Source: Kaistia granuli DSM 23481
GTDB taxonomy: Bacteria > Pseudomonadota > Alphaproteobacteria > Rhizobiales > Kaistiaceae
Assembly (NCBI RefSeq): GCF_000380505.1
Contig: NZ_AQYH01000003.1
Span: 186,001-250,000, forward strand
Length of the DNA: 64,000 nucleotides
Direction: 5' to 3'
The notes under the pieces were generated by a model. That model saw only the letters and a list, made by a program, of their open reading frames with translations, searched no databases and was not told the origin of the DNA. Numbering within the stretch: position 1 is the first letter of the stretch; each line of letters begins with the position of its first letter. The position numbers and the translations under genes were made by a program. Below, piece after piece: positions 1-64,000 of the stretch.

Positions 1-258
1 TGCCTCGTTCACGAGGCGGTGCCTGACGCGCTGGACGACGGTTTGTAGTAGGTTGATGTCCTCGATCGTCGCGCCGGTGCCTTTCGCTTCACGAACAAGG
101 GATTTTTCAATCAGGTCGAGCCAAGGGCCTGGCCGATGCTGATGCATGGCGGCGAGGGCGTCTAGCGCGCTGACAAGGGCGTTGCTGAGAATAGTTGCCA
201 ACTGAATGTCGACCGCGCTCGGCGGGCGGGTCCGCGGGTTTCCATGCTGTTCACTCAT
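1..258 (-). CDS. Hypothetical protein, N-terminal part (runs off left edge)
   Basis: An open frame reads leftwards from ATG at 258 and is still open at base 1, giving 86 residues of an unfinished protein. A run of six G (264-269 on the complementary strand) lies 5 bases before the ATG and fits a ribosome binding site. The visible part starts with a polar stretch (MSEQHGNPRTRPPS) followed by likely amphipathic helices (LATILSNALVSALDALAAM, then PWLDLIEKSL). There is no signal peptide, membrane segment or motif that I recognise. It lies on the 3' side of the tRNA-Ser gene, so it could belong to an inserted element. Function unknown. Confidence 0.6.
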   Translation of the reverse strand, partial: MSEQHGNPRTRPPSAVDIQLATILSNALVSALDALAAMHQHRPGPWLDLIEKSLVREAKGTGATIEDINLLQTVVQRVRHRLVNEA

Positions 259-611
259 GTTGTCCCCCCAAAGCGGGAGCACGCTGCAATCCCAGGTATA
301 TGAAATCAATACCCCAATCGGGGGATGCTTTGAGGAGAATCGCGGACTGCGAGTTGGCGGCGCGTTGGCGTTTGGGTGGGTAGAGCCAGATAGCAGCTCG
401 AAGCGGCGATCAAGACGCTGCCTCTCGCGTAGACACATGCGGGATAGCCCGCCTGACGCTGAGAACGGCTAGGCAACATTGTTCGGGGATTTTGCACCGA
501 TTCAGCCGTTCCTAGCTCCTTTCGTCCCGAACGGTGCCGTTTCGTTCTCTGAAAGAATGCGGAATGCCGTTTCCGAAACCGGCTAAATAAATCAATAAGA
601 TCAGCAGGTTG
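259..611. other. Intergenic stretch between the partial gene and tRNA-Ser
   Basis: I see no convincing gene here. The open frames on both strands lack ribosome sites and read like random composition. The stretch between roughly 540 and 610 is richer in A and T than the rest of the window. No clear terminator or integrase fragment is visible. Confidence 0.5.
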
Positions 612-701
612 TGGCGGATGGGGTGGGATTCGAACCCACGGTGGGCTTGCACCCACGGCGGTTTTCAAGACCGCTGCCTTAAACCACTCGGCCACCCATC
701 C
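612..701 (-). tRNA. tRNA-Ser (anticodon UGA)
   Basis: Read on the complementary strand, the acceptor strands GGATGGG and CCCATCC pair, with discriminator G followed by an encoded CCA (612-614). The T arm is GTGGG-TTCGAAT-CCCAC. The anticodon loop CTTGAAA holds TGA at 665-667, and a long variable arm typical of class II serine tRNAs lies between the anticodon stem and the T arm. It reads UCA codons. Its 3' end faces the partial gene at the left edge, the usual side for integration of mobile elements. Confidence 0.97.
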
Positions 702-970
702 AAGCCTTGCAATCGTTGGTGAGTGCCCTCTCGGCAGAGGAACCTAGAATAGCTTGCTACCGAATTGCGACCGAACGACTTTGCGGGGTGGGCTTTACCG
801 CGCTCCGCACGACGGCGTCAACACGCTCGGCCGCCTCGGCGCCCATGCCGGGGAAGGCTGGGGAAAAATGCACCAGCGCTGAACGCGTTCGCCTGACAGC
901 GGACTGACAGCTTGCTCCGTCACATTGCCGTTGCCGGCCCTGGCCGGTCCAACCCAACCCCGGAGCTACC

Positions 971-1252
971 ATGCGCATTCTCTCGACTGTCGCTATCGCC
1001 GCCCTCTCGCTTCCCATCATGGCCGGCGCTGCCCTTGCCAGCCCGGCTTGCACCAAGGAGCCAAAATCCGCCTGGATGAGCCAGGACGCCATGAAGGCCA
1101 AGATCGCCGAGATGGGCTACCAGAAGATCAAGGCCTTCAAGGTCACCGGTTCCTGCTATGAGATCTATGGCTACGACAAGAACAACAAGAAGGCCGAGGT
1201 CTATTTCAACCCGGTCGACGGCTCCATCGTGAAGGCCGAGATCGGTGATTGA
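971..1252 (+). CDS. Small periplasmic PepSY-domain protein
   Basis: A 93-residue protein with a signal peptide (MRILSTVAIAALSLPIMAGAALA, cleavage near residue 23) and a mature part that looks like a single PepSY-type domain: WMSQDAMKAKIAEMGY, then KVTGSCYEIYGYD, then EVYFNPVDGSIVKAE. PepSY proteins sit in the periplasm and are often encoded beside cytochrome b and two-component genes. A GGAG precedes the ATG by 7 bases. The end overlaps the cytochrome gene by 8 bases, so the genes are co-transcribed. It could be a sensor input or an inhibitor for the histidine kinase downstream. That role is inference. Confidence 0.85.
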   Translation: MRILSTVAIAALSLPIMAGAALASPACTKEPKSAWMSQDAMKAKIAEMGYQKIKAFKVTGSCYEIYGYDKNNKKAEVYFNPVDGSIVKAEIGD

Positions 1253-1820
1253 TCGCGACGAAGCAAGTGTCTCGCTCGTCGATGTCACGGTCGCCCCGGA
1301 AGGGGCGGCCACGATCCGCGTCTGGGACCCGGTCGTCCGGCTCTTTCACTGGACGGTCGTCACCGCCTGCATCCTCAACCTGTTCGTACTGGAACCTGGC
1401 CACGCTCTGCATCGCGCGGCCGGCTACACGGTTGCCGCCGCCCTGGCGATCCGACTGGTGTGGGGCTTCATCGGCACCCGCCATGCACGCTTTGCCGACT
1501 TCTTTCCCACACCAAGCCGGCTCGTGCCGTATCTGCGCGCTCTGGCTCAACGCCGGGAGCCGCGGCATCTCGGACACAATCCGGCCGGCGCGGTTATGAT
1601 GATCCTTCTCATGCTCCTTCTGTCCGGCGTATGCTTGACCGGTTGGATGATGGGGCTCGACGCCTTCTGGGGCGAGGACTGGCTGCAGGAACTGCACGGC
1701 ACTCTGGCCAATTCCATTCTGGTGCTCGCGCTATTTCACGCCGCCGCCGCGCTCTTCGAGAGCTTCCGGCATCGCGAAAATCTGGTTCTGTCGATGGTGA
1801 CGGGTCGCAAGAAAGCATGA
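1245..1820 (+). CDS. Cytochrome b561-type membrane cytochrome (cytochrome b/b6 domain)
   Basis: A 191-residue integral membrane protein of the bacterial b561/hydrogenase cytochrome b class, which passes electrons across the inner membrane through b haems. Candidate haem ligands sit in predicted helices: RLFHW near the start, GHALHRAAG, LHGTL and LFHAAAALFES. At least four hydrophobic segments are visible. Translation probably starts at a GTG at 1245 inside the end of the PepSY gene. The end overlaps the response regulator by 4 bases (ATGA). The electron donor and acceptor cannot be told from sequence. Confidence 0.85.
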   Translation: MIDRDEASVSLVDVTVAPEGAATIRVWDPVVRLFHWTVVTACILNLFVLEPGHALHRAAGYTVAAALAIRLVWGFIGTRHARFADFFPTPSRLVPYLRALAQRREPRHLGHNPAGAVMMILLMLLLSGVCLTGWMMGLDAFWGEDWLQELHGTLANSILVLALFHAAAALFESFRHRENLVLSMVTGRKKA

Positions 1821-2497
1821 GAATCCTGCTCGTCGAAGACAGCCCGCGCCTTCGCGAGCTCCTCGTTGAAACCATCCACAAGGTGGAGTGGCGCGTTGAC
1901 GCCGTCGACACGGTTGCCAACGCGCAAGCCGCCATCGCGGTCGCGCCCTATGACCTCCTGCTCGTCGATCTGGGTCTGCCCGACGGCGACGGGCTTGATC
2001 TGATCCGGGGCATTCGGGCCGAGGGCCAGACGACCCCGGTCCTCATCCTGACCGCGCGAGGCGCGGTGGATGAACGGATCACCGGTCTCGATGCGGGCGC
2101 GGACGACTATCTGGTGAAGCCTTTCAACCATCATGAGCTGCTGGCCCGCTGCCGCGCTCTGCTGCGGCGGGCGCCGGCGCATGTCGCCGACCTGATCGAG
2201 TTGGGCCATGTCGCCTTTGATCCGACGAGCGCTGTCCTGTCCTGCGCCGGGAAGACCGTTGCGCTGTCGCCGCGCGAGCGCTCGGTGCTCGCCGTGCTGC
2301 TTCGCAATGCCGGTTCCGTCGTGCCGAAGGAGCGGATCGAAGCGAAATTGTCGGAATTTGGCGATGAGCTGTCCGCCAATGCCATCGAGCTCGCGGTCTC
2401 ACGGCTTCGCCGGCGGCTGGACGGCATCGAAGCCGGCCTATCGATCGAGACGGTGCGCGGGGCCGGCTACCTACTTCGAGACCTGACGAATGCCTGA
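1817..2497 (+). CDS. OmpR/PhoB-family response regulator
   Basis: A 226-residue DNA-binding response regulator. The receiver domain has the acidic pair E7/D8, phosphoacceptor D51 in LLLVDLGLPDGDG, T79 in LILTARG and K101 in DDYLVKPF. The C-terminal half is a winged-helix output domain (LSPRERSVLAVLLRNAGSVV, then SRLRRRLDG and VRGAGYLL). The start at 1817 gives a 4-base ATGA overlap with the cytochrome gene. The end overlaps the kinase by 8 bases, so the two form a cognate pair. It probably controls its own operon and the downstream metal transporter, though I see no defined binding site. Confidence 0.95.
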   Translation: MRILLVEDSPRLRELLVETIHKVEWRVDAVDTVANAQAAIAVAPYDLLLVDLGLPDGDGLDLIRGIRAEGQTTPVLILTARGAVDERITGLDAGADDYLVKPFNHHELLARCRALLRRAPAHVADLIELGHVAFDPTSAVLSCAGKTVALSPRERSVLAVLLRNAGSVVPKERIEAKLSEFGDELSANAIELAVSRLRRRLDGIEAGLSIETVRGAGYLLRDLTNA

Positions 2498-3857
2498 TCA
2501 GGCAGCGCGTCGGCCCGGCCTGGTTGCAACCATTGCCTGGCGCATCGTCTTCTTCGCGATCATTGCGATGGCGGCGCAGGTCGTCATCGTCTTTGCCGAT
2601 TATTATTTCGACAATTCCGAGCTTGGCTCGCTGATGATCGAGCGGGAATCCACCCTGCTGGCGCGGGGCGTGTCCGCGCAGGATGGACGCTGGACCTTCC
2701 GGCTTCCCGAAGGGATCGAGGGCTATGACCCCGGCAGCGCCACCCGGCTCGCCCGTATCCGGGCGGTCGATGGCGGCATTATCTTCTCGAATTGCGGCAC
2801 GCAATGCCTGCTCCATCTGCTGCCGGAGGAGGTCGATCCGCCCGACCGCTGGACGCGGCTCCTCGGCCAGGGCAAGCCGATCGCCGTGGCCGGCGGACGC
2901 TCGGTATGGATCGACGGCAAGCAGATCATTATCGAGATTGCCATCCTGGACCGGAACGAAGCGGTGATGTGGCGGGCACTGGGGCACGAGTTCGCCGATC
3001 ATCTTGCCATCCCGATGCTGCTGCAGCTCGTTCTCGTTCTCGGTGGCTCGCTGGTCTCGACCTGGCTGGCGCTCAGGCCGGTCAAGGCGGCGGCCCGCCA
3101 GGCCGGCTCCATCGACCCGCTCGATCCGGAACACCGGATCGACGTCAGCGAAATGCCGAGGGAGGTCGCCGAGCTCGGCGCTGCCGTCAATCGCTCGCTC
3201 GCGCGCATTGGGCGCCTCATGAGGGACCAGCGCCTTTTCACCACCGCCGTCGCGCACGAGATCCGCACCCCGCTGGCCATGATGCAGCTCGAGCTCGGCC
3301 AAATCGATAGTCCCCGCGCAAGGCGGATGGAACGGGACGTCGAGAGCTTGGCCCGTTTGGTCGGCCAGATCACGGCCCTTGGTCGCCTGGAGGCCATTGA
3401 GCGCAAGGGCTTCCAGCCGGTTGACCTGGCCGGACTTGGGCGGAGCGTCGTCGCCTCGGTCGGACCGTGGGTCTATGACCATGCCCACTCCATCGCCTTC
3501 TGCGAGAGTGCTGCGATGTCGATCCAGGGCGATGGCGGGCTGCTGGAGGATGCCTTGACGAACCTCATCACGAACGCTGTCACCCACACGCCGGCCGGCA
3601 CCAAGATTGAGGTCTGTGCCGGTCCAGGCCCCCGCATCGCGGTGATCGATAAGGCAGGCCTCTATCGCCCCGGCGATTGTGATAAGTCGCCGATGGCCAG
3701 GGCAGGTGACAGCCTTGGCGTTGGACTTGAAATCGTCAAACGCATCGCCGCCATTCACGGTGGCACCTTCGCGATCTCGGTAGATCCCGCGATCGGCACG
3801 ATGGCGGTGCTCAACTTTCCGTCGTCGCCCACACAGGGCGCGAGCCGCCACCCATAG
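2490..3857 (+). CDS. Sensor histidine kinase, partner of the preceding regulator
   Basis: A 455-residue membrane kinase. One hydrophobic segment follows the start (residues 14-36) and a second lies near residues 175-195 (LLQLVLVLGGSLVSTWLAL), enclosing a periplasmic sensor region of about 135 residues with two cysteines (SNCGTQCLL). The dimerisation domain has the H box VAHEIRTPLAMM with phosphoacceptor H256. The ATP domain has an N box (LTNLITNAVTHTP) and a G2 box (GVGLEIVKRI). The G1 box is atypical: VIDKAGLYRPGD where DxGxG is expected, and no clear F box follows. It overlaps the regulator gene by 8 bases. Confidence 0.93.
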   Translation: MPDQAARRPGLVATIAWRIVFFAIIAMAAQVVIVFADYYFDNSELGSLMIERESTLLARGVSAQDGRWTFRLPEGIEGYDPGSATRLARIRAVDGGIIFSNCGTQCLLHLLPEEVDPPDRWTRLLGQGKPIAVAGGRSVWIDGKQIIIEIAILDRNEAVMWRALGHEFADHLAIPMLLQLVLVLGGSLVSTWLALRPVKAAARQAGSIDPLDPEHRIDVSEMPREVAELGAAVNRSLARIGRLMRDQRLFTTAVAHEIRTPLAMMQLELGQIDSPRARRMERDVESLARLVGQITALGRLEAIERKGFQPVDLAGLGRSVVASVGPWVYDHAHSIAFCESAAMSIQGDGGLLEDALTNLITNAVTHTPAGTKIEVCAGPGPRIAVIDKAGLYRPGDCDKSPMARAGDSLGVGLEIVKRIAAIHGGTFAISVDPAIGTMAVLNFPSSPTQGASRHP

Positions 3858-3892
3858 ATCCGGATTCAGTCCTCGCATTCAGGAACGCAAAG

Positions 3893-4594
3893 ATGCCGCG
3901 TCATTTGACCCATCGGGAAAACCATCTCGTCCATCGCATCGGCTGGCTGCGGGCCGCAGTCCTGGGTGCCAATGATGGCATTCTGTCGACATCCAGCCTG
4001 ATCGTCGGGGTGGCCACCGCGGCTTCGGGTCCGAACGAGATCCTGCTCGCCGGTATCGCGGGACTGGTGGCAGGCGCCATGTCGATGGCGGCGGGAGAAT
4101 ATGTCTCCGTCAGTTCGCAATCGGATACCGAGAATGCCGACCTCGCCCGCGAGCGGGCGGAACTGGCAAGCGATGTTGAGGCGGAGCATCGGGAACTTGC
4201 GCAGATCTACGAGCAGCGAGGGCTGGACAAGGAACTCGCCCGACGCGTGGCCGAGCAGTTGATGGCAAAGGACGCTCTCGGCGCCCATGCGCGTGATGAG
4301 CTCGGAATTTCCGAGATCACGACGGCGCGGCCTGTCCAGGCGGCGCTGGCCTCGGCGGCTACTTTTGCCTTCGGAGCACTGATGCCACTCCTGATGGTTC
4401 TCATTTCCCCGACAGACTGGCTGGTTCCGGCCGTGTCGGTGGCATCGCTCGCGTTTCTTGCCGTGCTCGGGGCGATAGGGGCGAGAGCCGGCGGGGCCGA
4501 TGTCCTGAAGGCGACCATCCGCGTGAGTTTCTGGGGCGCGATGGCCATGGCGGTCACGGCCGGAATCGGCGCCTTGTTCGGCACGGTTGTCTGA
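3893..4594 (+). CDS. VIT1/CCC1-family transporter (iron/manganese)
   Basis: A 233-residue membrane protein of the vacuolar iron transporter family. Family marks include GWLRAAVLGANDGILSTSSL at the start of helix 1, the helix 2 signature GAMSMAAGEYVSVSSQSD, and a cytoplasmic acidic/His region (ERAELASDVEAEHRELAQIY) thought to bind metal in this family. Three C-terminal helices follow. Family members export Fe2+ or Mn2+ from the cytosol. It follows the kinase gene by 35 bases with AGGAA as a ribosome site, so it may be part of the same operon and a likely target of the two-component system. Confidence 0.92.
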   Translation: MPRHLTHRENHLVHRIGWLRAAVLGANDGILSTSSLIVGVATAASGPNEILLAGIAGLVAGAMSMAAGEYVSVSSQSDTENADLARERAELASDVEAEHRELAQIYEQRGLDKELARRVAEQLMAKDALGAHARDELGISEITTARPVQAALASAATFAFGALMPLLMVLISPTDWLVPAVSVASLAFLAVLGAIGARAGGADVLKATIRVSFWGAMAMAVTAGIGALFGTVV

Positions 4595-4902
4595 GGGGCT
4601 CTGGGCCAACCCTCTGCCAGGGCTGAATGCAGGCAGAACGCTTGAACGCAGCAGGATGAAGTCGGGCTTCCGGTAGGTTCCGCAGGGGCGACGGGCCCTG
4701 CCGCCGATGTTCCGCGCAATTGACGCAATTCGGCCATGGTTCGTTAACCGGCCGGAAAGGCGCGGTCGGCTGAATGCCATCTCATGTCCGGTGGGCTCCG
4801 CGCGACAGCGCAAAGGCCCGTTTGGACCCGAAAGGCGTCGGCACCGGTCGAGAACGATCGACAAATACCGCGGTTGCTGCTATCGGATTAGGCGAGATGG
4901 GG
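4595..4902. other. Intergenic region upstream of rlpA
   Basis: About 300 bases without a supported gene. A TTGACG hexamer begins near 4718 and could be part of a promoter for rlpA, but no good -10 sequence follows at the ideal distance. An in-frame upstream ATG at 4774 would add 43 residues to RlpA, but these would bury the lipoprotein signal peptide, so I treat this stretch as non-coding. Confidence 0.4.
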
Positions 4903-6246
4903 ATGTCCAAAATTCAGATTCTGAGCCTTTTGCGCTCGGAAGCGCCGCAGGGCAGGGTTTTGCTGAGGGTCGCGACCGCCGTCGCAGCTGCCGCTCTGCT
5001 TGCCTCCTGCGCCACCGCCCCGTCCAAGCCTGCCAAGCGCAGCAAGGAATATTTCTCCGAGAAGGAATACGGCGTCAAAGCCAGCCCCCGTGTCGTTCAG
5101 CACGGCCAGGCCGTGCCGCAGGGCGGCGGCCGCTACATGGTCGGCAAACCCTATACGGTCAGGGGCCGGGTCTACACGCCGCGTGAGAACCCGCGCTACA
5201 AGGCTGTCGGCCTCGCTTCCTGGTACGGTTCCGCCTTCCATGGCCGCTATACGGCCAATGGCGAGGTCTACGATATGGACGGACTGTCGGCCGCCCATCC
5301 GACGATGCCGCTGCCGAGCTATGCCCGCGTTACCAACACGCGCAACGGCCGCTCCGTGGTCGTCCGCGTCAACGATCGCGGTCCCTATGCCAGCGACCGC
5401 GTCATCGATCTTTCGTCGAAGACGGCCGATGTGCTCGACATGAAGCACCACGGCACCGCCAAGGTGAAGGTCGAATATGTCGGCCCGGCCCGCATGGAAG
5501 GGCATGACCAGAAGATGCTGATGGCGACCTACAAGGGGCCCGGCAGCAGTGTTTCCGGCGGCACCATGCTGGCCCTGCAGGCGCCGACGATGCGCGCGCC
5601 GACCGCGAGCCCGGCCGTTATGATGGCGGCGCTGGCGCCGTTGCCCCGCTCGCGTCCCGAGATGGACTATGGCGGCAACGCCTATGATCCGGCGCTCGCC
5701 GTCTATGACGCGCAGCCGCAGGCGCGCGTCGTCGCCGAGGCGCGTCCGGCGCCGGCCGGCAGCAATTACGGCGAGCGTTCGCTCGGCACCTACACGATTT
5801 CCGATCCCGTCGGCTACGACCAGGGCGTCACGCCCGCCTCGGCCACCGAGGACGACTACTATCCGCCGGTTCCCCGTTCGGCCCGCTCGTCCTATGCGGC
5901 CGATCCGACCGCCTCGCCGGCGCAGCGCGCCGTCGCCGAGATGGCGTCGGGCCATGGCAACCGTCTGCAGGCGGCGCTCGATGCCGCCGTTGCCCGCGCA
6001 GCGGCGGAGCGCAGCACCGACGTTCCGGTGATCCAGCTCGGCGTCTTCTCGAACAGCGCCAACGCGGAAACGCTGGCAGGCCGCTTTGCCGATCTCGGCC
6101 GCGTCACCACGACCGAGATTGCGGTCGGCGGCAGGACGATGCAATCGGTGCGCCTGGTCATCGCGGATCCGGCAACGACGGGCGAGGCCGCCATCGCCCA
6201 GGTCCGGGCGGCGGGTCTCTCTGGCGCCTATCTGGTCAACCACTGA
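4903..6246 (+). CDS. rlpA: RlpA-family septal lipoprotein with SPOR domain
   Basis: A 447-residue lipoprotein. The signal peptide ends at a lipobox LLASC with C36. A double-psi beta-barrel (RlpA) domain covers roughly residues 100-195 (GLASWYGSAFHGRYTANGE, then VRVNDRGPY and VIDLSSKTADVL). A Pro/Ala-rich linker of about 170 residues follows. The last 75 residues form a SPOR domain (IQLGVFSNSANAETLAGRF), which binds denuded peptidoglycan at the septum. RlpA proteins cut glycan strands lacking stem peptides in some species. AGGCGAG lies 6 bases before the ATG at 4903. An ATG at 4897 is also possible. Confidence 0.93.
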   Translation: MSKIQILSLLRSEAPQGRVLLRVATAVAAAALLASCATAPSKPAKRSKEYFSEKEYGVKASPRVVQHGQAVPQGGGRYMVGKPYTVRGRVYTPRENPRYKAVGLASWYGSAFHGRYTANGEVYDMDGLSAAHPTMPLPSYARVTNTRNGRSVVVRVNDRGPYASDRVIDLSSKTADVLDMKHHGTAKVKVEYVGPARMEGHDQKMLMATYKGPGSSVSGGTMLALQAPTMRAPTASPAVMMAALAPLPRSRPEMDYGGNAYDPALAVYDAQPQARVVAEARPAPAGSNYGERSLGTYTISDPVGYDQGVTPASATEDDYYPPVPRSARSSYAADPTASPAQRAVAEMASGHGNRLQAALDAAVARAAAERSTDVPVIQLGVFSNSANAETLAGRFADLGRVTTTEIAVGGRTMQSVRLVIADPATTGEAAIAQVRAAGLSGAYLVNH

Positions 6247-6334
6247 CCATTGATCGCAGGGCGTCTCGCCTGTTAACCAGAGCAGGGTGGCCATCGGCCA
6301 TCCGTGATTTGGCTATGGCGCCCGGCAGTTTGTC

Positions 6335-7522
6335 ATGATGTCTCGCTGGTTTCCGCTGCGATTGCTGATCGCGCCGGCCGTGCTCACGGTCCTCGGCGCG
6401 ACGGCGGAACTGCGCGCGGTCGCCGCCACGCCGTATGAGAGCAAGGCCACCAGCGCAATCCTCGTCGACGTCGATTCCGGCACCATCCTCTACCGCAAGG
6501 CCGCAGACGCGGCGTTCCAGCCCGCGGCCATGGCCAAGATGATGACCATGGTCGTCGTGTTCGACGCCATCCAGTCCGGCAAGCTCAAGCTCGACGACAG
6601 TTTTCCGGTGAGCGAGCATGCCTGGCGGACAGGCGGCGCGCCGTCCGGCAGCGCCACCATGTTCGCCGCGCTTAAATCCTCGATCCCCGTCGCCGACCTG
6701 CTGCGCGGCGCCATCGTCCAGGCCGGCAACGACGCCTGCATCATCCTGGCCGAGGGCATCGCCGGCTCCGAGGGCGCCTTTGTCGACATGATGAACCGCA
6801 AGGCGGCGGAGCTCGGCCTGACCGGCTCCCATTTCACCAATGTCTCGGGCCTGACCGATCCGGCCCAGAAGGTCACCGCCGACGACCTATACAAGATCGC
6901 CGATCACATCATTCACACCTATCCGGACCTCTACAAGATCTACGCGGAGCCGGACTTCACCTGGAACAAGATCTACCAGCGCAACCGCAATCCGCTGCTG
7001 TCCGCCGGGATCGGCGTCGACGGGCTCTCGACCGGCTTCACCCCGGAATCGGGCTATGGGCTCACCGCGTCGGCGATCCGCGACGGCCATCGCATGACGC
7101 TGGTGGTGAGCGGACTTCCGACGGACAAGGAGCGTGCCGAGGAAGCGCGCAAGCTTTTCGAATGGGGCAATACCGCCTTCGAGCGCCTTCGCTTCTTTGA
7201 TCGCGGCGAGGCGGTGGCCCAGGCACGCGTCTATGGCGGCACGACGCGGGGCGTGGGGCTCGCGACCGAAGAGCCGCTCGACATCCTGCTCCTGCGCGGC
7301 AACCGCGAACGGATCCGCGCCCGGGTCGTCTATGACGGCCCCCTTGTCGCTCCGGTCCGGCAGGGCGCGCAGGTCGGCGTCGTTCGCGTCTCGGTCGGCG
7401 ACGTCCAGGTGCTGGAAAAGCCGGTCTACACGATGGCGGCCATCGACAAGGGATCGATGGACCAGCGAGCGCTCGATGCGGTCCAGCAATTGCTGATCGG
7501 CTGGTTGCCGCAATGGAAATGA
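6335..7522 (+). CDS. PBP5-type D-alanyl-D-alanine carboxypeptidase homologue, probably catalytically dead
   Basis: A 395-residue protein with a signal peptide (VAA near residue 31), a peptidase S11 fold and a C-terminal PBP5-type beta domain. Active members trim the terminal D-Ala from peptidoglycan using three motifs: SxxK, SxN and KTG. Here all three are altered. The first is AMAK (A65 for the nucleophilic serine), the second is AGN (A130 for serine) and the third is STG (S232 for lysine). The surrounding family residues are kept (SEHAWRTGGAPSGSATMFA, GNDACIILAEGIAG, FTWNKIYQRNRNPLL). There is no frameshift. It overlaps tmk by 10 bases. I infer a non-catalytic cell-wall protein. Confidence 0.9.
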   Translation: MMSRWFPLRLLIAPAVLTVLGATAELRAVAATPYESKATSAILVDVDSGTILYRKAADAAFQPAAMAKMMTMVVVFDAIQSGKLKLDDSFPVSEHAWRTGGAPSGSATMFAALKSSIPVADLLRGAIVQAGNDACIILAEGIAGSEGAFVDMMNRKAAELGLTGSHFTNVSGLTDPAQKVTADDLYKIADHIIHTYPDLYKIYAEPDFTWNKIYQRNRNPLLSAGIGVDGLSTGFTPESGYGLTASAIRDGHRMTLVVSGLPTDKERAEEARKLFEWGNTAFERLRFFDRGEAVAQARVYGGTTRGVGLATEEPLDILLLRGNRERIRARVVYDGPLVAPVRQGAQVGVVRVSVGDVQVLEKPVYTMAAIDKGSMDQRALDAVQQLLIGWLPQWK

Positions 7523-8175
7523 CGTCAAGATTGCCGGGCCGTTTCATCACCTTCGAAGGCGGGGAGGGATCGGGCAAATCCACCCAGATCCGCCGCCTCG
7601 CGGAGAGGCTCCAGGCCGGAGGCCGCACCGTCGTCGTGACGCGCGAGCCGGGCGGCACCGAGCTCGCCGAGGCGATCCGCGGCTTCATTCTCTCCGGCGC
7701 CGCCGAACCGCTCGGCCCGGAAGCCGAGACGATGCTGTTCGCGGCGGCGCGAGCCGATCACGTCGACCGCGTCATCCGACCGGCGCTCGAGCGCGGCAAC
7801 TGGGTCCTCTGCGACCGCTTCATCGACTCGACCCGCGCCTATCAGGGTTCGGACGGCGTCGACGCGCATCTGCTCGACAGCCTCGAGAAGATCGCCATCG
7901 GCGAGGCGCGCCCCGATCTGACCCTCATCCTCGACCTTCCCGTCGAGATCGGTCTCGACCGGGCGGCGCGGCGGCGCAGCGGCGAGACCGGCCCCGCCGA
8001 CCGCTTCGAGCGCGAAACCATCGAGCGGCATCAGCGCCGCCGGGACCTATTCCTGGCAATCGCGGCGCGCGAGCCCGAGCGGTGTCTCGTCATTGACGCC
8101 AACCAGAGCCAGGACCAGGTCGCCGACGCGATCTGGCAGGCCGTCCTGCAACGTGTGAACGAAAGCGTGAATTGA
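7513..8175 (+). CDS. tmk: Thymidylate kinase
   Basis: A 220-residue cytosolic kinase that phosphorylates dTMP to dTDP with ATP. The P loop is FEGGEGSGKST, the DRX motif is CDRFIDSTRAYQG, and the LID region holds RRSGETGPADRFE. The length is normal for the family. Translation may start at 7513 or at an ATG at 7519 that forms an ATGA overlap with the upstream stop. It lies two bases before holB, the usual tmk-holB pairing of nucleotide supply with the replicase clamp loader. Confidence 0.97.
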   Translation: MEMTSRLPGRFITFEGGEGSGKSTQIRRLAERLQAGGRTVVVTREPGGTELAEAIRGFILSGAAEPLGPEAETMLFAAARADHVDRVIRPALERGNWVLCDRFIDSTRAYQGSDGVDAHLLDSLEKIAIGEARPDLTLILDLPVEIGLDRAARRRSGETGPADRFERETIERHQRRRDLFLAIAAREPERCLVIDANQSQDQVADAIWQAVLQRVNESVN

Positions 8176-8177
8176 GT

Positions 8178-9248
8178 ATGGCCGGACCCGACGTCACGCG
8201 CCCCGATGCCATCGAAGGCTGGCCGCTGCCGGAAGAGCAGACCGAGTGGTATGGCGATCCCGCCGTCGAACGGCTTCTGGTCGAAGCCTATCGCGGCGGC
8301 CGCATGCATCATGGCTGGATGATCGGCGGACCGCGCGGCATCGGCAAGGCGACGCTCGCCTATCGCTTCGCCCGGTTCGCGCTGACCTATCCGGACCCGG
8401 CCAGCGCGCCGGATGCCGAGACGCTGGCCGTGCCCGCCACGTCGAAGGCCGCGGCCAAGATCGCGGCGCGATCGCATCCGAACATCCTGACGCTGTCGCG
8501 CCCCTGGGACGAGCAGGGCAAGCGCTTCAAGGCGAGCCTGACCATCGACGAGATTCGCCGGACCATTCCGTTCTTCGGTTCGACGGCGGGCGAGGCGGGA
8601 TGGCGGATCGCCATCGTCGATTCGGCCGACGACATGAACGCCAATGCGGCCAACGCGCTGCTGAAGATCCTGGAGGAGCCGCCGCGGCGGTCGCTCTTCC
8701 TCGTCATCTCGCACGCACCCGGCCGGCTGTTGCCGACCATCCGCTCGCGCTGCCGGCGCCTCGATCTGGCGCCGCTGACCCCGTCGGCCATCGAGGGCGC
8801 GCTCGCGCAGCGTGATGACGGTCCCGCCGATATCCGCCGTTTCGCCGCCGAGGCCGGGCAGGGCAGCCTGCGCAAGGCGATCGGTTTCCTCGACGAGGAC
8901 GCCGCCGCCATCGGCCGCGCCTTTTCACGCGTGGTGGCGCGCTTTCCGCAACTGGACGGGCAGGGCGCCCACGCACTCGGCGATCTCGTCGCCCAGCGCG
9001 GCGCCGACGAAGCCTTCGCCAATTTCACCGACCTCGTCTTCGCCTGGCTCAGCCGCCGCGCCCGTGGCGAGGCCGAACCCGACGGTGCCGCGATACCCCA
9101 AAGCGTTGCAGCGACCCCGCTTGCGACTTGGGCGGAGGTGTGGGAAAAGCTCCGTCAGTCTTCGGCGGATGTCGAGGCGCTCAATCTCGACCGCAAACAG
9201 TTTGTGCTCACGACCATGAACATCCTCGCTCGCGCGACCCGAATGTGA
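8178..9248 (+). CDS. holB: DNA polymerase III delta' subunit (clamp loader)
   Basis: A 356-residue AAA+ protein. It shows a P-loop-like GGPRGIGKATLA, a sensor/arginine-finger stretch within NALLKILEEPP and SHAPGRLLPTIRSRCRR, and an acidic SADDMNANAANALL. These match the delta' subunit that helps load the beta clamp on primed DNA. The insertion DAETLAVPATSKAAAKIAARSHP is typical of the alphaproteobacterial form. The ATG at 8178 follows the tmk stop by two bases. A GTG at 8176 is out of frame. The gap of 69 bases to metG still allows co-transcription. Confidence 0.93.
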   Translation: MAGPDVTRPDAIEGWPLPEEQTEWYGDPAVERLLVEAYRGGRMHHGWMIGGPRGIGKATLAYRFARFALTYPDPASAPDAETLAVPATSKAAAKIAARSHPNILTLSRPWDEQGKRFKASLTIDEIRRTIPFFGSTAGEAGWRIAIVDSADDMNANAANALLKILEEPPRRSLFLVISHAPGRLLPTIRSRCRRLDLAPLTPSAIEGALAQRDDGPADIRRFAAEAGQGSLRKAIGFLDEDAAAIGRAFSRVVARFPQLDGQGAHALGDLVAQRGADEAFANFTDLVFAWLSRRARGEAEPDGAAIPQSVAATPLATWAEVWEKLRQSSADVEALNLDRKQFVLTTMNILARATRM

Positions 9249-9317
9249 AGCTGTCGAGCGACCGGCGATTGCTGGTTATGAGACTATTGGTCGGGTTCAA
9301 AGAAAAGCGAGACAGCG

Positions 9318-10880
9318 GTGACAGCGCCGAAATTCTATATCACGACAGCCATTTCCTATCCGAACGGCGCGCCGCATATCGGCCATGCCTACGAGCTTCT
9401 GGCGACGGACACGCTGGCGCGCTTCAAGCGCCTGGATGGCTATGACGTCTTCTTCCTGACGGGAACGGACGAGCACGGCATCAAGATGGTGCAGACGGCC
9501 GGGCGCGACGGCATCACCGCCCGCGAGCTGGCCGATCGCAACGTGCCGCGCTTCCAGGCGATGGCGGCGGCGCTGAACTGCTCGCATGACGACTTCATCC
9601 GCACGACCGAGCCGCGCCACTACGCGGCCTCGCAAGAGATCTGGCGGCGGATGGAAGCGAATGGCGACATCTACAAGGATGCCTATGCCGGCTGGTATTC
9701 GGTTCGCGACGAGGCGTACTACGCCGAATCGGAGACCGAGGTCCGTCCCGACGGCGTCCGCTATGGGCCGCAGGGAACGCCGGTCGACTGGGTCGAGGAG
9801 GAGAGCTATTTCTTCCGCCTCTCGGCCTACGAGGATCGCCTGCTCGCTCTCTACGAGGGCAACCGCGACTTCATCGGGCCGGACGAACGGCGCAACGAGG
9901 TGGTCAGCTTCGTCAAGGGCGGTCTCAAGGATCTCTCGATCTCGCGCACGACCTTCGACTGGGGCATCCCTGTTCCCGGCGATCCGAAGCATGTGATGTA
10001 TGTCTGGGTCGACGCGCTGACCAACTACATCACGGCCGTCGGCTATCCGGATGCCGACAGCGAGACCTTCAAGCGCTACTGGCCGGCCGACGTCCATGTC
10101 ATCGGCAAGGACATCGTCCGCTTCCATTCGGTCTACTGGCCCGCCTTCCTGCTGTCCGCCGGTCTGCCGCTGCCGAAGCGGGTATTCGCGCACGGCTTCC
10201 TCTTCAACCGCGGCGAGAAAATGTCGAAGTCGCTCGGCAACGTCATCGATCCGATGGCGCTGATCGAGCATTACGGCGTCGATCCGGTGCGCTTCTTCTT
10301 CCTGCGCGAAGTGCCTTTCGGCCAGGACGGCAATTACAGCCACGAGGCGATCATCACGCGGATCAATGCCGATCTCGCCAACGATTTCGGCAATCTGGCG
10401 CAACGCTCGCTGTCGATGATCGGCAAGAATCTCGGCGGCGTCGTGCCGGAGCCGGGCGCCTTGACCGAGGCCGACGAGGCGATCCTCAGGGCTGCCGACG
10501 GTCTGCTGCAGCTCTGCCGCGCCGCGATGGAGACGCAGCAGATCCATCAGGCGCTGAACGCGATCTGGGGCGTGGTGGCCGAAGCGAACCGCTATATCGC
10601 CGGCCAGGCGCCGTGGGAGCTGAAGAAGACCGATCCGGCCCGCATGGCCACCGTGCTCTACGTCACGGCGGAAGTCGTGCGGCAGATCGCGATCCTGTCG
10701 CAGCCGGTGATGCCGGGTTCGGCGGCCAAGCTGCTCGATCTGCTGGCCATTCCGGCCGAGAGCCGCAGCTTCGCCTCGCTCGGGGCCGCCGGACGCCTGG
10801 CGTCCGGCTCGGCCCTGCCGACGCCGTCGGGCGTGTTCCCGCGCTATGTCGAGCGGGAAGAGGGCGCCGAAACCGCCTGA
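9318..10880 (+). CDS. metG: Methionyl-tRNA synthetase
   Basis: A 520-residue class I synthetase that charges tRNA-Met with methionine. The HIGH motif is PHIGHAYE near residue 17 and the KMSKS motif is EKMSKSLGN with K301. The catalytic core also has TGTDEHG and [10 protein letters not shown]. The protein ends after the anticodon-binding helical domain and lacks the C-terminal EMAP-like tRNA-binding domain seen in longer MetRS. Translation starts at GTG 9318. It is followed by a possible bidirectional hairpin before the convergent GT90 gene. Confidence 0.97.
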
Positions 10881-10887
10881 GACCATC

Positions 10888-10916
10888 GTCCCGATCGATC
10901 GGCGATCGGTCGGGAC
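10888..10916. terminator. Hairpin between convergent metG and GT90 genes
   Basis: A 12-base stem (GTCCCGATCGAT with ATCGGTCGGGAC, one G-T wobble) with a 5-base loop lies directly after the metG stop. The T-rich tail on the plus strand is weak (CCTTCTCTC), so it is a possible rather than a strong intrinsic terminator. Confidence 0.5.
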
Positions 10917-10934
10917 CCTTCTCTCGCCTCGGAG

Positions 10935-11978
10935 CTATCCCGGTCCCAGGATCTCGTTGATCCGCTGCACCGTCACCACGGTCTCCGATTCACGCGTGCG
11001 GCGCAGGGCGAAATCCTGGCCGGCCGCCGCGATCTCGCGGCAGGCCTGATCGTGCGCGCGGCACCATTCCACCTTCTCGATCACATCCGACAGATCGGCC
11101 GCCACAGGGACGAAATGCGTCCACGGCACGAACTCGTCGTAGAACCACTGCTTGAAACCGACCGGCGACGCCACCTTCAGCACGCAGCAGCCGAGCAGCA
11201 GCCGGGTGTAGAGATTACCCCAGCTGGTGCTGGACCCGTCGATGTCGATGGCGAACTTGATGTCGATCCAGCGCGACGGGGCTACGTGATTGCCGAGAAT
11301 GCCATGCGCCTCCATCGCTTCCCGCGTCGCGTGGTGGGCGCGATCGCGTTCCGGCACGATCAGCCGCACGTCGACGTCATCGATCCCGCGCAGGGCCAGG
11401 CAAAGCCGAACCCGCTGCTTCAGGTTGGGATCGTCAATGTCCATCTGCTCGGTCGTCGTGTCGCCATGCCCCGAAATGTCGCCGCGCCAGAGCAGGGTGT
11501 CCTGCCGGCTCGCCCACTGGCCCGGGCGGTTCTCCGCCAGCGTCCGGTAGGGCTGATAATATTCCGGCGTCATGAAGCCGGGATCCGGCACCAGGATCGA
11601 TTGCGGCTCGTTGGTGGCGTAGGCGAGCTCGTTGGGAATGTTGTCGCCGCCATCCGAGACGTTGGCGGTCGCCGAGGTCACGCCGGCGGCGGTGCGGCTC
11701 ATGATCCGGACGAAGGCGGGCAGGCGCCGCCACATCATCTCGAACTGGAAGGCGTCGCGCGCCATCAGGTCGCGATCGAGATTGACGTGCAGCTGGTTGC
11801 CGATCCGCTGGAAATCGATCTGGAAGCGATGCCGTCCCGGCTCGCTGGCCTGGTTGATGACGATCGAGGCGGGGGCGCCGGCGATGGTTGGCAATTCGGC
11901 GGCCAGCTTCCGCACCAGAGCCTCTTCCTTGAAGCGGCGCGGCAGAAGTCGATAGAGGGTACGCTGGCTGAATTGCAC
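10935..11978 (-). CDS. Glycosyltransferase family 90 (CAP10-like) protein
   Basis: A 347-residue protein related to the CAP10/LpsA family of glycosyltransferases (Pfam Glyco_transf_90), which in bacteria act on lipopolysaccharide and in eukaryotes include POGLUT enzymes. Supporting stretches are LLWRGDISG, IDIKFAIDIDGSSTSWGNL, RLLLGCCVLKVAS and QWFYDEFVPWTHFVPV, which resemble the sugar-nucleotide binding core of the family. No signal peptide is seen. The start is a GTG at 11978 with GGGGA upstream. It interrupts an otherwise plus-strand housekeeping run. The acceptor is unknown. Confidence 0.82.
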   Translation of the reverse strand: MQFSQRTLYRLLPRRFKEEALVRKLAAELPTIAGAPASIVINQASEPGRHRFQIDFQRIGNQLHVNLDRDLMARDAFQFEMMWRRLPAFVRIMSRTAAGVTSATANVSDGGDNIPNELAYATNEPQSILVPDPGFMTPEYYQPYRTLAENRPGQWASRQDTLLWRGDISGHGDTTTEQMDIDDPNLKQRVRLCLALRGIDDVDVRLIVPERDRAHHATREAMEAHGILGNHVAPSRWIDIKFAIDIDGSSTSWGNLYTRLLLGCCVLKVASPVGFKQWFYDEFVPWTHFVPVAADLSDVIEKVEWCRAHDQACREIAAAGQDFALRRTRESETVVTVQRINEILGPG

Positions 11979-12135
11979 GTACGAATCCCCGGCCGCGTGC
12001 TGTCACAAGCCGCACTCTAGTGGGGCGATCTCGCGACTGTCCACAACGGTCGACAGAGCGCCGCATAGCCGCTACTGACTGCACACGAAACACCCCATAT
12101 TTGCCCTTATGCAATCATCCGAACGGTCGAAGAGA

Positions 12136-12948
12136 ATGCTGGTCGACAGTCATTGCCATCTGGATTTCGCGGATTTCGAAGCCGACCGCGCGGCGCTGAT
12201 GGAGCGTGCGCGCGCCGCCGGCGTCGGCCTGATGGTCACGATCTCGACCCGTGTCCGCCAGTTCGACAAGATCCGCGCGCTAGCCGAGGCGCATCCCGAG
12301 GTCTATTGCTCGGTCGGCACTCATCCGAACAGCGCCCATGAAGAGCCGGACATCACCACCGACGAACTGGTGGAACTGTCGAAGCACCCGAAGGTAGTGG
12401 CGATCGGCGAGGCCGGGCTCGACTATTTCTACGGCGCCGAGCACAAGGCGCTGCAGGCCCAGGGCCTGCGCCGCCATATCGCCGCCGCCCGCATCACCCA
12501 GTTGCCGCTGGTCATCCACGCCCGCGACGCCGACGAGGACATGATCGCGATCCTGCGCGACGAGATGGGGAAGGGAGCCTTCCCGGCCATCCTGCACTGC
12601 TTCTCTTCCGGCCCGGAGCTGGCCAGGGTCGGGCTCGAGCTCGGTCTCTATGTCTCCTTCTCCGGTATCCTGACGTTCCGCAGCGCCCAGGCGCTGCGCG
12701 ACATCGCCGGCGACGTGCCGCTCGACCGGCTGCTGGTCGAGACTGACGCGCCCTATCTGGCGCCCGTGCCGCATCGCGGCCAGCGCAACGAGCCGGCCTA
12801 TGTGCGCGACACCGCCGCCGTCCTCGCCGAGGTGAAGGGCGTCTCGCTCGACGAGATGGCCGGGATCACGACGGAAAACTTCCTGCGCCTGTTCACCAAG
12901 GTCCCGCGCGACGCGCTGGCGGAAGCGGCGGTGCCCCACCATGGCTGA
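12136..12948 (+). CDS. TatD-family metal-dependent hydrolase
   Basis: A 270-residue TIM-barrel hydrolase. Metal ligands appear in the family order: DSHCHLDF (HxH), GEAGLDYFY (Glu), VIHARDA (His), LHCFSS (His) and VETDAPYL (Asp). Family members are 3'-5' exonucleases or deacylases acting on DNA ends or D-aminoacyl substrates. I place the start at ATG 12136, since the family begins with MLVDSHCH. An ATG at 12109 would add nine residues of no clear use. It overlaps the next gene by 8 bases and follows metG in the order common in this bacterial order. Confidence 0.93.
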   Translation: MLVDSHCHLDFADFEADRAALMERARAAGVGLMVTISTRVRQFDKIRALAEAHPEVYCSVGTHPNSAHEEPDITTDELVELSKHPKVVAIGEAGLDYFYGAEHKALQAQGLRRHIAAARITQLPLVIHARDADEDMIAILRDEMGKGAFPAILHCFSSGPELARVGLELGLYVSFSGILTFRSAQALRDIAGDVPLDRLLVETDAPYLAPVPHRGQRNEPAYVRDTAAVLAEVKGVSLDEMAGITTENFLRLFTKVPRDALAEAAVPHHG

Positions 12949-13780
12949 TGGCGCGCCGGAGAGCCCCCGGGCCGACCGCCTGCGCATCACCGTGCTCGGC
13001 TGCGGCGCGTCGCCCGGCGTGCCACGGATCGGCAATGACTGGGGCGCCTGCGACCCATCCGAGCCGAAGAACCGGCGCACGCGCTCGTCGATCCTGATCG
13101 ACGGCTTTCGCGGCGATCATCCCTATCCGACGCGCATACTCGTCGATGCCGGACCGGATCTCCGTAGCCAGATGCTCGATGCGCGGGTGGACCGGCTCGA
13201 CGCCGTGCTGTTCACCCATCCGCATGCCGATCATACCCACGGCATCGACGACCTGCGCTCGTTCTGGCTCGACACGCACCGCTTGGTGCCGATCTATTCG
13301 GACGACTTCACCCAGGAGCGGCTGGAGGAAGCCTTCGGCTACTGCTTCCGCACACCGACCGGCGGCAGCTATCCGCCGATTCTGGGCCGCACGCGGATCG
13401 AGGCGGGGCAGGGGTTCGCCATCGACGGCCCGGGCGGCCGGCTCGATATCCTGCCGCTGCGCCAGGTCCATGGCGACATCGACAGCCTCGGCTTCCGGAT
13501 CGGCGATTTCGTCTATTCGAGCGACATCAGCGCCGTGCCCGACGAGACCCTGCCGCATCTCGCCGGCCTCTCGCTCTGGATGGTGGACGCGCTGCGCTGG
13601 CGGCCGCATCCGAGCCATTTCAGCGTCGACGACACGCTCGCCTGGCATGAACGTCTCCGGCCGCGCCGGACCATTTTGACCCACATGCATGGCGACCTCG
13701 ACTACAAGACGCTCGCAGCCTACGTCCCGGGCGATGTCGAACCCGCCTATGACGGCATGGTCCTGACCGTCGGCCTGTAG
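12941..13780 (+). CDS. MBL-fold metallo-hydrolase (PhnP/beta-CASP-like)
   Basis: A 279-residue metallo-beta-lactamase-fold hydrolase. It begins with RITVLGCGASPGVPRIGNDW, typical of the PhnP-like group, carries the metal motif THPHADHTHG, further His/Asp ligands in RQVHGDIDSLG and SSDIS, and a final THMHGD. PhnP-like enzymes cleave cyclic or diester phosphates. The real substrate of the tatD-linked members is not established. It overlaps tatD by 8 bases, suggesting a shared role in nucleic-acid or nucleotide turnover. Confidence 0.9.
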   Translation: MADGAPESPRADRLRITVLGCGASPGVPRIGNDWGACDPSEPKNRRTRSSILIDGFRGDHPYPTRILVDAGPDLRSQMLDARVDRLDAVLFTHPHADHTHGIDDLRSFWLDTHRLVPIYSDDFTQERLEEAFGYCFRTPTGGSYPPILGRTRIEAGQGFAIDGPGGRLDILPLRQVHGDIDSLGFRIGDFVYSSDISAVPDETLPHLAGLSLWMVDALRWRPHPSHFSVDDTLAWHERLRPRRTILTHMHGDLDYKTLAAYVPGDVEPAYDGMVLTVGL

Positions 13781-13901
13781 TCGAGAAAACGACACGGCAC
13801 GGCGAGCTTCGGTCTGGCTCCACGGAAAAGGACGTGCCAATCTTGGATTCGGGATGCGGCAGTATCTCGTTCAGAGTGGATCGAAGGGGAGATGCTGCCT
13901 A

Positions 13902-14834
13902 ATGAAAGTTCGAAACGCTGCCTGGTCCATCTTCGGGATCGGCGCGGTCGCTGTCTCTGTCTTCATTCTCTACCAGGAGTTCCGGCGGATATCCTTCGCC
14001 GAGGTCGCCGACAGTCTGAGGGCGATCACCCTTGGCAATTGGGGCCTGGCCATCTGCGCCACGCTGGTCGCCTATGGCGCGCTCGCCTGGTACGACCGGA
14101 TCGCCATCCAGCATCTCGGCAAGAAGGTCTCCTGGCTGTTCATCGCCCTGTGCTCCTTCACCACCTACGCGCTGTCGCACAATATCGGCGCCTCGGTGAT
14201 CTCCGGCGCGGTGGTCCGCTACAGGGCCTATTCGACGCGTGGCCTGACGCCCCAGGAAATCGGCCTGCTGATCGTCTTCTGCTCGTTCACCTTCGCGCTC
14301 GGCACCGTGCTGATGGGCGGCTTCGTGCTGACGATCGAGCCGGAAATCGTGCTGCGCCTGGCTGATATCCCGATCTGGATCTCCTTCGCGCTCGGCCTCG
14401 TCCTGCTTGGACTGGTAGGCCTCTACGTGCTCGGATCCTGGCGCCATTTCCCGGCCTGGCAGTACAAGCGTTTCACGCTGCAATATCCCCGCCTGCCGAT
14501 CGTGATGCGGCAGCTGGTTGCCGGGCCGCTGGAGCTCGCCGCCGCCGCCGCCATCATCTATTTCGCGCTGCCGGCAGCAGGCAATCCCGGCTATCTGGTT
14601 ATTCTCGGCATCTTCCTGGCGTCCTTCACCCTGGCGCTGCTGTCGCATGCGCCCGGAGGCCTCGGTGTGCTGGAAGTGACCTTCCTGGCGGCCCTGCACG
14701 AGATGGATCCGAACGACGTCTTGGCCGCGCTGATCGTCTTCCGGCTGCTCTATCTGCTGGTCCCGTTCGCCATCGCGCTCGTCGTGGTGCTGCTTTTCGA
14801 GCGCACCCAGCTCGCCCGCAAGGACACCGAGTAG
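13902..14834 (+). CDS. Lysylphosphatidylglycerol synthase-like membrane protein (UPF0104)
   Basis: A 310-residue integral membrane protein with about eight hydrophobic segments. It resembles the N-terminal flippase-like domain of MprF/LPG synthases, shown by SHNIGASVISGAVVRYRAY and LLSHAPGGLGVLEVTFLAAL. It lacks the cytosolic aminoacyl transferase domain, so it is a stand-alone UPF0104 protein probably involved in lipid or glycolipid handling. AAGGGGAG lies about 10 bases before the ATG at 13902. An earlier in-frame ATG at 13854 lacks such a site. Confidence 0.87.
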   Translation: MKVRNAAWSIFGIGAVAVSVFILYQEFRRISFAEVADSLRAITLGNWGLAICATLVAYGALAWYDRIAIQHLGKKVSWLFIALCSFTTYALSHNIGASVISGAVVRYRAYSTRGLTPQEIGLLIVFCSFTFALGTVLMGGFVLTIEPEIVLRLADIPIWISFALGLVLLGLVGLYVLGSWRHFPAWQYKRFTLQYPRLPIVMRQLVAGPLELAAAAAIIYFALPAAGNPGYLVILGIFLASFTLALLSHAPGGLGVLEVTFLAALHEMDPNDVLAALIVFRLLYLLVPFAIALVVVLLFERTQLARKDTE

Positions 14835-14917
14835 CTCACTTTCGACTCCAGCATATTTGTTAAATATCAAATAGATATGACGATATTCTAGAGCGAATTA
14901 TCCGCTTTCGTGCTGAC

Positions 14918-14953
14918 AAAAAAGGCCGCGGCGATGGCTCGTCCGCGGCCTTT
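14918..14953 (-). terminator. Rho-independent terminator after the GH2 gene
   Basis: A perfect 11-base stem (AAAGGCCGCGG with CCGCGGCCTTT at 14921-14931 and 14943-14953) is followed on the complementary strand by six T. It lies 27 bases past the stop of the glycosidase gene and may also act weakly for the convergent UPF0104 gene. Confidence 0.9.
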
Positions 14954-14979
14954 CTCAATCCGTAAACAAGGGCAGGGGG

Positions 14980-16809
14980 CTAGCCAGCCTGCCCTTCCCC
15001 ATGTCGGGCGAGCCAGCGGGCATTGTAGCCGAGCGGATGCGCCGGCAGCCGTTCGACCGGCACGCCGAGATTGGCGGCGCGGATGCGCGCGACATCCGCC
15101 TTCGGCTTGCGATCCATGGTCAGAACGCCGTTCTGCTCCTGGTAGGTGTCCGTCAGCTGCGTGTAGCAATAGCCGGCGAGGAGGGTCGAACCCGTCGTGC
15201 CGCGCAGCACGTCGGCATAGCGCACGAGGAAGTCCTCGGCGTCCGTGGCCTGGCTGTAGCCCCAGCCCTTTTCCTGCCCCATGAAGAAGGCGATGCCGCC
15301 GAACTCGGTCAGCATGACCGGCTGGCCGGCCCATGCATGGCCGTCGATCGCCAGCGCGCGACCGGCCGAGCGGAAGGTCGTCAGCGTATCGCGAAACACC
15401 GTCTCCGACCGATAGCGGCCATCGAGGACGTCGCCGTCGTGGTGATAGTCGTGCACGGCGAAGATGTCGGTCTCGATCTGCTCCCAGCCGTCATTGCCGC
15501 TCACCGGGCGCGTCGCGTCGAGCGACTTGGTCAGGTGATAGAGCGACTGCTGATAGCTGCGCTGGCGCGCATCATGCGGCAGTTCCGGAATGCCCCAGGA
15601 CTCGTTGAACGGCACCCAGGTGACGATCGAGGGATGCGAATAGTCCCGTTCGATTGCTTCCTGCCATTCAGCCGTCACCCGCGTCACCGCCTCGCTGGAG
15701 AAGGCATAGGCGCTCGGCATTTCCTCCCAGACCAGCAGGCCGAGCACGTCGGCCCAATAGAGGTAGCGCGGATTCTCGATCTTCTGGTGCTTGCGGGCGC
15801 CGTTGAAGCCGAGCTGCTTGGTCAACTCCACGTCGCGACGCAGTTCATCGTCGCTGGCCGTCATGATGCCTTCGCGCCAATAGCCCTGGTCGAGCACGAG
15901 CCGCAGAAAATAGGAGCGGCCATTCATGACGAAACGGCCATTGGCCGTCGAGACACCGCGCATCGCCGTATAGCTCTTCAGCGTGTCGATCACGGCGCCG
16001 GAGGCATCGACCAGCGTCACTTCCGCGTCGATCAGCTGCGGATGCTCGGGCGACCAGACGAACTCGGCCCGCGCATCGTCGATGCCGGGGTCGGGGAGGG
16101 CGAGCACCCTGCCCGTATCCTTGCCGGTGAGGGTGTATTCGTCCTCGACCAGCACCCGCCCCTCGATCGAGAGTTTTACGCGGAGGCGGCAGCCTTCCGG
16201 TCGCGCGACACGGGCGTCGAGGCGGATCTCGAAGCGGCCGAAATCCGGAGTCCAGTGCAGCCGGTCGACATGGCTCTTCGCCACCCGCTCGATCCAGACG
16301 CTCTGCCAGATGCCGGTCGTGCGCGGATACCAGATGCCATGCGGCGCGGCGAGCCAGTCCTGCTTGCCCCGCGGCTTGTGCATGTCGGCCGGATCGTCCT
16401 CGGCGCGCACGACGATCTCGAAGGAGCGGCCCTTGACCAGGGCGGCGAGCGCGACGCGGACCGGCGTGTGACCGCCCGTATGCGAGGCGGCGTGCTGACC
16501 GTCGATCCAGATGTCGCTCTTATAATCGATAGCGCCGAAATGCAGGATCAGGTCATGCCCGTCGTCCAGCGCCAGTGCTTCCGGCAGCTCTACGGTGCGA
16601 CGATACCAGACGACGGGATGAAAGCCTTCGTCATGGATGCCGCTGCGCGGCGATTCCGGCACATAGGGGACCTCGATGGTCAGCTTGAAATCCGGTTGAT
16701 CCGGTCGCTGCCAGGCGGCCGAATCGTCATAGGCAAACTGCCAGGCGCCATCGAGCGATTGCCATAGGCTGCGCTCCATCTGCGGCCGCGGATGGGTACT
16801 GTAGACCAA
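14980..16809 (-). CDS. Glycoside hydrolase family 2 protein (beta-galactosidase/glucuronidase-like)
   Basis: A 609-residue cytosolic enzyme. The N-terminal sugar-binding jelly roll starts with VYSTHPRPQMERSLWQSLDG. A middle Ig-like domain is followed by a TIM barrel with acid/base E403 in VPFNESWG and nucleophile E502 in VMLTEFGG, both typical of GH2. The start is best placed at a TTG at 16809, because a strong GGAGGAAG lies 4 bases before it and the next ATG (residue 11) would remove conserved residues. It is a single-gene unit with its own promoter and terminator. Beta-glycosidase activity is likely. The natural sugar is unknown. Confidence 0.92.
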   Translation of the reverse strand: MVYSTHPRPQMERSLWQSLDGAWQFAYDDSAAWQRPDQPDFKLTIEVPYVPESPRSGIHDEGFHPVVWYRRTVELPEALALDDGHDLILHFGAIDYKSDIWIDGQHAASHTGGHTPVRVALAALVKGRSFEIVVRAEDDPADMHKPRGKQDWLAAPHGIWYPRTTGIWQSVWIERVAKSHVDRLHWTPDFGRFEIRLDARVARPEGCRLRVKLSIEGRVLVEDEYTLTGKDTGRVLALPDPGIDDARAEFVWSPEHPQLIDAEVTLVDASGAVIDTLKSYTAMRGVSTANGRFVMNGRSYFLRLVLDQGYWREGIMTASDDELRRDVELTKQLGFNGARKHQKIENPRYLYWADVLGLLVWEEMPSAYAFSSEAVTRVTAEWQEAIERDYSHPSIVTWVPFNESWGIPELPHDARQRSYQQSLYHLTKSLDATRPVSGNDGWEQIETDIFAVHDYHHDGDVLDGRYRSETVFRDTLTTFRSAGRALAIDGHAWAGQPVMLTEFGGIAFFMGQEKGWGYSQATDAEDFLVRYADVLRGTTGSTLLAGYCYTQLTDTYQEQNGVLTMDRKPKADVARIRAANLGVPVERLPAHPLGYNARWLARHGEGQAG

Positions 16810-16943
16810 GGGACTTCCTCCAAATCCAACCAGACAAGACGCAGCGGGCCACAGCCGCGATGCCGGAAGCATCCCGTCAGCAAACCCAAGGGCAGGGGAC
16901 TGCCCTCCTCCAACCTGCGATGATCAACCGGATCAATGGTATT

Positions 16944-16972
16944 ATGATAAGATTGGCGTTCTGAGGTGTCAA
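16944..16972 (-). promoter_or_regulatory. Sigma-70-type promoter of the GH2 gene
   Basis: On the complementary strand TTGACA (16967-16972) is separated by exactly 17 bases from TATCAT (16944-16949). Two direct copies of TTGATC lie just downstream on the same strand (about 16922-16937), one within the inverted pair TGATC/GATCA, and could be an operator. The leader to the TTG start is about 125 bases. Confidence 0.7.
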
Positions 16973-17108
16973 TTCGCTGCCGTTGCCGATCGGCCACGTC
17001 TCCCGAAGAACCCACTTCTGTCGCGGCTTCGCCCGAAAGCAGCCCCATTGACGTCGGGAATCGCTGGCAATCTCTCTGGCATCGGTTCGATCGAGCAGAG
17101 GATTCGCG

Positions 17109-17810
17109 ATGGATACGATCCATGACGGCGCATCTCGGCAGCGCCCCAACATTCTCCCACGGCTGGCGATTCACGGCTCCGCCGGGCTCGTCGCCATCAT
17201 CGGCGCCGGCCTGGTCGGTCACATGATGATGGCGTCTGAGGATCCGCGCCCGATGACGGCGGCACCTGCCACGGCGCAGATCTATGTGCTGCCAGACGCC
17301 TCCCAGCCGGATATGGCCCCGTCGCAGGGCACCGCTGCGCCGGTAACCGCCGCTGGCACGGACGCCGTGCCGAAGCCAGTCGCCGAGGCGCCGATCCCGC
17401 CCAAGCCGGTCGCCAGGCCCGCCATCAAGGCGGCGGCCAAGTCCTGCGAAGGCGGCGACTGCCCATCCTGGGAATCGATCGTCAACAAGGCGCTGGCCAC
17501 CGGACCGACGACGCAGAGCCGTCCGGCGCCAATCCAGGCCTCGGCGCCACGTGAAGCGCTGCCGTTCGATCCGGCAAGCTCGGCAGCACCCATGGCCGCC
17601 GAGTTCTCGGCGAACGAGCCGCGCGTCATCGAACGCGAAGGCCCGACATCGATCGGCGGCATGGCGCGCTCGGCAACCACGTCGGCCGCGGCAACCGTCG
17701 TCACGCAGAGCAGCAAGCTGGTCGACAATCTGATGCGCTGGAGCGAGACGGCGGTTTCGGGCGTCGGCATCCGGCGGGACCATACGCCGCCAGAAGCAGT
17801 GCCAAACTAG
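17109..17810 (+). CDS. Ala/Pro-rich single-pass membrane protein of unknown function
   Basis: A 233-residue protein with a short basic N terminus, one membrane segment (IHGSAGLVAIIGAGLVGHMMM, residues 20-41) and a long low-complexity Ala/Pro/Thr tail predicted to be periplasmic. It contains one short cysteine pair (KSCEGGDCPSWESI) and a C-terminal polar helix (SSKLVDNLMRWSETAVSG). I recognise no family. AGAGGA lies before the ATG. Coding is supported by its consistent frame and composition, but it could be lineage specific. It is divergent from the GH2 gene. Confidence 0.65.
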   Translation: MDTIHDGASRQRPNILPRLAIHGSAGLVAIIGAGLVGHMMMASEDPRPMTAAPATAQIYVLPDASQPDMAPSQGTAAPVTAAGTDAVPKPVAEAPIPPKPVARPAIKAAAKSCEGGDCPSWESIVNKALATGPTTQSRPAPIQASAPREALPFDPASSAAPMAAEFSANEPRVIEREGPTSIGGMARSATTSAAATVVTQSSKLVDNLMRWSETAVSGVGIRRDHTPPEAVPN

Positions 17811-17991
17811 TTCCATAATATATCTTATGCGAATTGAGGATGTGCAGAGGGGGATGGGAGTTTGCAGGACGACCAAGCCCCCTCAACGCTTCTGAAGGGC
17901 TTCCGGCTTAACTGAAGAAGCCTCGGCTCGCCTGTGCCACAGGACGAGCTTGCCGGCGGGTTCGCTAGATCGCACCTGTCCGGTCTTGCGA

Positions 17992-18594
17992 CTATGCCTG
18001 ACCCGGATCCAGCAACAGGCCGGACACCAGCACGTGGAACGCCTCGATAGCCTTGGGCAAGACCGACCGAGGTTCATCGCTGGCGGCCACCCACAAGGCG
18101 GCATTCAACGCGGCGCCGTTGAGCAGACGCGCCGCTGCCTCGACATCTACCGGCTTCATCCTGCCAGCTTCGAGCAACCGCCCGACGGTCTGCTTTGTCA
18201 GTTCGAGGCAGGCATTCTGGCTCGGCCATTGCGACGGATCTCCCAGGAACGCGGGCCCATCCAGCAACACAATCCGCCGCACTTCTGGATCGAGCGCCAT
18301 CTCGATATAGACCGTACCCTCCGCAAGCAGCCCAGCCCATTCGTCCGTGGCCTGCGACGCCACAGCTTGCGCGCGACTTGCCATCTCGCCATCCATCTGG
18401 GCAACGACAGCGGCCAGAAGTCCCTTCTTGTCACCGAAATTGTGATAGAGCGCGCCGCGCGTGAGCCCGGCATCGGCGGTCAGATCATCCATGGAGGCCG
18501 CAGAAAAACCCTTTTGCGCGAAGGCCTTACGGGCCGCGGCTATCAACTTCTCCCGGGTTTCCCCCATGGCTTCGGCGCGACTTTTCGGTGGCAT
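17992..18594 (-). CDS. TetR-family transcriptional repressor
   Basis: A 200-residue regulator. The helix-turn-helix is clear near residues 30-58 (FSAASMDDLTADAGLTRGAL and YHNFGDKKGLLAAVV). The rest is a helical ligand-binding domain (LLDGPAFLGDP, then AARLLNGAALNAALWVA) typical of the group with a C-terminal TetR_C domain. It is divergent from a RidA-like gene, with three copies of a palindromic site between them, so it probably represses both directions until an unknown small ligand binds. Confidence 0.95.
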   Translation of the reverse strand: MPPKSRAEAMGETREKLIAAARKAFAQKGFSAASMDDLTADAGLTRGALYHNFGDKKGLLAAVVAQMDGEMASRAQAVASQATDEWAGLLAEGTVYIEMALDPEVRRIVLLDGPAFLGDPSQWPSQNACLELTKQTVGRLLEAGRMKPVDVEAAARLLNGAALNAALWVAASDEPRSVLPKAIEAFHVLVSGLLLDPGQA

Positions 18595-18610
18595 TCAATT
18601 CCCCTTCTCA

Positions 18611-18675
18611 CATACGGCGCGTATACCAAATTGACATACGGTGCGTATCTGAACTATTCACATACCGCTCGTATA
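18611..18675. promoter_or_regulatory. Triple palindromic operator for the TetR regulator
   Basis: Three near-identical sites occur in the same orientation: CATACGGCGCGTATA (18611-18625), CATACGGTGCGTATC (18635-18649) and CATACCGCTCGTATA (18661-18675). Each contains the dyad ATACG-N3-CGTAT, with one mismatch in the third copy. Centres are 24 and 26 bases apart. A TTGACA (18631-18636) that could serve the rightward RidA promoter overlaps the second site, so binding would block transcription. Confidence 0.8.
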
Positions 18676-18759
18676 TAAAAGTCGATCTCGTTTGGAAACC
18701 CGGCCCACTCGCGGGTGGTTTGCGCCACGCCGGACGACGCCAATGCAAGGAACCGCAAT

Positions 18760-19161
18760 ATGACGAAACCTGAGCCGGTATTCCCCGCCAACCGCCACGC
18801 CCTCTACGAGGCGCACGGCTATTCTGCCGCGATCAAATCAGGCGACCTGCTATTTGTCTCCGGCCAAGTCGGCAGCCGCGGCGACGGCACGCCCGAACCC
18901 GACTTTGACGCCCAGGTGCGTCTTGCCTTCGCAAACCTCCGGGCAACGCTTGCTGCCGCCGGCTGCACGTTTGAGGACATTATCGATGTCACGACGTTTC
19001 ACACGGATCCTGAGCGTCAGTTCGCAACCATCATGACCGTGAAAAATGAGATCTTCACCGAGGCGCCCTACCCGAACTGGACTGCGATCGGCGTGAGCTG
19101 GCTCGCTGGATTTGAGTTCGAAATCAAGGTCATCGCGCGTATTCCTGACAAGCGCGGCTGA
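18760..19161 (+). CDS. RidA-family protein
   Basis: A 133-residue protein of the RidA/YjgF/Rid superfamily, which hydrolyse reactive imines or enamines or have other small-molecule roles. Family marks are YSAAIKSGDLLFVSGQVGS, FANLRATLAAAGCTFEDIID and PYPNWTAIGVSWLAG. The arginine that contacts the carboxylate in archetypal RidA is not where I would expect it near the C terminus (VSWLAGFEFEIKVIA), so it may belong to another Rid subfamily. AAGGAA lies 8 bases before ATG 18760. It appears to be controlled by the adjacent TetR protein. Confidence 0.9.
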   Translation: MTKPEPVFPANRHALYEAHGYSAAIKSGDLLFVSGQVGSRGDGTPEPDFDAQVRLAFANLRATLAAAGCTFEDIIDVTTFHTDPERQFATIMTVKNEIFTEAPYPNWTAIGVSWLAGFEFEIKVIARIPDKRG

Positions 19162-19314
19162 TTGTGCGGCGGCGGATCGGGCAGGGCGCCCGTCCGCCCT
19201 GCCCGCGCCCGCCGGACGGTCGCCGGCGGCATCGTCACGTACGCTTCACGGTCGCGCGCTATATGGCGTCGACGTGCCCTTGCCGGCTCCTGACGCCAAC
19301 GAACGGTCTTCTTG

Positions 19315-20031
19315 ATGACAACGACGCTCGCCTCCGCCTCGCTCACCCGCTATGCCGTCAGCGCTCACACGACGCCACCCAGGCATCTCGGACGGCGCTA
19401 TGACCAGAGCGGCGTCTTCCTGCCGGAGCCGGGCAACACGGTGGTATGCCACCTGGTCGAAGGATCGCGCTCGCAGGCGGCTGTCGCAGAAGTTCGGCGG
19501 CGGATGATGGCGATGCCCGATGCCGGCCAGCTTGCCTTCACGCCCGTCTCCAGCCTGCATATGACGCTGTTTCAGGGCATCCTCGAAGATCGGCGCCACC
19601 TTCCCTATTGGCCGCAATCGATGCCGCTCGATACCGGGATCGATGCCATGACGCATCATTATCTGGACCGGCTAGAAGTTTTTCAGGATGCCGGACCGTT
19701 TCGCGTCGAAGTCGTCGATGTCGTGCCGACCGGCCTGACCGTCGCCGGCGCCACGGACGCCGACCGGCGCTGCATGAAGGCGTGGCGGGACCGGTTGGCG
19801 GATACCTTCGGCTACCGCCATCCCGACCATGACGACTACGTCTTCCACGTGACGCTAGCCTATATGATCGACTGGCTCCCGGATGATCGACTGCCCGCCT
19901 GGCAGGCGCTGTTCGACGATTGCCGCGCCTTGCTCGCCCGCGAAGCCCCGGTGCTGGAGCTCGATCCGCCGAGCTTCTGCAGCTTCGACGACATGAACCA
20001 TTTCGAGGTTCTGCGGGTCCTGGCCGAATAG
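19315..20031 (+). CDS. DUF1868 protein, 2H phosphoesterase fold
   Basis: A 238-residue protein with the two HxT/S motifs of the 2H phosphoesterase superfamily: SLHMTLFQG near residue 83 and FHVTLAYM near residue 179. It is close in length and layout to DUF1868 proteins (GNTVVCHLVEG at the start, WRDRLADTFGYRHPDHDDY in the middle). 2H enzymes open cyclic phosphodiesters in RNA or nucleotides. The substrate here is unknown. I start at ATG 19315 because the in-frame TTG three bases earlier adds nothing. Confidence 0.85.
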   Translation: MTTTLASASLTRYAVSAHTTPPRHLGRRYDQSGVFLPEPGNTVVCHLVEGSRSQAAVAEVRRRMMAMPDAGQLAFTPVSSLHMTLFQGILEDRRHLPYWPQSMPLDTGIDAMTHHYLDRLEVFQDAGPFRVEVVDVVPTGLTVAGATDADRRCMKAWRDRLADTFGYRHPDHDDYVFHVTLAYMIDWLPDDRLPAWQALFDDCRALLAREAPVLELDPPSFCSFDDMNHFEVLRVLAE

Positions 20032-20047
20032 GATCACGGCGATCGGC

Positions 20048-20707
20048 TCACGTCAGGGCGGGATAAAGCCGCCGCCCCTTCCCGGCCCGCGCCAGCAGCG
20101 CTTGCCGCCGTCGCGATCGCAGTTCGAGGAATTCCCGCGCTTCGATATCGCGAAAGAAGACGGCCGCCGGCTCGAGCCGGCGAACGGCCCGCTCGACATC
20201 GTCGAGACCGGTCCGGAAGAATTCCTTGCGGTCGTTCTGCCGGTTGACGCGCAGCCGGTGGAACTCGCTGTGCAGCGCCCGCTCCAGCGCCGGGGCGTCG
20301 TCGCTGTAGATCATGGCATGCACGTCGAAATCGAAGGGAACGCTGGCGTCGCCAAGCTCCCGCACCCGTTCGGCCGGGTCGAGACGACGGCTCAGGCCGA
20401 TTTTTACGACATCGCTGCCGAACGACCCGTTGTTCGAGATGACATAGACATATCCAGAGCGGGTCCGCTCGGCCATCGCCTGCGCCCGCCGCGGAGCAGG
20501 GCCGTTCCACCCTGCCCGGCCCTGCCCATCGGATACCAGCCTGGCGAGCGCGTCGTCGCCCTGTGCCAAGGCGGCATGGATCCGAGCCTCCAACCGGCGC
20601 TTTTCCGCGCAGCTGCGCCGAAGCCGGATCGAAGCCGCGAGCAAAGGCACCGGCGTCACGACCAGCATCACCAGAGCATCGAGCCAGATTGCCGAGATGG
20701 TGTCCAT
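20048..20707 (-). CDS. Membrane-anchored GIY-YIG (T5orf172/MUG113-type) nuclease-like protein
   Basis: A 219-residue protein. The N-terminal segment (ALVMLVVTPVPLLAASI) is likely a membrane anchor and a charged helix follows. The GIY-YIG-like core runs from SGYVYVISNNG through VVKIGLSRRLDPAERVREL to ALERALHSEFHRLRVN, matching the T5orf172/MUG113 layout with the expected Arg and Glu. It ends with FFRDIEAREFLELRSRRR. This fold cuts DNA in many families, but the targets of chromosomal T5orf172 proteins are mostly unknown. It converges on the DUF1868 gene with a 16-base gap. Confidence 0.82.
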   Translation of the reverse strand: MDTISAIWLDALVMLVVTPVPLLAASIRLRRSCAEKRRLEARIHAALAQGDDALARLVSDGQGRAGWNGPAPRRAQAMAERTRSGYVYVISNNGSFGSDVVKIGLSRRLDPAERVRELGDASVPFDFDVHAMIYSDDAPALERALHSEFHRLRVNRQNDRKEFFRTGLDDVERAVRRLEPAAVFFRDIEAREFLELRSRRRQALLARAGKGRRLYPALT

Positions 20708-20880
20708 GCGCCCTCCCCGTCATCCCGATCCGTCACGCTCGGCCCGGGGGAAGCCGAAGCGCACCGTCTGTCAGTCCAGTTGTATCATATGAAGATTTGC
20801 ACGCAATACGCGCCAGAATGCGGGAATGGCGCGGTCGTTACCCGCGCCATTCTGTCTGAAATTGCGGCGCGGCGCGACCC

Positions 20881-21942
20881 TCAGTCGACCGTCTCGAGCA
20901 TGGGATAGTCGGTGTAGCCCCGGCTGCCGGCGGTATAGAAGGTCGAAGGGTCCGGCTGGTTGAGCGGTACGCCGAGGGAGAAGCGACGCACGAGATCCGG
21001 CGAGGCGATGTAGTTGCGCCCGAAGGCCACCGCGTCGGCCGTGCCGTCGGCGATCAGTCGCTCGGCATCGGCCTGGCTCATGCCCTGGTTGGCGATGACA
21101 ACCCCGCCGAAAGCGCGCTTGATCTCGACGAGCAGGCTATCCGGCCCCTCGCGCTCGATCACGAACAGGAAGGCGATGCCGCGCGCCTTGAGTTGCTCGG
21201 CGAGATAGGTGAACAGCGCGCGCGGGTTGCTGTCGCCCATGCCGTGATCGTCGCCGCGCGGACGGATATGGGCCGCCACGCGATCCGGACCCCAGACCGA
21301 GATCGCCGCGTCGACGATCTCCAGCATGAAGCGGACTCGGTTCTCGATCGATCCGCCATAGCGGTCGGTGCGCTGGTTGCTGCTGTCCTGCAGGAACTGG
21401 TCGATCAGATAGCCATTGGCGCCATGCACGTCGACGGCGTCGAAGCCGGCCCGCTTGGCATTCTCGGCGCCGCGCCGGAAATCCTCGACAATGCCGGGGA
21501 TCTCGTCCGTCTCCAGCGCGCGGGGCACGACATAGGGCCGGATCGGGCGCAGCAGGCTGACATGCCCGGGGATACGGATGGCTGAGGGAGCGACCGGGAG
21601 ATCGCCGCCGAGAAGTTCGGGATCGGAGATGCGGCCGACATGCCAGAGCTGCGCGACCATGCGGCCGCCGGCGTCATGCACCGCCTTGGTGACGAGCTTC
21701 CAGCCTTCGACCTGCTCGTCGGACCAGAGCCCCGGCGTGCCGTGATAGCCGACGCCCTGCGCGGTGACGCTGGTCGCCTCGCTGATGATCAGGCCGGCAG
21801 CGGCGCGCTGCGCATAATATTCGGCCATCAGCGCGTTCGGCACGCGCTCGGCCCCTGCCCGGCTTCGGGTCAGCGGCGCCATGATGATACGGTTGGGCAG
21901 GCGGAGGGCTCCCGCCCGAAGCGGTTCGAAAAGCAGAGACAT
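20881..21942 (-). CDS. Old Yellow Enzyme-family alkene reductase (NemA-like)
   Basis: A 353-residue FMN-dependent TIM-barrel NADH:flavin oxidoreductase. Family marks are LPNRIIMAPLTRSRAG near the N terminus, MVAQLWHVGR, VDVHGANGYLIDQFLQDSSN (the His/Asn pair that binds the substrate oxygen) and NRVRFMLEIVDA. These enzymes reduce activated C=C bonds and nitro compounds in the cytosol. ATG 21942 follows GAGGAA by 10 bases. A longer frame upstream has no ribosome site. It lies 103 bases after the haemoglobin gene on the same strand. Confidence 0.95.
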   Translation of the reverse strand: MSLLFEPLRAGALRLPNRIIMAPLTRSRAGAERVPNALMAEYYAQRAAAGLIISEATSVTAQGVGYHGTPGLWSDEQVEGWKLVTKAVHDAGGRMVAQLWHVGRISDPELLGGDLPVAPSAIRIPGHVSLLRPIRPYVVPRALETDEIPGIVEDFRRGAENAKRAGFDAVDVHGANGYLIDQFLQDSSNQRTDRYGGSIENRVRFMLEIVDAAISVWGPDRVAAHIRPRGDDHGMGDSNPRALFTYLAEQLKARGIAFLFVIEREGPDSLLVEIKRAFGGVVIANQGMSQADAERLIADGTADAVAFGRNYIASPDLVRRFSLGVPLNQPDPSTFYTAGSRGYTDYPMLETVD

Positions 21943-22045
21943 GAGTTGAGAATTCCTCGCGGCGCGCGCCGATTGGTTAGGCTTCCTGAGCAAATATAGG
22001 GAACGCCTCGAGAGCCGCAATCTCTGCCGGGCTCGCGGCCGCTGG

Positions 22046-22471
22046 CTAGAGCTTGAAGGCGTGCCGGGGCGCCCGGATTTCGCCGCGCACGCTGCCGATG
22101 CCGAGCTCGAAGCTGTCGGCGATGCGATTGGCGCGGTCGATGAAGATCGCCGCGCCGTCCGGCGGCATGATCTCGGTGGCCGTGGCGCGGAACAGCGCCA
22201 GCCAGCGGTCGAAATGCGCCGCCTCGATCGGCAGCCGCAGATGCTTCTGCATCGGCCGTCCCTGATAGCGCCCCGTCCGCAGCACGACGTTGGACCAGAA
22301 GGCGCAGAGCTTTTCGAGATGCTCCGGCCAGTCGTCGACCTGGGCCTCGAAAACGGGACCGATCAGTTCGTCGCGACGGACGCGGTCATAGAACGTATGC
22401 ACCAGGGTGCGGATCGAGGCTTCGTCCACGCCGGCGATGCTGTGCCCGAACCCGCTGGTCTCCACGGTCAT
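22046..22471 (-). CDS. Group III truncated haemoglobin
   Basis: A 141-residue 2-on-2 haemoglobin. Group III marks are [37 protein letters not shown] and the proximal His region [19 protein letters not shown]. Such proteins bind haem and O2 or NO and may detoxify reactive nitrogen species. ATG 22471 is preceded by GGAGAAGG. The same-strand Old Yellow Enzyme gene downstream could be co-transcribed, giving a possible nitrosative or electrophile response pair. It is divergent from rimO. Confidence 0.93.
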
Positions 22472-22719
22472 GTCCTTCTCCGATGCGCCCGATCGTCCCA
22501 CAGCTAGGCGCGCGAGCGCGGCCGGACAAGCCCGGGCGACAAGCCGCCGCAAGGTTTGCCAATGTTTCAATTGACAGATACCGGCCAGTTCGACAGAAAA
22601 CGCGCCAGAATAGAATGATGAAAAGGTGGCCGTCCCGTCGACCCGACCGCGCAAAAGCGCTGGCCGCGCCTGACGCCCCGTCGCACCGGACCCGCCGCAG
22701 AACAACCGAGACATCTTGC

Positions 22720-24036
22720 ATGAACAGCGAAGCGCCGCGCATTTCCTTTGTCAGCCTCGGCTGCCCCAAGGCCCTGGTTGATTCCGAGCGGATCCTGACG
22801 CATCTGCGCGCCGAGGGCTACGAGCTGTCGCGTCACCATGACGGCGCCGATGTCGTCATCGTCAACACCTGCGGCTTCCTCGACAGCGCCAAGGCGGAAT
22901 CGCTCGAAGCCATTGGCACGGCGATGAAGGAGAACGGCAAGGTGATCGTCACCGGCTGCATGGGCGCCGAGCCCGAGCAGATCCGCGAAGCCTTCCCGAA
23001 CGTTCTGGCGATCACCGGACCGCAGCAATATGAGAGCGTGCTCGGCGCGGTGCACACGGCCGTGCCGCCGGCGCACGACCCGTTCGTCGACCTGGTGCCG
23101 CCGCAGGGCATCAAGCTGACGCCGCGCCACTACGCCTATCTCAAGATCTCCGAAGGCTGCAACAACCGCTGCACCTTCTGCATCATCCCGAAGCTGCGCG
23201 GCGACCTGGTCAGCCGGCCGGCCGGCGACGTGCTGCGCGAGGCGGAGCGGCTGGTGAAGGCCGGCGTCAAGGAACTGCTCGTCATCTCGCAGGATACGAG
23301 CGCCTATGGCGTCGACCTGAAATACGAAGCCAGCAAGTGGCGCGACCGCGAGGTCCGGGCGAAGTTCCTCGATCTGTCGCAGGCGCTCGGCGAGCTCGGC
23401 GCCTGGGTGCGCATGCACTATGTCTACCCCTACCCCCATGTCGACGAAGTCGTCGAGCTGATGGCCGAGGGCAAGATCCTTCCTTATATCGACATCCCGT
23501 TCCAGCATGCGAGCCCGAACGTCCTGAAGGCGATGCGCCGCCCTGGCAACCAGGTGAAGACCGCCGACCGCATCCACAAGTGGCGCGAAATCTGCCCGGA
23601 TCTCGCCGTGCGCTCGACCTTCATCGTCGGCTTCCCCGGCGAGACGGACGAGGATTTCGAGTTCCTTCTCGAATGGCTGGACGACGTGAAGCTCGACCGT
23701 GTCGGCTGCTTCAAGTTCGAGCCGGTCGACGGCGCGCCGGCGAACGAACTGGCCAATCCGGTTCCGGAAGAGGTCAAGGAAATCCGCTGGCACCGCTTCA
23801 TGAAGCGCCAGCAGGAAATCAGCGCCAAGCGGCTCGCCAAGAAGGTCGGCCGCCGGATCCCGGTGATCATCGACGAGTCGAACGGCCTCACCGCCAAGGG
23901 GCGTACGGTCTGGGACGCGCCGGAGATCGATGGCGCCATCCACCTGACATCGCGTCGTCCGATGCGCGTCGGCGAGATCTATACGGCGAAGGTAGAAGGC
24001 GCCGACGCCTACGACCTGCACGGCGTGGTGGTGTGA
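22720..24036 (+). CDS. rimO: Ribosomal protein S12 methylthiotransferase
   Basis: A 438-residue radical SAM enzyme that adds a methylthio group to Asp of ribosomal protein S12. The N-terminal MTTase domain has three cluster cysteines ([29 protein letters not shown]). The radical SAM motif is C147, C151, C154 in [11 protein letters not shown]. The C terminus is a TRAM domain ([20 protein letters not shown]). The [10 protein letters not shown] signature favours RimO over MiaB. The upstream frame extends further, but ATG 22720 gives the standard family start. Confidence 0.96.
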
Positions 24037-24075
24037 GAATCGGTCGGTCTGAAGGGAGGCCCTGCCCGCCTACTC

Positions 24076-24903
24076 TCAGCCGGCGACCTTTCCGGCGAGC
24101 GCCTGCAGCCGCTCGGCCGGGGCGCGGCCGATCAGTAGGCGCGACTGACCGCCGGATGCCCAGTGGACGATGGTGAAGCCGTCAAGCGTCTCCGTCGTCG
24201 GTGGGATCTCGGCGCGCGTCGGGTTCTCGATGACGCAATAGGCGATCGGTCCATGCTCCGGGTCGAGAAACGCCATCTGCACCAAGGCTTTGCCGCGAAA
24301 ATCGAAGAGTTGCGCTCCCCGGAAGGAGAGACCGGGAAAGGCCTCCGGCACGTCGGCGAGGTCGACGCCCAGCTTCTGCGAGGCGAGGCTAAGCTCGGCC
24401 GCCGCGCGCTCCGGCGTCGGCGCGATCGCCAGTGTGTCGGGCGTCGTCAGCGACCAGTATTCGGCGACCGCCTGACGCCAGTCCTCGACCGAGGCGACCT
24501 CCGCCACCGGTGCGGCCGGCCGCGGCGCTTCCCGACCGCGAACGAATTCGTTGGCGATACCGCCGAGCAGGAACAGCGCCACAGCGGCGGCGACCATCTG
24601 CCGGGTGGTCAGCGGCGCCTGCGGCCACATCCGCCGGAGCGGCACGACATTGTCCCCGCTGTCCCGGCTCTGCTCGATCGCCTGCGCCAGGATGTCGTCC
24701 AGCCTGGCCTTCGGCGCCTGCGCCTTCAGTGATTCCATGGCAGCCGATATGCCGGCGCCGCCGCTTTCGAGCAGGTCCAGCCGGGCGCGCAGATCCGGCT
24801 CGGACGCGAGCCGCGCCGCAAATTCGCTGTGGCCGGGCTCGTCCAGCTCGCCGTCGAGATAGGCGACGATCCGCTCGTCATCGGGATGGGTGTGCTCAGC
24901 CAT
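24076..24903 (-). CDS. Transmembrane anti-sigma factor
   Basis: A 275-residue membrane protein. The cytosolic N terminus begins EHTHPDDERIVAYLDGELDE, the usual start of anti-sigma domains, here without the HxxxCxxC zinc motif. One membrane helix follows (RQMVAAAVALFLLGGIA, about residues 105-122), then a periplasmic domain of about 150 residues with no family I recognise. It overlaps the sigma gene by 8 bases and would hold that sigma factor inactive at the membrane. ATG 24906 is an alternative start. It converges on rimO. Confidence 0.88.
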   Translation of the reverse strand: MAEHTHPDDERIVAYLDGELDEPGHSEFAARLASEPDLRARLDLLESGGAGISAAMESLKAQAPKARLDDILAQAIEQSRDSGDNVVPLRRMWPQAPLTTRQMVAAAVALFLLGGIANEFVRGREAPRPAAPVAEVASVEDWRQAVAEYWSLTTPDTLAIAPTPERAAAELSLASQKLGVDLADVPEAFPGLSFRGAQLFDFRGKALVQMAFLDPEHGPIAYCVIENPTRAEIPPTTETLDGFTIVHWASGGQSRLLIGRAPAERLQALAGKVAG

Positions 24904-25435
24904 CATCCCCTCGCCTTGCGTCCGGCGTCGCATGCCCGGCGCTTTCCGCCAGGGGACTCAGTCGTTCGCGGATGGCTGCCAGCCTGCTCATGATCGTTCC
25001 TATCGGCACGCCGAGGAATTCCGCTGCCTCGCGATAGGAGAAGCCCTCCGCGTAGACGAGCAGGACGGTTTCCCGCTGTGCCTCGGCCAGCCGTCCGATC
25101 TCCCTTAACACCTGAGCAGCCATAATATTCGTTTCAACCGCCTGTTCGCCGTCGAAGACGAGCGCGATCTCGGCGTCGACGACGCCGCTACCCTGCCGGA
25201 CCCGCTGGGACCGCAGCTCATTGATCCAGATGGAGCGCTCGATGGCGAATAGCCAGCGGTCGAGCCGGGTGCCCGGTTCGAACTGGTCCGAGCGCTCCAG
25301 CGCGCGCAGGCAAGTGGCCTGCACCAGATCCTCCGCCGCATCGCGGTTCCGCGACAGCACAAGTCCATAGCGCCACAGCGCTTCGAGATGGAGCGCCAGG
25401 CCTTGCTTCACCGCATCGTTACCGGTTCTCGACAT
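24896..25435 (-). CDS. ECF RNA polymerase sigma factor
   Basis: A 179-residue extracytoplasmic-function sigma factor. Region 2 is seen in LWRYGLVLSRNRDAAEDLVQ and RLDRWLFAIERSIWINELR. Region 4 is AEAQRETVLLVYAEGFSYRE followed by GVPIGTIMSRLAAIRERL, which reads the -35 element. It is coupled to the transmembrane anti-sigma gene by an 8-base overlap and faces the first of two secreted TPR genes across 82 bases. I could not assign its promoter motif in that gap. No good ribosome site precedes ATG 25435. Confidence 0.93.
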   Translation of the reverse strand: MSRTGNDAVKQGLALHLEALWRYGLVLSRNRDAAEDLVQATCLRALERSDQFEPGTRLDRWLFAIERSIWINELRSQRVRQGSGVVDAEIALVFDGEQAVETNIMAAQVLREIGRLAEAQRETVLLVYAEGFSYREAAEFLGVPIGTIMSRLAAIRERLSPLAESAGHATPDARRGDDG

Positions 25436-25517
25436 GGGCGAACGAATAGGGCTCCCGCCCCTGCTGTTCTTGCCGCGACTCGTCTCAGAGGCGAGAGGAA
25501 ATCAGTCGGAGGCTCCG

Positions 25518-26192
25518 ATGACAACCATGTTCGAAAAGACGACGCGTTCCGTCCTCACGATCGCGTTCATTGGCCTGCTCGCTTCGACGGGCGCTGCGCT
25601 CGGCCACAGCAGTGGTGGCGGTGGCGGCGGCGGCGGGGGAGGCAGCAGCGGTGGTGGCGGCGGTAGCAGCAACGGCGGTGGAGGCGGCGGAAGCAGCGGC
25701 GGCGGCAGCATGGGCGGAGGGGGAGCCAGCAGCGGCAGCAGCCACTTCATGCCGAGCGATCAGGTCTGCCGTCGCGGCCTCGTCTACAGCCAGAGAGTCC
25801 ATCGCTGCGTGAAGGCGAAATCGAGCGGGCTCACCGACCAGGAGCTGTTCCAGCAAGGCCGCCAGCTCGCCCTTGCCGGCTATCACGTCAACGCGCTCGA
25901 CGTGCTCGACGCCGTGCAGAACAAGCATGACGCGATGGTGCTGACCTATATCGGCTACAGCCACCGCAAGATGGGCGATACCGACGTCGGCATCGGCTTC
26001 TACAAGCAGGCTTTGGCGATCGATCCGAACAACGTCAACACGCATGAATATCTCGGCGAGGGCTATGCCAGCGCCGGCCGTATCCAACTCGCCAAGGACG
26101 AGCTGGTCATCGTCCAGAAGCTCTGCGGCAATACCTCCTGCGAGCAATATGAAGACCTCGCTGCCGCAGTCGCCGGCAAGCCGGTCGAATAG
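25518..26192 (+). CDS. Secreted Gly/Ser-rich TPR protein (copy 1)
   Basis: A 224-residue exported protein. A signal peptide (about residues 1-30, ending GAALG) is followed by a stretch of about 55 residues built almost only of Gly and Ser. A short cysteine module (VCRRGLVYSQRVHRCVK) comes next, then two TPR-like repeats (MVLTYIGYSHRKMGDTDVGI and THEYLGEGYASAGRIQLA) and a final Cys pair (LCGNTSCEQYEDL). GGAGG lies 5 bases before ATG 25518. It is paralogous to the next gene. Divergence from the ECF sigma gene suggests it is a target. The role is unknown. Confidence 0.88.
   Translation: MTTMFEKTTRSVLTIAFIGLLASTGAALGHSSGGGGGGGGGGSSGGGGGSSNGGGGGGSSGGGSMGGGGASSGSSHFMPSDQVCRRGLVYSQRVHRCVKAKSSGLTDQELFQQGRQLALAGYHVNALDVLDAVQNKHDAMVLTYIGYSHRKMGDTDVGIGFYKQALAIDPNNVNTHEYLGEGYASAGRIQLAKDELVIVQKLCGNTSCEQYEDLAAAVAGKPVE
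25929..26080 (+). repeat. Duplicated TPR-coding segment, copy 1
   Basis: Within the first TPR gene, 42 bases (25929-25970) and 44 bases (26037-26080) are identical to matching tracts in the second gene. The intervening bases differ at several positions, so the similarity is not uniform. Confidence 0.9.
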
Positions 26193-26382
26193 CAGCCGGT
26201 TGCCGTCGAAGACCCGCTCTCCGGCGGGTCCCAGGGCCGGCGACGCCCGCCAGGTGCCGCCGGCCAAGCTATTGGGCCCCTCGCCTCACCGCTTCGTGAT
26301 CGACGTCCAGCCTGCCGGCGCCGAATAGGACGCCACCTATGAACGTTACCGCGTCTGCCAACAACGTCAGAGGGTAGCGACA

Positions 26383-26955
26383 ATGACTCGGACTTCTTTC
26401 GACAGCATCACCCGCGCGACGATCGTGGTTGCCTTCGCCGGCCTGATCGGCCTCGGGGCCGCGATGCCGGCCTTCGCCGCCAGCGGCGGCGGTGGTGGCG
26501 GATCCTCGGGCAGCAGCACACCGCCGAAATGCCGCCAGGGTCTCGTCTGGGACCAGAAGGTGGGGCGTTGCGTCAAGGCCCAGGCCAGCAACCTGCCGGA
26601 CAAGGAATTGCTGGAGCAGGGCCGCGCCCTCGCCCTTGCCGGCCATTATGACGATGCCCTGATCGTGCTCGACGCGGTGAAGAACAAGCAGGACGCGATG
26701 GTGCTGACCTATATCGGCTACAGCCACCGCAAGAAGGGCGATACCGACACCGGCATCGCTTACTACAAGCAGGCTTTGGCCATCGATCCGGACAATCTGA
26801 ACACGCATGAATATCTCGGCGAGGGCTATGCCAGCGCCGGCCGGATGGAGCTTGCCAAGGCAGAGCTCGGCATCGTCGAGAAGCTTTGCGGCGGCAAGGA
26901 TTGCGAGCAGTACGAGGATCTGGCCGCCGCGATCGCGGGCAATCCGGTCGACTGA
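26383..26955 (+). CDS. Secreted TPR protein (copy 2, short Gly/Ser region)
   Basis: A 190-residue paralogue of the preceding protein. The signal peptide ends MPAFAAS, and the Gly/Ser stretch is only about 12 residues against about 55 in copy 1. The cysteine module is PKCRQGLVWDQKVGRCVKA, the TPR part is nearly the same (MVLTYIGYSHRKKGDTDTG, THEYLGEGYASAGRMELA), and the ending again has a Cys pair (LCGGKDCEQYEDL). GAGGG precedes ATG 26383. The gap of 190 bases to copy 1 holds no gene. Envelope or matrix binding is possible but not shown. Confidence 0.88.
   Translation: MTRTSFDSITRATIVVAFAGLIGLGAAMPAFAASGGGGGGSSGSSTPPKCRQGLVWDQKVGRCVKAQASNLPDKELLEQGRALALAGHYDDALIVLDAVKNKQDAMVLTYIGYSHRKKGDTDTGIAYYKQALAIDPDNLNTHEYLGEGYASAGRMELAKAELGIVEKLCGGKDCEQYEDLAAAIAGNPVD
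26692..26843 (+). repeat. Duplicated TPR-coding segment, copy 2
   Basis: The tracts 26692-26733 and 26800-26843 are identical to 25929-25970 and 26037-26080. The two segments are 763 bases apart and in the same orientation. Confidence 0.9.
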
Positions 26956-27075
26956 AGCCAGCCGCGCATCGGATGGCCTGTCGGCCATCGGTCCGATGTC
27001 GCAACCAGCCGGAGCGGCGGTCGTCCCACTTCGCCGCTCCGCCCTACGTCGTGCCATTTCGCTGAGGGGACTTTC

Positions 27076-28206
27076 ATGAATGTGATCCGCATGCCGGATA
27101 GCGCGGCGCCGTTCGGCAAGGCGCCGGTGGTCGAGGCATTGCTACGGTCGCTGGTCACGGTTGTGCCAGAGCACCGGATCCCGCAGACCATCGCCAAGGA
27201 ACGGGCGCGCGAGGTGTTCGGTTCGCGGATGCCGTTCTTCGACCAGCTCGAGCAGGTGTTCGACAACGCCGCCATTGAGGCGCGCTACAGCTGCCTGCCG
27301 GTCGAATGGTTCCTCGGCCCGGCGGATTTCGAGGAGAAGACGCGACTGTACCAGCAACACGCAACCGCCCTCGCCTTCGAGGCCGCCAATCGGGCGCTGG
27401 ACCAGGCCGTGCTCCGGCCGCAGGATATCGACGTCATCGTCTTCGTGTCGTCGACCGGCATCTCGACGCCCAGCATCGACGCGCGGCTGCTGAACCTGAT
27501 CCCGTTTCGCACCGATGTCATGCGCCTGCCGGTGTTCGGGCTCGGCTGCGCCGGCGGCGTGCTCGGCCTGACCCGCACCGCCCAGATGGCGCGCTCCCAA
27601 CCCGGTCTCAATTGCCTGCTGATCGTCGTCGAGCTCTCCAGCCTCGCCTTCCGCTATGATCGGCTGACCAAGAGCAATCTGGTCGCGAGCGCACTGTTCG
27701 GCGACGGCGCAGCAGCGGCGGTCGTCACCACCGGTCCGGCCGGCCTTGCCACATCCGATGCCGCCCCGGCGAAACTCGCGTCTCTCGGCCTCGGCGGCGA
27801 GCATTGCTGGCCGGAAACGCTCGACGTGATGGGCTGGAACATCGACGCGCAGGGCTTCGACGTCATTTTCCAGCAGAGCATCCCGCAGATCATCGCCGAC
27901 GACTATCCGGCGGCGCTGTCCGGTTTTCTCGATGGCCACGGCCTGACGATGGCCGATATCGATCGCCCCTGCTGCCACCCAGGCGGCGCCAAGGTGATGG
28001 ATGAACTGGAAAAAGTGTTCAACTATCCGAAATTCGGCCTCGAGGCCGAGCGGCGCGTGCTCGCCGCCTATGGCAACATGTCGGCGCCGACCGTGCTCTT
28101 CGTTCTCGACGAGTTGCTCGGATCGGGCGCAAAGGGCAATCTGCTGATGTCGTCGCTGGGCCCCGGATTCACCGCGGCCTTCCAGATGGTCCGGGTGGCA
28201 GGCTGA
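27076..28206 (+). CDS. Type III polyketide synthase
   Basis: A 376-residue chalcone/stilbene-synthase-like enzyme that extends an acyl-CoA starter with malonyl-CoA. The catalytic triad is visible: C158 in FGLGCAGGVLG, H301 in PCCHPGGAKV and N334 in YGNMSAPTVLF. The downstream gene encodes an isoprenylcysteine-methyltransferase-like protein, as in Bacillus bpsAB, so the product is probably a long-chain alkylpyrone or alkylresorcinol for the membrane. GAGGGG precedes the ATG. It lies 120 bases after the TPR gene, so transcription may be separate. Confidence 0.93.
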   Translation: MNVIRMPDSAAPFGKAPVVEALLRSLVTVVPEHRIPQTIAKERAREVFGSRMPFFDQLEQVFDNAAIEARYSCLPVEWFLGPADFEEKTRLYQQHATALAFEAANRALDQAVLRPQDIDVIVFVSSTGISTPSIDARLLNLIPFRTDVMRLPVFGLGCAGGVLGLTRTAQMARSQPGLNCLLIVVELSSLAFRYDRLTKSNLVASALFGDGAAAAVVTTGPAGLATSDAAPAKLASLGLGGEHCWPETLDVMGWNIDAQGFDVIFQQSIPQIIADDYPAALSGFLDGHGLTMADIDRPCCHPGGAKVMDELEKVFNYPKFGLEAERRVLAAYGNMSAPTVLFVLDELLGSGAKGNLLMSSLGPGFTAAFQMVRVAG

Positions 28207-28207
28207 C

Positions 28208-28777
28208 ATGCATATGGGCTGGGGCTACTGGCTGCTTCTCGCGGTGGCGCTGCAACGGGGCGTCGAGCTCGCCTATGCCCGGCGCAACACGCGCGACCTG
28301 CTGGCGCGGGGCGGTCGAGAGGTCGGGGCGGAGCACTATCCGATTATCGTGCTGCTGCACGCCGCTTGGCTAGTGACGCTTGCCGCCTGGACTGCGCCGA
28401 GCCCGCCGGTGAACTGGATCCTCATCGCCGCCTTCGCGCTGCTGCAGGTCCTGCGCCTCTGGGTGCTCGCGACGCTCGGCCCCTACTGGACGACGCGCAT
28501 CATCACGCTCGACGATGCGCCGCTGCGAGCGACCGGCCCCTATCGCTTCCTGCGCCACCCGAACTACGTGGTCGTCGCGCTGGAAATCCCGCTGCTGGCG
28601 CTCGTGCTCGATCTGCCTGTTGTCGCGCTGGTATTCGGCACGCTGAATCTCATCCTGCTCGGCATCCGGATCCGGGTCGAGAACGCGGCCCTTTCGGGCC
28701 GAAGAAGTCAGGCCGACAGCAGGTCCTCCAGCGCCAGAGCGACGATCTCGGTGGCTGCGCGCAGGTCCGACAGCTGA
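28208..28777 (+). CDS. ICMT-family membrane methyltransferase (BpsB/YpbQ-like)
   Basis: A 189-residue membrane protein of the isoprenylcysteine carboxyl methyltransferase family. The conserved part is LGPYWTTRIITLDDAPLRAT followed by GPYRFLRHPNYVVVALEIPL, which binds SAM, and a later RIRVENAAL. Its ATG comes one base after the polyketide synthase stop. In Bacillus the equivalent BpsB methylates alkylpyrones. The last 23 or so codons (GRRSQADSRSSS and on) overlap the end of the convergent M20 gene by 70 bases and look unlike the family, perhaps because the old stop was lost. Confidence 0.87.
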   Translation: MHMGWGYWLLLAVALQRGVELAYARRNTRDLLARGGREVGAEHYPIIVLLHAAWLVTLAAWTAPSPPVNWILIAAFALLQVLRLWVLATLGPYWTTRIITLDDAPLRATGPYRFLRHPNYVVVALEIPLLALVLDLPVVALVFGTLNLILLGIRIRVENAALSGRRSQADSRSSSARATISVAARRSDS

Positions 28778-29925
28778 ATGTGCTCGTCGGCCGAATGCGC
28801 GTTCGCTTCCAGGATCGAGCGCGGGCCGGCGCCATAGAGGATCGTCGGGATGCCGGCCGCCGAATAGTGCCGCGCATCGGTGTAGAGCGGTGCCCCGGTC
28901 GGTTCGATCGGGAAGCCGAGCACGGCCTTGGCCGGTCCCTGGATCGCGGCGACGAGGCGCTCGACGCCCGGCAGTGGCCGGAGGGGTTCGGCCAGCATGA
29001 TCCGGCGGCATTCGACTTCTACACCTTCGGTGTCAGGCGTCGCCGCCTCGATCAGCGCGATCAGTTCGGCCTCGACGGCTTCACCCTGCTCTTCCGGGAT
29101 CAGCCGGCGATCGATCCGGAATGAGATCCTGTCCGGCACGACATTGGTGTTGATGCCGCCCGAGATCAGCCCGACGGTGATCTGCGGCGAGCCGATGCCG
29201 CGCTCGGTCGAGACCCGCTCCGCGAGGCGTCGCCGCTCGGCATAGATGGCGGTCAGGATCGGCGTCGCGGCTTCCAGCGCGTCGACACCGGAGGACGGCA
29301 TCGCCGCGTGGGCCTGGCGGCCGCGCACGACGACTTCGAGGTGCAGCGCGCCGTTATGCGCGGTGGTGATAGCATAGGAGAATCCAGCCGAAATGGCGAA
29401 GTCGGCCTTCGAGAGATCGTGCGCCAGCAGCCATTGCGGCCCGACGAAACCACCCGTCTCCTCGTCATAGGTCAGGTGCAGCTCGACGCCGCCCGAAAGG
29501 CGCTTTTCCGATTGCTCCAGCGCGAGCAGCGCAAAGGCATAGGTGGCGAAATCCGACTTCGAGACAGCCGCGCCACGCCCGTAAAGCGCGCCGTTTCGCT
29601 CCTCGGCGCCATAGGGATCGGCGGTCCAGCCAAGCCCGGGCGGCACCACGTCGCCATGCGCGTTCAAGGCGATGACCGGCCCCTCGCCGTCGCCGAAACT
29701 CTTGCGGACGATCAGGTTGGTGACGCTCTTCATGCCGTGCTGGCGAACATAGGGCTCGGCGACCGGATGCTGCTCGACCATGAAGCCGAGCGCCTCGAGC
29801 GCGGCCGCCGTGGCCTCGGCATGCGGGGCGCAATGGCCGGGCGGATTGTCGCTCGGGATCTGGATCAGGCCCTTCAGGAACGCGACCTCGCGCTCCCAAT
29901 TGGCGGTGACGGTTTCGCGGATCAT
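28708..29925 (-). CDS. M20-family metallohydrolase (ArgE/DapE-like)
   Basis: A 405-residue dinuclear zinc amidohydrolase. Metal-binding stretches are LNAHGDVVPPG, the catalytic Glu pair in TYDEETGGF, and later SADEHI. The dimerisation domain includes VVRGRQAHAAMPSSGVDALE. ArgE/DapE-type enzymes remove acyl groups from amino acids. This one is the last gene of a purine catabolic block and overlaps allC by 4 bases, so a ureido or N-carbamoyl substrate is possible. The true substrate cannot be read from sequence. Confidence 0.9.
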   Translation of the reverse strand: MIRETVTANWEREVAFLKGLIQIPSDNPPGHCAPHAEATAAALEALGFMVEQHPVAEPYVRQHGMKSVTNLIVRKSFGDGEGPVIALNAHGDVVPPGLGWTADPYGAEERNGALYGRGAAVSKSDFATYAFALLALEQSEKRLSGGVELHLTYDEETGGFVGPQWLLAHDLSKADFAISAGFSYAITTAHNGALHLEVVVRGRQAHAAMPSSGVDALEAATPILTAIYAERRRLAERVSTERGIGSPQITVGLISGGINTNVVPDRISFRIDRRLIPEEQGEAVEAELIALIEAATPDTEGVEVECRRIMLAEPLRPLPGVERLVAAIQGPAKAVLGFPIEPTGAPLYTDARHYSAAGIPTILYGAGPRSILEANAHSADEHIQLSDLRAATEIVALALEDLLSA

Positions 29926-31211
29926 TGGTCGTCTTCCTGCCGCGCCAGCGCGAGGATCGTCTCGACCAGCCCCTCGACGGCCGCCCCCATGTCGTCGATC
30001 GTGACGAACTCGGCCGGGTTGTGGCTGATGCCGCCCCGGCAGCGCACGAAGATCATGCCGTATTCGCAGAGACGCACCATCGACAGCCCGTCATGCCCGG
30101 CGCCCGAAAGCAGCGTTTGCGCCGGCTTGCCCATCACGCGCGAGGCGCCTTCCTGGATCGCCGCCATCATGCGCCGGCCGCAGGCCGCCACCGGCTTCTC
30201 CAGCACGGTCTCGAAGGTCAGCGCCACCTGGCGCACCGCTTCGGTCTTGCGGGCGAGCGACAGGATCGCGGCGACGGCCTCGCGGCGCGCCTCGTCGCTG
30301 GCGGCGCGAACATCGAGCGAAAGCCGGACTTCGGCCGGAATGACGTTCGACGCACCCGGCAGGGCCTCGATTTCGCCGACGGTCGCCACCAGCGCGTTCT
30401 TGCGGTCCTTGCGGGCGATCGCCTCGATGCCAACGATCAGCTCGGAAGCGGCGACCAGCGCATCGCGCCGCATCGCCATCGGCACCGTGCCGGCATGACC
30501 CGCCTCGCCCCGGATGCGGATCCGGTGGCGGCTCTGGCTGGCAATCGCCGTGACGACGCCGAGCGGCGCGTTGATACGCTCCAGCACCGGTCCCTGCTCG
30601 ATATGCACCTCGAGATAGCCGAGCACCGAAGAAGGCTGGAAGGCTTCGCCGGCCAGAGCAGCCGGATCGCCGCCGAACGCGACCAGGGCATCGCGCAGCG
30701 TCGTCCCCGAGCGGTCCTTCTGGTCGAGCGTGGCCGGATCGAACACGCCGGCGGCGACCGCCGAGGAGGTCAGCGTGACCGGATAGCGCACGCCCTCCTC
30801 GTCACCGAAGGCGAGGATCTCGACGGCGAAGGGCAGTGTCTCGCCGCGCGCCTTCAGCGCCTCGACGGCGAGCAGGCCGACCACGACGCCAAGATTGCCG
30901 TCATAGCGGCCGCCGTCGATGACGGTGTCGATATGCGAGCCGATCAGGAGGGTCTTGTTGCCGCTGCGGCCGGGACGGCCCGGAGGCAGCACGCCGCGCA
31001 TGGTGCCGGCGGCGTCCATGCGGACAGAAAGCCCCGCCTCGTCCATCCAGCTGCCAACCAGTTTGGCGGCGCGCTTGTGCTCGGGCGTCAGATATAGGCG
31101 GGTCAATCGATCGGGATCGGCGGAGATCGCGGCCAGCGCGTCGATCTTCTGCTGCGCGCGTTCCCCCATGGCGCGCATCGTCGCCGCGTTCGTCGTCTGG
31201 GTATCGGTCAT
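29922..31211 (-). CDS. allC: Allantoate amidohydrolase / N-carbamoyl amino acid hydrolase
   Basis: A 429-residue M20 zinc hydrolase. It has the metal motifs GSHIDTVIDGGRYDGNLGV, AFGDEEGVRYPV and YLEVHIEQGPVLE, plus SQSRHRIRIRGEAGHAGTVP and SGAGHDGLSM, all typical of AllC/HyuC. Within this operon the likely reaction is allantoate to ureidoglycine plus CO2 and ammonia. It overlaps uraD and the next M20 gene by 4 bases each. A related specificity (ureidoglycolate or beta-ureidopropionate) is possible. Confidence 0.88.
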   Translation of the reverse strand: MTDTQTTNAATMRAMGERAQQKIDALAAISADPDRLTRLYLTPEHKRAAKLVGSWMDEAGLSVRMDAAGTMRGVLPPGRPGRSGNKTLLIGSHIDTVIDGGRYDGNLGVVVGLLAVEALKARGETLPFAVEILAFGDEEGVRYPVTLTSSAVAAGVFDPATLDQKDRSGTTLRDALVAFGGDPAALAGEAFQPSSVLGYLEVHIEQGPVLERINAPLGVVTAIASQSRHRIRIRGEAGHAGTVPMAMRRDALVAASELIVGIEAIARKDRKNALVATVGEIEALPGASNVIPAEVRLSLDVRAASDEARREAVAAILSLARKTEAVRQVALTFETVLEKPVAACGRRMMAAIQEGASRVMGKPAQTLLSGAGHDGLSMVRLCEYGMIFVRCRGGISHNPAEFVTIDDMGAAVEGLVETILALARQEDDQ

Positions 31212-31729
31212 GCTGCGACCCGGTCTTCGAGACGGAAGCGGATGATCCGTTCCACCTGCGCTAGGGCGGTCGCGAACTCGACCTCCGGATCGTTGCCGAC
31301 CCGCGCGGCAAAGGCATCAAGCACCTGCTGCTTGGTGGCACCCTTGACGGCGAGGATGAAGGGAATGCCGTGCCGCGCGCGATAGGCCGCGTTCAGCTCG
31401 GAGAACTCAGCGTATTCGGCGGCGTTCATGCGGTCGAGCCCGGCGCTCGCCTGCTCGTTGCGCGATTCCGGCGCCAGTTCGTTGGCGATCGCGGCGCGAC
31501 CGGCGAGATCGGGATGGGCCAGGAGCAGCGCCCGCTGCGCCTCGACGCCGGCGGCCTGCACGGCGTCGGCAAAGGCCGCCACCATCGCTTCCCTGTCGGG
31601 ATAGGGCCGCGCCCTCCCCGCCACGTCTGCCACCCATGGCGAATGTTCGGCGATATCGCCGAAACGCGTCACGAAGGCTTCCTCATCCATGCGGTTGACC
31701 GCGGCGAGCGTCAGCGGTTGGGTCGACAT
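31208..31729 (-). CDS. uraD: OHCU decarboxylase
   Basis: A 173-residue cytosolic enzyme that decarboxylates 2-oxo-4-hydroxy-4-carboxy-5-ureidoimidazoline to S-allantoin. Family marks are FGDIAEHSPWVADVA, LLLAHPDLAGRAAIANELAP with HPDL, SAGLDRMNAAEYAEF and YRARHGIPFILAVKG. The first ATG at 31750 would add seven residues. I prefer 31729. It sits between puuD (33 bases) and allC (4-base overlap). UraH, which makes its substrate, is at the head of the upstream operon. Confidence 0.94.
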   Translation of the reverse strand: MSTQPLTLAAVNRMDEEAFVTRFGDIAEHSPWVADVAGRARPYPDREAMVAAFADAVQAAGVEAQRALLLAHPDLAGRAAIANELAPESRNEQASAGLDRMNAAEYAEFSELNAAYRARHGIPFILAVKGATKQQVLDAFAARVGNDPEVEFATALAQVERIIRFRLEDRVAA

Positions 31730-31762
31730 TTCATCCCGGTTGCAGGCCATACTCCGGTCTGT

Positions 31763-32944
31763 CTAATGGCTTTGCAGCCACGCGCCAAGCCTCTTGCGGT
31801 CGTCCTCGGTCATGCCGTTCTCGTTGCCGAGCGGCATGGCGGTCCCGTTCACCGCCTGCGCCATGATCTGCTGCTTGTGCGCCGCCAGCTGGTCGGTCGA
31901 GGTCAGGACGACGCCCTTGGGCGCCGCGTCGAAGCCGTCATGCGTCGGCTTGGTGGCGTGGCAGGCGGCGCAATGCTTCGCCGTCAGCGTCAACACGTCG
32001 GCGTCCGACACCATCAGGCTCGGGTCGATCTCGACCGGGCGCGGCGCCGTCATGACCAGCAGGGCGCCGAACGCCACCGCCGCAGCGGGGATCGTCCAGG
32101 CGAATTTGCGGAACGGATCATGCGCCTCGTGTCGATTGAGGAAATGTCGGATCGAGCCGCCCAGCAGCAGCACGAAGGCAACGAGGATCCAGCTGTTCGG
32201 GTGGCTCGACAGCATCGGATAATGGTTCGAGACCATCATCAGCAGCACGGGCAGCGTCAGGTAGTTGTTGTGCACCGAGCGCTGCTTGCCGATGGCGCCG
32301 AGGCGCGGATCGGGCTTCTCGTGCTTCAAAAGCGAGGCAACGATCTTCTTCTGGTTCGGGATGATCACGCCGAAGACGTTGACCGCCATGATCGTGCCGA
32401 TGAAGGCGCCGACATGGATCAGCGCGCCGCGGCCCGAATAGACATGGGTGAACATGTAGGCGGCGCCGACGATCAGCACGAACAGGCAGACGGCGAGCAG
32501 CGGCGTGTTGCGGCCGATGATCGACTTGCAGAGCTGGTCGTAGAGGACCCAGCCGCCCACGAGCGACAGCATCGAGATGACGATCGCCTGCGACGGCAGC
32601 ATCGGCAGAACGGACTGGTCGATCAGATAGGTGTTGGCGTTCCAGTAGTACTGGACGACCAGAAGCAGGAAGCCGGTGACCCAGGTGAGGTAGGCCTCCC
32701 ACTTGTACCAGATCAGGTCGGAGGGCAGCGCCGGCGGCGCGATCAGGTATTTCTCGACGTGATAGAAGCCGCCGCCATGCACCTCCCAGGCGGTGCCGTA
32801 GACGCCTTCCTTCATCTGCTCGCGCTTCTTCAGCGAGAGGTCGAGCGCGATGAAATAGAAGGAGGTTCCGATCCAGCCGATGCCGACGACCATGTGGGCC
32901 CAGCGGATCAGGAGGTTCAACCAGTCGACATAGAATGCGGACAT
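31763..32944 (-). CDS. puuD: Membrane urate hydroxylase with cytochrome c domain
   Basis: A 393-residue inner-membrane protein that oxidises urate to 5-hydroxyisourate and passes electrons to the respiratory chain. The N-terminal part has about eight hydrophobic helices with histidines (RWAHMVVGIGWIGTSFYFIA, GFYHVEKYLI, QRSVHNNYLTLPVLLMMVSN). The C-terminal periplasmic domain carries a haem c site, HCAACHATKP. This layout is the PuuD type and replaces soluble uricase. It is separated from the upstream transporter genes by a terminator-like hairpin. Confidence 0.95.
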   Translation of the reverse strand: MSAFYVDWLNLLIRWAHMVVGIGWIGTSFYFIALDLSLKKREQMKEGVYGTAWEVHGGGFYHVEKYLIAPPALPSDLIWYKWEAYLTWVTGFLLLVVQYYWNANTYLIDQSVLPMLPSQAIVISMLSLVGGWVLYDQLCKSIIGRNTPLLAVCLFVLIVGAAYMFTHVYSGRGALIHVGAFIGTIMAVNVFGVIIPNQKKIVASLLKHEKPDPRLGAIGKQRSVHNNYLTLPVLLMMVSNHYPMLSSHPNSWILVAFVLLLGGSIRHFLNRHEAHDPFRKFAWTIPAAAVAFGALLVMTAPRPVEIDPSLMVSDADVLTLTAKHCAACHATKPTHDGFDAAPKGVVLTSTDQLAAHKQQIMAQAVNGTAMPLGNENGMTEDDRKRLGAWLQSH

Positions 32945-33061
32945 CGGGCGGGCTTCGGTCTCGTTGTTGTGCCGGTTCCGAAAGATCGGAGGAGAGCCCG
33001 GCGTCGCCCAATCCTGCGCTGCCGCATCCGGATCGAGCGGCGCAAGGCCGGTGGAGCGGAG

Positions 33062-33099
33062 AAAATCGCCCGGAAGCGCGGCAAAGCGTTCCGGGCGAT
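33062..33099 (-). terminator. Terminator-like hairpin after the BMP transporter genes
   Basis: A perfect 11-base stem (ATCGCCCGGAA at 33065-33075 with TTCCGGGCGAT at 33089-33099) and 13-base loop lies 14 bases past the binding-protein stop. On the complementary strand it is followed by TTTTC. It would end or weaken transcription before puuD. Confidence 0.75.
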
Positions 33100-33113
33100 C
33101 GGTCGCGCAGCGA

Positions 33114-34184
33114 CTACTTGGGCAGCTGGTCGTCGATTCCCTTGACGTACCAGTTCATGCTGAGGAGCGTGCCGTCGTCGAGCACCTTGCCCTCGCCGAT
33201 CGCCTCGGTGCCGTCCTGCTTGAAGATCGGTCCCTTGAACGGATGCAGCGTGCCGGCCTCGATCTCGGCCTGGGTCTTCTTGGCCGAAGCGACGACATCG
33301 TCCGGCAAGTTGGTGTAGTCGGCCATCTCCATGATGCCGTCCTTCAGGCCGTCCCAGATCTGCTCGGCCTTCCAGGTTCCATCCAGCACGGCGTTGACAC
33401 GCTTGACGTAGTACGGGCCCCAGGTGTCGACGATGGCGGTGTACTGTGCCTTGGGGGCGAATTTGTACATGTCATGCGCCTGGCCGAAGCCGTGCAGGCC
33501 GCGCTCCTGGGCGATCTGCAGCGGCGCGGGCGAATCCGTGTGCTGCGTGATGATGTCGGCGCCCTGGTCGAACAGCGCCTTGGCCGCGTCGGCCTCCTTG
33601 GCGGGATCGAACCAGGAGTTGACCCAGACCACCTTGATCTTGAAGTCCGGGTTGATCGACTGCGCGCCGAGCATGAACGAGTTGATGCCCATCACCACTT
33701 CGGGGATCGGGAAGGAGACGATGTAGCCGGCGACGCCGGACTTCGACTGCTTGGCGGCGATCTGGCCGGCGATGTAGCGGCCCTCGTAGAAGCGGGCGTT
33801 GTAGGTGCCGACATTCGGTGCCGACTTGAAGCCGGTGGCGTGCTCGAACTTCACGTCAGGGAACTTCGCCGCGACCTTGATGGTCGGGTCCATGAAGCCG
33901 AACGAGGTCGAGAAGATGATCTGGCAGCCGGAACGGGCGAGGCGCTCGAGCGCGCGCTCGGCGTCCGGACCCTCGGCGATGCTCTCGACATAGGACGTCT
34001 CTACCTTGTCGCCGAGCTCCTTTTCGACCATCAGGCGACCGGTATTGTGGCCCTCGCTGTAGCCGCCGTCATTGTGCGGGCCGACATACATCCAGCATGC
34101 CTTCAGCTTGTCGGCCGCGTTGGCGGAGCCGATGCCGATGGTGAGTGCAATCACTGCTGTGGCTGCGGTCAGAATATGTTTCAA
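33114..34184 (-). CDS. BMP-family ABC transporter substrate-binding protein
   Basis: A 356-residue exported protein with signal peptide MKHILTAATAVIALTIGIGS. The mature part matches the basic membrane protein/PnrA family: LKACWMYVGPHNDGGYSEGH, IIFSTSFGFMDPTIKVAAKF, FYEGRYIAGQIAAKQS and ITQHTDSPAPLQIAQERG. This family binds purine nucleosides or related compounds, which agrees with its place between xanthine dehydrogenase genes and urate genes. It is 90 bases downstream of the last permease. Confidence 0.93.
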   Translation of the reverse strand: MKHILTAATAVIALTIGIGSANAADKLKACWMYVGPHNDGGYSEGHNTGRLMVEKELGDKVETSYVESIAEGPDAERALERLARSGCQIIFSTSFGFMDPTIKVAAKFPDVKFEHATGFKSAPNVGTYNARFYEGRYIAGQIAAKQSKSGVAGYIVSFPIPEVVMGINSFMLGAQSINPDFKIKVVWVNSWFDPAKEADAAKALFDQGADIITQHTDSPAPLQIAQERGLHGFGQAHDMYKFAPKAQYTAIVDTWGPYYVKRVNAVLDGTWKAEQIWDGLKDGIMEMADYTNLPDDVVASAKKTQAEIEAGTLHPFKGPIFKQDGTEAIGEGKVLDDGTLLSMNWYVKGIDDQLPK

Positions 34185-34274
34185 GGCCTGTTCCCCTCTG
34201 TACGTCTTACAGTGCGATCCACTCGTTCAGGAGATCGCCGCGGATCGCTGCGGCACGTCCCGGCAAGATGTTCC

Positions 34275-35198
34275 CTAGCGGTCGGGAACGAAGGATTGAC
34301 CGAGCGCCGCCGGCGTGTTGGCCCGGACGAGCGCGCGATTGCGCGAAATGATCACCAGCACGACGATCGTCGTCAGATAGGGCAGCGCCGACAGGAACTG
34401 CGACGGCACGCCGACGCCCAGCGCCTGGGCATGCAGCTGCAGGATGCTGACGCCGCCGAACAGCAGCGCCCCCACCAGCACGCGCCGCGGCAGCCAGGTG
34501 CCGAACACCACCAGCGCCAGGGCGATCCAGCCGCGGCCCGCCGTCATCGCCTGGGTCCATTGCGGCGTGTAGACGAGCGACAGATAGGCGCCGGCAAGCC
34601 CCGAGCAGGCGCCGCCGAACAGCACCGCCATGAAACGGACGCGGATGACGCTGTAGCCGAGCGCATGCGCCGAGGTGTGGCTGTCGCCGACGGCGCGCAG
34701 GATCAGCCCGCCGCGCATCCGGAACAGGAACCACGACACGCCGATGGTGATCGCGATGGCGAGATAGGTGAGCGGATCCAGGCGGAACAGCAGGCCGATG
34801 ACGGGCAGGTCGCTGAGGACCGGGATCGAGACACGGGCGAGGCCGGCGCCGGGAACGCCGACGAAGGCGTCGCCGATCAGGCCGGACAGGCCGAGGCCAA
34901 ACAGGGTCAAGGCCAGGCCGGAAGCGACCTGGTTGGCGACAAAGATCAGCGTCACGACGCCGAACAGGGCCGCCATTGCCATGCCGGCGAGGATGGCGCC
35001 GACAACGCCGAGCGCGACATTTCCCGTGGTGTGGGCGACGGCAAAGCCGATCACCGCGCCCATCGCCATCATGCCCTCGACGCCGAGGTTGAGAACGCCG
35101 GATCGTTCGGTCACCAGCTCGCCGATCGAGGCGAACAGCAACGGCGTCGCCGCCGTGATGATGGTGAGCAGGATCCCTTCCAGCATGAGCGCGGTCAT
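34275..35198 (-). CDS. ABC transporter permease (nucleoside/purine type), second subunit
   Basis: A 307-residue permease of the BPD_transp_2 family with about eight membrane segments. It begins LLTIITAATPLLFASIGELV and carries the family signature ERSGVLNLGVEGMMAMGAV, found in nucleoside and branched-chain amino acid systems. The start overlaps the end of the other permease by 4 bases. With the ATPase and BMP-type binding protein it forms an importer likely to carry a purine nucleoside or base. Confidence 0.93.
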   Translation of the reverse strand: MTALMLEGILLTIITAATPLLFASIGELVTERSGVLNLGVEGMMAMGAVIGFAVAHTTGNVALGVVGAILAGMAMAALFGVVTLIFVANQVASGLALTLFGLGLSGLIGDAFVGVPGAGLARVSIPVLSDLPVIGLLFRLDPLTYLAIAITIGVSWFLFRMRGGLILRAVGDSHTSAHALGYSVIRVRFMAVLFGGACSGLAGAYLSLVYTPQWTQAMTAGRGWIALALVVFGTWLPRRVLVGALLFGGVSILQLHAQALGVGVPSQFLSALPYLTTIVVLVIISRNRALVRANTPAALGQSFVPDR

Positions 35199-36352
35199 GA
35201 CGCCACCGCCTGGGTCTGGGGGACGACGGGACGGCGCACGATCTGCAGCCGGTAGAAGATGAAGCTGTCGCAGGCGAGCACGAAGAACAGGAGCATGCCC
35301 TGGAACACCCGCGTCGTCTGGTCGGACATGCCGAGCGCGATCTGCGCGCCCTCGCCGCCGAGATAGGAAAGCGCCAGCAGGAAGCCGGCAAAGATGGCGC
35401 CAATCGGGTTCAGCCGGCCGAGAAACGCGACGATGATCGCCGTGAAGCCGTAGCCGGGCGACACCGTGGTGCGCAACTGGCCGACCGGCCCGGCGATCTC
35501 CGAAGCGCCGGCAAGCCCCGCCAGCGCGCCCGAGATCAGGAAGGTCAGCAGCACCATCCGCTTCTGGCTGAAGCCGGCAAAGGCCCCTGCCCGTGGCGCC
35601 TGGCCGAGCACGCGGATCTGGAAGCCCGTCTTGGTCCAGCGCATCAGGAACCAGGCGGCAAACGCGGCGACGAACACGAAGAGGACGCTGATGCGGATAT
35701 TGGTGCCGAACAGCGTGGGCAGCAGCTGGTCGCCGTCGAAGGGGCGGCTGTCCGGGAAATTGTGTCCCTCGGGATTGCGCCAAGGCCCGCGCGCCAGCCA
35801 GTCGAGGAAGAGCTGCGCCACATAGACCAGCATCAGGCTGGTCAGGATCTCGTTGGTGCCGAAGCGGATCTTCAGGAGTGCCGGGATTGAGGCATAGGCC
35901 ATGCCGCCCAGCATGCCGAGGATCAGCATCGCCGGCAGGATGAACGGCCCCTGCCATTCAGGGAAGAAGATCGGCAGGAACGAACCGGTGATCGCGCCGA
36001 CGGCGATCTGGCCTTCCGCGCCGATGTTCCAGGTGTTGGAGAGGAAGCAGAAGGACAGGCCGATCGCCACCAGGATGATCGGCGTCGCCTTGGCGATCAG
36101 GTCCTCGATCGACCACATCGCCGTCAGCGGCTCGATGAAGAAGACGTAGAGAAACCGGCCGTAGTCGGCGAAGCCCTGCTGGATCGCGCCGAACAGACCG
36201 CCCGAATCCGGCGCCGACGTATCCATCGCGACGACGCGCCAGACGATGACGATTAGCGCCCCGCCGATCAGCGTCAACAGCAGCGCCAGCAAGGGCGACA
36301 GATAGGCCATGGCGGCGGAACGCTCGCCACGGCGGACCAACTCAACCCGCAT
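35195..36352 (-). CDS. ABC transporter permease (nucleoside/purine type), first subunit
   Basis: A 385-residue permease of the same family. The conserved region includes IEDLIAKATPIILVAIGLSF, NTWNIGAEGQIAVGAITGSF and RFGTNEILTSLMLVYVAQLF, which are standard in YufP-type nucleoside permeases. It has about ten hydrophobic segments. Its start overlaps the ATPase gene by 11 bases and its end overlaps the second permease by 4, so all are translated together. Confidence 0.93.
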   Translation of the reverse strand: MRVELVRRGERSAAMAYLSPLLALLLTLIGGALIVIVWRVVAMDTSAPDSGGLFGAIQQGFADYGRFLYVFFIEPLTAMWSIEDLIAKATPIILVAIGLSFCFLSNTWNIGAEGQIAVGAITGSFLPIFFPEWQGPFILPAMLILGMLGGMAYASIPALLKIRFGTNEILTSLMLVYVAQLFLDWLARGPWRNPEGHNFPDSRPFDGDQLLPTLFGTNIRISVLFVFVAAFAAWFLMRWTKTGFQIRVLGQAPRAGAFAGFSQKRMVLLTFLISGALAGLAGASEIAGPVGQLRTTVSPGYGFTAIIVAFLGRLNPIGAIFAGFLLALSYLGGEGAQIALGMSDQTTRVFQGMLLFFVLACDSFIFYRLQIVRRPVVPQTQAVAS

Positions 36353-37943
36353 GAACAGCCCCCCGGCCCGTCATCGTCGGTTCGCCGACACCGCCCATCA
36401 ACAGGCCGATTTCCTCGCGCGTCAACCCGGAGGTCGGCCGCGACGGCGAAAGATGACCCTTCGAGATCACCGCGACGTGGTCGGCGATCTCCAATACCTC
36501 GTCGAGATCCTGACTGATCACCAGGATCGCCGAGCCCGACCGGGCCAGGTCGATCAGGGCCTGGCGGATGATCGCCGCGGCGCCGGCGTCGACGCCCCAG
36601 GTTGGCTGGCTGACGACCAGCACGCCGGGCTGGCGGTCGATCTCGCGGCCGACGACGAATTTCTGCAGGTTGCCGCCCGAAAGCGATCCGGCTTCCGGAT
36701 CCGGCGCCCCCTTGCGCACATCGAAGGAGCGGCTGATGCGCTCGGCGAGCTGCCGCGACGCCTCCGGATTGATGACGCCGCCGCGCAGCAAATGATCTCC
36801 GGTTGCATGGCGCGTCAGCAGCGCGTTGTCGGAGAGCTTCATGCGCGGAACGGCGCCATGGCCCATGCGCTCTTCCGGAACGAAGGCCGCGCCAAGCTTT
36901 CGCCGCGCGGTGACGCCCAGCCCGCCACAGGCCTTGCCGTCGATCACCACCGTGGCGGCTCCGTCGGACAGGCGTTCGCCGGACAGCGCATCGAACAGCT
37001 CGCCCTGACCGTTGCCGGCGATGCCGGCGATCGCCATCACCTCACCCGCCTTGACCTCGAACGAGATCGCATGGAGCGCGACCGCGAAGGGATGCGGCTT
37101 CGGCAACGACAGGTCCTGGACGGCGAGACGCGTCCGGGCGTTCTGCGGCGGCGGGATGTCGGCCGTCAGGCTGCGCACCTCGGCGCCGACCATCATGGTC
37201 GCCAGGCGGGCTGCGGTCTCCTTCTGCGGATCACATTCCGCCACCACCTTGCCGTGGCGCAGGATCGTCGCGTGATGGCAGATCCGCTTCACCTCTTCGA
37301 GCCGATGGCTGATGTAGAGCACGGCGCAGCCGCGCGCGGTCAGCTTGTCGAGGGTGAGGAAGAGATCGTCGGCCTCCTGTGGCGTCAGCACCGAGGTCGG
37401 CTCGTCCATGATGATCAGTTCGGGGTTCTGCAGCAGGCAGCGCACGATCTCGACGCGCTGGCGCTCGCCGACCGAGAGATCGGCGATCACCGAATTGGGA
37501 TTGAGCGGCAGGCCGTATTCGGCCGAGATCGTCTCGATCTCGCGCGACAGCGCGGAGCGGCTCTTCCGGTCGGACAATGCCAGTGCGATGTTCTCGACGA
37601 CGGTCAGCGCCTCGAACAGCGAGAAATGCTGGAACACCATGCCGATGCCGAGCTTTCGCGCGGCGGAGGGGCTGGATATGCCGACCGGCCGTCCCTTCCA
37701 CTCGATGCTGCCATCGGTCGGCTGCAGCGAGCCATACAGGATCTTGACCAAAGTGGACTTGCCGGCGCCGTTCTCGCCGAGCAGCGCATGGATCTCGCCC
37801 GGGCGGATCGTCAGGTCGATGGTGTCGTTGGCCGTGAAGCTGCCGAACATCTTGGTGATGCCGATCGCCCGCAACAGCGGCGCGCTGTCCGGACGTTGTC
37901 GTCCCGGCCCCGCGCTCCCTGCCCCACTCCTGATAAGCTCCAC
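36342..37943 (-). CDS. ABC transporter ATP-binding protein with two ATPase domains
   Basis: A 533-residue protein with two fused nucleotide-binding domains, like sugar and nucleoside ABC systems. Domain 1 has a full Walker A (GENGAGKSTLV), signature LSVGERQRVEI and Walker B LIIMDEPTSVLTP. Domain 2 has a relaxed P loop (GIAGNGQGELFD), signature GSLSGGNLQKFVVGRE and a weakened Walker B (PGVLVVSQPTWGVD), where the expected acidic pair is not seen, as is usual for the second domain. The stop and the xdhC gene are one base apart. Confidence 0.94.
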   Translation of the reverse strand: MELIRSGAGSAGPGRQRPDSAPLLRAIGITKMFGSFTANDTIDLTIRPGEIHALLGENGAGKSTLVKILYGSLQPTDGSIEWKGRPVGISSPSAARKLGIGMVFQHFSLFEALTVVENIALALSDRKSRSALSREIETISAEYGLPLNPNSVIADLSVGERQRVEIVRCLLQNPELIIMDEPTSVLTPQEADDLFLTLDKLTARGCAVLYISHRLEEVKRICHHATILRHGKVVAECDPQKETAARLATMMVGAEVRSLTADIPPPQNARTRLAVQDLSLPKPHPFAVALHAISFEVKAGEVMAIAGIAGNGQGELFDALSGERLSDGAATVVIDGKACGGLGVTARRKLGAAFVPEERMGHGAVPRMKLSDNALLTRHATGDHLLRGGVINPEASRQLAERISRSFDVRKGAPDPEAGSLSGGNLQKFVVGREIDRQPGVLVVSQPTWGVDAGAAAIIRQALIDLARSGSAILVISQDLDEVLEIADHVAVISKGHLSPSRPTSGLTREEIGLLMGGVGEPTMTGRGAVHAG

Positions 37944-37944
37944 C

Positions 37945-38955
37945 TCAGCGTCCCCTCAATCCGCGCTTCCCCAGCTCGGCCTGCCTCAGCGCCCCGTCCG
38001 CAAGAACCTGCCGCATGGCCTCATCGCGCACCAGTAGATCGGCGGCGACCGAAGCCGCAATAGCCGCCGGCAGTTTCGACCGGATCCCCTCGACACCGAT
38101 CGGCGATACCAAGCGGTCGATTTCCTCCCTCGCAAGACCCGCGCCAGAGAGCTGGCTCGCGAAGCGGGCACGCTTGGTTTCGCTGCCGATCAGCCCGACA
38201 TAGGCGAAATGCTGGCCTTTCAGCGCCTTGGCGACGATGGCGAGGTCGAGGGCATGGCTATGCGACATCACCAGAACCAGGCTGTCACGCGGCGCGCCGT
38301 CGAGCGTCGCCGGCGTGTCGGCCGGCTGGACGCAGCGCACATTGGCCGGAACATGCTGTGGAAAGGCGTCGGGGCGCGGATCGACCCAGACGACCTGGAA
38401 GGGCAGCGGCGCCAGCGCCAGCACCAGCGCGCGGCCGACATGGCCGGCGCCGAACAGGTAGAGAACCCGCCGGTCGTCGCCAAATCCCTCTTCGATGATG
38501 CCGTGATCGACATGCACCGAGCCGATCGGAACCGTGCTCGCGCCGTCCGGGATCCGGTGCAGCTTGCCGTCCGATTTCTGCTCGGCCCGGGTGCGGAACA
38601 GGCCCGCCCGTTCGGCCTCCGCCAGCTCGGCGACTTCCTGCCGCCGCGTCCGATCGAACACCTCGAGCGCAAGGTCGACTCGGCCGCCACAGCACTGGCC
38701 GAGCTCAGGGCCGAGCGCGACGCGCCGGTTCTCGTAGAAATGCGGCACCGGCCGCGCCAGCGCCGCCTGCAAATCCGCAATCGCCCGCCATTCGAGCGTA
38801 CCGCCGCCGATCGTGCCGAAAAAAGAGGCATCCGGCAGCACCACGATGCGGGCACCGGCCTCGCGCGGCGCCGACCCGCGTGTCTCCACCACCGTCGCCA
38901 TGGCGGCCTTGCCGTGGCGATCGATCGCTTCGAGAAGGCGCTGCCAGACCAGCAT
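37945..38955 (-). CDS. xdhC: Xanthine dehydrogenase accessory protein
   Basis: A 336-residue XdhC-family chaperone that inserts sulfurated molybdenum cofactor into XdhB. Family marks are MATVVETRGSAPREAGARIV, GTIGGGTLEWRAI, LGQCCGGRVDLALEVF with the cysteine pair, and a nucleotide-fold part LYLFGAGHVGRALVLAL. The C terminus (VSPIGVEGIRSKLPAAIAAS) is also typical. It lies between xdhB (gap 3 bases) and the transporter ATPase (gap 1 base). Confidence 0.95.
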   Translation of the reverse strand: MLVWQRLLEAIDRHGKAAMATVVETRGSAPREAGARIVVLPDASFFGTIGGGTLEWRAIADLQAALARPVPHFYENRRVALGPELGQCCGGRVDLALEVFDRTRRQEVAELAEAERAGLFRTRAEQKSDGKLHRIPDGASTVPIGSVHVDHGIIEEGFGDDRRVLYLFGAGHVGRALVLALAPLPFQVVWVDPRPDAFPQHVPANVRCVQPADTPATLDGAPRDSLVLVMSHSHALDLAIVAKALKGQHFAYVGLIGSETKRARFASQLSGAGLAREEIDRLVSPIGVEGIRSKLPAAIAASVAADLLVRDEAMRQVLADGALRQAELGKRGLRGR

Positions 38956-38958
38956 GTT

Positions 38959-41283
38959 CTATCCTGTCGTCGTCATCCCTCGAACCGCCCGCATGATGGC
39001 CTCCGGCGTCGCCGGCGCGTTGAGGGCGGGCATCACGCCCGGTTTCAGGCTGGCGATCGCATTGGCGATCGCACAGAAGACCGAGATGCCGAGCATCAGG
39101 GGCGGCTCGCCCACGGCCTTCGACTTAAAGATAGTGTCTTCGCGCGGCCCTTCCGACTGGAAAAGCTCGACCTTGAAATGCTCGGGAATGTCCGAGGCGG
39201 CGGGGATCTTGTAGGTGGAGGGCGCATGGGTGCGCAGCCGCCCCTGCTTGTCCCAGACCAGTTCCTCGGTCGTCAGCCAGCCCATGCCCTGGACGAAACC
39301 GCCCTCGATCTGGCCGATGTCGATGGCCGGATTGAGCGACTTGCCGACATCGTGCAGGACGTCGACGCGATCAACCTTCATCTCGCCGGTCATGGTGTCG
39401 ATCGTGACTTCCGAGCAGGCCGCGCCATAGGCGAAATAGAAGAACGGCCGGCCCTCGGCCTTGTCGCGGTTCCAGGCGATCTTCGGCGTCTTGTAGAAGC
39501 CGGCAGCCGAAAGCTGCACGCGCTCGACATAGGCGGCGTTGGCAAGCTCGGCCAGACTCATCACGTGATTGCCAAAGACGACCTGGTTGTCGCGGAACGT
39601 CACCTGGGTGCGGCGGACATGCCACTTCTCCTCGATGAAGGCGAAGAGGCGATCCTTGATGATGTTGCAGGCGTTCTGCGCCGCCATGGCATTGAGATCG
39701 GTACCGGAAGAGGCCGCCGTCGGCGACGTGTTCGGCACCTTGTCGGTGCGGGTCGCGGTGATCGCCACCTTGGCCGTATCGACGCCGAACGCCTCGGCCA
39801 CCACCTGCGCCACCTTCTGGTACAGCCCCTGCCCCATCTCGGTGCCGCCATGGTTCAGATGCAGCGACCCATCGCGATAGAGATGGATCAGCGCGCCGGC
39901 CTGGTTCAGCATCATCAGCGTGAAGGAGATGCCGAACTTGACCGGCGTCAGCGCCAGCCCGCGCTTCAGGATCCGGCTCTTGGCGTTCCAGGCCGTAATC
40001 TCCTCGCGGCGCGCCCGATAGTCGCTGGTCCGCTCCAACTGACCGACGAGATCGTGCAGCAGATTGTCGGTGACCTGCATGCCATAGGGGGTGTGGTCGC
40101 GGCCGGCCCGGTAGAAATTCTCCTTGCGGACGTCGAGCGGGTCCTTCTGCAGCGTATAGGCAAGATGATCCATCATCCGCTCGGCGAACAGCATGCCCTG
40201 CGGGCCGCCGAAACCGCGGAAGGCGGTGTTGGAGACCGTGTTGGTACGGAAACGCCGGGTCAGGATGCGGCAGGTCGGATAGAAATAGGAATTGTCGGAA
40301 TGGAACATCGTCCGGTCGACGACGCCCATCGACAGATCTTCCGAATGGCCGCAGCGCGCGTTGAGCGCCACGTCGACGGAACGCAGGATGCCGTCCGACG
40401 TCGCGCCGACGCGATACTCGACATCGAACTCATGCCGCTTGCCGGTCATCATCATGTCGTCGTCGCGATCGAGGCGGAACTTGCAGGGCCGTCCCGTCTT
40501 CACCGCCGCGACCGCCGCGAGCACCGCCCATTGCGAAGCCTGGCTTTCCTTGCCGCCGAAGCCGCCGCCCATGCGGCGGATCTCCACGGTCACGGCGCTG
40601 GAGGGCACATGCAGGGCGTGCGCGACCAGATGCTGGACTTCGCTTGGATGCTGGGTCGAGGAATATACATGCATCTCGCCCGCCTCGCCGGGCACGGCAA
40701 GCGCGATCTGGCCCTCGAGGTAGAAATGCTCCTGACCGCCGATGCTGAACTGGCCGTCGAGCTTCAGCGGCGCTGCCGCGAGGCCCATTTCGACGTCGCC
40801 CCGCCCGAACGAATATTCCGGCAGGACGGTCTCGGTCGCTTCGGCGATCGCGACGACCGGCGTCTCCGCGACCGTGACGAATTTCGCCTTCTTGGCGGCG
40901 CGGCGAGCCTGGTCGCGCGTCTCGGCGACGACGATGAACACCACCTGGCCGTGGAAGCGGACCCGATCGACAGCCAGGGCCGGGTCATCGCCGATCAGCT
41001 TCGGGCTCACATCGTTGCTGCCGGGAATATCCGCCGCCGTCAGCACGGCGACGACACCGGGCGCAGCGCGCACCTCGTCGAGATCGAGGCTGGTGATCTG
41101 ACCGCTGGCGATCGGCGCATAGCCGGGCGCGACATGCAGCGTGCCGGACGGCTCGCGGATATCGTCGATATAGGCGGCGGTGCCCGTCACATGGCGCGGC
41201 GCGCTGTCATGCGGCAGCGGCTTGCGGACGACGGCGAGGTCGGCATCGGCGACGATGGGAGGCTTATTCAGCAGCATGGACAT
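38959..41283 (-). CDS. xdhB: Xanthine dehydrogenase, molybdopterin-binding subunit
   Basis: A 774-residue large subunit that hydroxylates hypoxanthine and xanthine at the molybdenum centre. Marks are HVTGTAAYIDDIREPSGTLH, EGQIALAVPGE, MGGGFGGKESQASQWAV, FRGFGGPQGMLF, HLNHGGTEMGQGLYQKV and the catalytic Glu region VGEPPLMLGISV. GGAGG precedes ATG 41283. The gene overlaps xdhA by 20 bases. The reading frame continues upstream inside xdhA but those codons are not conserved. Confidence 0.96.
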   Translation of the reverse strand: MSMLLNKPPIVADADLAVVRKPLPHDSAPRHVTGTAAYIDDIREPSGTLHVAPGYAPIASGQITSLDLDEVRAAPGVVAVLTAADIPGSNDVSPKLIGDDPALAVDRVRFHGQVVFIVVAETRDQARRAAKKAKFVTVAETPVVAIAEATETVLPEYSFGRGDVEMGLAAAPLKLDGQFSIGGQEHFYLEGQIALAVPGEAGEMHVYSSTQHPSEVQHLVAHALHVPSSAVTVEIRRMGGGFGGKESQASQWAVLAAVAAVKTGRPCKFRLDRDDDMMMTGKRHEFDVEYRVGATSDGILRSVDVALNARCGHSEDLSMGVVDRTMFHSDNSYFYPTCRILTRRFRTNTVSNTAFRGFGGPQGMLFAERMMDHLAYTLQKDPLDVRKENFYRAGRDHTPYGMQVTDNLLHDLVGQLERTSDYRARREEITAWNAKSRILKRGLALTPVKFGISFTLMMLNQAGALIHLYRDGSLHLNHGGTEMGQGLYQKVAQVVAEAFGVDTAKVAITATRTDKVPNTSPTAASSGTDLNAMAAQNACNIIKDRLFAFIEEKWHVRRTQVTFRDNQVVFGNHVMSLAELANAAYVERVQLSAAGFYKTPKIAWNRDKAEGRPFFYFAYGAACSEVTIDTMTGEMKVDRVDVLHDVGKSLNPAIDIGQIEGGFVQGMGWLTTEELVWDKQGRLRTHAPSTYKIPAASDIPEHFKVELFQSEGPREDTIFKSKAVGEPPLMLGISVFCAIANAIASLKPGVMPALNAPATPEAIMRAVRGMTTTG

Positions 41284-42748
41284 AGCCCTCCCGCCGACCG
41301 ACGAGACGTGTGCGCGAGGTCGGCGTGCCGGCCGCTTCGAGCAGGGCCTTGCCGAGAAGTGCATGCGCCGTCTCGGCGCGGTAATTGGCGCTGGCGCGAT
41401 GGTCGTCCATTGGCGCGAAATCGTCCCGCAGCGCGACGAACGCCTTCGACCAGGCGGCCGCGTCGCGAATGCCGGCCCCCTGCAGGGCCGCTTCCGCGCC
41501 CTTGGCCCGCTTCGGAATGCCGGCCATGCCGCCATAGGCGATGCGCGCTTCCTGGATCACGCCCTGCTCGTCGAGCGTGAAGCGGAATGCGCCCATCACC
41601 GAGGAAATGTCCTGGTCGAAACGCTTGGTGACCTTGTAGCAGCGGAATACCTGATCCGGCCGCAGCTTCGGGATCAGCAGCCCGGTGACGAACTCGCCCG
41701 CCGCGCGGTTCTGCTTGCCGTACTCGATATAGAAATCCTCGACCGCCAGGACGCGAGAGCGGTCGCGCCGGCGCAGCTCCATCGTCGCGCCGAGCACGAT
41801 CAGCGCCGGCGGCGTATCGCCGATCGGCGAGCCATTGGCCACATTGCCGCCGACCGTGCCGCGCGCCCGCACCTGCTTGGAGCCGATGCGCCGGAACAGC
41901 TCGCCGAGATCGGGATCGATGGCGCGCATATAGGGCTCGACGCCGGCATAGGTCGCCGCCGCGCCGATCAGCACCTCGCGCCCGGTATCCTCGATGCCGT
42001 CGAGATCCTTGACACGCCCCAGATGAATGATCTTGGGCAAGTCCCTGAGTTGTTTGGTAATCCAGAGGCCGACATCGGTGGCGCCGGCGACCAGGATCGC
42101 ATCGGGATGGCGTGAATAGAGCGCGGCCAAGCCGTCGATCGAGGCCGGCGCCGCGAAGAAGCGGTCGTCGTCGCCGATGAAGATATCGCGGTCGTCGGTA
42201 ATGAAATCGAGGATGCCGGCCATGTCCTCGGCCGTCTTGCGGAACTTGTCATCGCGCGGGCCGGCGCAGGCCGACAACGCCGCCTCGACAATCGGTCGAT
42301 AGCCGGTGCAGCGGCAAAGATTGCCGGCGATCGCATCATTGACCTCGTCGCGCCCGACCGGGCCGTCGGTGCCCTCATAGAGCGAGAACAGGCTCATGAC
42401 GAAGCCCGGCGTGCAGAAGCCGCATTGCGAGCCGTGCTTCTCGACCATGGCCTGCTGGATCGGATGCAGGGTCACGCCGTCGGCCAGATCCTCCACCGTC
42501 ACGATCTCGGTGCCGTCGGCCATGCCGAGCAGCTGGATGCAGGCATTGACCGGCTCGTAGACGACCTTGCCGCCGCGCGAGCGCCCGATCGCCACAGTGC
42601 AGGCGCCGCAATCGCCCTCGCCGCAGCCTTCCTTGGTGCCGGTCGACCCTTCGGTCAGGCGCAGATAGTCGAGCAGCGTCGTCATCGGATCGACTTTGCC
42701 GACCTCGACGATCTGGCCCCGGCGAACGAAGCGAACGGTTTCGCGCAT
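41264..42748 (-). CDS. xdhA: Xanthine dehydrogenase, FeS/FAD subunit
   Basis: A 494-residue small subunit that takes electrons from XdhB to NAD+. The first [2Fe-2S] site is GTKEGCGEGDCGACTVAIG, the second uses QCGFCTPGFVMSL and GNLCRCTGYRPIVEA. The FAD domain holds LVAGATDVGLWITKQ and VGGNVANGSPIGDTPP. I place the start at ATG 42748, 5 bases after the uraH stop. A TTG at 42757 that overlaps that stop is an alternative. Confidence 0.96.
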   Translation of the reverse strand: MRETVRFVRRGQIVEVGKVDPMTTLLDYLRLTEGSTGTKEGCGEGDCGACTVAIGRSRGGKVVYEPVNACIQLLGMADGTEIVTVEDLADGVTLHPIQQAMVEKHGSQCGFCTPGFVMSLFSLYEGTDGPVGRDEVNDAIAGNLCRCTGYRPIVEAALSACAGPRDDKFRKTAEDMAGILDFITDDRDIFIGDDDRFFAAPASIDGLAALYSRHPDAILVAGATDVGLWITKQLRDLPKIIHLGRVKDLDGIEDTGREVLIGAAATYAGVEPYMRAIDPDLGELFRRIGSKQVRARGTVGGNVANGSPIGDTPPALIVLGATMELRRRDRSRVLAVEDFYIEYGKQNRAAGEFVTGLLIPKLRPDQVFRCYKVTKRFDQDISSVMGAFRFTLDEQGVIQEARIAYGGMAGIPKRAKGAEAALQGAGIRDAAAWSKAFVALRDDFAPMDDHRASANYRAETAHALLGKALLEAAGTPTSRTRLVGRREGYVHAAE

Positions 42749-42753
42749 GCTGC

Positions 42754-43104
42754 TCAACTGCCCCGATAGGTGGAATAGCCGTAAGGCGAGATCAGCAGCG
42801 GCACGTGATAGTGCTCCGACGGCGCGCCGATGCCGAAGCGGATCGGAATGACGTCGAGAAACAGGGTCGCCGGTAGCTCCGCGCCGGATGCGCGCAGATA
42901 ATCACCGGCATGGAAGAGCAACTCGTAGTTGCCCTCCTCCAGCGCCGCGCCCTCGAGCAGCGGCCCGTCGATCCGGCCATCGGCATTCGTCGTGACGGAC
43001 TTCACCAGCACGGGCGTCGACCCGAGGCGATAGAGGTCGATCTTCAGCCCCGCAGCCGGACGGCCGGCGGCGGTATCGAGAACATGCGTGGTGAGGCGGC
43101 CCAT
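42754..43104 (-). CDS. uraH: 5-hydroxyisourate hydrolase
   Basis: A 116-residue transthyretin-like enzyme that opens 5-hydroxyisourate to OHCU. Marks are [18 protein letters not shown] at the start and the C-terminal tetrapeptide YRGS, which is diagnostic of the enzyme family, with [16 protein letters not shown] before it. It is the first gene of the leftward purine operon and its promoter region is shared with the divergent LysR gene. Confidence 0.96.
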
Positions 43105-43171
43105 TTCCGTTCCATTCCAGTACGTACCAGGCGTCCGACCTTGGACGAACCATAGGGAAATGCCTAAGGCG

Positions 43172-43194
43172 TGATCAAATGGAATCTTTGATCA
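43172..43194. promoter_or_regulatory. Palindromic site between LysR gene and the purine operon
   Basis: A perfect inverted repeat TGATCAAA-N7-TTTGATCA lies 68 bases before the uraH ATG and 166 bases before the LysR ATG. It has the interrupted dyad expected of LysR binding sites (contains a T-N11-A core). It is the best candidate for the operator of the adjacent regulator. Confidence 0.7.
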
Positions 43195-43359
43195 ATTGGT
43201 GCACCTTATCGCGGCAAGTCCACGTCGCAACGCAAACCTGACGCCATCCCCTGACATCATGCTAGGCCGGACCGGGTGTCCATGATAGTGCCTGATGGAG
43301 CGCGGACCGCTGCCGAAAAGGCAGCAATGCACCGCGAGAGCCGCAAAGGGGTTGGCATC

Positions 43360-44310
43360 ATGCAACCGAAGGCCGGCCTGTCTTCCGCCAGTCTCGCACG
43401 GCTGTTCCAGACGCCGTCGCTGATCTATTTCGTCATGGTCGCCGAGACGCTCTCGATGCGGGAAACGGCCAGGCGGCTCAACATCGCCTCCTCCGCCGTG
43501 GCGCGGCAGATCGGCCATCTCGAACAGACGCTCGACATGCCGCTATTCACGCGCGAGGCGCGCCGGCTTCGCCTGACGCCGGCGGGCGAGATCCTGCTTC
43601 GCCATGCCCGCCAGCTCGCTGGTCCTTTGGAAGCCGCGGTGTCGGAACTGGGTCTACTTGCCGGAATGAAGACCGGCACGGTGCGGATCGCCACGGTGGA
43701 GAGCGTCGGCCTCACCATCCTGCCCGGCCTGGTCGCCGCCTTCGGCGCGCATTATCCGAGCCTGCATGTCGATATCCGCATGGCGTCGGCGTCGGAGGTG
43801 ATCGACGCTGTGGTCGGCGCCGAAGTCGATATCGGCTTCACCTTCATCGCCAAGCCGAATCGCGAGATCGAGATCGCCACCCGGCGCGACCTGCCGATCG
43901 GCGTCGTCATGCGGGCGGATCATCCGCTCGCCGGCGAAGTCCGGCCGAGCTTTGCCACCTGCTTCGCCCATCCCTTCGCCGTGCCCCGGCGCGGCCTGTC
44001 GATCCGCGAGATGATCGAGCCGTTTCTCCATCAGGACGCCTCGGCGAGACGCTCCTATGTCGAGGTCAACTCGATCCGCATGCTGTTCGAGCTGGCGAAG
44101 ACGGGGCGCTATCTCTCCTTCATGACGCCGCTCGGCATCGAGCAGGAGCTCGCATCCGGCGACGTCGTGTTCCGGCCGATCGCCGACAAGGGGCTGGCGC
44201 TCAACCGTTTCGGCATGGTGATCCGCGCAGGCGGCAATCTGCGCTTCGCGCCCGCCGCCTTCTTCAACCTCGCCAGCCATCACTTCAACCAGTCGGAAGA
44301 GCTGCGCTAG
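43360..44310 (+). CDS. LysR-family transcriptional regulator of the purine operon
   Basis: A 316-residue regulator. The helix-turn-helix is FVMVAETLSMRETARRLNIA followed by SSAVARQIGHLEQTL (residues about 25-60). The rest is a periplasmic-binding-protein-like effector domain (VRIATVESVGLTILPGLVAA). It is divergent from uraH with a perfect palindrome between, so it most likely senses a purine intermediate and controls uraH-xdh-transporter expression. AAAGGGG precedes ATG 43360. Earlier in-frame starts at 43276 and 43327 lack good sites. Confidence 0.93.
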   Translation: MQPKAGLSSASLARLFQTPSLIYFVMVAETLSMRETARRLNIASSAVARQIGHLEQTLDMPLFTREARRLRLTPAGEILLRHARQLAGPLEAAVSELGLLAGMKTGTVRIATVESVGLTILPGLVAAFGAHYPSLHVDIRMASASEVIDAVVGAEVDIGFTFIAKPNREIEIATRRDLPIGVVMRADHPLAGEVRPSFATCFAHPFAVPRRGLSIREMIEPFLHQDASARRSYVEVNSIRMLFELAKTGRYLSFMTPLGIEQELASGDVVFRPIADKGLALNRFGMVIRAGGNLRFAPAAFFNLASHHFNQSEELR

Positions 44311-44332
44311 GGCCGCCCCCGACCGGGACGGC

Positions 44333-45325
44333 TCAGGGGATCAGTACGACCGAGCCTGTCGTGCGGCGGCCTTCCAGCGCGCGCTGGGCCTCCGCCGCGT
44401 CGGCGAGCTTGAAGGTCTGCGGTTCCGCCACCTTGACCTTGCCCGACAGGATGACGTCGAACAGATCCTTGGCGGACTCGACCAGTTCGAAGCGCTCGGC
44501 GACATAACCACCCAGCGAAGGGCGGGTGGCGTAGAGCGAACCCTTCTGGTTCAGGATGCCGATGCTGAACGGCGGCACCGCGCCGGATGCGTTGCCGAAC
44601 GACACCCAGGTGCCGCGCCGCTTGAGGCAGTCGAGCGAGGCCGGGAACGTATCCTTGCCGACCGAGTCGTAGACGACGTCGACCTTGGCGCCACCGGTGA
44701 TCTCGCGCACGCGCTCGACGAAATCCTCGGTCTGATAGTTGATGACATGGTCGCAGCCGAGACTTCTGGCGATCTCAGCCTTCGCGGACGAACCGACCGT
44801 GCCGATCACGCTGGCGCCGAGCGACTTAGCCCATTGCGTCGCGATCTGTCCGACACCGCCAGCGGCGGCGTGGAACAGGATCGTATGCTCCGGACCGACG
44901 CGGAACGTCTCGCGCAGCAGGTAGCGGGCGGTCAGCCCCTTCAGGATCGACGAGGCCGCGATGGTGTCGCTGACGCCGTCCGGGATGGCGATCAGGCGGT
45001 TGGCGGGGGCAAGCCGCGCCTCGGCATAGGCGCCCATCGGATCGGCATAGCCAACCCGGTCGCCGACCTTGAATTCGGTGACGCCCTCGCCGACCGCCTC
45101 GACGACGCCGACACCCTCGCTACCCGGAACGAAGGGGAACGGGCCGGGCGCGGCATAGAGGCCGGTGCGGAAATAGGTGTCGACGAAGTTGAGGCCGATC
45201 GCAGTGTGGCGAAGGCGGACCTGACCGGCGCCGGGCGCGCCGACCTCGATCGTATCGTAGGAGAGCACCTCGGGACCGCCATGCGCCTGAACCCGGATCG
45301 CGTGGACGCTGATTGCCTGGACCAT
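44333..45325 (-). CDS. NADPH:quinone reductase, zeta-crystallin type
   Basis: A 330-residue medium-chain reductase of the quinone oxidoreductase group. It has GLNFVDTYFRTGLY near the substrate site, VPGSEGVGVVEAVGEGV, and the nucleotide-binding FHAAAGGVGQIATQWAKSLG. Zinc-binding cysteines are absent, as expected for this group. It probably reduces quinones or reactive carbonyls with NADPH. It lies convergent to the LysR gene with a 22-base gap and is not clearly part of the purine pathway. Confidence 0.93.
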   Translation of the reverse strand: MVQAISVHAIRVQAHGGPEVLSYDTIEVGAPGAGQVRLRHTAIGLNFVDTYFRTGLYAAPGPFPFVPGSEGVGVVEAVGEGVTEFKVGDRVGYADPMGAYAEARLAPANRLIAIPDGVSDTIAASSILKGLTARYLLRETFRVGPEHTILFHAAAGGVGQIATQWAKSLGASVIGTVGSSAKAEIARSLGCDHVINYQTEDFVERVREITGGAKVDVVYDSVGKDTFPASLDCLKRRGTWVSFGNASGAVPPFSIGILNQKGSLYATRPSLGGYVAERFELVESAKDLFDVILSGKVKVAEPQTFKLADAAEAQRALEGRRTTGSVVLIP

Positions 45326-45371
45326 GACTGTCTCCGATATTTCGCGCCCGGCGGCGCCGATGGAAGAGGAG

Positions 45372-45396
45372 GACCCGGCCGCGAGGCGGCCAGGTC
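45372..45396. terminator. Weak hairpin between the MFS and quinone reductase genes
   Basis: Stem GGCCGC/GCGGCC with a 3-base loop, extended by GACC/GGTC after one mismatch. There is no T tract on either side, so an intrinsic terminator is doubtful. Confidence 0.3.
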
Positions 45397-45421
45397 GGTT
45401 CGTGCGGAGTGATCCGCTATT

Positions 45422-46615
45422 CTACGCCGCCTCGGTGACGGCTTCCTTGGCCGGTACCGGTGTGCTGCCCGCCTTGCGCGGCCGCACTTCGCCGGAGAGC
45501 CAGAGGCTCATGCCGCCCGCGAGCAGCAGCGTCGCCATGCCGAGGCGAAGACCGCCCACCTCGGCGACGAAGCCGATCATCGGCGGCCCGAGCAGGAAGC
45601 CCGAGAACGACAGCAGCGACAGCGCTGCGACATTGACGGCCGGCGATCCCTCGCGCGCCGCCGCCGCCGTCACTGCCAGCGGGAAGACGATCGAGACGCC
45701 GAATCCGGTCAGGCCGGCGCCGATGATGACGAGTATCGGCTCGACCGCCAGCACCATGGCCAGCAGACCGACAAGGCCGATGGCGCAGCAGACGCGCGCC
45801 ATCGTCACGGCGCCGTAGCGCATCGACAACCAGTCGCCGGCCAGGCGTCCCATCGCCATGACGAAGCCAAACGCCGTGAAGGCGAAGCCGGTTACCGGCG
45901 GCTTGGCGCCGAAGACGTCGCGCAGGTAGATCGCACTCCAGTCGGCGATGCCGCCCTCGACCAGCAGCATGCCGAAGGCGAACAGGCAGAGCAGCACGAT
46001 CTTCGGGGAGGGAATGACGAAGACCGGCGCCTTTTCCTGCGATTCGCGCGTCTCGCCCACATTGGCCATCGGCAAGCGCGTCGCCAGTGCCTCGCCGACG
46101 ACCAGCGCGATCACGACGACGATGACCATGTGGACGCCAGGCTCCAGTCCGTAGGTCGCGGCGAGCGATCCCGTGATGCCGCCGGCCATGAAGCCGAAGC
46201 TCCAGAAGGCATGGCAGCGCGACATCACCGTACGGCCGATCGACCGGCCGATCCGGTCGGCCATGACGTTCAGCGCGACCTCGAGCGGGCCCATGCCGAG
46301 GCCGACCAGAACCAGCGCGAAGAACAGCAGCGTCGCCGTCGGCGCGAAGCCCGGCAGCAGCAGCGGCGCCAGCAGCAGCAGGAAGCCGACCTTGATGGCG
46401 CGGCGCGGACCCATCCGCTCGACCAGGGCGCCGGAGAACGCCATCGACGTTACGAGACCGATGGGAACGCCGAGCAGGCAGATGGCGAGGGTCGCCGGCT
46501 CCAGGCCGAGCTTGTGCTGGACGTCCGGAATGCGGATCAGCCAGTTCGACATCGAGCTCGAATAGACGAAGAAGAGCCCCATGATGAGGCGTGCGGACGC
46601 GAAGGAAAGGCCCAT
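45422..46615 (-). CDS. MFS transporter (YbjJ-like)
   Basis: A 397-residue major facilitator protein with about twelve hydrophobic segments. The loop 2-3 motif is present in GALVERMGPRRAIKVG and a related GRLAGDWLSMRYG recurs in the second half. It resembles YbjJ-like transporters of unknown substrate. It follows a terminator and is read in the same direction as the quinone reductase, with 96 bases between them. Export of a toxic compound would fit the neighbour, but this is only a guess. Confidence 0.9.
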   Translation of the reverse strand: MGLSFASARLIMGLFFVYSSSMSNWLIRIPDVQHKLGLEPATLAICLLGVPIGLVTSMAFSGALVERMGPRRAIKVGFLLLLAPLLLPGFAPTATLLFFALVLVGLGMGPLEVALNVMADRIGRSIGRTVMSRCHAFWSFGFMAGGITGSLAATYGLEPGVHMVIVVVIALVVGEALATRLPMANVGETRESQEKAPVFVIPSPKIVLLCLFAFGMLLVEGGIADWSAIYLRDVFGAKPPVTGFAFTAFGFVMAMGRLAGDWLSMRYGAVTMARVCCAIGLVGLLAMVLAVEPILVIIGAGLTGFGVSIVFPLAVTAAAAREGSPAVNVAALSLLSFSGFLLGPPMIGFVAEVGGLRLGMATLLLAGGMSLWLSGEVRPRKAGSTPVPAKEAVTEAA

Positions 46616-46658
46616 GGCGATACTGTCAGTGCTGGTTGTGGAGCGCAGCCTCGGCCGC

Positions 46659-46688
46659 GAAAAAGCGCCCTCCGGAGGATGGCGCTTT
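46659..46688 (-). terminator. Rho-independent terminator after terC
   Basis: An 8-base stem (AAAGCGCC at 46662-46669 with GGCGCTTT at 46681-46688) is followed on the complementary strand by five T (46660-46664 read as TTTTT). It separates the pcs-terC pair from the MFS gene. Confidence 0.85.
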
Positions 46689-46786
46689 GCTCAGGATCAA
46701 CCGTTGTAGAGGCGGCGCCGGGGCGTTGCAACCGGTTCTAGAACCGATTCAAGCCGCCCCGGCTGCCGCTGTCGCGGCCTTGGCCG

Positions 46787-47506
46787 TCAACTCGCCGCGC
46801 GGTTGCGCCTGGCGGCGATGTTGAGCATTTCGACGAGCGCCGAGAAGGCCATCGCCACATAGAGATAGTTGCGCGGAATGTGGAAGCCGACGCCATCGGC
46901 GATCAGCGCCGCGCCGATCATCAGCAGGAAGGCCAGAGCCAGCATCTTGGTCGTCGGATGCTTCTCGATGAAGGAAGAGATCGGGCCGGAGGCGATATAC
47001 ATGACGATCATCGCGACGATGACGGCGGCGATCATGATCTCGATGTGCTCGGCCATGCCGATCGCGGTGACGATCGAATCGACCGAGAAGACGATGTCGA
47101 TGACGATGATCTGGGCGACAATGGCGGAGAAGCCGGCCGTGATCGCGCCCTTGCCGCCCTCGTCATGCCCCTCGACGCCCCTGTGGATCTCGTGCGTCGC
47201 CTTGAAGACGAGGAACAGGCCGCCGGCGAGCAGGATCAGGTCGCGCCACGAGAAGGCGTGCTCGAACAGCGTGAAGACAGGCGCCGTGAGCCCGATCAGG
47301 AACGACAGCACCATCAGCAGCAGGATGCGGAAGATCAGCGCCAGCGACAGGCCGATCTGGCGAGCGCGCTTGGCCTGCGCCGCCGGCAGGCGGGAGACGA
47401 GCACGGAGATGAACACGACATTGTCGATGCCGAGCACGATTTCCATGGCGGAAAGCGTCAGGAAGCTGACCCAAGCGGCCGGCTGGAAAAGAAGATCCAC
47501 GTTCAT
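46787..47506 (-). CDS. TerC-family membrane protein
   Basis: A 239-residue protein with seven or so membrane helices. TerC signatures are LSAMEIVLGIDNVVFISVLV and VDIVFSVDSIVTAIGMAEH, which contain the acidic residues thought to bind metal. TerC proteins export manganese or help metalate exported enzymes. Its start lies 21 bases after the pcs stop, so the two are probably co-transcribed. Confidence 0.95.
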   Translation of the reverse strand: MNVDLLFQPAAWVSFLTLSAMEIVLGIDNVVFISVLVSRLPAAQAKRARQIGLSLALIFRILLLMVLSFLIGLTAPVFTLFEHAFSWRDLILLAGGLFLVFKATHEIHRGVEGHDEGGKGAITAGFSAIVAQIIVIDIVFSVDSIVTAIGMAEHIEIMIAAVIVAMIVMYIASGPISSFIEKHPTTKMLALAFLLMIGAALIADGVGFHIPRNYLYVAMAFSALVEMLNIAARRNRAAS

Positions 47507-47527
47507 CTGCCGCGACGCCTCGTCTGG

Positions 47528-48223
47528 TTAGGGGGTTGTACGAAACCGCGTGGCCTGCAGGGCCGCGCCAATGAAGGTCAGGTAGATCGTCGTCAGGCCG
47601 AGGCCGGCCAGCACGAACTGATTCGGCTGGAGCTCCGCCACGACGGACAGCAGTGAGAAAATCGCCCAGGCGAGCGTCACGGCGAGCGTCAGCGGCCGCA
47701 GCCGCGTGACCCGCACGGGATGAACGAACTCGACCGGCGAGAAGGTCAGCGCGGCCAGGGCGATGATCACCAGCGCCGAGAACAGCGGCGGCGGCGCGAA
47801 CACCATCAGCACGAAGACGACCATGTTCCAGACCGCCGGAAAGCCGCGGAATCCGTATTCGCGCGTCTTCATCCGCGTATCGGCGAAATAGAGGGCGCCG
47901 ATCACCGCGACCAGAATGCCGGCGGGCGTCGCCAGCGTCGGCGGCATCAGGTCCGACCGGGCCAGGATCAGCGCGGGAATGAACACATAGGTCGTGTAGT
48001 CGATGACCATGTCCAGGATGGCACCGTCGAACCACGGCACCCGCTCGCCGACCCGGACGCCACGCGCCAGCGGGCCATCGACGCCATCGACGAACAGGGC
48101 GGCGCCCAGCCAGATGAAGGTCTCCACCCACGCCCCGCGCGCGACGGCGAGCGCCGCCAAGAGCGCGAAGCCGGCACCGCTCGCCGTAAGGAGATGAACG
48201 GCCCAGGTCTTCGTCTTCGGCAT
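47528..48223 (-). CDS. pcs: Phosphatidylcholine synthase
   Basis: A 231-residue integral membrane enzyme that joins choline to CDP-diacylglycerol to form phosphatidylcholine, a route found in rhizobia and relatives. The modified CDP-alcohol phosphotransferase motif is FVDGVDGPLARGVRVGERVP followed by WFDGAILDMVIDY. The C-terminal half has several membrane helices. AGGGGAG lies a few bases before ATG 48223. It is divergent from the YeeE pair. Confidence 0.94.
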   Translation of the reverse strand: MPKTKTWAVHLLTASGAGFALLAALAVARGAWVETFIWLGAALFVDGVDGPLARGVRVGERVPWFDGAILDMVIDYTTYVFIPALILARSDLMPPTLATPAGILVAVIGALYFADTRMKTREYGFRGFPAVWNMVVFVLMVFAPPPLFSALVIIALAALTFSPVEFVHPVRVTRLRPLTLAVTLAWAIFSLLSVVAELQPNQFVLAGLGLTTIYLTFIGAALQATRFRTTP

Positions 48224-48415
48224 GAGGCTCCCCTGCTGCATCGGCCGCCCGCACAGGCTGTACGGCCGTATCCAGCGCCTTTTGGCTAAAGAACAGTCGA
48301 TACGTGCTCAGCCGCGGCCTTGCAATAGGCTCTGCGGCGTCCTGTCCTGCGACATCTGACAGGATTGCCGCTCCCCTGCCACGCGATCACCATGCTCCAG
48401 TTGCAGGAGTATCGC

Positions 48416-48853
48416 ATGTTAGGCTTTTCGCCCGTATCCGCGACCATCGGAGGCGCCTTCATCGGCGCCGCCGCCGGACTGCTGTGGATCGTCAACGGTC
48501 GCGTCGCCGGGGTATCGTCGATCTTCGGCATGGCGCTGTCGGCTCGCCGGGCCGATCGGCCGTGGCGGCTGCTGTTCCTCATCGGCCTGCCGGCCGGCGC
48601 CGCCATCGGCTTCTTCCTGGCGCCCGGCATGATCGAGGATGCCTCGAAGAGCTATCCGGATCTCGAGCTCGGGCCGCTCGGCCTCGCCATTTCCGGGCTG
48701 CTGGTCGGCATCGGCACGGGCCTCGCCCGCGGCTGCACGTCCGGCCACGGCGTCTGCGGCATGGCGCGGCTCTCCGTCCGCTCCATGGTCGCCGTCCTCG
48801 TCTTCCTGGCGGCGGCGATCCTCACCGTCTACATTGTGAGGCACGGGCCGTGA
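48416..48853 (+). CDS. YeeE/YedE-family membrane protein, first half
   Basis: A 145-residue membrane protein that corresponds to one half of the YeeE/YedE sulfur-compound channel. The signature is ARGCTSGHGVCGMARLS with both cysteines present. About four hydrophobic segments are seen. AGGAG lies 6 bases before ATG 48416. It overlaps the second half by 4 bases. Full-length YeeE takes up thiosulfate. No sulfur enzyme is encoded nearby, so the substrate is uncertain. Confidence 0.9.
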   Translation: MLGFSPVSATIGGAFIGAAAGLLWIVNGRVAGVSSIFGMALSARRADRPWRLLFLIGLPAGAAIGFFLAPGMIEDASKSYPDLELGPLGLAISGLLVGIGTGLARGCTSGHGVCGMARLSVRSMVAVLVFLAAAILTVYIVRHGP

Positions 48854-49326
48854 CGGATCGCCCCGCCCTCTACAATCTCGGCGCGCTCGCCTCCGGCCTC
48901 CTGTTCGGCATCGGGCTCGGGATCTCGCGCATGGTCGATCCCTCCAAGGTGACGAACTTTCTCGACATCGCGGCGATTCCGACCGGCGGCTGGGATCCGA
49001 GCCTGGCCTTCGTGCTGGCCTCGGCCGTCCTCGTCAGCATGGTGGCGCTGCGAATCGGCCATCGGCGGCGCCATCCGCTCGCCGCCCTCACCTATTCGCC
49101 ACCGGACGATGCCGGCGTCGATTCCCCGCTCCTCGTCGGCTCGGTCCTGTTCGGCGTCGGCTGGGGCCTGTCGGGCCTCTGCCCAGGACCGGCGATCGCC
49201 AATATCGCTTTCTCCCTTCCCGAAATTCTGATCTTTCTCGTCGCCATGGCAGTGGGTTGGGGCGGCGTGCACATGACGCGCCGGCTCGGCGCCTCGAACG
49301 ATCGCAAGACACAGGCCGGATCATGA
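48850..49326 (+). CDS. YeeE/YedE-family membrane protein, second half (DUF6691-like)
   Basis: A 158-residue membrane protein starting at GTG 48850, which forms a GTGA overlap with the first half. It has LLFGIGLGISRMVDPSKVTN and the partner signature GWGLSGLCPGPAIANIA with one conserved cysteine. Together the two subunits would equal one YeeE. The end overlaps the UbiH-like gene by 4 bases. Confidence 0.88.
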   Translation: MTDRPALYNLGALASGLLFGIGLGISRMVDPSKVTNFLDIAAIPTGGWDPSLAFVLASAVLVSMVALRIGHRRRHPLAALTYSPPDDAGVDSPLLVGSVLFGVGWGLSGLCPGPAIANIAFSLPEILIFLVAMAVGWGGVHMTRRLGASNDRKTQAGS

Positions 49327-50483
49327 CCGAACAACTTCGCGATGTTGCCGTCGTCGGCGCAGGCCCCGCCGGGCTGGTTGCCGCCCTGCTGGCGCGCGCG
49401 CATGGCGCTTCTGTCGTCCTGGTCGCCCCGAAGGCGCCGCCGCGCGACGAACGCACGGTCGCCATGCTCGGCGCCTCCGTCGAGATCCTGGAGCAGACGG
49501 GCATCTGGCCGGCGATCGCCGGCAAGGCGGCGCCGCTGCGGACGATGCGAATCGTCGACGGCACGCGCCGGCTGATCCGCGCGCCGCTGGTCGAATTCCA
49601 TGCCCGCGAAGTCGGCCTCGACGCCTTCGGCTACAATATCCCCAACGCCATCCTGGTCGAGGCGCTCGACGCCGCTGTCGAGCAGGCCGGTATCGAGCGG
49701 ATCACCGCCTTCGCTTCCGATATCCAACCCGGCGACGACGCCGTCACCATCGTCACTCCCGACCAGTGCTCGGTCCGGGCCCGGCTGGTCGGCGCCGCCG
49801 ACGGACGGCGCTCGCGGGCGCGCGACGCCGCCGGCCTGGCCGTGCGCAGCTGGTCCTATCCGCAGGCGGCGCTGGTCGCCAACATCAGCCACAGCCTGCC
49901 GCATGACGATGTCTCGACCGAGTTCCATACCGAGACCGGCCCGTTCACCATCGTGCCGATGCCGGGCCTGCACTCCGCCATCGTCTGCGTCGAAAGCCCG
50001 GCCGAGGCCGAAAGGTTGTCGAAGCTCGACGACGATCAGCTCGCGGCCGAATTCGAGCGCCGCGCTCATTCGATCATCGGCAAGATCATCCTGCGCGGCC
50101 CACGCCAGGTCTTCCCGCTCTCCGGCCAGACGGCCCGGCATTTCGCGGCGCGCCGAATCGCTCTGATCGGCGAGGCGGCCCACGTCTTCCCGCCCATCGG
50201 CGCCCAGGGCCTCAATCTCGGCCTGCGCGACGCGGCGGCGTTCGCTGCGGTCGTCGGCGATCACCGCGCCGATCCGGGCGGCGCCGACGCCATGGCCGCC
50301 TATGATCGGGCCCGGGCCGGCGACATCCTGTCGAGGACAACCGCGGTCGACGCCCTGAACCGCACGCTCCTGACCGATTTCCTGCCGGTGCAGGCGCTGC
50401 GCGGCATCGGTCTCTACGCCATCGACCGCCTGCCCGTGCTGAAGCGCGCCATCATGCGGCAGGGTCTCGCGCCACGGGTTTGA
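49323..50483 (+). CDS. UbiH/UbiF-family FAD hydroxylase
   Basis: A 386-residue flavoprotein monooxygenase of the ubiquinone-hydroxylase group. It has the FAD motif VVGAGPAGLVAALLARAHG, the middle motif GAADGRRSRARDAAG and the C-terminal GEAAHVFPPIGAQGLNLGLR. Members hydroxylate the quinone ring in ubiquinone synthesis. The position hydroxylated cannot be read here. It begins with an ATGA overlap after the YeeE pair, an odd partner that may reflect simple stacking. Confidence 0.9.
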   Translation: MTEQLRDVAVVGAGPAGLVAALLARAHGASVVLVAPKAPPRDERTVAMLGASVEILEQTGIWPAIAGKAAPLRTMRIVDGTRRLIRAPLVEFHAREVGLDAFGYNIPNAILVEALDAAVEQAGIERITAFASDIQPGDDAVTIVTPDQCSVRARLVGAADGRRSRARDAAGLAVRSWSYPQAALVANISHSLPHDDVSTEFHTETGPFTIVPMPGLHSAIVCVESPAEAERLSKLDDDQLAAEFERRAHSIIGKIILRGPRQVFPLSGQTARHFAARRIALIGEAAHVFPPIGAQGLNLGLRDAAAFAAVVGDHRADPGGADAMAAYDRARAGDILSRTTAVDALNRTLLTDFLPVQALRGIGLYAIDRLPVLKRAIMRQGLAPRV

Positions 50484-50571
50484 CAGAAAGTGGTCGCATG
50501 CTGGTGGACGTTACGGCTTGACGCGGGTGTGGCAGCGTGGCTTCTGGCCCCCCGCAAAGAGGGCACAGACC

Positions 50572-50904
50572 ATGGTTCAGCCGCGCATAGCTAAATTCCA
50601 GATCGGGCAGATCGTCCGGCATAGGACGCATCCGTTTCGTGGCGTGGTGTTCGATGTCGATCCCGTCTTCGACAACACCGACGAATGGTGGGACGCGATC
50701 CCGGCCGATGCGAGGCCGGCGAAGGATCAACCCTTCTACCACCTGCTCGCCGAGAACGCCGAAACGGAGTATGTCGCCTACGTCTCGGAGCAGAACCTGC
50801 TCGCCGACGACAGCGAGGAACCGCTTCGCCATCCGAAGCTGCACGAGCACTTCAAGGAGCGACGCGGGCAGGTTTACGTGTCGAGGCCCGGCGGGCTGAA
50901 CTAG
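50572..50904 (+). CDS. hspQ: Heat shock protein HspQ
   Basis: A 110-residue protein of the HspQ/YccV (hemimethylated-DNA-binding-like) family. Marks are FQIGQIVRHRTHPFRGVVFD and DQPFYHLLAENAETEYVAYV, and a C-terminal RRGQVYVSRPGGLN. HspQ acts as a Lon protease specificity factor and binds DnaA in enterobacteria. GAGGG lies before ATG 50572. It stands alone after the hydroxylase gene. Confidence 0.93.
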   Translation: MVQPRIAKFQIGQIVRHRTHPFRGVVFDVDPVFDNTDEWWDAIPADARPAKDQPFYHLLAENAETEYVAYVSEQNLLADDSEEPLRHPKLHEHFKERRGQVYVSRPGGLN

Positions 50905-51045
50905 GCTGCGGGTCCGTCGAGGGAGCCGATTGCCTTCGGTACCGCCCGGCGACCGCATCCTGTCGCCAACCGGCCTCGCGCCGACATATCGACGCCTTTG
51001 ACCGCGAGGTCATCCAGGCGGCGCGCCTTTCGCGCCGCGATTGGA

Positions 51046-51846
51046 TCAACCTGCTTCCGCTACCGCGCGCCGCCGGATCGTGCCCGTGCGCGATTCGTCC
51101 GGCCGCAGCGTCAAAACGGACACGCCGGAAGCCGTCACGGCCACAGTGTGCTCGAACTGGGCCGAGAGTGATCCGTCCTTCGTCACGACGGTCCATCCAT
51201 CCGATCCGGTCACCACGTTCCGCCGGCCGCGATTGAGCATTGGCTCGATCGTGAAGACCATACCCTCGCGCAGGACGAGGCCGGTGCCCGGCTTGCCGAA
51301 GTGCAGGATCTGCGGATCCTCATGCATCTCGCGGCCGATTCCGTGTCCGCAATATTCATGCACCACGGAATAGCCATTCCGCTTGGCATGTCGTTCGATG
51401 GCCCAGCCGATATCGCCGAGCCGTGCGCCCGGGCGAACCGCGCGGATCCCCATCCACATCGCTTCGTAGGTGGTCTCGACCAGCCTGCGGGCGCCCGCAT
51501 CCACCTCGCCCACCAGATAGGTCTTGCTGGAATCCGCGATGTAGCGGTTCTTCTCGAGCGTGATGTCGAAATTGACGATATCGCCGTCCCGAAGAACGTC
51601 CGATTGCGAGGGAATGCCGTGGCAGACCACCTCGTTCACTGACGAATTCAGCACGAAGCCATAGTCGTACTGGCCCTTGCTCGCGGGGCGCGCCTTGAGA
51701 TCCTCAACGATGAAGCGTTCGACCATCGCATCGATCTCGAGCGTCGATCGGCCGACCAGCGGGGTTCGATCCAGCAAGGCGAACACGGATGCCAGCAACC
51801 GCCCGGATTGAGCCAGAAGAGCCAGTTCCTGAGGCTTCTTGATCAT
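51046..51846 (-). CDS. map: Type I methionine aminopeptidase, ParD-linked paralogue
   Basis: A 266-residue dinuclear metalloprotease that removes N-terminal Met. All metal ligands are seen: VNFDITLE (Asp), YIADSSKTY (Asp), CGHGIGREMHEDP (His), FTIEPML (Glu) and AQFEHTV (Glu), with VCHGIPS for the substrate His. The substrate-pocket stretch YGFVLNSSVNEVV differs from the usual housekeeping CTSVNEQV. The ATG at 51846 overlaps the ParD-like stop (ATGA). It may be a second MetAP rather than the essential one. Confidence 0.93.
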   Translation of the reverse strand: MIKKPQELALLAQSGRLLASVFALLDRTPLVGRSTLEIDAMVERFIVEDLKARPASKGQYDYGFVLNSSVNEVVCHGIPSQSDVLRDGDIVNFDITLEKNRYIADSSKTYLVGEVDAGARRLVETTYEAMWMGIRAVRPGARLGDIGWAIERHAKRNGYSVVHEYCGHGIGREMHEDPQILHFGKPGTGLVLREGMVFTIEPMLNRGRRNVVTGSDGWTVVTKDGSLSAQFEHTVAVTASGVSVLTLRPDESRTGTIRRRAVAEAG

Positions 51847-52055
51847 GCGTGGCTCATGGCCAGCGGCGGAGCCGAAACGCCAGCGGAGCGCAGCTCGCGC
51901 TCCATGATCTCCGTGAAGCTGAGCGACGGATTGGTCTCGCACAGCATGCCGACCTTGATCCAGAAGGCAGCCTGCGCGTTGATCGAGCGGCACGACACCT
52001 TGCTCGCCCGACGCAACTGTTCGTGCAGATCGTCGTCGATGCTGACGATACCCAT
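51843..52055 (-). CDS. ParD-like antitoxin-family protein
   Basis: A 70-residue protein of the ParD-like family (Pfam ParD_like). It starts MGIVSIDDDLHEQLRRASK, a ribbon-helix-helix-type beginning, followed by SCRSINAQAAFWIKVGM and FTEIMERELRSAG. There is no toxin gene of the usual RelE/ParE type. The 4-base-overlapping partner is a methionine aminopeptidase. AGGGAA precedes ATG 52055. The upstream palindromes suggest it represses its own operon. Confidence 0.9.
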   Translation of the reverse strand: MGIVSIDDDLHEQLRRASKVSCRSINAQAAFWIKVGMLCETNPSLSFTEIMERELRSAGVSAPPLAMSHA

Positions 52056-52072
52056 GGCAGTTTCCCTATTCG

Positions 52073-52102
52073 ATATACGGCGTATATGAAACGTATATAT
52101 AC
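52073..52102. promoter_or_regulatory. Palindromic operator/promoter of the ParD-like gene
   Basis: A perfect 15-base palindrome ATATACG-G-CGTATAT (52073-52087) is followed by the 10-base palindrome GTATATATAC (52093-52102). Together they cover the region 18-47 bases before the ParD-like ATG, with -10-like TATATA inside, as expected for autoregulation by a ribbon-helix-helix protein. Confidence 0.7.
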
Positions 52103-52190
52103 CATATGCCGAATTGCCAAGGGCGGCGTCAGCAGCCCTCGGAAGCGCCCGTCGCCTGCGGTCATCAATCGGGCGACGCAGGCCCAAACG

Positions 52191-52222
52191 AAAAAGGGCG
52201 CCTCCTTGCGGACGCGCCCTTT
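52191..52222 (-). terminator. Rho-independent terminator after the IalB-like gene
   Basis: Stem AAAGGGCGC/GCGCCCTTT (52193-52201 and 52214-52222) with a 12-base loop, followed on the complementary strand by a run of five T. It lies 22 bases after the IalB-like stop. Confidence 0.9.
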
Positions 52223-52244
52223 CGCTAAGTCTCGGGTCAGCGGC

Positions 52245-52928
52245 TCACTCGGCGCCGCGTTCCTTGTTCTGCTGCTCGATGAGCTTCTTGCGATTCTCTT
52301 CGGCATTCTTCTGCAGCTGATCCTGCAGGGCGTCGCGGCGCGCCTTGCCGGCGGCGCGGTCGAGACCCTCACCATCGACGACCTTGGTGAAGCCGGCGAG
52401 CGAGAACGGGAAAACCATCGGCTTGCCCTGCGGATTCAGCGAGATCGCCGTGACCTTGTTGCCCTTCTTCATCGAGGCGATGAAGGCCGCATCGACTTCG
52501 GCCTGGGCGTAGCAGACGCTCGGCTCGCAGACGACATATTTGAGCTCGGCCGCCTTGTTCTGGTCGACCTGGACGCGCAGGCCCGGCTGGATCAGCTGAC
52601 CGGTCAGAACGACGGCGGTCAGCGCCATCTTCGGCTCGCCCTCGAGCTGGCGGATCTGCAGCGAAGCGATGAACTGATTGGTCTCGGCGCGAAGTTCCTG
52701 CGAGGTGATGCAGAGCTTCTTCTTGGACTGCGGGTCCTGGCCGCATTCCTTGACCCAGGGCGAAACCGGCGGCGCCGCGTTCGCAGCGGCGGCGGGAGCC
52801 TTGGCAGCGGGAGTCGCGGCAGGCGCCGCGTCCTGAGCCTGCGCCATCGGCGCCGACAGAGCCATGACCAGCGCAGCGGCAGCCAGATGCGGCACCCGAA
52901 CCAGACCAGAATTCCAACGATGCGACAT
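52245..52928 (-). CDS. Invasion-associated locus B (IalB)-family protein
   Basis: A 227-residue exported protein. The signal peptide ends at APMAQAQ and an Ala/Pro linker follows. The IalB domain has SPWVKECGQDPQSKKKLCIT, LRVQVDQNKAAELKYVVCEP and SVCYAQAEVDAAFIASMKKG, with four cysteines likely in two disulfides. A charged helical tail closes the protein (LQDQLQKNAEENRKKLIEQQ). The family is named after a Bartonella invasion factor, but most alphaproteobacteria carry it. AAGGACACG precedes ATG 52928. Confidence 0.93.
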   Translation of the reverse strand: MSHRWNSGLVRVPHLAAAALVMALSAPMAQAQDAAPAATPAAKAPAAAANAAPPVSPWVKECGQDPQSKKKLCITSQELRAETNQFIASLQIRQLEGEPKMALTAVVLTGQLIQPGLRVQVDQNKAAELKYVVCEPSVCYAQAEVDAAFIASMKKGNKVTAISLNPQGKPMVFPFSLAGFTKVVDGEGLDRAAGKARRDALQDQLQKNAEENRKKLIEQQNKERGAE

Positions 52929-53173
52929 CGAGCGTGTCCTTGCGTTTATCTCAAACCCTGCGCTTCGACGACCGACGGTTCGCCTGTTTTGCAGGCTGGC
53001 CGCGCGCCGAGGCTGGATGACCAGCAAATGAGGCGACACGGTGACGGAGAAGCTGACGCGCATCAATAGCCGGACGGCGTAGTGATTTCCAGCGGCACAA
53101 GATTGCCCCAGTGGCCGTGCTACGGTTTTTTTCATCGATTCGTTGCCCGGACGCTTTTCGGGAGGAGTTTGCT

Positions 53174-55009
53174 ATGCCGATCGGCTTTTTCGGGCCCAGG
53201 TCCGCCGCCTTTGCCGTGTCCGCCCTTGCCATGATCTGTCTCGCGGGAGCGGGGCAGGCCGAGCCGCGCCACGGCCTGGCGATGCACGGACAGCCCAAGC
53301 TGCCGGCCGACTACACCCACCTGCCCTATGCCGATCCCGACGCGCCGAAGGGCGGCAGAATCACCTATGCCTTCGTCGGCAGCTACGACAGCCTCAACCC
53401 CTTCATCGTGAAGGGCGCCGAGACGACGGCGCGCGGCATCTGGGATGTGTCGCTTGGCAACAACGTGTTCGAGGCCCTTCTGGCGCGCAACCGCGACGAA
53501 GCCTTCTCGCTCTACGGCCTGCTCGCCGAGAGCGTCGAGGTCCCCGAAGACCGCAGTTCCATCACCTTCAACCTGAATCCGAAGGCGCATTTCTCCGATG
53601 GCGTACCGGTGACGCAGGACGACGTGATCTTCTCGCTGGAGATCCTGCGCGACAAGGGCCGGCCGAACTACAAGTCCTGGTATTCCAAGGTGAAGTCGAC
53701 CGAGAAGATCGGCGAACACGGCGTCAAGATGAACTTCGGCGACGGTGCCGACCGCGAATTGCCGCTGCTGCTCGGCCTGATGCCGATCCTGCCCAAGCAC
53801 GCCACCGACATCGAGAATTTTGATCGCTCGACGCTGAAGCCGCTGATCGGCAGCGGTCCCTACACGATGGGCGAGGTGAAGCCGGGCCAGAGCTTCGAGC
53901 TGAAGCGCGACCCGAACTATTGGGGCAAGGACCTGCCGATCAAGCGCGGCTTCGACAATTTCGACACCATCAAGATCGACTACTACCGCGACCGCAACGC
54001 CATGTTCGAGGCCTTCAAGAAGGGCCTCTACGACGTCAACGCCGAGGCCGATCCCGCCAACTGGCGCAATGGCTACAATTTCCCGGCCGTCACCGATGGC
54101 CGCGTCGTCAAGGAAGGCGTCGTCACCGGCCTGCCCAAGGGCATGCTGGGCTTCGCCATGAACACACGCCGCCCGATCTTCGAGGATGTCGGCGTCCGCA
54201 AGGCGCTCGCCTCGCTATTCGATTTCGAGTGGGTCGACCGCAACCTGTTCTTCGACGTCTACCAGCGCAACGCCAGCTATTTCGAGGGCTCGGAACTCTC
54301 CTCGATCGGCATCCCGGCCTCGGATCTGGAAAAGTCCCTGCTGGCGCCCTTCCCCGGCGCGGTCGAGCCGGACGTGCTCGATGGCAGCTATCGTCCCGCC
54401 GTCAGCGACGGCTCGGGCGGCGATCGCAAGCTGCTGCGCGCCGCGCTCGATCTCCTGAAGTCGTCGGGCTACGAGCTGAAGGGCAACACCCTGCTCAATG
54501 TCGAGACGGGCAAGCCGTTCACCTTCGAGCTGCTGCTCAAGGATCGCGAGCAGGAACGCGTCGGCCTCGCCTTCGCCCGCACGCTGGCCCGCATCGGCAT
54601 CAAGGCGTCGATCCGCACCGTCGATTCGGCGCAATATGAGCGGCGGGTCCAGGAATTCGACTTCGACATGATCATGACGTCATGGGTCGCTTCCCTGTCA
54701 CCCGGCAACGAGCAGAACTATCGCTGGTCGAGCGCCCAGGCCGATGTGCCCGGCTCGTACAACTATGTCGGCGCCAGAAGCCCGGCGATCGATGCGCTGC
54801 TGAAGGCGATCCTCGCAGCCGAGGAACGCACCGAATTCATCGAGACGGTGCGGGCGCTCGATCGTGTCCTGATCTCGCAGCACTATGTCGTGCCACTCTA
54901 TTACCTGCCCGAGCAGTGGGTCGCCCGCTGGTCGCGCGTCGGCCATCCCGAGACACAATCGGTCAGCGGTTACACCTACCCGACCTGGTACGCGACGCCG
55001 GCGAAATGA
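53174..55009 (+). CDS. Peptide ABC transporter substrate-binding protein (family 5, YejA-like)
   Basis: A 611-residue periplasmic protein. The signal peptide ends AGAGQA. The SBP_bac_5 core includes LPYADPDAPKGGRITYAFVG, YGLLAESVEVPEDRSSITF, GSGPYTMGEVKPGQSFELKR and FDFDMIMTSWVASLSPGNEQ. It resembles the YejA group of microcin C/oligopeptide binding proteins. The ATG at 53174 follows a strong GGAGGAG. No permease or ATPase genes lie beside it, so it must work with a transporter encoded elsewhere. Confidence 0.94.
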   Translation: MPIGFFGPRSAAFAVSALAMICLAGAGQAEPRHGLAMHGQPKLPADYTHLPYADPDAPKGGRITYAFVGSYDSLNPFIVKGAETTARGIWDVSLGNNVFEALLARNRDEAFSLYGLLAESVEVPEDRSSITFNLNPKAHFSDGVPVTQDDVIFSLEILRDKGRPNYKSWYSKVKSTEKIGEHGVKMNFGDGADRELPLLLGLMPILPKHATDIENFDRSTLKPLIGSGPYTMGEVKPGQSFELKRDPNYWGKDLPIKRGFDNFDTIKIDYYRDRNAMFEAFKKGLYDVNAEADPANWRNGYNFPAVTDGRVVKEGVVTGLPKGMLGFAMNTRRPIFEDVGVRKALASLFDFEWVDRNLFFDVYQRNASYFEGSELSSIGIPASDLEKSLLAPFPGAVEPDVLDGSYRPAVSDGSGGDRKLLRAALDLLKSSGYELKGNTLLNVETGKPFTFELLLKDREQERVGLAFARTLARIGIKASIRTVDSAQYERRVQEFDFDMIMTSWVASLSPGNEQNYRWSSAQADVPGSYNYVGARSPAIDALLKAILAAEERTEFIETVRALDRVLISQHYVVPLYYLPEQWVARWSRVGHPETQSVSGYTYPTWYATPAK

Positions 55010-55036
55010 CACCAATCGGGTGACGGCTTCGCCCGA

Positions 55037-55062
55037 CACCCTCGCCGTCATCCCGGACGCAG
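55037..55062 (+). repeat. RIME-like palindromic element, copy A core
   Basis: A 26-base tract here recurs exactly, inverted, at 59148-59173. It is the left edge of a larger imperfect palindrome between the SBP and mfd stops: terminal repeats CGTCATCCCGG (55046-55056) and CCGGGATGACG (55212-55222) match perfectly over 11 bases, with inner arms GGGATCCAT and GTGGATCCC. The whole element spans about 55037-55222 and resembles the short interspersed mosaic elements common in rhizobial intergenic DNA. Confidence 0.8.
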
Positions 55063-55272
55063 CGAAGCGGAGATCCGGGATCCATCCATCGGCAGCGAGA
55101 CGGTTGGCCGCCTGGCGCGGCGGGGCAGACGAATTGACAGCGGGTGATGAGTTGACGCTGAGCCATGGACGCCCGGCGTCAAGCTCGCCGAGGCGTGGAT
55201 CCCAGCTTCCGCCGGGATGACGCCCCGCGTCGGACGGCGTCGAGCCCGCCTGACGCCTTCCGTGTCCGATAC

Positions 55273-58200
55273 TCACGCCGCCTTCTTGTTGGCCTCTTCC
55301 GCCATGCGCGCGAGCTGGGTCAGGATCACCGCGGTGCCCTTCAGGCGCTGCTCCGGCTTCTCCCAGTCGCGGATCAGCACGATCTTCTGGTCGGGCCGCA
55401 CCTTGGCCAGGCTGCCCTGCTCGCCGATGTAGCGGATCAGGCCGGCCGGATTGGCGAAGGTCGAATTGCGGAAGGCGATGACGATGCCCTTCGGGCCGGC
55501 ATCGACCTTCTCGACGTTCGCCTTGCGGCAGAGCGCCTTGATGTAGACGATCTTCAGCAGGTGCTCGACCTCGTCGGGCAGCGGGCCGAAGCGGTCGATC
55601 AGCTCCGCGCCGAAACCGTCGATCTGCTCCGGCTCGTCGAGATCGCCGAGGCGCCGATAGAGCGACAGGCGCAGCTGCAGATCCGGCACATAAGTTTCCG
55701 GCAGCATGACTGGCGTGCCGACCGTGATCTGCGGCGACCAGCGGCCGTCTGCCTCGTGTTCCTCGGCGCCGCCGTCGCGCAGCTGCGCCACCGCTTCCTC
55801 CAGCATCTGCTGGTAGAGCTCGAAGCCGACTTCCTTGATGTGGCCCGACTGTTCCTCGCCGAGCAGATTGCCGGCGCCGCGGATGTCGAGATCGTGGCTC
55901 GCCAGCTGGAAGCCGGCGCCGAGCGTGTCGAGCGACTGCAGCACCTTGAGGCGGCGATCGGCCATCGCCGTCAGTCGCTTCTCGGCCGGCACGGTGAAGA
56001 GCGCATAGGCACGGGTCTTCGAGCGGCCGACGCGGCCGCGCAGCTGGTAGAGCTGCGCCAAGCCGAACATGTCGGCGCGGTGCACGATCAGCGTGTTGGC
56101 GGTCGGGATGTCGAGGCCGGATTCGACGATCGTCGTCGAGAGCAGCACGTCATAGGCGCCCTCGTAGAACGCCGTCATGATGTCCTCGAGCTCGGTCGCC
56201 GGCATCTGGCCATGCGCGATCGCGACCTTCACCTCGGGCACGAACTTCTCCAGGAACTCTTTGCGTTCGGCGAGATCCGACAGGCGCGGGCAGACATAGA
56301 AGCTCTGCCCGCCGCGATAGCGCTCGCGCAGCAGCGCCTCGCGCACGACGAGCGCGTCGAAGGGCGAGATGAAGGTGCGGACCGCCATGCGGTCGACCGG
56401 CGGCGTGGTGATCAGCGACAGCTCGCGCACGCCCGTCAGGGCCAGCTGCAGCGTGCGCGGGATCGGCGTCGCCGAAAGCGTCAGCACATGCACGTCGGCG
56501 CGCAGCTCCTTGAGGCGCTCCTTGTGCTTGACGCCGAAATGCTGCTCCTCGTCGATGATCAGCAGGCCGAGATCCCGAAACTCGATCCCTTTGCCGAGCA
56601 GGGCATGCGTGCCGACGACGATATCGACCTGACCTTCCTTGGTGCCCTTCTTGGTCTCGGCCAGCTCCTTGGGCGTGACCAGGCGCGAGGCCTGCTCGAC
56701 GCGGATCGGGAAGCCGGCGAAGCGGGTCGAAAACGTCTTGAAATGCTGGCGCGACAGCAGCGTCGTCGGTACGACGACGGCGACCTGCTTGCCGCTCATC
56801 ACGGCGACGAAGGCGGCGCGCAGCGCCACTTCGGTCTTGCCGAAGCCGACATCACCGCAGATCAGGCGGTCCATCGGCGTGCCGGCGCCGAGGTCGGCGA
56901 TGACGGCCTCGATGGCCGCCAGCTGGTCTTCCGTCTCCTCATAGGGGAAGCGCGCGGCGAATTCGTCATAGAGCCCGTCCGGCGGCGCCAAGGGCTCGGC
57001 ATGGCGCATGGCGCGCGCGGCGGCGACCTTGATCAGCTGGCCCGCCATGTCGCGGATGCGCTGCTTCAGCTTGGCCTTGCGCGCCTGCCAGGCGACACCA
57101 CCGAGCTTGTCGAGCGTCGCCTCGGCATCTTCCGAGCCATAGCGCGACAGCAGCTCGATGTTCTCGACCGGCAGATAGAGCCGGTCATTGCCCTGATAGA
57201 CGATCTCGAGACAGTCATGCGGCGCGCCGGCCGCCGTGATCGTCTTCAGGCCAACAAAGCGACCGATGCCGTGATCGACATGGACGACGATGTCGCCCTC
57301 GGAAAGGCCGGTAACCTCGCTCAGGAAATCGGAGGCGCGCTTCGAGCGCTTGCGCGGGCGCACCAGCCGGTCGCCCAGAATGTCCTGCTCGCCGATAACG
57401 GCCATGTCCGGCGTCTCGAAGCCGGATTCGAGGCCGAGTACGCCGAGACCGACGACGCCCTTGGCAAGCTTCTCGGCCGAGGCCCAATCCTCGATCCGCT
57501 CGACCCGCTTCAGGCCGTGATCGTCGAGCACCTGCGCCAGGCGGTCGCGCGCGCCGTCGCTCCAGGAGGCGATGACGACGCGCTTTTTCTCGCGCAGTCC
57601 GGAGATGTAGCTAATCACGGCGTCGAAGACATTGACGTCGCCGGCGGTCCGCTCGGCCGCGAAGGTGCGGCCATGCCGGCCGCCGAGATCGACGACCATG
57701 GTGTCGTCGGCCTCCGCGAAGGGCGTCATGCGCAGCAGCGGCGCCAGCTTCTCGCGGCTCTTCCACTCGTCTGGCGTGAGATAAAGCTGGTCGGGCGGTA
57801 CCGGCCGGTAGGGCACGCCGCCCTGCCCCTGCCCCATGCCGCTCTTGCGCGCGTCATAGTGATCGGTGATGTCGTCGAAGCGCTCGGCGATCGCCTCCTC
57901 GACCAGATGGTCGAGCACGACCGGCGCGCCCGGCACATAGTCGAACAGCGTGTCGAGGCCGTCGACGAAGAAGGGCAGCCAGTGCTCGACGCCAGTATAG
58001 CGGCGGCCTTCGCTGACCGACTGGTACAGCAGATCCTCGCGGTCGGTCGCGCCGAACATCGCCACATAGCGCTCGCGGAAGCGGGCGATCGCCTCCGGCG
58101 ACAGCACCAGCTCGCTCATCGGCACCAGGTCGAGGCGCTTCTTCTGCGCTACCGTGCGCTGGCTCTCGACGTCGAAGGTACGGATGGAATCGACGGTATC

Positions 58201-58776
58201 GCCGAAATAGTCGATGCGGACCGGCTCGCCCTGCCCGGCCGCGAACAGATCGATGATGCCGCCGCGCACGGCATATTCGCCGGCTTCGCGCACGGTCGAG
58301 GTACGCAGGAAACCATTGTCCTCCAGCCAACCGATCAGCTTGTCCATGGAAAGCTGGTTGCCGCTGGCGATGGAAAGGCTCTGCCGTGCCACCTGTTCGC
58401 GGCGCGGCAGGCGCTGCACGGCGGCGTTGACGGTGGTGAGCACGACGAGCGCGCGGCCCTTCACGGGCTGATGGTGCGCCAGATAGGACAGCGCCGCCAT
58501 GCGACGAGCGACCACGGCGGTGTTCGGCGACACGCGGTCATAGGGCATGCAGTCCCAGGCCGGGACGGAGACGACCTCGGTGCCGGGCGAGAAGAAGCGC
58601 ATCGCCTGTTCGAGATCGGCCATGCGGTTGCCATCGCGGGCGACGACCAGGACGTAGGGCAGATCCTCGCGCGCTGCGAGCGCCGCGATATCGGCGACGA
58701 CCTTGCCGTCAAAGCCGTCGGGAACGCCCGAAAGGACCGTCGAGGGGCGACCCAGGATGTATTTGAATTGGACCAT
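55273..58776 (-). CDS. mfd: Transcription-repair coupling factor
   Basis: A 1167-residue DNA translocase that removes RNA polymerase stalled at lesions and recruits UvrA. The N-terminal UvrB-like part includes [21 protein letters not shown]. The RNA-polymerase-interacting domain is near residues 490-560 ([20 protein letters not shown]). The SF2 motor has Walker [17 protein letters not shown], the DEEQ box [32 protein letters not shown] and [15 protein letters not shown]. The C-terminal TRCF domain ([20 protein letters not shown]) is complete. It starts 5 bases after the sdhE stop. Confidence 0.97.
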
Positions 58777-58781
58777 TGCGC

Positions 58782-59069
58782 CTATCGGGGAGTAGCGCCG
58801 GTGAAGGCGGCGAGCTTTCGGAAGAATTCGGTATTGACGTCGTCCGGCGTCGGAGCCTCGCCCGTCAGCCAGATCAGCAGATCGCGATCCTGCTCTTCCA
58901 TTAGCGCCTCGAGGACATCGAGTTCGCTATCGGTCAGAGTGGCGATATGGGCGTCGGCGAAGCGGCCGAGGATCAAGTCCATCTCGCGCATGCCGCGATG
59001 CCAGCAGCGGAAATGGGTACGCCTGCGGCGCGTGTCCAGCCCATCGCTCGACAATGTCGTGCCGCTCAT
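58782..59069 (-). CDS. sdhE: Succinate dehydrogenase flavinylation factor SdhE
   Basis: A 95-residue protein that helps attach FAD covalently to the SdhA subunit. The diagnostic RGxxE motif lies in HRGMREMDLILGRFADAH, followed by LDVLEALMEEQDRDLLIWLT. It precedes mfd by 5 bases, a pairing seen widely in alphaproteobacteria. The recG gene that often accompanies the pair is not next to it here. Confidence 0.93.
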   Translation of the reverse strand: MSGTTLSSDGLDTRRRRTHFRCWHRGMREMDLILGRFADAHIATLTDSELDVLEALMEEQDRDLLIWLTGEAPTPDDVNTEFFRKLAAFTGATPR

Positions 59070-59147
59070 CTCTCAACTCCGCCGATCCAGTTCGATGCGG
59101 CGAGGTATAGCCCCCTCGACCGGGATTGTCAGCCTGAGAAGGGCGCA

Positions 59148-59173
59148 CTGCGTCCGGGATGACGGCGAGGGTG
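59148..59173 (-). repeat. RIME-like palindromic element, copy B core (inverted)
   Basis: A 26-base exact inverted match to 55037-55062, in the gap between sdhE and the DeoR gene. The two copies thus flank the mfd-sdhE unit in opposite orientation. Only the edge of the element is clear on this side. Confidence 0.8.
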
Positions 59174-59230
59174 AGGTCGCAGGCGAGGGCTATTGTTGAG
59201 GATCGCGCGGCAACGCGGATCGCTGCCCCC

Positions 59231-60049
59231 TCACTCGCCGCAGATGACCACCTGCACGCCGGCGCGATCCAGGGCTTCCGCGAGTTCGGCCGGCGGCGGC
59301 GCATCCGTCACCAGGCATTGGATGTCGTCCAGCGTCGCGATGCTGGCGAAGGCGGTGATGCCGAATTTCGACTGGTCGGCGACAACGATGGTGCGCGTCG
59401 CCACCCGGATCATACCGGCCGTATGCGCCGCCTCGTCCAGCTTGGTCATCGAGATGCCGGAGGCGGACACGCCGGTGCAGCCGACCACCGCCGTATCGGC
59501 GTTGATGCCCGCCACGGCGGCGAAACCGATGGCGCCGATCGTCACCTGATAGTTCGGCCAATAGGCGCCGCCGAGGATGTGGATCGACTGTACGCTGTTC
59601 TCCGGCAGCACCGCCGGCAGGCGCAAATTGTTGGTGACGATGGTGAGGTTGCGGCGTGCGCTGAGCGCCGCGGCGAAGAAGGCGATCGTCGAGCCGCCAT
59701 TCAGGATCAGCGTCTCGTCGTCGCGGATCAGGCCGGCCGCCGTCTGGCCGATCAGCCGCTTCGCCTCGACATGCTCGTCCATGCGAAGGCCCATCGTCGT
59801 ATCGACGCGGACGAGGCGATCATTGGTGACGGCGCCGCCATGGGTGCGGACCAGAAGCCCGCGCCGCTCCAGCAGGTCGAGATCCCGCCGGACGGTGTCG
59901 CGCGAGACTTCCAGCAACGTCACCAGCTCCGCCACGGTCGCCTGGCCGCGATCCTGCAGGAAATGCAGCAGCCGGCTGTGCCGCAAGGCCGGCAGGACGC
60001 CGGATCCGGCGTCGGAGTCATTGGGAAGGTGTGTGTCGTCGAGGCTCAT
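59231..60049 (-). CDS. DeoR/GlpR-family transcriptional regulator
   Basis: A 272-residue repressor. The N-terminal helix-turn-helix is QATVAELVTLLEVSRDTVRR followed by DLDLLERRGLLVRTHGGAV, and the C-terminal sugar-phosphate-sensing domain has LNGGSTIAFFAAALSARRNL and VVADQSKFGI. It is the last gene of the sugar operon, overlapping the ROK gene by 4 bases (ATGA), and probably represses that operon until a sugar phosphate binds. Confidence 0.95.
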   Translation of the reverse strand: MSLDDTHLPNDSDAGSGVLPALRHSRLLHFLQDRGQATVAELVTLLEVSRDTVRRDLDLLERRGLLVRTHGGAVTNDRLVRVDTTMGLRMDEHVEAKRLIGQTAAGLIRDDETLILNGGSTIAFFAAALSARRNLTIVTNNLRLPAVLPENSVQSIHILGGAYWPNYQVTIGAIGFAAVAGINADTAVVGCTGVSASGISMTKLDEAAHTAGMIRVATRTIVVADQSKFGITAFASIATLDDIQCLVTDAPPPAELAEALDRAGVQVVICGE

Positions 60050-61008
60050 GGCCGCTTCTCCAGCATGAGACTGGCAGCGCCGACAAGTCCGGCGTTGCGA
60101 CCGAGCGCGGCGCCGACCACCGGGACTTCGCGAAAGGCCGACATCGCCCGCTCGTGGATCGTGCGCTCGATCGTCCCGCGCAGCTGCGGCAATAGGGTAC
60201 CGACACCACCGCCCAGGATCAGCCGCTCCGGCGAATAGAGATGGAGCAGATTGACGAGGCCGATGCCGAGCCAGTGCGCCTCCGCGTCGAGCAGCGCGAT
60301 CGACCGGGCGTCGCCCGCCGCCGCGGCCTGCGCGACATGGCGGCCGGAGACACGCTCCGACCCGACGATCCGCTGCAGGGCCGGCGCGGTCCCGGAAGCC
60401 ACCAGCTTCGTCGCCTCGCGCGCCAGCGCCGTGCCCGAGGCGAGCGCTTCCCAGCAGCCGACGCCACCGCAGGCGCAGCGCTCGGTGCCGGCGGCGATCG
60501 TCATATGGCCGATCTCGCCCGCGAGCCCGCGTCGTCCGTGCAGGAGGTGGCCATCGACGATGACGCCGCCGCCGATGCCGGTCGAGACGGTGATGAACAC
60601 CATCGACTTTGTTCCCTGCCCGGCGCCGAAGCGCCACTCGCCGAGCGCCGCCGCGTTGGCGTCGTTCTCGAGCTGGACGGCGACGCCGAGGCGCTCGCTG
60701 AGGATCGCGGCCAGCGGAACGTCCCGCCAGCCGGAAAGGGTCGGCGCGGCCACGACGATGCCGGCGTCGGGATCGAGCGGACCCGGCGCGCCGACGCCGA
60801 GGCCGACGATCTCGGCATCCGGCGCCTCGGCCCGGACCGTTCCGATCAGCGCGACCATCTGCTCGATCACGGCATCCGGCCCGCCGAGCGCGTCGGTCGA
60901 CGTCGCGGCGAAGGCGGCGACGCGGCCGGTCTCTTCGACCACGGCCGCGCGCAGCTCGGTGCCGCCGAGGTCGATTGCCAGCGCCGCGCGGGTTCCCCCT
61001 GTCGTCAT
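60046..61008 (-). CDS. ROK-family sugar kinase
   Basis: A 320-residue ROK protein without a DNA-binding domain, so an enzyme rather than a repressor. It has the phosphate motif AIDLGGTELRAAVVEE, the sugar/catalytic stretch LENDANAAALGEWRFGAG, VSTGIGGGVIVDG, and the zinc site GHMTIAAGTERCACGGVGCW. Likely substrates are glucose, allose or an amino sugar. Overlaps of 4 bases on both sides show tight coupling with the epimerase and the DeoR repressor. Confidence 0.93.
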   Translation of the reverse strand: MTTGGTRAALAIDLGGTELRAAVVEETGRVAAFAATSTDALGGPDAVIEQMVALIGTVRAEAPDAEIVGLGVGAPGPLDPDAGIVVAAPTLSGWRDVPLAAILSERLGVAVQLENDANAAALGEWRFGAGQGTKSMVFITVSTGIGGGVIVDGHLLHGRRGLAGEIGHMTIAAGTERCACGGVGCWEALASGTALAREATKLVASGTAPALQRIVGSERVSGRHVAQAAAAGDARSIALLDAEAHWLGIGLVNLLHLYSPERLILGGGVGTLLPQLRGTIERTIHERAMSAFREVPVVGAALGRNAGLVGAASLMLEKRP

Positions 61009-61736
61009 GTCGCCTCGCCAGGCGCGGGCAGCGCATGCAGCCAGGCGATGCGTGCCGCCAGATCCGGGTCGCCGAAGGCGAGCGAGCCCATCACCACCGT
61101 TTCGGCGCTGGCGGCGCGCAGGCGCGGCACCGTGTTTTCGCGAATGCCGCCATCGGCAGCGAGCCGCACGGCATTCTCCCGGCCGGCGGCCCGCAGCATG
61201 GCGCGCACCGCTTGCAGGCGCGGACAGGCGTGGTCGGAGAGCCCTACCCCCTTCACGCCGATCTCGGTGCCAAGCAGCGTCACGAAGGCGATCTGGTCAA
61301 GCCAGGGCCGGACCGCCTCGACCGGCGTTTCCAGGCGCAACACCAGGCCTGCCTCGACGCCCAGCTCGTGGATCAGCGCCAGCGCCTCGCCGACGACGGG
61401 GCCGTTCTCGGCATGGATCGAGATCAGGTCCGCACCGGCCTCGGCAAACTGACGGATCTGCGACAGCACGATGTCGCCCTCGACCATCAGATGCACATGC
61501 AGCGGCCGGGTCGTCAGGGCGCGTATGCGGGCGACCTGGTCCGGGAAAAACAGGAAGGTGGGCGCGAAGCGGCCATCGGCGACGTCGATATGGAAGAGAT
61601 CGACATGCGGACCGGTGCGCGCGAGGTCGCGCTCCATGTTGCAGAGGTCGGCCGACCACAGCGAGAATTCGGCGAGCATGCGGTGGCGCGGCAGGGCGGC
61701 GAGCCAACCGTTCGCGGGCCTGTTGGCGAGTGTCAT
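61005..61736 (-). CDS. Ribulose-phosphate/allulose-phosphate 3-epimerase family protein
   Basis: A 243-residue TIM-barrel epimerase. Catalytic stretches are LFHIDVADGRFAPTFLFFP, RPLHVHLMVEGD and LAADGGIRENTVPRL, giving the two catalytic Asp and the metal ligands. It differs from housekeeping Rpe in several pockets (EFSLWSADLCNMERDL), and its operon with a ROK kinase suggests a hexulose-phosphate such as allulose-6-phosphate as substrate. This is inference. Confidence 0.9.
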   Translation of the reverse strand: MTLANRPANGWLAALPRHRMLAEFSLWSADLCNMERDLARTGPHVDLFHIDVADGRFAPTFLFFPDQVARIRALTTRPLHVHLMVEGDIVLSQIRQFAEAGADLISIHAENGPVVGEALALIHELGVEAGLVLRLETPVEAVRPWLDQIAFVTLLGTEIGVKGVGLSDHACPRLQAVRAMLRAAGRENAVRLAADGGIRENTVPRLRAASAETVVMGSLAFGDPDLAARIAWLHALPAPGEAT

Positions 61737-62560
61737 CGGTTCGGCTCCCTTGCCGGAAAATTGACGCGCAGGAAATGGTCCAGCGCGGCGCGGAATTCGG
61801 AGATGTGGCGCGACTTGTCGATCGCTTTCGGTGGGATTTCGACCATGCGGGCGCCGGGAATGGTCGCGGCGAGCTTTTGGGCATAGGCCAGCGGATGGGC
61901 GTGATCGACGCCGTGCCCGATCACCAGCGTTGGCACCCTCAGGGCGGCGACCTCGGCCTCGCTGACGCCGGGGCCATCGCGCGCGATGTCGCCGAGGAGA
62001 TCCGCCGTGACGGCGAAGTCCGGCCGGTCGAAGAAGCCGAGCAGCGAGGCGAGATTGTCAGGGGCTTGCCGCCGTAGTTGGTCGGCGGTCGCCGAATTGG
62101 CAAAGGCAGCCCGCGCCGCGTCGCGTGGAAGGCGTTTCATCCAGTCGGCGACTTCGGCATAGGGACGCATATTGTCCGGAGCGGGCCCGAACAGCCAGGC
62201 CGGCCGAGCGAGCACGAGCCCGGCGACGCGATCCGGATGGCGCGTGGCGATATGGAGCGCAATCGCAGCCCCCATCGAGATGCCACCGACGACGAAGCGT
62301 TCGATGCCCTTTGCATCGCAGGCCGCGAGCACGTCGTCGGCGAACATCGCCTTGGAAAACGGCCGGACGCTGCCGGGTGTCGATCGGCCCTGGGCGCGGC
62401 ATTCGACGGTCAGGCGACGATAGTCGGGACTATCGGGAAAGTTCTCGACGATCTGGCGATTGTCGCCACCGAGGCCATGCTGGAAGACGACCGGAAATCC
62501 GGCACCGCTATCGAAAACACGGAGATCGGCGTCGTCGCGCCGGAGGCTCGATGCGGTCAT
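61733..62560 (-). CDS. Alpha/beta hydrolase
   Basis: A 275-residue alpha/beta-fold hydrolase. The oxyanion stretch is FQHGLGGDNRQ, the nucleophile elbow VGGISMGAAIALH (Ser), the acid in GHGVDHAHPL (Asp) and the His in DKSRHISEF. No signal peptide is seen, so it is cytosolic. It lies inside the sugar operon with 4-base overlaps on both sides. It could open a sugar lactone formed by the Gfo/Idh/MocA dehydrogenase, but sequence alone does not show the substrate. Confidence 0.9.
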   Translation of the reverse strand: MTASSLRRDDADLRVFDSGAGFPVVFQHGLGGDNRQIVENFPDSPDYRRLTVECRAQGRSTPGSVRPFSKAMFADDVLAACDAKGIERFVVGGISMGAAIALHIATRHPDRVAGLVLARPAWLFGPAPDNMRPYAEVADWMKRLPRDAARAAFANSATADQLRRQAPDNLASLLGFFDRPDFAVTADLLGDIARDGPGVSEAEVAALRVPTLVIGHGVDHAHPLAYAQKLAATIPGARMVEIPPKAIDKSRHISEFRAALDHFLRVNFPAREPNR

Positions 62561-63381
62561 GGCCTGAGCTGCCTGGAAAGGTACGCGGCGACGCCGGGCG
62601 CTTCCTCGGCCGACAGGCCATGCGTTACCACCGGGCCATCGAAGCCCACCGCCCGCAAGCGCGCGAAAAAATCGGGAAAATCGACAATCCCGGCTCCGGC
62701 GGTGGCGAAGCTGCCATCGGCCTTGCGGTCCTTGGCATGCGCCATGGCGATGCGGCCGCCGAGCCTGCCGATCGCCTCGGCCACGACCTGCCGTGCCGTG
62801 TCTCGGTCGGCGATCTCGAACAGATTGGCCGGGTCGAGCACGAAGCGGATGCGCTTCGAACCGATCGCCGCGACTAGCCTCTCGCCGTCCTCGGCCGAGG
62901 TGACGACATTGGCCTGTTCCGGCTCGACGCCGAGATCGACGCTGGCGGCCTCGGCCAGCGCGACTGCCTTGTCCATTTCGGTGAGGAGATCGGCCCAGGC
63001 CTCCGGGGTCGTATTGTCGGGGTGATGAGCCCATTGATCGACGGGATCGCGGGTGCCAGTGCAAAGCGTCACCAGCGGGATGTCGAGCGCGCGCGCCGCC
63101 GCCAGCATGAGCCCGAGCCGGCGCATGCCCACCTCCCGCACCGCAGGGTCGGGATGGATCATGTTATAGGTGCCGGAGAGCGCGACCAGCTCGACGCCGG
63201 TCTCGGCGACGGCCTGGCGGATCCCGTCGATCGTCGCGGCCGGGATCTCGTCCGGCATGGCCGGCAATCCTGCGCAGGCCATGTTGAACTGGGCGCAGCG
63301 ATAGCCGGCCGCCTTGCAGGCGGCCAGCACGGTTAACGGAGTGCTACCAGAAAAGGTCTTGGCGAAGATGCCGAGGCGCAT
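62557..63381 (-). CDS. Sugar phosphate isomerase/epimerase family TIM-barrel protein
   Basis: A 274-residue AP_endonuc_2-type TIM barrel. It begins MRLGIFAKTFSG and contains VELVALSGTYNMIHPD, SVDLGVEPEQANVV, RFVLDPANLFEIADRD and RIAMAHAKDRKADGSFAT, where Glu, Asp and His metal ligands of the xylose-isomerase-like family sit. It probably isomerises or epimerises a sugar or inositol derivative. The ATG shares one base with the upstream stop. Confidence 0.9.
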   Translation of the reverse strand: MRLGIFAKTFSGSTPLTVLAACKAAGYRCAQFNMACAGLPAMPDEIPAATIDGIRQAVAETGVELVALSGTYNMIHPDPAVREVGMRRLGLMLAAARALDIPLVTLCTGTRDPVDQWAHHPDNTTPEAWADLLTEMDKAVALAEAASVDLGVEPEQANVVTSAEDGERLVAAIGSKRIRFVLDPANLFEIADRDTARQVVAEAIGRLGGRIAMAHAKDRKADGSFATAGAGIVDFPDFFARLRAVGFDGPVVTHGLSAEEAPGVAAYLSRQLRP

Positions 63382-64000
63382 CAGACCGCCCCCACCCTGT
63401 CGGGCACGCTGACCGCCTCGCCGGTCCGGACCGACTCGGCGATCGCCGCCATGGCGCGCACCGAGGCGAGCCCGTCATGGATATCGGCGCCCTGCTGCCT
63501 CGCGCCGTTCAGGATGGTATCGGCGAAGCCCTCGAGCTGGCGGCGGAAGAAATGACCGTCGGCACCCAGCGGCCGGCGATAGGTCGCGTCTTTCTCCGAG
63601 AAGATCTCGACGTCGCTCGATTTGAAGTACCAGGGATTGTAGGTCTTCGCGACGATGCTGCCGTTTTCGCCATAGAGCTGGAAGCCCTCGAACCAGTCCA
63701 TGCGCACCGCGACCGTCAGATCGAGATGGCCGAGCGTGCCATTGGCGAAGCTGGTTTCGACGAACCAGCTATAGGCGCCGAAACGCTCCGACAGCCGCGC
63801 CCGCACCTCGGTGATCTCGCCGCAGAGGAACCGCGCGGTATCCACGAGATGGCTGCCATGGGCGAGCATGAAATAGCGGCGCAGATCGGCCTTGGGATCC
63901 TCGCTCGGCTTCTTCGCGAACCTGCTCGTGACCGGCAGAGGCTGCACGGCATCCGTCATCGTGTAGCGATGGGTGCTGTCGCAATACCAGGCCTTGAGCG
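63381..64000 (-). CDS. Gfo/Idh/MocA-family oxidoreductase, C-terminal part (runs off right edge)
   Basis: The frame is open from the right edge (LKAWYCDSTHRYTM) to the stop at 63381, giving about 206 residues of the C-terminal substrate-binding domain. Family marks are MLAHGSHLVDTARFLCGEIT, ASVRAMAAIAESVRTGE and GFADTILNG. The NAD(P)-binding Rossmann domain lies outside the window. The enzyme would oxidise a sugar or polyol at the start of the operon pathway. Confidence 0.88.
   Translation of the reverse strand, partial: LKAWYCDSTHRYTMTDAVQPLPVTSRFAKKPSEDPKADLRRYFMLAHGSHLVDTARFLCGEITEVRARLSERFGAYSWFVETSFANGTLGHLDLTVAVRMDWFEGFQLYGENGSIVAKTYNPWYFKSSDVEIFSEKDATYRRPLGADGHFFRRQLEGFADTILNGARQQGADIHDGLASVRAMAAIAESVRTGEAVSVPDRVGAV

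Follow-up and report, generated by a model that had tools for sequence, protein, structure and literature searches.

The window analysed here, a stretch of 64,000 nucleotides from the genome of Kaistia granuli DSM 23481, carries on its + strand (6335..7522) a gene, dac, which was defined by its open reading frame (ORF) and Pfam matches and encodes a 395 aa homologue of the PBP5-type S11 peptidases, probably a pseudo-DD-carboxypeptidase. The protein begins with a probable signal peptide of about residues 1-32 (6335..6430, +), recognized by eye. This is followed by a Peptidase_S11 domain at residues 30-260 (6422..7114, +; PF00768), whose score of 230.8 bits against a curated Pfam cut-off of 27.6 makes the protein an S11 homologue, and by a PBP5_C domain at residues 282-371 (7178..7447, +; PF07943), which scores 54.5 bits against a cut-off of 21.2. 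The C-terminal segment in the alignment (7460..7519, +) could be an amphipathic membrane anchor, given what we take to be its resemblance to PBP5, and the C-terminal ends are alike in relatives with broken and with intact catalytic motifs. Upstream on the same strand lies rlpA (4774..6246, +), recognized by its ORF and its DPBB_1 and SPOR matches, with a true start that is uncertain within the ORF. Downstream, again on the same strand, are tmk (7513..8175, +) and holB, for DNA polymerase III delta prime (8172..9248, +), both identified by ORF and domain match, and metG, named from a syntenic Sinorhizobium meliloti record. The TGA stop codon of dac at 7520-7522 overlaps the candidate ATG starts of tmk at 7513 or 7519, and the overlap (7513-7522) suggests translational coupling. 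A sequence-only reading of this DNA had described a full-length PBP5-type S11 homologue in its usual place between rlpA and tmk, and the ORF, the Pfam matches and the synteny bear that description out.

The orthologous place in S. meliloti (CP090106.1) has the order rlpA-dac-tmk-holB-metG-tatD and, as in Kaistia, broken motifs (SLAK/LAN/ATG), in a gene annotated as D-alanyl-D-alanine carboxypeptidase. The S. meliloti protein differs in that Ser65 is kept and only the SxN and KTG motifs are broken, and on the trees described below its loss is a separate one. In that record metG and tatD adjoin each other, unlike in the Kaistia window, where an opposite-strand ORF of 347 aa (10935-11978, -) lies between them. 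The record itself (L281, 3.7 Mb) is titled plasmid pSymB and, with tmk, holB and metG on it, looks like a chromosome.

The Kaistia protein shares with the PBP5-type D,D-carboxypeptidases of Escherichia coli (DacA, DacC and DacD) the S11 and PBP5_C architecture, an apparent signal peptide and a C-terminal tail, but all three of its catalytic motifs are destroyed. In the alignment, AMAK replaces the SxxK motif (6527..6538, +), such that Ala65 stands for the nucleophile serine and Lys68 is retained; AGN replaces SxN (6722..6730, +), with Ala130 and a retained Asn132; and STG replaces KTG (7028..7036, +), with Ser232 followed by the retained Thr233 and Gly234. Among the features expected of an active PBP5-type D,D-carboxypeptidase, PBP5_C is present, and SxxK, SxN and KTG are all missing. 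The nearest solved chain, 4k91_A (E 7.5e-76), is annotated as a D-ala-D-ala-carboxypeptidase and reads SLTK/SGN/KTG when aligned to the Kaistia protein, a likeness of fold that is judged by sequence. Seven NCBIfam equivalog models (DacA, DacC-like, DacD) match the Kaistia protein and none does so above its cut-off (264.4 bits against 610 for the best), a result that covers the Kaistia protein alone and so cannot separate dead from active members. Substitution of alanine for the catalytic serine abolished the activity of two Acinetobacter PBP5/6-type enzymes, according to the accessible part of PMC13059705. Catalysis by the S11 mechanism is, with high confidence, predicted to be excluded for the Kaistia dac protein.

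The destruction of all three motifs had been read from this single sequence, and it is real, with the motifs intact in all 88 orthologues from other orders, but it is no peculiarity of one strain. The change is fixed throughout the genus Kaistia, where dac reads A-M-(A/V)-K/AGN/STG in 14 of 14 genomes (two with AMVK), and the same three changes are present in the sister genus, in Prosthecomicrobium pneumaticum (G027), at 62% identity. A sequencing error at the motif codons, one of the ways in which the reading could have failed, is rejected by the recurrence of the changes in all 14 Kaistia genomes and P. pneumaticum. Truncated copies in close relatives, another such way, were not found, save in the fragmented assembly G008 (about 720 contigs), where dac is divided over two frames, with all three altered motifs present in its joined pieces. 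The motifs are mostly intact in the other genera of Kaistia's family; partial losses occur in genus g2 (SMAK/SAN/TTG, NMAK/SAN/TTG and SMAK/AGN/ITG). The order of the three motif changes in Kaistia is not resolvable, as all fall on one stem branch, and the earlier claim that they were independent events cannot be shown in this lineage.

Conservation of the remainder of the protein was scored at 44 positions within residues 30-299 with a conservation of at least 93% among 224 intact sequences, a departure being a clade consensus below 50%. In the Kaistia-Prosthecomicrobium clade, represented by 14 distinct rows, three of the 44 depart, namely S65, S130 and K232, and the other 41 are kept. All three departures would land by chance on the seven motif positions with a probability of 0.0026, which becomes 0.017 if the clade is considered to have been chosen for one of them. 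Departures number 1 to 9 in the other broken clades, with the family f50 the highest at 9, and 0 to 2 in six intact control clades. The replacing residues are themselves held in place: across 14 distinct codon rows (13 Kaistia and Prosthecomicrobium), the codons for A65 (GCC/GCG), A130 (GCC/GCG/GCT) and S232 (TCG/TCC) show only synonymous variation. Under one codon model with the same 13 taxa, omega is 0.105 for dac vs 0.095 for the neighbouring tmk, values that are averages, with synonymous sites near-saturated in some groups, and that are uninformative on the Kaistia stem branch. The corresponding values for dac (and tmk) in other broken groups are 0.064 (0.046) in f50, 0.068 (0.067) in Mesorhizobium and 0.097 (0.105) in f34, and omega of dac in five intact groups ranges from 0.059 to 0.128. 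Averaged over the clade, these estimates show purifying selection on Kaistia dac to be as strong as that on tmk. The combination that marks a pseudoenzyme, catalytic residues lost and other conserved residues under purifying selection, is what is found. Neutral decay had been called unlikely from the sequence, and the low omega, together with the confinement of change to the three catalytic residues, sustains that judgment.

The change can be placed on the Kaistia-Prosthecomicrobium stem, where a search for the affected clade leads, but the sequence-only reading missed a wider breakage. Among distinct Hyphomicrobiales sequences, 105 of 241 are broken and 136 intact, a biased frequency since the sequences were picked by similarity rank and not by motif, vs none of 88 in other alphaproteobacterial orders. 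The named loci are the best 80 of 566. From 199 matching Hyphomicrobiales genomes, those given as loci and 100 fetched additionally were read, as were 88 of the 110 matching genomes of other orders. Rows L001, L002, L003, L017, L018, L019, L031 and L032 (a duplicate, paralogues and split pieces) were excluded, along with duplicates and L277, an unlinked second copy. In G360, the genome of that last row, the copy at the rlpA-tmk locus is broken (L264, SLAK/SAN/ETG), and the second copy, at 43% identity, is intact (SLAK/SGN/KTG); neither rlpA nor tmk was found beside the latter.

The broken sequences have lost K232 in 97 cases, S130 in 80, T233 in 41, S65 in 26, K68 in 9 and N132 in 8, with one motif hit in 12 sequences, two in 72 and all three in 21. 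Ser65 is retained in 79/105 and Lys68 in 96/105, and broken proteins that keep Ser65, other than those of Kaistia-like clades, could still perform some chemistry. Broken forms include those of Mesorhizobium and Aminobacter (e.g., SMAK/AAN/AVG), Rhizobium and Sinorhizobium, S. meliloti among them (SLAK/LAN/ATG), and Phyllobacterium (ALAK/SAN/GTG), and further broken lineages are Falsochrobactrum, Ancylobacter (MTG) and several other families. The family f34 and Hansschlegelia (rows L150, L151 and L109) keep the serine and KTG and read, for example, SMAT/SGG/KTG, with SxN changed to SGG or SGT and with Thr in place of Lys68, which we take to be the general base. Many soil Hyphomicrobiales, Methylobacterium among them, have intact dac motifs.

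With the motif columns left out, two trees require a minimum of 10 (219 rows) and 12 (329 rows) changes between intact and broken. In the 329-row tree, 12 clades are broken throughout, one of them uniting f50 with Kaistia; this is a quick tree with an arbitrary root that does not recover Hyphomicrobiales as one clade, such that its count is to be read only as about ten or more. The dac gene appears to have lost catalytic residues in roughly ten or more separate Hyphomicrobiales clades. Its setting varies little: tmk is directly downstream in 216 of 219 Hyphomicrobiales rows, and the last 90 rows (88 from other orders and two Hyphomicrobiales) have a same-strand tmk in 85 and rlpA in 78. The rlpA-dac-tmk locus occurs widely across Alphaproteobacteria. 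A dac match at E 1e-50 was absent from 30 of 229 genomes of the order, including every listed genome of f4, f17 and f45, where the protein is either lost or merely diverged, and no dac orthologue above 60% identity was found in the plasmid records searched.

A second clade with triple loss is the family f50, genus g58, with five genomes of 6.5-8.9 Mb that read AMAK/AAN/(V,S,A)TG (rows L126-L130 / L172, L232, L237, L246, L249). Unlike Kaistia, f50 departs at six conserved positions besides the motif ones. The two are joined with a support of 90 in the 329-row dac tree and weakly (75/68) in a mixture-model tree. This union is rejected by Tmk and HolB of the same loci (p-AU 8.4e-7), and a grouping of Kaistia with the other members of its family is acceptable on the dac data (p-AU 0.85); a single shared origin of the triple losses is disfavoured by both results, and two independent losses are therefore the likelier history. 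Transfer of the dac gene alone is compatible with the same data.

The Kaistia granuli genome has two other S11 proteins, both with intact motifs. One (L002, SLTK/SAN/KTG) has a SPOR domain and the other (L003, SITK/SAN/KTG) has a long Lys/Ala-rich tail; they share Peptidase_S11 with the dac protein and differ from it in their motifs and in having no PBP5_C. These paralogues probably act as the serine D,D-carboxypeptidases. Kaistia does not compensate through additional S11 copies, as it has three, like most intact genomes tested; S11 matches number 3 to 5 per genome in the 38 genomes tested, and broken Rhizobiaceae have 4-5. Compensation by S13 carboxypeptidases is ruled out by their absence from the four Kaistia genomes tested, and the sole near-full-length S13 match among 23 genomes tested is in G014. 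There is also no sign that RlpA catalysis was lost in step: its His and Asp, which we presume to be the catalytic residues, are kept in 30/30 broken rows, those of the 105 in which a sequence pattern found RlpA.

Kaistia dac is probably a recurrently inactivated, selectively retained pseudoenzyme with a non-catalytic role in the cell wall, because its catalytic residues are gone while the family core is kept, omega is as low as that of tmk, the gene has kept its place and the loss has happened repeatedly. Selection for a non-catalytic role had been proposed at the outset, and it is supported here as the best reading; the functions suggested with it, binding of D-Ala-D-Ala or scaffolding beside RlpA, are candidates. 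The ancestral PBP5-type protein of the rlpA-tmk locus would have combined cutting with a second, non-catalytic job. Hyphomicrobiales would have been able to leave the cutting to the intact S11 paralogues, the SPOR protein and the Lys/Ala-tailed one. The catalytic residues would then have been free to go, or would have been selected away, as the non-catalytic job held the rest fixed.

The strongest alternative is that the dead protein is a decoy, which binds pentapeptide stems and shields them from active S11 paralogues or transpeptidases, such that trimming is regulated by competition. On the groove side the clade retains Lys68, Asn132, Thr233, Gly234 and the stretches near W97 and Q215-N219, and both paralogues from which stems would be shielded are intact; yet with the SxN serine and the KTG lysine gone, binding of the D-Ala carboxylate should weaken, on our understanding of the enzymology. 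A decoy is a serious contender that we nevertheless consider unlikely. It is improbable that the losses reflect escape from beta-lactams, by which soil bacteria would gain from an abundant PBP5-type protein that cannot be acylated and that continues in a structural role. The loss does recur in a soil- and plant-associated order, with all 88 sequences read from other orders intact, and the changes strike the acylation machinery, but most broken lineages retain Ser65 and Lys68, the intact paralogues would still be targets, and many soil Hyphomicrobiales have intact dac motifs.

Translational coupling to the essential tmk might preserve the dac frame with no regard to the protein, as the overlapping stop and start codons and the near-constant position of tmk would allow. 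Coupling needs an open frame rather than particular amino acids, whereas the low omega and the 41 kept positions indicate that the protein itself is selected, and this explanation is very improbable. Still less credible is altered catalysis, a hydrolysis or transfer by a different mechanism that might use the retained Lys68, Asn132, Thr233 and Gly234: residue 65 is replaced by neither serine nor cysteine, and Cys135 is also present in intact relatives and is therefore not a new nucleophile of the Kaistia clade. Relaxed decay towards loss, to which the partial losses in g2 and the split G008 copy might point, is the least probable of all and is largely refuted for Kaistia by an omega equal to that of tmk, fixation of the replacing residues, the kept length and place of the gene, and the fragmentation of the G008 assembly.

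For the retained pseudoenzyme, a mechanism can be suggested only tentatively: a membrane-tethered periplasmic protein might use its old substrate groove on stem peptides to position or regulate wall-remodelling partners, whether as a stem-peptide binder or as a scaffold. The lytic transglycosylase RlpA is the first candidate, because it is encoded next to dac in most loci read and was recovered together with it in the same Agrobacterium screen; this link rests on adjacency and the joint screen match, and the greater confidence expressed in the pseudoenzyme itself does not extend to it. No non-catalytic role is known for E. coli PBP5. The literature searched, which left out most subscription papers and preprints, held no report of an S11 pseudoenzyme. 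The iRhoms, pseudoproteases of a family unrelated to S11, offer a parallel in that catalytic residues are lost and the fold kept; a new regulatory role is attributed to iRhoms.

Three genomes of the Rhizobiaceae genus g160 have a dac that reads SLAK/NAN/GLG and a telomere resolvase, which we take to be typical of Agrobacterium, and they are assigned to that genus on this assumption. By way of these genomes, the Agrobacterium gene Atu1499, or dac, is probably an orthologue of Kaistia dac with broken motifs. In A. tumefaciens, insertions in the "DD-carboxypeptidase (Atu1499)" and in "RlpA (Atu1500)" are detrimental in combination with a loss of the muropeptide transporter YejABEF, a synthetic effect described in the accessible part of PMC9790009. 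A "DD-carboxypeptidase dac" is synthetically essential in Agrobacterium mutants of group-3 LD-transpeptidases, and dac was recovered again in one strain left with just one LD-transpeptidase, in the available text of PMC11527210, which names the gene only as dac. The two Agrobacterium screens support a role in the cell wall indirectly, and their transposon phenotypes could be due to a polar effect on tmk and holB. A dac gene is also among four putative S. meliloti DD-carboxypeptidases in the accessible part of PMC7327166, and it is likely the rlpA-tmk gene.

A broader reading is plausible, if short of probable: throughout Alphaproteobacteria the rlpA-tmk PBP5-type protein may have had a hidden second, non-catalytic role in the wall, which the LD-transpeptidase-reliant Hyphomicrobiales would have unmasked by discarding catalysis about ten times. 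If this is true, the "DD-carboxypeptidase" of standard model rhizobia is misnamed, and an active orthologue should still perform the hidden job once it is made catalytically dead. Very probably, no D,D-carboxypeptidase is encoded by the gene that is so annotated in rhizobia and Kaistia, which would change how models of peptidoglycan maturation and transposon screens in the polar-growing Hyphomicrobiales are read. The order would also supply about ten natural replicates of a protein that was retained after the removal of its catalysis, such that a non-catalytic role of PBP5-type proteins becomes directly testable.
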